9,474 nucleotides of DNA. It comes from Kiloniellales bacterium (GTDB lineage: Bacteria; Pseudomonadota; Alphaproteobacteria; Kiloniellales; JAKSBE01). The notes under the pieces are model-generated. The model had not been told where the DNA came from. It was given only the letters and a program-made list of their open reading frames with translations, and did no database searches. Position numbers and translations under genes: made by a program. Location of the stretch: NCBI GenBank assembly GCA_030067055.1, contig JASJAL010000161.1, forward strand, positions 1 to 9,474. The letters run 5' to 3'. Position 1 is the first letter of the stretch. The number at the start of each line of letters is the position of its first letter. Below are positions 1-9,474 of this stretch, in pieces.

Positions 1-313
1 CGCCCTCGGCGGCGAGATAGCAGGACTCGATACGGGCCTGGCGCGCCGGAGAATGCCCGTCGGCGTCGGAATGCCAGGCATCGCTCTCCATGCTGAGGAA
101 CGAGCTATCCAGATTTAGAACCGGCTCCGTCTCGATCGCCGGCTCCGTCTGAGGCGCCGGCTCCTCCGGAATCGCCGCTTGCTGGAGCGACTGATCTTGG
201 GCCTTGACCGGTGAGACCGAGGCGATCGCTGCCAAGCCCAGGAGCACCAAAGATAGCTTGGCGATCGCTCTCGTCTTGCTGGAAAGATCGGAACTGAGAT
301 TCGGCTTCGTCAC
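1..313 (-). CDS. Secreted protein of unknown function, N-terminal part (runs off the left edge)
   Basis: The minus strand is open from a GTG at 313 to the window edge, giving 104 codons. The protein begins MTKPNLSSDLSSKTRAIAKL, followed by a hydrophobic stretch (LSLVLLGLAAIASVSP) and VKA before QD, which is a typical Sec signal peptide with cleavage expected near residue 39. The mature part opens with an acidic, proline-rich linker made of three six-residue units (EPAPQT, EPAIET, EPVLNL) encoded by an 18-bp tandem repeat. A less repetitive stretch containing a cysteine follows (RIESCYLAAEG) and continues outside the window. GTG 313 is preferred because GGGGAG lies 9 nt upstream. An in-frame ATG at 358 would add 15 residues but has no ribosome site and would put a long tail before the signal peptide. 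The family is not recognised. Export to the periplasm or beyond is inferred from the signal peptide only. Confidence 0.7.
   Translation of the reverse strand, partial: MTKPNLSSDLSSKTRAIAKLSLVLLGLAAIASVSPVKAQDQSLQQAAIPEEPAPQTEPAIETEPVLNLDSSFLSMESDAWHSDADGHSPARQARIESCYLAAEG
121..174. repeat. Three 18-bp tandem repeat units inside a coding region
   Basis: CCGGCTCC recurs at 121, 139 and 157, exactly 18 bp apart. Units one and two also share GTCT after it, and the third unit has diverged. The period is a multiple of three, so on the minus strand it encodes EPA-type hexapeptides just after the signal peptide. Copy number could vary between strains without breaking the frame. Confidence 0.65.
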
Positions 314-322
314 AATCGTTGG

Positions 323-328
323 CTCCCC
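323..328 (-). promoter_or_regulatory. Ribosome binding site deciding the GTG start at 313
   Basis: On the minus strand GGGGAG sits 9 nt before GTG 313. The alternative in-frame ATG at 358 has no purine-rich site, so this site supports the shorter protein with a normal signal peptide. Confidence 0.5.
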
Positions 329-422
329 GTTTGCAAAAGTTGCAAGGCCGATAACCATCGCCAGTGGGGCCTACGAACTATTTTGCTTACCTTCTGAAGT
401 GGTACAATTGTCCTTGAGGTCA

Positions 423-452
423 ATATCCAGCCGTTATTTTCTGGCCGGATAT
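423..452. repeat. Imperfect inverted repeat near the end of the GNAT homology
   Basis: ATATCCAGCC at 423-432 and GGCCGGATAT at 443-452 are inverted copies with one mismatch and a 10-nt A/T-rich centre. As minus-strand RNA they form a 10-bp stem with one G-U pair. No T-run follows, so this is not a standard terminator. It lies about 20 nt past the last recognisable GNAT codon. Confidence 0.45.
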
Positions 453-737
453 CTTGTCCGCTGGCCCACGGAATGCCGTCGAAATACTGCCGAAAGCCTT
501 CCCCCTTCTCGGGCGAACGAAAGAACTCCGGTTCTGCTTCCGCGTGAATGGACTGCGCCTGCGCGAACAGTCCGTAGAAGGCTTCCAGATCGGCATCGTT
601 CGTGCTGCGCAATTCGAACTCAGGCGCCTTCGTCGTGCCCTCCACGAACGGTCGAAGGTACAGGTATCCAGTTTTTCAGCGAAGGTTCAAAGATGGAGAG
701 AACTTTCTGGACCAGGCACTGCAGCGCTTGTAACTAC

Positions 738-778
738 ACTTGACAAGTTAGCAAAATCTAGGAAACTTGTCAGACAAG
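738..778 (+). promoter_or_regulatory. Promoter and GntR/FCD-type operator region before dctP
   Basis: TTGACA at 740-745 is a consensus -35 box. The best -10 candidate, GAAACT at 762-767 (16-bp spacer), is weak, as expected for a regulated promoter. Two palindromes flank this. The first is ACTTGACAAGT at 738-748, covering the -35 box. The second is CTTGTCAGACAAG at 766-778, perfect about a central A. The core TTGTCAGACAA fits the FadR-subfamily consensus TNGTNNNACNA. In addition TGACAAGTT (741-749) and AACTTGTCA (764-772) form a 9-bp inverted repeat about two helical turns apart. A dimer bound at 766-778 would sit at the -10/start region and block transcription. The likely binder is the GntR-type regulator encoded at 3783-4499 in the same cluster. 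The site match is seen in the sequence; the pairing with the regulator is inference. Confidence 0.6.
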
Positions 779-872
779 CAATGCCGGCACGGTGAGAGGC
801 GGGTAGGCGCTACCCGCTGCGCCCTTGCCGGCAGCACAATAACAGACTCAGCAGTCTCGAGGGAGGTTACCC

Positions 873-1859
873 ATGATCAGCTTCAGACAGGCCGTCCCCT
901 ATCTCGCGGCGACCGCCTTGCTGGCGAGCGTCACGTCGGCGGCGCAGGCCGCGGAATGGCGCGGCTGGAACATCCACAAGCCGGACTACCCCAACACCGT
1001 GGCGATGGACAAGTTCGCCGAGCTTCTGAAGGAGAAGTCCGGCGGCAAGATCACGTTGAAGATGTTCCATTCCGGCACCCTGGGCACCCAGCCGGACGCG
1101 ATCGAGCAGGTTCGCATCGGCGGCCTGGAGATTGGCAATTTCAACCTGGGCCCGATCGGCCCGGTGGCGCCAGAGGCGAACGTGGTCTCCCTGCCCTTCG
1201 TCTTCCGGGACATGGAGCACATGCACCGCGCGCTTGATGGCGAGGCGGGCGATCAGATCAGCGCCGGCATGGCCAAGAAGGGTCTGGTCGCGCTGGCCTG
1301 GTACGATTCGGGGGCGCGCTCCTTCTACAACTCGAAGAAGCCGATCGAGAAGCCGGCCGACGTCTCCGGCATGAAGGTCCGGGTCATGAACAACGACCTC
1401 TATTCCGGCATGATCGCGGCGCTCGGCGGCAACCCCTCGCCGATGGCCTTCTCCGAGGTCTACCAGTCGCTCAAGACCGGCGTGGTCGACGGCGCCGAGA
1501 ACAACTGGCCGTCCTACGAATCCACCGGGCACTTCGAGGTCGCCGGCTACTACTCCCTGTCGCAGCACCTGATCATCCCGGAATGCGTCTGCATTAACGC
1601 GTCGGTTTACGACGGCCTCTCCGACGCCGACAAGGCGCTGGTGAAGGAGGCCGCCCGGGAATCCGCGGTCCTGCAGCGCGAACTCTGGGCCAAGCGCGCC
1701 GAGTCCAGCCGCGAGAAGGTGATCAAGGCCGGGGTCAAGTTCAACGACATCCCGGACAAGGCCGCCTTCCAGGAGGCCATGCAGCCGGTCTACGACAAGT
1801 ACCTGAGTGCGAATCCCGACCTGAAGCCGCTGGTCGAGCTGATCCAGAACACGAAGTAG
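873..1859 (+). CDS. dctP: TRAP transporter substrate-binding protein DctP (probably sugar-acid type)
   Basis: This is the periplasmic solute-binding subunit of a tripartite ATP-independent periplasmic transporter, which hands an organic acid to the DctQM membrane pair. It has 328 residues, normal for the family. A signal peptide covers residues 1-26 (cleavage AQA/AEW). The ligand-site signature lies at 147-215. R149 and R170 (in MKVRVMNND) are conserved positions; R170 matches the arginine that grips the ligand carboxylate. The segment VDGAENNWPSYESTGH (205-220) and the following YYSLSQH resemble binding proteins for hexuronates or related sugar acids, so such a ligand is inferred, not proven. 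The start at ATG 873 has GGGAGG six nt upstream. It is the first gene of the cluster, preceded by the operator region at 738-778 and followed by a strong hairpin. Confidence 0.93.
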   Translation: MISFRQAVPYLAATALLASVTSAAQAAEWRGWNIHKPDYPNTVAMDKFAELLKEKSGGKITLKMFHSGTLGTQPDAIEQVRIGGLEIGNFNLGPIGPVAPEANVVSLPFVFRDMEHMHRALDGEAGDQISAGMAKKGLVALAWYDSGARSFYNSKKPIEKPADVSGMKVRVMNNDLYSGMIAALGGNPSPMAFSEVYQSLKTGVVDGAENNWPSYESTGHFEVAGYYSLSQHLIIPECVCINASVYDGLSDADKALVKEAARESAVLQRELWAKRAESSREKVIKAGVKFNDIPDKAAFQEAMQPVYDKYLSANPDLKPLVELIQNTK

Positions 1860-1872
1860 GCCCCTATTGGCG

Positions 1873-1914
1873 GCGGTCATCGGCTCTCGGCGAATGCCGA
1901 GGGCCGGTGGCCGC
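1873..1914 (+). promoter_or_regulatory. 19-bp RNA hairpin between dctP and dctQ
   Basis: Positions 1873-1891 pair with 1896-1914 without interruption, closing on a GAAT tetraloop. The stem has 19 pairs, three of them G-U (1877-1910, 1880-1907, 1885-1902), and the rest are mostly G-C. No T-run follows, so a classical terminator is unlikely. Hairpins directly after a binding-protein gene are known to protect the upstream message from 3' exonucleases or to cut down read-through, which raises binding protein relative to membrane subunits. That role is inferred here. It fills most of the 103-nt gap between the genes. Confidence 0.7.
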
Positions 1915-1962
1915 ACCTCACCTAGCCCGTAACAGCGGCTTTGCTCGGAGCGGTGTTGAGTC

Positions 1963-2484
1963 ATGCCCGACCGGACGCATCCGGATAGGAAATCCCGCTA
2001 CGACCGGCTGCTGGACCTGATCGGCAAGGCCAGCATGCTGATCTGCGGCGTCGCCCTGGTCGCCCTCACGGCGATGTTCGGCTGGCTGGTCTTCGGTCGC
2101 TACGTCCTGAACTCGACGCCGACCTGGGTCGAGCAGGTCGCGCTGCTCCTGGTCATGCTGATCGGGTTCCTGGGCGCCTCCGTCGGCATCCACAGGAACA
2201 CTCATCTTCGCATCTCCTACTTCCGCGAGGTTAGTCCGCGGCCGCTGCGGCTGGTCTTCGTCGTCGTCTCGCACCTCGCCCTGCTCGGCTTCGGCGCGGT
2301 GATGATGGTCAAGAGCTACGAGCTGGCCGTCTTCAAGTGGGGCACGGAAATCCCGCTGATCCACCTCCCGGAAGGGCTCAGGGCGATCCCGATCATGCTC
2401 TGCGGGGCCTTCACCTCGCTGTTTTCCATCGGCCATCTGCTCCGGCTGCTCAAGGGCGCCGGCGACGATGCGTCGGATGGCTGA
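1963..2484 (+). CDS. dctQ: TRAP transporter small membrane subunit DctQ
   Basis: This is the small integral membrane protein of the TRAP transporter, which joins the large permease subunit and helps dock the loaded binding protein. It has 173 residues, as usual for DctQ. Four hydrophobic helices lie at about 22-46, 57-76, 95-117 and 139-162. The family signature is clear: FGRYVLNSTPTWVEQVALLL (44-63), then GFLGASVGIHRNTHLRI (68-84). The usual acidic pair after the Trp (WxEE) is WVEQ here. The tail is short and hydrophilic. ATG 1963 is the first usable start, but its ribosome site is weak: GGAG lies 12 nt away. Together with the preceding hairpin this suggests lower translation than dctP. dctM follows after 10 nt. 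Confidence 0.9.
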   Translation: MPDRTHPDRKSRYDRLLDLIGKASMLICGVALVALTAMFGWLVFGRYVLNSTPTWVEQVALLLVMLIGFLGASVGIHRNTHLRISYFREVSPRPLRLVFVVVSHLALLGFGAVMMVKSYELAVFKWGTEIPLIHLPEGLRAIPIMLCGAFTSLFSIGHLLRLLKGAGDDASDG

Positions 2485-2494
2485 AGGCTGAACC

Positions 2495-3778
2495 ATGGGC
2501 CTGCTCGTCCTGCTGGGGATCTTCGCGGCCTGCGTCATCGTCGGCATACCGGTCGCCTTCGCCCTGGGGATCGCGGCCGTCTCGGCCTTCTTCTACGAGG
2601 GGCTGCCGCTGATCATCGCCTTTCAGCGGATCATCTCGGGCATCAACGTTTTCTCGCTGATGGCGATCCCCTTCTTCATCTTCGCCGGCGAGCTGATGTT
2701 CCACGGCGGCATCGCGATCCGCCTGGTCCGCTTTGCCTCCGCCGCGGTCGGCGCCATGCGGGGCGGACTCGGCATCGTCAACGTCTTCTCCTCCATGCTG
2801 TTCGGCGGGATCTCGGGCTCCGCCGTGGCCGACATCTCGGCGCTGGGCTCGATCCTGATCCCGGTGATGAAGGAGAAGGGCTACGACGACGACTACGCCG
2901 TCAACGTGACCGTGACCTCGTCGATCGCCGGGATCATGATCCCGCCGAGCCACAACATGATCCTCTTCGCCGTGGCCACCGGTGGCGGCGTATCGATCTC
3001 CAGCCTGTTTCTGTCGGGCGTCGTGCCCGGCGTGGTGATGTGCGTCTGCCTGGCGACCGCCGCCTACCTGATCGCCGTCCGGCGGGGCTACCGCGCCGAG
3101 GCCTTCCCCGGCATTCCGGTGCTCTTGGTGAGCTTCATCGCCGCGCTGCCGGGCCTCTTCACCGCGGTCATCATCGTCGGCGGCGTCCTCAGCGGCATCT
3201 TCACGGTGACCGAATCCGGCGCCTTCGGGACGATCTACGCCTTTCTCGCGACCATCATCGTCTACCGCGCGCTGACCTGGGAGAACTTCAAGATCGCGGT
3301 CGTCAATTCGGTGCGGACCACTTCGATGGTCATGATCCTGGTCGCCTGCGCCGCCGCCTTCGCCTACATGCTGACCTTCTACCAGGTGCCCTCGCGGATG
3401 ACCGGCTTCATGTTCGGCATTTCCGAGAACCCGGTGGCGGTCCTGCTCATGATCAACCTGATGCTGCTGGTGCTCGGCATGATCATGGACATGGCGGCCC
3501 TGATCCTGATCTGCACGCCGATCTTCCTGCCGGTCGCGCAGTCGCTGGGCATGGACCCCCTGCAGTTCGCGATGATCATGATGATGAACCTGGGCCTGGG
3601 GCTCTGCACGCCGCCGGTCGGCGCCTGCCTCTTCGTCGGCTGCGCCGTCGGCCAGGTGCCCATCGAGCGCGCGGTCAAGACCATCTGGCCCTTCTACGCG
3701 GCGATCCTGGTCGCCTTGATGCTGACCACCTTCGTGCCGGCGATCTCGCTGGCCCTGCCAACCTGGTTCGCGGGGTAG
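2495..3778 (+). CDS. dctM: TRAP transporter large permease subunit DctM
   Basis: This is the large transport subunit, an elevator-type secondary transporter driven by a sodium gradient, and it works with DctQ and DctP in the inner membrane. Its 427 residues are the standard length, almost wholly hydrophobic with about eleven or more helices and two re-entrant hairpins. Family motifs are intact in both inverted halves. FGGISGSAVADISALGSI (103-120) and IMIPPSHNM (147-155) lie in the first half. FTVTESGA (236-243), GMIMDMAALILICTPIF (328-344) and NLGLGLCTPPVGACLF (365-380) lie in the second. The Ser/Thr/Gly-rich tips form the sodium and substrate sites in characterised relatives. The start ATG 2495 lies 10 nt after dctQ and the regulator follows 4 nt after the stop, so the three genes are surely co-transcribed. 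No truncation is seen. Confidence 0.95.
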   Translation: MGLLVLLGIFAACVIVGIPVAFALGIAAVSAFFYEGLPLIIAFQRIISGINVFSLMAIPFFIFAGELMFHGGIAIRLVRFASAAVGAMRGGLGIVNVFSSMLFGGISGSAVADISALGSILIPVMKEKGYDDDYAVNVTVTSSIAGIMIPPSHNMILFAVATGGGVSISSLFLSGVVPGVVMCVCLATAAYLIAVRRGYRAEAFPGIPVLLVSFIAALPGLFTAVIIVGGVLSGIFTVTESGAFGTIYAFLATIIVYRALTWENFKIAVVNSVRTTSMVMILVACAAAFAYMLTFYQVPSRMTGFMFGISENPVAVLLMINLMLLVLGMIMDMAALILICTPIFLPVAQSLGMDPLQFAMIMMMNLGLGLCTPPVGACLFVGCAVGQVPIERAVKTIWPFYAAILVALMLTTFVPAISLALPTWFAG

Positions 3779-3782
3779 CGCT

Positions 3783-4499
3783 GTGGTCGACCTGAAGCTC
3801 AAGATCGAGAAGCGCGAGAGGCTGGCCGACCAGCTCTACGGCCAGCTGCTGGAGAAGATCGTCTCCGCCGAGCTGAAGGAGGGCGACAAGCTGCCCTCGG
3901 AGAACCAGATATCGCGGGCCTTCAACGTCTCGCGGCCGGTGATACGCGAAGCGCTGCTGCGCCTGCAGGCCGACGGACTGGTCTATACCCGCCAGGGCGC
4001 CGGGACCTTCGTCAAGGCCCGGCCGCCCGAGGGCCTGATCCACTTCGCCTCGCCCTCCGACGTCGCCGGTCTGCTGCGCTGCTTCGAGGCGCGGCTGCCC
4101 TTCGAAGGCGCGGCCGCCAGCCTGGCGGCGCAGCGGGCGACGGCCGAGGACATCAAGAACATCGAGGCCACCCTGGGGGAGCTGCAGGCTGCCCTGAAGG
4201 GAGACGACCTGGCGGACGAGGCCGACTTTGCCTTCCACATGGCGATTGCCAAGGCCACCGGGAACGACATCTTCGTCAGCATCCTGTCTTCGCTGAATAC
4301 GGCGATGATCGCCGGCATGCGGGTCGCCCTCAGCATCACCAAGCGAGGATCGCCGGAACGCATACAGAAGATCCTCGACGAGCACCGGGCGATCGCCGAT
4401 GCGATCTCGACCGGGGATTCGGTCGGGGCCGACCTGGCGATGCGCTACCACATTCACTGCGCGCGCAAGCGCGTCACGGATCACCTGCGCGACCGATGA
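3783..4499 (+). CDS. GntR-family transcriptional regulator, FadR/FCD subfamily
   Basis: This is a DNA-binding regulator that usually represses a catabolic or transport operon until an organic-acid ligand binds. It has 238 residues. The winged helix-turn-helix covers about 10-78, with the GntR hallmark KLPSENQISRAFNVSRPVIR (36-55) and the wing RQGAGTFV (70-77). The FCD effector domain covers about 95-230. Its metal ligands appear intact as D148, H152 (DFAFHMAIAKATGN), H201 (DEHRAI) and H223. R104, in FEARLPFE, is at a position often facing the ligand. Translation starts at GTG 3783, only 4 nt after dctM, with GGGG upstream. Being inside the TRAP operon and matching the operator type at 766-778, it most likely represses its own cluster. 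The true ligand is unknown and is probably the imported acid or its first product. Confidence 0.92.
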   Translation: MVDLKLKIEKRERLADQLYGQLLEKIVSAELKEGDKLPSENQISRAFNVSRPVIREALLRLQADGLVYTRQGAGTFVKARPPEGLIHFASPSDVAGLLRCFEARLPFEGAAASLAAQRATAEDIKNIEATLGELQAALKGDDLADEADFAFHMAIAKATGNDIFVSILSSLNTAMIAGMRVALSITKRGSPERIQKILDEHRAIADAISTGDSVGADLAMRYHIHCARKRVTDHLRDR

Positions 4500-4514
4500 T
4501 CGACGCAGGGAACC

Positions 4515-4536
4515 GCGCGGTGCCTCCGGACCGCGC
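4515..4536 (+). promoter_or_regulatory. Small GC-rich hairpin between the regulator and the SDR gene
   Basis: GCGCGGT (4515-4521) and ACCGCGC (4530-4536) form a 7-bp stem with an 8-nt loop in the 73-nt gap between the GntR and SDR genes. No T-run follows. It could tune read-through or message stability between the two genes, and no promoter is evident here. Given the high GC content, chance formation is possible. Confidence 0.35.
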
Positions 4537-4572
4537 CCGGATATCGGCAAACCAAATGGAAAGTGAAAAAAG

Positions 4573-5331
4573 ATGCAGGATCTAGCAGGCAAGTCGGTCT
4601 TGGTGACCGGGGCGAGCACGGGAATCGGCGCGGCAGTCGCCAAAGGCTTTGCAGGCTGCGGCGCCAAGGTCGCAATCCACTGCGGATCGAGCCTGGCCGA
4701 GGCGGAGGCGGTCCAGGCCGAGATCAGCCAGGCCGGCGGCACCTCCAAGGTCTTCCAGGCCGACGTCCGATCGACCGAGGCCGTTTACGGCCTGGTCGAG
4801 TCGGTTGTCGCGGAGTTCGGCGCCCTCGACGTCCTGGTCTGCAACGCGGGCGGCCTGGTCGGACGGGTCGGCCTGCAGGAGCTGACCGCCGAGTTCTATG
4901 ACGAGGTCATGACCTTGAACGTGCGCTCGGTGATGGAGAGCTGCGCCGCCGCCATCCCGCACCTGATCGAGACCCGGGGCAACGTGATCGTCACCGGATC
5001 GCTCGCGGCGCGCATGGGCGGCGGCAACGGCGCCAGCCTCTACGCCGGCGCCAAGGCCGCGGTCGAGAACATGGTCCGCAACTACGCCCGGGAGTTCGCT
5101 GAGCAGGGCGTGCGCTTCAACGCCGTCGCCCCCGGCACCATCTACACCTTGTTCCACGAGAAGCACACGCCGCCTAAGGTCCTCGAGGCGATCACGTCGA
5201 CGATCCCTATGAAGCGCCTGGGCACACCGGAAGACTGCGTCGGGACCTATCTCTACCTCGCCTCCGACGCGATGTCCGGCTACGTGACCGGCCAGGTCGT
5301 CGAGGTGAACGGCGGCCAGCTGATGCCGTAG
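4573..5331 (+). CDS. Classical short-chain dehydrogenase/reductase (SDR), NAD(P)-dependent
   Basis: This is a cytosolic oxidoreductase acting on an alcohol or carbonyl group with NAD(H) or NADP(H). It has 252 residues, the classical SDR length. The Rossmann dinucleotide motif TGASTGIG is at 12-19, D64 lies in the ADV motif, NAG is at 91-93, and the catalytic tetrad is N116, S143, Y157 and K161 (SLYAGAK). PGTI (187-190) binds the nicotinamide side. The end (GYVTGQVVEVNGGQLMP) is typical of FabG-like members. The residues after strand 2 (IHCGSS) lean toward NADP(H), but this is uncertain. ATG 4573 has a purine-rich leader (GGAAAG 9 nt upstream). It lies 73 nt after the regulator and is the only enzyme of the cluster, so it probably acts on the TRAP substrate or its product, for example a sugar acid. 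Databases may call it 3-oxoacyl-ACP reductase, but the context argues against a fatty-acid role. Confidence 0.9.
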   Translation: MQDLAGKSVLVTGASTGIGAAVAKGFAGCGAKVAIHCGSSLAEAEAVQAEISQAGGTSKVFQADVRSTEAVYGLVESVVAEFGALDVLVCNAGGLVGRVGLQELTAEFYDEVMTLNVRSVMESCAAAIPHLIETRGNVIVTGSLAARMGGGNGASLYAGAKAAVENMVRNYAREFAEQGVRFNAVAPGTIYTLFHEKHTPPKVLEAITSTIPMKRLGTPEDCVGTYLYLASDAMSGYVTGQVVEVNGGQLMP

Positions 5332-5370
5332 CGCAGCTTCCCGGTCTTCTTTCGCAGATCGAGCCTCGAG

Positions 5371-5404
5371 CCCTGCCGCGCCAAGCGGCGGGCGCGGCGA
5401 AGGG
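5371..5404 (+). terminator. GC-rich hairpin after the SDR gene, possible terminator
   Basis: GCCGCGCC (5375-5382) and GGCGCGGC (5391-5398) form a perfect 8-bp stem with an 8-nt loop. CCCT (5371-5374) and AGGG (5401-5404) extend it across a 2-nt bulge. It starts 40 nt after the SDR stop, where the cluster should end. There is no T-run, so termination would need Rho, or the hairpin may instead be a 3' end protector. Confidence 0.45.
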
Positions 5405-5688
5405 TACACGCTTCGCCTCGTCGATTCGAAGCAAGTCCACCCCGCGACTTTGGCTTGCACAGGCCGGGCGCAACCCGTACTGCACTATTGCCTGGAGTAG
5501 CTGCACCAATACCTGCTGCAAAGGCCTTTCGCTTTCGGTCCGCTGGTATACGCGCTGGTCTTACAACCGACAATATTGCTCTGCTCGGATCTGGACCCTT
5601 TTTGCGTTAGGTGCATTTTTGTGGCGAGAAAACAGGGATTTGCTAATATTGCGTGCTTGGTTGCTACTGCGAAGGTAGGGGTATCGCA
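5405..5688. other. Intergenic region before the cyclase gene; no gene seen
   Basis: With the hairpin above, this fills the 357-nt gap between the SDR and cyclase genes. Frames on either strand lack family resemblance and ribosome sites. Base composition becomes A/T-richer from about 5560, with runs of T at 5599-5603 and 5616-5620, as expected for a promoter region. TAATAT at 5644-5649 is a possible -10 box. The only upstream partner I see (TTGTGG, 5619-5624) has a long 19-bp spacer, so the promoter is not firmly placed. AAGGTAGGGG at 5672-5681 is the ribosome site for the ATG at 5689. Confidence 0.4.
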
Positions 5689-7986
5689 ATGGACCCAGAG
5701 CCACTACCGCGCAAACTAGTCGCCATCCTCTATGCAGATGTTGCCGAGTATTCGCGCCTCACGGGCGAGGATGAGGATGCGACGCACCGGCGGCTTGCCC
5801 AGTATCTTGACCTCCTGACCGCCACCGTCGACAGCTATGGCGGCGAAGTCATGAACTTCGCCGGCGATGCCGCGCTCGCAAAGTTCGAGGCCATCGTCGA
5901 TGCGCTCTCCTGTGCGGCGCGCATTCAGAGCGAGATCAAGATCCGCAACGACGAGCTTGCGGAGGACAAGAAGGTTCAATTTCGCATCGGCGTGAACCTG
6001 GCCGATGTGATCGAGGACAGACGCGACATCTACGGCGACGGCGTCAACGTGGCGGCCCGGTTGGAAAGCTTGGCGGCACCCGGCGGTATCTGCGTTTCCG
6101 AATCCGTGCACTCGGCGATTGGAAGCAAGCTGCCCTTCGACTACGAGTTTCTGGGTGAGCGAGAGGTCAAGAATATTGTCTCGGCGGTCAAGGTCTATCA
6201 GATCCACCTGAAGCCAGGTGCCGAGCTGCCGGAACCCACCGGCGTTTCGAAGCGAAAACGACAGATCAGGCGCCAGGTAGCGGTCGCGGCGGGGGTCGCG
6301 CTCATGCTCTCGGCGGGCGGTCTGGTCGCTTGGTTCGAGCCCTGGGAGACCGCAGAGCGCGCCAGCCCGCTGGATCGGACGGCATTCGAGGTGCCGGACA
6401 AGCCGTCGATTGCGGTCCTGCCCTTCGAAAACATGAGCGACGACCCGAAGCAGGAATACTTCGCGGACGGTGTGACCGAGGACCTGACCACCGACCTGTC
6501 GAAGCTCTCCGGGCTGTTCGTCGTCGCCCGGGATTCGAGCTTCGCCTACAAGGGAAAGCCGTTGAATGTCCAGGACGTCGCGAGGGAGCTCGGGGTTCGC
6601 TACGTCCTGGAGGGCAGCGTCCGCCGGTCCGACGGCCAGATCCGCATCAACGCGCAGCTCATCGACGGCTTCAGCGGCGGCCACCTGTGGGCGGAGCGCT
6701 ACGACGCCTCGATGACCGATATTTTCGCCTTGCAGGACAAGGTGACGCAAAACGTCGTGACTGCCCTTGCCGTCCGACTGACCGAGCCGGAGCGGGAGCA
6801 CCAAGAGAAGAATGGCGATCCGAAGGCCTACGATGCTTTCCTGCGCGGCCGCGCCTACTACAACCTGAGCACGCCGGAGGACTACGCCAGAGCGCTTCCT
6901 TATTTCGAGAAAGCCATCCAGCTGGACCCCGGCTATCCCCGCGCCCACGCCTGGCTCGCGGCCATGTACTGGAACCTGTGGAACGAGGACTGGCAGGCCA
7001 CCCTCGAAATGACGGCCGACCAGGCGATCAAGAAACTCGAGCTCCACTTGGAAGCGGCCATGGCCGATCCGACGCCCATGGCACACTATGTCGCCGCTGC
7101 CTTCTATGCCGCCCAGGGGCGCTACGACGAGGCAATCGCCCAATCCAATCGCGCGATCCTGATGGATCCCAATTCGGCCATTGGATACAAGGGACTGGGC
7201 AGAATTCTGAACAAGGCCGGACGCCCGGAGGAAGGCCTCGAGGTCATCAAGAAGGCGACTCGGCTCGATCCTCGGGGCGACGACGGTGGCGACGACACTT
7301 ACCGCATCGGCGAAGCCCTGTTTCTGCTCGGGCGATACGAGGAAGCGGCGACGATGTTCCGGAGGTACATCGACCGCTCGGGCGATGAAGAGTGGGGCTC
7401 CTTGCTCCTAGCCGCGAACTACGCGCAGTTGGGACGTACGAAGGACGCCGAGGCGGCAATCGCCAGGTTCGATGAGATCAGGGCGAAGCGGGGCCTGCGC
7501 CCTTACACGCTCGCCGAGTTCGACGATTGGGCCTTCGCGCCGTCGGTCAGGGAGCGATACCGGGAAAGCCTGCGCAAGGCGGGCATGCAACCGGGCGCCT
7601 CGTCTTCCCCGGTGCTTGCCGGCGTGAACCTTGCCCCCAACGAGGTCGAAGGGGCCATGACCATCGATGCTGCGCGGGCAAAGGCGCTCTTGGATGAGGG
7701 CGTGACCTTCGTCGACGTTCGCGGCAAGGACCCCGCCTGGCATCTGGGCCGGATTCCGGGCGCGGTGCACCTTCACCTCTACCACGACTTCAGCGAAGAA
7801 AAGCTCACCAAGCTGGTGGCCAAGGAAGATCCGCTCGTCATCTACGCGAGCGGGCTCCGCAGTCGTGAATCCGGCGCCGCAAGCGCGCGCGCGGTCTCCT
7901 GGGGTTTCGAGAACGTCTACTTCTTCCGAGAAGGGTTCCCGGGCTGGAGGGGCGCCGGCTATGCCGTCGAAGTCGCCTCCCAGTAG
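5689..7986 (+). CDS. Class III nucleotide cyclase - TM - TolB-like - TPR - rhodanese fusion protein
   Basis: This predicted membrane signalling protein has 765 residues. Residues 8-175 form a class III adenylate/guanylate cyclase domain. It has metal-binding D17 (LYADVAEYS) and D60 (NFAGDAALAKF), a base-contact aspartate D113, and transition-state residues N120 and R124 in DIYGDGVNVAAR. The position that holds the base-recognising lysine in well-studied adenylyl cyclases is N56. Residues 197-216 form one membrane helix, preceded by a basic patch (KRKRQIRRQ). Residues 238-365 form a TolB-like domain (SIAVLPFENMSDDPKQEYFA), expected outside the cytosol. Residues 378-600 carry TPR-type helical repeats (YFEKAIQLDPGYPRAHAWLA; RYDEAIAQSNRAILMDPNS). 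Residues 655-765 form a rhodanese domain (VDVRGKDPAWHLGRIPGAVH) whose active-site loop reads VIYASGLRSR, with A720 where cysteine is expected. ATG 5689 is chosen for AGGGG seven nt upstream; a GTG at 5653 is weaker. Cyclase activity is likely, and the product and stimulus are unknown. Confidence 0.9.
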   Translation: MDPEPLPRKLVAILYADVAEYSRLTGEDEDATHRRLAQYLDLLTATVDSYGGEVMNFAGDAALAKFEAIVDALSCAARIQSEIKIRNDELAEDKKVQFRIGVNLADVIEDRRDIYGDGVNVAARLESLAAPGGICVSESVHSAIGSKLPFDYEFLGEREVKNIVSAVKVYQIHLKPGAELPEPTGVSKRKRQIRRQVAVAAGVALMLSAGGLVAWFEPWETAERASPLDRTAFEVPDKPSIAVLPFENMSDDPKQEYFADGVTEDLTTDLSKLSGLFVVARDSSFAYKGKPLNVQDVARELGVRYVLEGSVRRSDGQIRINAQLIDGFSGGHLWAERYDASMTDIFALQDKVTQNVVTALAVRLTEPEREHQEKNGDPKAYDAFLRGRAYYNLSTPEDYARALPYFEKAIQLDPGYPRAHAWLAAMYWNLWNEDWQATLEMTADQAIKKLELHLEAAMADPTPMAHYVAAAFYAAQGRYDEAIAQSNRAILMDPNSAIGYKGLGRILNKAGRPEEGLEVIKKATRLDPRGDDGGDDTYRIGEALFLLGRYEEAATMFRRYIDRSGDEEWGSLLLAANYAQLGRTKDAEAAIARFDEIRAKRGLRPYTLAEFDDWAFAPSVRERYRESLRKAGMQPGASSSPVLAGVNLAPNEVEGAMTIDAARAKALLDEGVTFVDVRGKDPAWHLGRIPGAVHLHLYHDFSEEKLTKLVAKEDPLVIYASGLRSRESGAASARAVSWGFENVYFFREGFPGWRGAGYAVEVASQ

Positions 7987-8125
7987 CGCCTTGGCGATAT
8001 CCACTGCACGGTCGCGCGTCCAACCCGCTTTCTCGCACGAAGCCGAGACCCGTGGCACCGTCGGCGTCTTGACAACGGATGTCTGCGCGTGACCGAAGGG
8101 GCCACGAAAAGGAGCGCCGAGAAGG

Positions 8126-8131
8126 TATAAT
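8126..8131 (+). promoter_or_regulatory. Consensus -10 box before the oxygenase gene
   Basis: TATAAT lies 24 nt before the ATG at 8156, so a transcript starting near 8138 would have a leader of about 18 nt. No good -35 box stands 16-18 bp upstream. The TTGACA at 8069-8074 is too far away (51 bp) to pair with it. The rest of the 169-nt gap holds no recognisable gene. Confidence 0.4.
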
Positions 8132-8155
8132 CCTGAATAAGAAAAGTGGGGGGGC

Positions 8156-8998
8156 ATGAGTCAGATAGACGAGAGGGACAGGTTCGATAGGGGCGAATTC
8201 GATGCCTGTTATCTGAACAAGAAGCCCTTGATCATTCGGGGGGCGGCGCGGAGCTGGCCTGCCATCCATTGGAGCTTCGAAAGCCTTGGAGAAGTCTGCG
8301 GCAAGCACGTCATCACGATCGAGTCCTACGATGCCGGCGAAGAAACCTACTGGGAACAGATGAACCGGCATAAGCGGACCCTGTATTTCGATGACTACCT
8401 GAACGAGCTGCAACAAAGACCCGATCCGCTCTGGAGCCTTCGCGAGAACTACGAAATCTTCTTCTCCCATCCGGAGCTCAAGCAGGACTTCCGGGTGGAG
8501 GCGCTGTTCCCCGAGATCACCAAGGAATGGTTCTATTACCTCTGGTGCGGGCCCGAGGGCTATGTGACGGGACTGCACGCCGACGATCTGGAGAACAACA
8601 TCCTGGTCCAGATTCGGGGTGAGAAGATCTTCAAGTTCTATCATCCCGACGATACCGAGTTTCTCTATCTCGAATCCGATGCCCTCTGCGACGGCGCCTA
8701 TTACAGCCTCGCGGATCCCTTCAGCCTCGATCTGGAAAAATTCCCGGCGATGAGGAACGCGACCGAGTACACTGCGACCGTCGGCCCGGGCGACATGATC
8801 TACGTCCCGGGATTCTGGTGGCATGCGGTGAAGTCGCTCTCGCCCGTCATCAGCGTGAACGTCTGCTATGGGGACAATCAATCGAAGATCCACGATGAAG
8901 AGAGATGGCTGAAGGCGCAAGGGCGCCACGGCGAAGCCTGCCTCCAATGTGCCCGAGGCCGGTCGGCGCCGCAGCGACCCGACCTCGTAAACACCTGA
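8156..8998 (+). CDS. JmjC/cupin_8-family Fe(II)- and 2-oxoglutarate-dependent oxygenase
   Basis: This is a soluble oxygenase of the cupin-like JmjC hydroxylase group, which use iron, oxygen and 2-oxoglutarate to hydroxylate proteins or small molecules. It has 280 residues. The N-terminal segment YLNKKPLIIRGAARSWPAIH (19-38) is the usual lead-in of cupin_8 proteins. The iron triad is H141 and D143 (TGLHADD) plus H223 (VPGFWWHAV). T138 and K157 (RGEKIFKFYHP) match 2-oxoglutarate contacts in the human asparaginyl hydroxylase FIH. GPGDMIYVPGF (210-220) is the typical strand before the last histidine. All catalytic residues are present, so it should be active. The start at ATG 8156 follows a run of seven G, a poor ribosome site. 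It lies 169 nt after the cyclase gene with its own -10 box. The substrate is unknown, and related genes are often found near peptide or natural-product genes, which are not seen here. Confidence 0.88.
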   Translation: MSQIDERDRFDRGEFDACYLNKKPLIIRGAARSWPAIHWSFESLGEVCGKHVITIESYDAGEETYWEQMNRHKRTLYFDDYLNELQQRPDPLWSLRENYEIFFSHPELKQDFRVEALFPEITKEWFYYLWCGPEGYVTGLHADDLENNILVQIRGEKIFKFYHPDDTEFLYLESDALCDGAYYSLADPFSLDLEKFPAMRNATEYTATVGPGDMIYVPGFWWHAVKSLSPVISVNVCYGDNQSKIHDEERWLKAQGRHGEACLQCARGRSAPQRPDLVNT

Positions 8999-9070
8999 CC
9001 GAAGGAGCCGAAGGGAAATGCTGACAGGTCCTGGGCTCGCATTTCGAGCCGGCCGAAGGCGACGAGCGCA

Positions 9071-9474
9071 ATGACGCCGTTGAAAGAACCCGCGCAGATC
9101 CGACTGCCGCGCCGGCGCTTCGTGGTCTCCACGGCTTGCCTGGCCGGCCTCGGATTGGCCGGATGCCAGGTCAATCTGCCCGGGAGCGGCGAGGCCCCGC
9201 GGCGGATCCGCCTGGCCGCCCTGGAGGACTTCCCCCCCGAGCTCCCGACCGCGGGCTGGGCGTTGCAGGTCAACGAACCCACCGCCACGCTGTCGCTCAA
9301 CACCGCGCGCATCGCGATCGGCACGCGAGACAACATCAGGTACGTCTCGGGCGGCCAGTGGGCGAGCCGCGCGCCCGAGATGGTCATGGAGCTGCTCGCC
9401 AAGTCCTTCAGCAACTCTGACAGACTTTCCAAGGTCGTTGACCGGCGCGGCCGGATCCGACCGGATTTCGTTCT
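9071..9474 (+). CDS. PqiC-like ABC-transport auxiliary lipoprotein, N-terminal part (runs off the right edge)
   Basis: This is an outer-membrane or periplasmic lipoprotein of the ABC_trans_aux/PqiC family, which assists MCE-type lipid transport across the envelope. The 134 codons present run to the window edge. A basic n-region (RLPRRRF, 11-17) is followed by a hydrophobic stretch and the lipobox LAGC, giving acylation at C32. The family core is easy to see: LSLNTARIAIGTRDNIRYVS (75-94), then the GGQWASRAPEMVMELL segment, with a closing pattern RLSKVVDRRGRIRPDFVL. ATG 9071 has GAAGG 11 nt upstream. It also overlaps the TGA of an 18-codon frame (9018-9074) by ATGA. The RRRF could look Tat-like, but a lipobox with a short hydrophobic core fits ordinary Sec export. 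PqiC-type genes normally follow permease, ATPase and MCE-protein genes, none of which lies upstream here. A 6-bp hairpin (9034-9039 with 9045-9050) lies just before the gene. Confidence 0.85.
   Translation, partial: MTPLKEPAQIRLPRRRFVVSTACLAGLGLAGCQVNLPGSGEAPRRIRLAALEDFPPELPTAGWALQVNEPTATLSLNTARIAIGTRDNIRYVSGGQWASRAPEMVMELLAKSFSNSDRLSKVVDRRGRIRPDFV

Follow-up and report, generated by a model that had tools for sequence, protein, structure and literature searches.

A predicted transmembrane class III cyclase receptor with a rhodanese-fold domain devoid of its cysteine pair

The stretch of DNA analysed here, henceforth referred to as the window, is 9,474 nucleotides long and contains, on the + strand at positions 5689–7986, a gene encoding a 765-residue receptor. 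The open reading frame and its Pfam matches describe a cyclase, a transmembrane (TM) helix, a TolB-like/TPR region and a rhodanese domain, in that order. Genes for a TRAP transporter (DctP, small and large permease), a GntR-type regulator and an SDR oxidoreductase, named from their best NCBIfam matches, occupy 873–5331 on the + strand, and this block ends 357 bases before the receptor gene. A gene for a Cupin_8/JmjC-like protein (8156–8998, + strand, 128 bits) lies downstream, separated from the receptor gene by 169 bases. The possible start of a gene for an ABC-transport auxiliary lipoprotein was found at 9074–9474 (+ strand) with 19.5 bits, below the cut-off of 26, and is cut by the window end. 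The annotated flanks of loci L004 and L005 had nothing obvious in common with the window, and a promoter/terminator scan gave no signal above chance.

The class III nucleotide cyclase domain (Pfam PF00211) spans residues 10–173 (5716–6207, + strand). It is followed by a helix at residues 197–215 (6277–6333, + strand), the only TM helix predicted in the receptor by hydropathy, with six Lys or Arg in the 15 residues on its N-terminal side compared to two in the 15 on its C-terminal side. The TolB-like and TPR region, residues 226–562 (6364–7374, + strand), matches the CadC periplasmic domain; TPR matches fall between about residues 397 and 592 by Pfam. The protein terminates in a rhodanese-fold domain (residues 655–765; 7651–7983, + strand), identified by PF00581 and by structural models and devoid of any Cys, in which the former active-site loop was located at residues 720–728 (ASGLRSRES; 7846–7872, + strand) by family alignments. 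The single TM helix, the N-terminus inside and the CadC-type periplasmic domain, each as predicted, are those of a CadC/ToxR-like protein, while a PF00211 cyclase stands in the place of the N-terminal winged helix. A fold comparison of the full-length receptor returned only cyclases and CadC among the 50 matches listed. The TM helix, the charge bias and the CadC match would together place the rhodanese domain in the periplasm.

The cyclase domain retains the key residues D17, D60, N120 and R124 and thereby belongs to class III; we take D17 and D60 to be the metal-binding aspartates and N120 and R124 to be the transition-state pair. In adenylate cyclases, a Lys/Asp pair selects the base. The receptor keeps Asp113 of this pair and carries Asn56 at the Lys site, a replacement that bears on the substrate and leaves membership of the class III family unaffected.

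The Pfam Rhodanese match covers residues 661–755 with an E-value of 6.9e-11 and 42.9 bits against a cut-off of 22.2, and is thus no chance match. The loop reads VIYASGLRSRES at residues 717–728 of the open reading frame starting at 5689. Ala720, encoded by GCG at 7846–7848, aligns gap-free in family alignments with the Cys of the motif Y-C-x-G-P-x-C-L-R-S, confirming the original prediction that Ala replaces the catalytic Cys. A plain gap at the Cys position, given by one pairwise alignment to the rhodanese 2hhg, is contradicted by these alignments. In the AlphaFold model, residue 720 immediately follows the strand at 716–719, where the catalytic loop belongs. Both members of the C-x4-C pair of the relatives are lost in the window, their places being occupied by A720 and S725, and Cys is absent from TolB to the C-terminus. 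When the rhodanese domain was fold-searched separately from the full-length receptor, its model was moderate (pLDDT 62) and the best Foldseek E-value was 0.0025, with none under 0.001. By its fold and its above-cut-off match to PF00581, the domain belongs to the rhodanese superfamily; with Ala720 instead of the loop Cys, it lacks the signature of an active sulfurtransferase and corresponds to an inactive rhodanese on a multi-domain protein. In active rhodaneses, as described in the available text of PMC10135228, the Cys lies in the loop after strand beta-3 in a Cx4R/T or Cx5R motif. In the present receptor family, the Cys-type loop has C-x6-R as its predominant form and exceeds the usual C-x4-R by about two residues.

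The possibility that Ala720 is a sequencing error was rejected since the codon is three substitutions away from either Cys codon and the same loop occurs in P0003, a protein that is 90% identical overall to the window receptor and is encoded on its own 138-kb contig. A further protein, named as coming from a Kiloniellales MAG (P0002), differs from the window receptor at one residue, D151E.

Relatives (P0002–P0135) were collected from three protein searches, one of which gave 120 of the 165 matches, and together with the window receptor (P0001) make up 135 proteins. Tabulating the residue at the Cys position across these proteins among the matches listed, as had been proposed, gave C 101, A 17, S 7, G 6, T 2, F 1 and gap 1. 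For further analysis, P0002 was dropped together with a truncated row and five rhodaneses that differ in domain architecture, and plasmid-borne proteins of Sinorhizobium fredii NGR234, Rhizobium sp. TH2 and Phyllobacterium sp. T1018 were added. In the resulting alignment of 131 rows, 99 have Cys at the site and 32 have another state. Loop Cys occur as two or none: 98 rows have the C-x4-C pair, 3 a shifted pair and 29 none, with P0079 as the only row containing a single one. The shifted pairs belong to P0013, P0071 and P0080 of the window's clade, in which the first Cys has moved by one residue (x-C-G-x-x-C), possibly representing a regain or an intermediate.

A TolB motif was recognisable in 110 of the 131 rows, comprising 82 Cys-type and 28 Cys-less rows. 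From TolB to the C-terminus, 80 of the 82 Cys-type rows contain only two or three Cys, the third often being at residue 732 (58 of 98 Cys rows), and 15 of the 28 Cys-less rows, including the window, contain zero. A TM helix is predicted before TolB in 77 of 82 Cys-type and 26 of 28 Cys-less rows. The outputs of the relatives vary among cyclase, wHTH, BTAD and TIR; the winged-helix domain PF00486 was found in 14 of 120 relatives among the matches listed. In P0070, a TIR domain replaces the cyclase ahead of the TPR-rhodanese part. A scan of genome contigs yielded a single distant locus (36% identity) in a Chthoniobacterales MAG. A small rhodanese encoded by a Chthoniobacterales MAG (L001, 3843–4427, + strand) is unrelated and reads LVIYDHQGHRS, with Asp at the expected catalytic Cys.

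An unrooted tree built with the loop columns removed shows three changes of Cys state, three being forced by the starred branches, compared to a mean of 28.9 with shuffled labels. The window falls in clade A, whose 21 rows all lack Cys at this site (SH-aLRT 98) and which has seven Cys rows as its sister. Clade B contains nine Cys-less rows (SH-aLRT 98) and is adjoined by P0130 on a weak branch, and S. fredii NGR234 is surrounded by Cys rows. What had originally been described for the window, a cyclase-TolB-TPR protein whose rhodanese has kept its fold and lost its nucleophile, is common to a whole clade. Close homologs carrying Cys had been named as a finding that would speak against this; the closest homologs carry none, whereas the wider family does. 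One shared loss for clades A and B was rejected by an AU test (p 0.0088) that used a simpler model, a tested group picked after the tree had been seen and a reduced set of rows (17 of 21 from clade A and 7 of 9 from clade B against 16 of 99 Cys rows plus NGR234). The changes are read as losses rather than gains because Cys is the rule in rhodaneses, the tree itself being unrooted. In the window's lineage, both loop cysteines appear to have been lost together long ago.

Of seven clade B cyclases, all but P0123 (P0113, P0121, P0124, P0125, P0126 and P0131) have their base-selecting sites occupied by Glu and Thr and the transition-state Asn replaced by Val. With these substitutions, the six cyclases may be altered or inactive.

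The rhodanese fold is under constraint in the Cys-less proteins. Divergence of the domain outside the loop was expressed relative to that of the TolB/TPR region and compared in bins of eight or more pairs. The ratio was 0.86–1.03 in clade A, and the Cys rows as a whole gave 0.96–1.27 in the corresponding bins; against its seven-row Cys sister, clade A was not slower (1.03 and 1.00 versus 0.82 and 0.90 in two bins). Of the three bins of this size for clade B, two lay above the Cys rows (1.19 and 1.10 versus 1.02 and 1.00) and the third gave 1.23 versus 1.27. With the loop excluded, the window and P0003 differ at 7.1% of domain columns, compared to 9.3% for TolB/TPR. All 21 clade A rows agree at fourteen positions of the domain, including W684, D700, W753 and the loop residue G722. 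Position 728 is Ser in 13 of these 21 rows, which, together with the invariant G722, suggests that some role of the loop may remain.

Each of the 98 Cys rows examined has a loop of 13 residues, whereas the length is 13–15 in clade A and 12–17 in clade B. The ratio of loop entropy to that of the rest of the domain was 1.79 for clade A and 1.99 for clade B, compared to a mean of about 0.9 for random sets of Cys rows, with 0 of 2000 as high. The calculation was repeated without the two Cys columns because these are by definition constant, or nearly so, in Cys rows, giving 1.84 and 1.97 for clades A and B and 1.16 for random Cys rows (again 0 of 2000 as high). Among Cys controls, the same ratio was 1.41 for a 24-row clade, 0.62 for a 66-row set and 1.96 for the sister clade; in draws from the 24-row clade, the clade B value was reached in 2 of 2000 and the clade A value in none. 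The contrast in the loop thus stands against the family at large and not against the nearest Cys rows, and variation in length would be the clearer sign of a released loop.

In S. fredii, four strains have a copy with Ser and Gly replacing both Cys (L003, L006, L007 and L008). In strain GR64, the megaplasmid that bears the S/G copy (L006), which has no cyclase in its open frame, also bears an open C/C copy (L009). Rhodanese dN/dS was 0.10, 0.16 and 0.24 between the three intact S/G genes and 0.10–0.31 for all ten pairs, and 0.13–0.25 for the cyclase and TolB/TPR parts.

The reading that we favour, with a probability of about 50%, is that of a CadC-like cyclase receptor whose rhodanese cap has lost a Cys-pair switch and now most likely serves as a structural or docking element. 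The receptor would be a transmembrane protein in which a cytoplasmic class III cyclase replaces the DNA-binding domain of CadC and the predicted periplasmic TolB/TPR sensor region bears the cap. In most relatives, the conserved C-x4-C of the cap would act as a switch that responds to redox state or sulfane sulfur. Along the lineage of the window, the two Cys would have been lost together while the fold was kept and the loop drifted in length and letters. Thiol chemistry would then have no effect on the window receptor, and its cyclase would be driven only via TolB/TPR sensing. Loss of the Cys from a domain that is otherwise kept suggests that a thiol-based sensor became a part free of thiols; a fold retained around a drifting loop points to a structural role or, possibly, to the docking of a partner.

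The original prediction, which was partly supported as a whole, had instead proposed that the old pocket binds an anion or sulfur compound and regulates the cyclase without catalysis. Rhodanese loops bind anions via backbone amides. Such binding needs no Cys, and both the fold and G722 are kept throughout clade A; variable letters alone are no proof of a lost pocket, given that the Cys sister clade is equally variable at its non-Cys loop positions, and loop entropy is for the same reason not decisive. A pocket under selection fits less well with a loop that is constant in length in every Cys row and variable in clades A and B, and with letters that vary more than those of randomly drawn Cys rows. 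The proposal is weakened by these observations, though not decisively, and we consider it rather unlikely.

It is improbable that the rhodanese is a decaying, functionless remnant in the Cys-less clades, since the rest of the domain is about as conserved as in Cys-type relatives, its invariant positions persist in clade A, the window and P0003 differ less in the domain than in TolB/TPR, and the S. fredii dN/dS values are well under 1. The absence of both loop Cys, the drift of the loop, the slightly raised ratios of clade B and the GR64 S/G copy without a cyclase are nevertheless what decay would produce. This last copy also argues against cooperation of Cys-less members with Cys-type paralogs, for example as mixed dimers, to which the pairing of both types on the GR64 megaplasmid would lend itself. 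Class III cyclases function as dimers, in agreement with such an arrangement, which we nonetheless consider very improbable.

Extending the structural or docking reading to the relatives, we tentatively propose a large undescribed family of periplasmic receptors that couple a C-x4-C rhodanese switch to interchangeable outputs and have lost the chemistry at least three times with the cap kept. If so, natural Cys-less receptors, the window's among them, would be locked in one state of the switch or rewired to a periplasmic partner. The original prediction that the architecture is undescribed was borne out within a full-text literature search, where a cyclase-TolB-TPR-rhodanese protein appeared in no title or abstract start among the matches listed. 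This apparently unstudied family may join periplasmic thiol chemistry to cyclic-nucleotide and transcriptional signalling in Proteobacteria, and its matched Cys-type and Cys-less members, including the open C/C and S/G copies found across S. fredii strains, offer a natural experiment on a rhodanese fold without its chemistry.

The best NCBIfam models for the rhodanese domain were TIGR03865 (PQQ_CXXCW, 37.0 bits) and NF045694 (TsoB, 32.8 bits), far from their cut-offs of 128 and 805; the names and lengths of TIGR03865 and NF045694, the latter a rhodanese/DsbD fusion-like selenoprotein, imply no cyclase/TolB/TPR part. The class III cyclase Rv1900c (LipJ) of M. tuberculosis has a lipase partner domain according to the name of NF058673, and presumably neither TolB/TPR nor rhodanese. 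CadC of E. coli, a ToxR-like protein, has a wHTH output, as do some relatives, whereas the window receptor has a cyclase and an added C-terminal rhodanese that CadC presumably lacks. CadC is a periplasmic disulfide switch according to the available text of PMC3096576. Its pair, Cys208/Cys272, lies in its own sensor domain, while that of the relatives lies in the rhodanese loop. Inactive rhodaneses fused to unrelated domains form an accepted class 4 and are considered mediators of protein-protein interaction, as far as the available text of PMC10135228 describes them. The window receptor shares with this class, as there described, the rhodanese fold, the absence of a loop Cys and the attachment to other modules. 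It differs from class 4 in general in that its domain is part of a bacterial transmembrane receptor with relatives that carry the Cys pair, in a family with at least three changes of Cys state.
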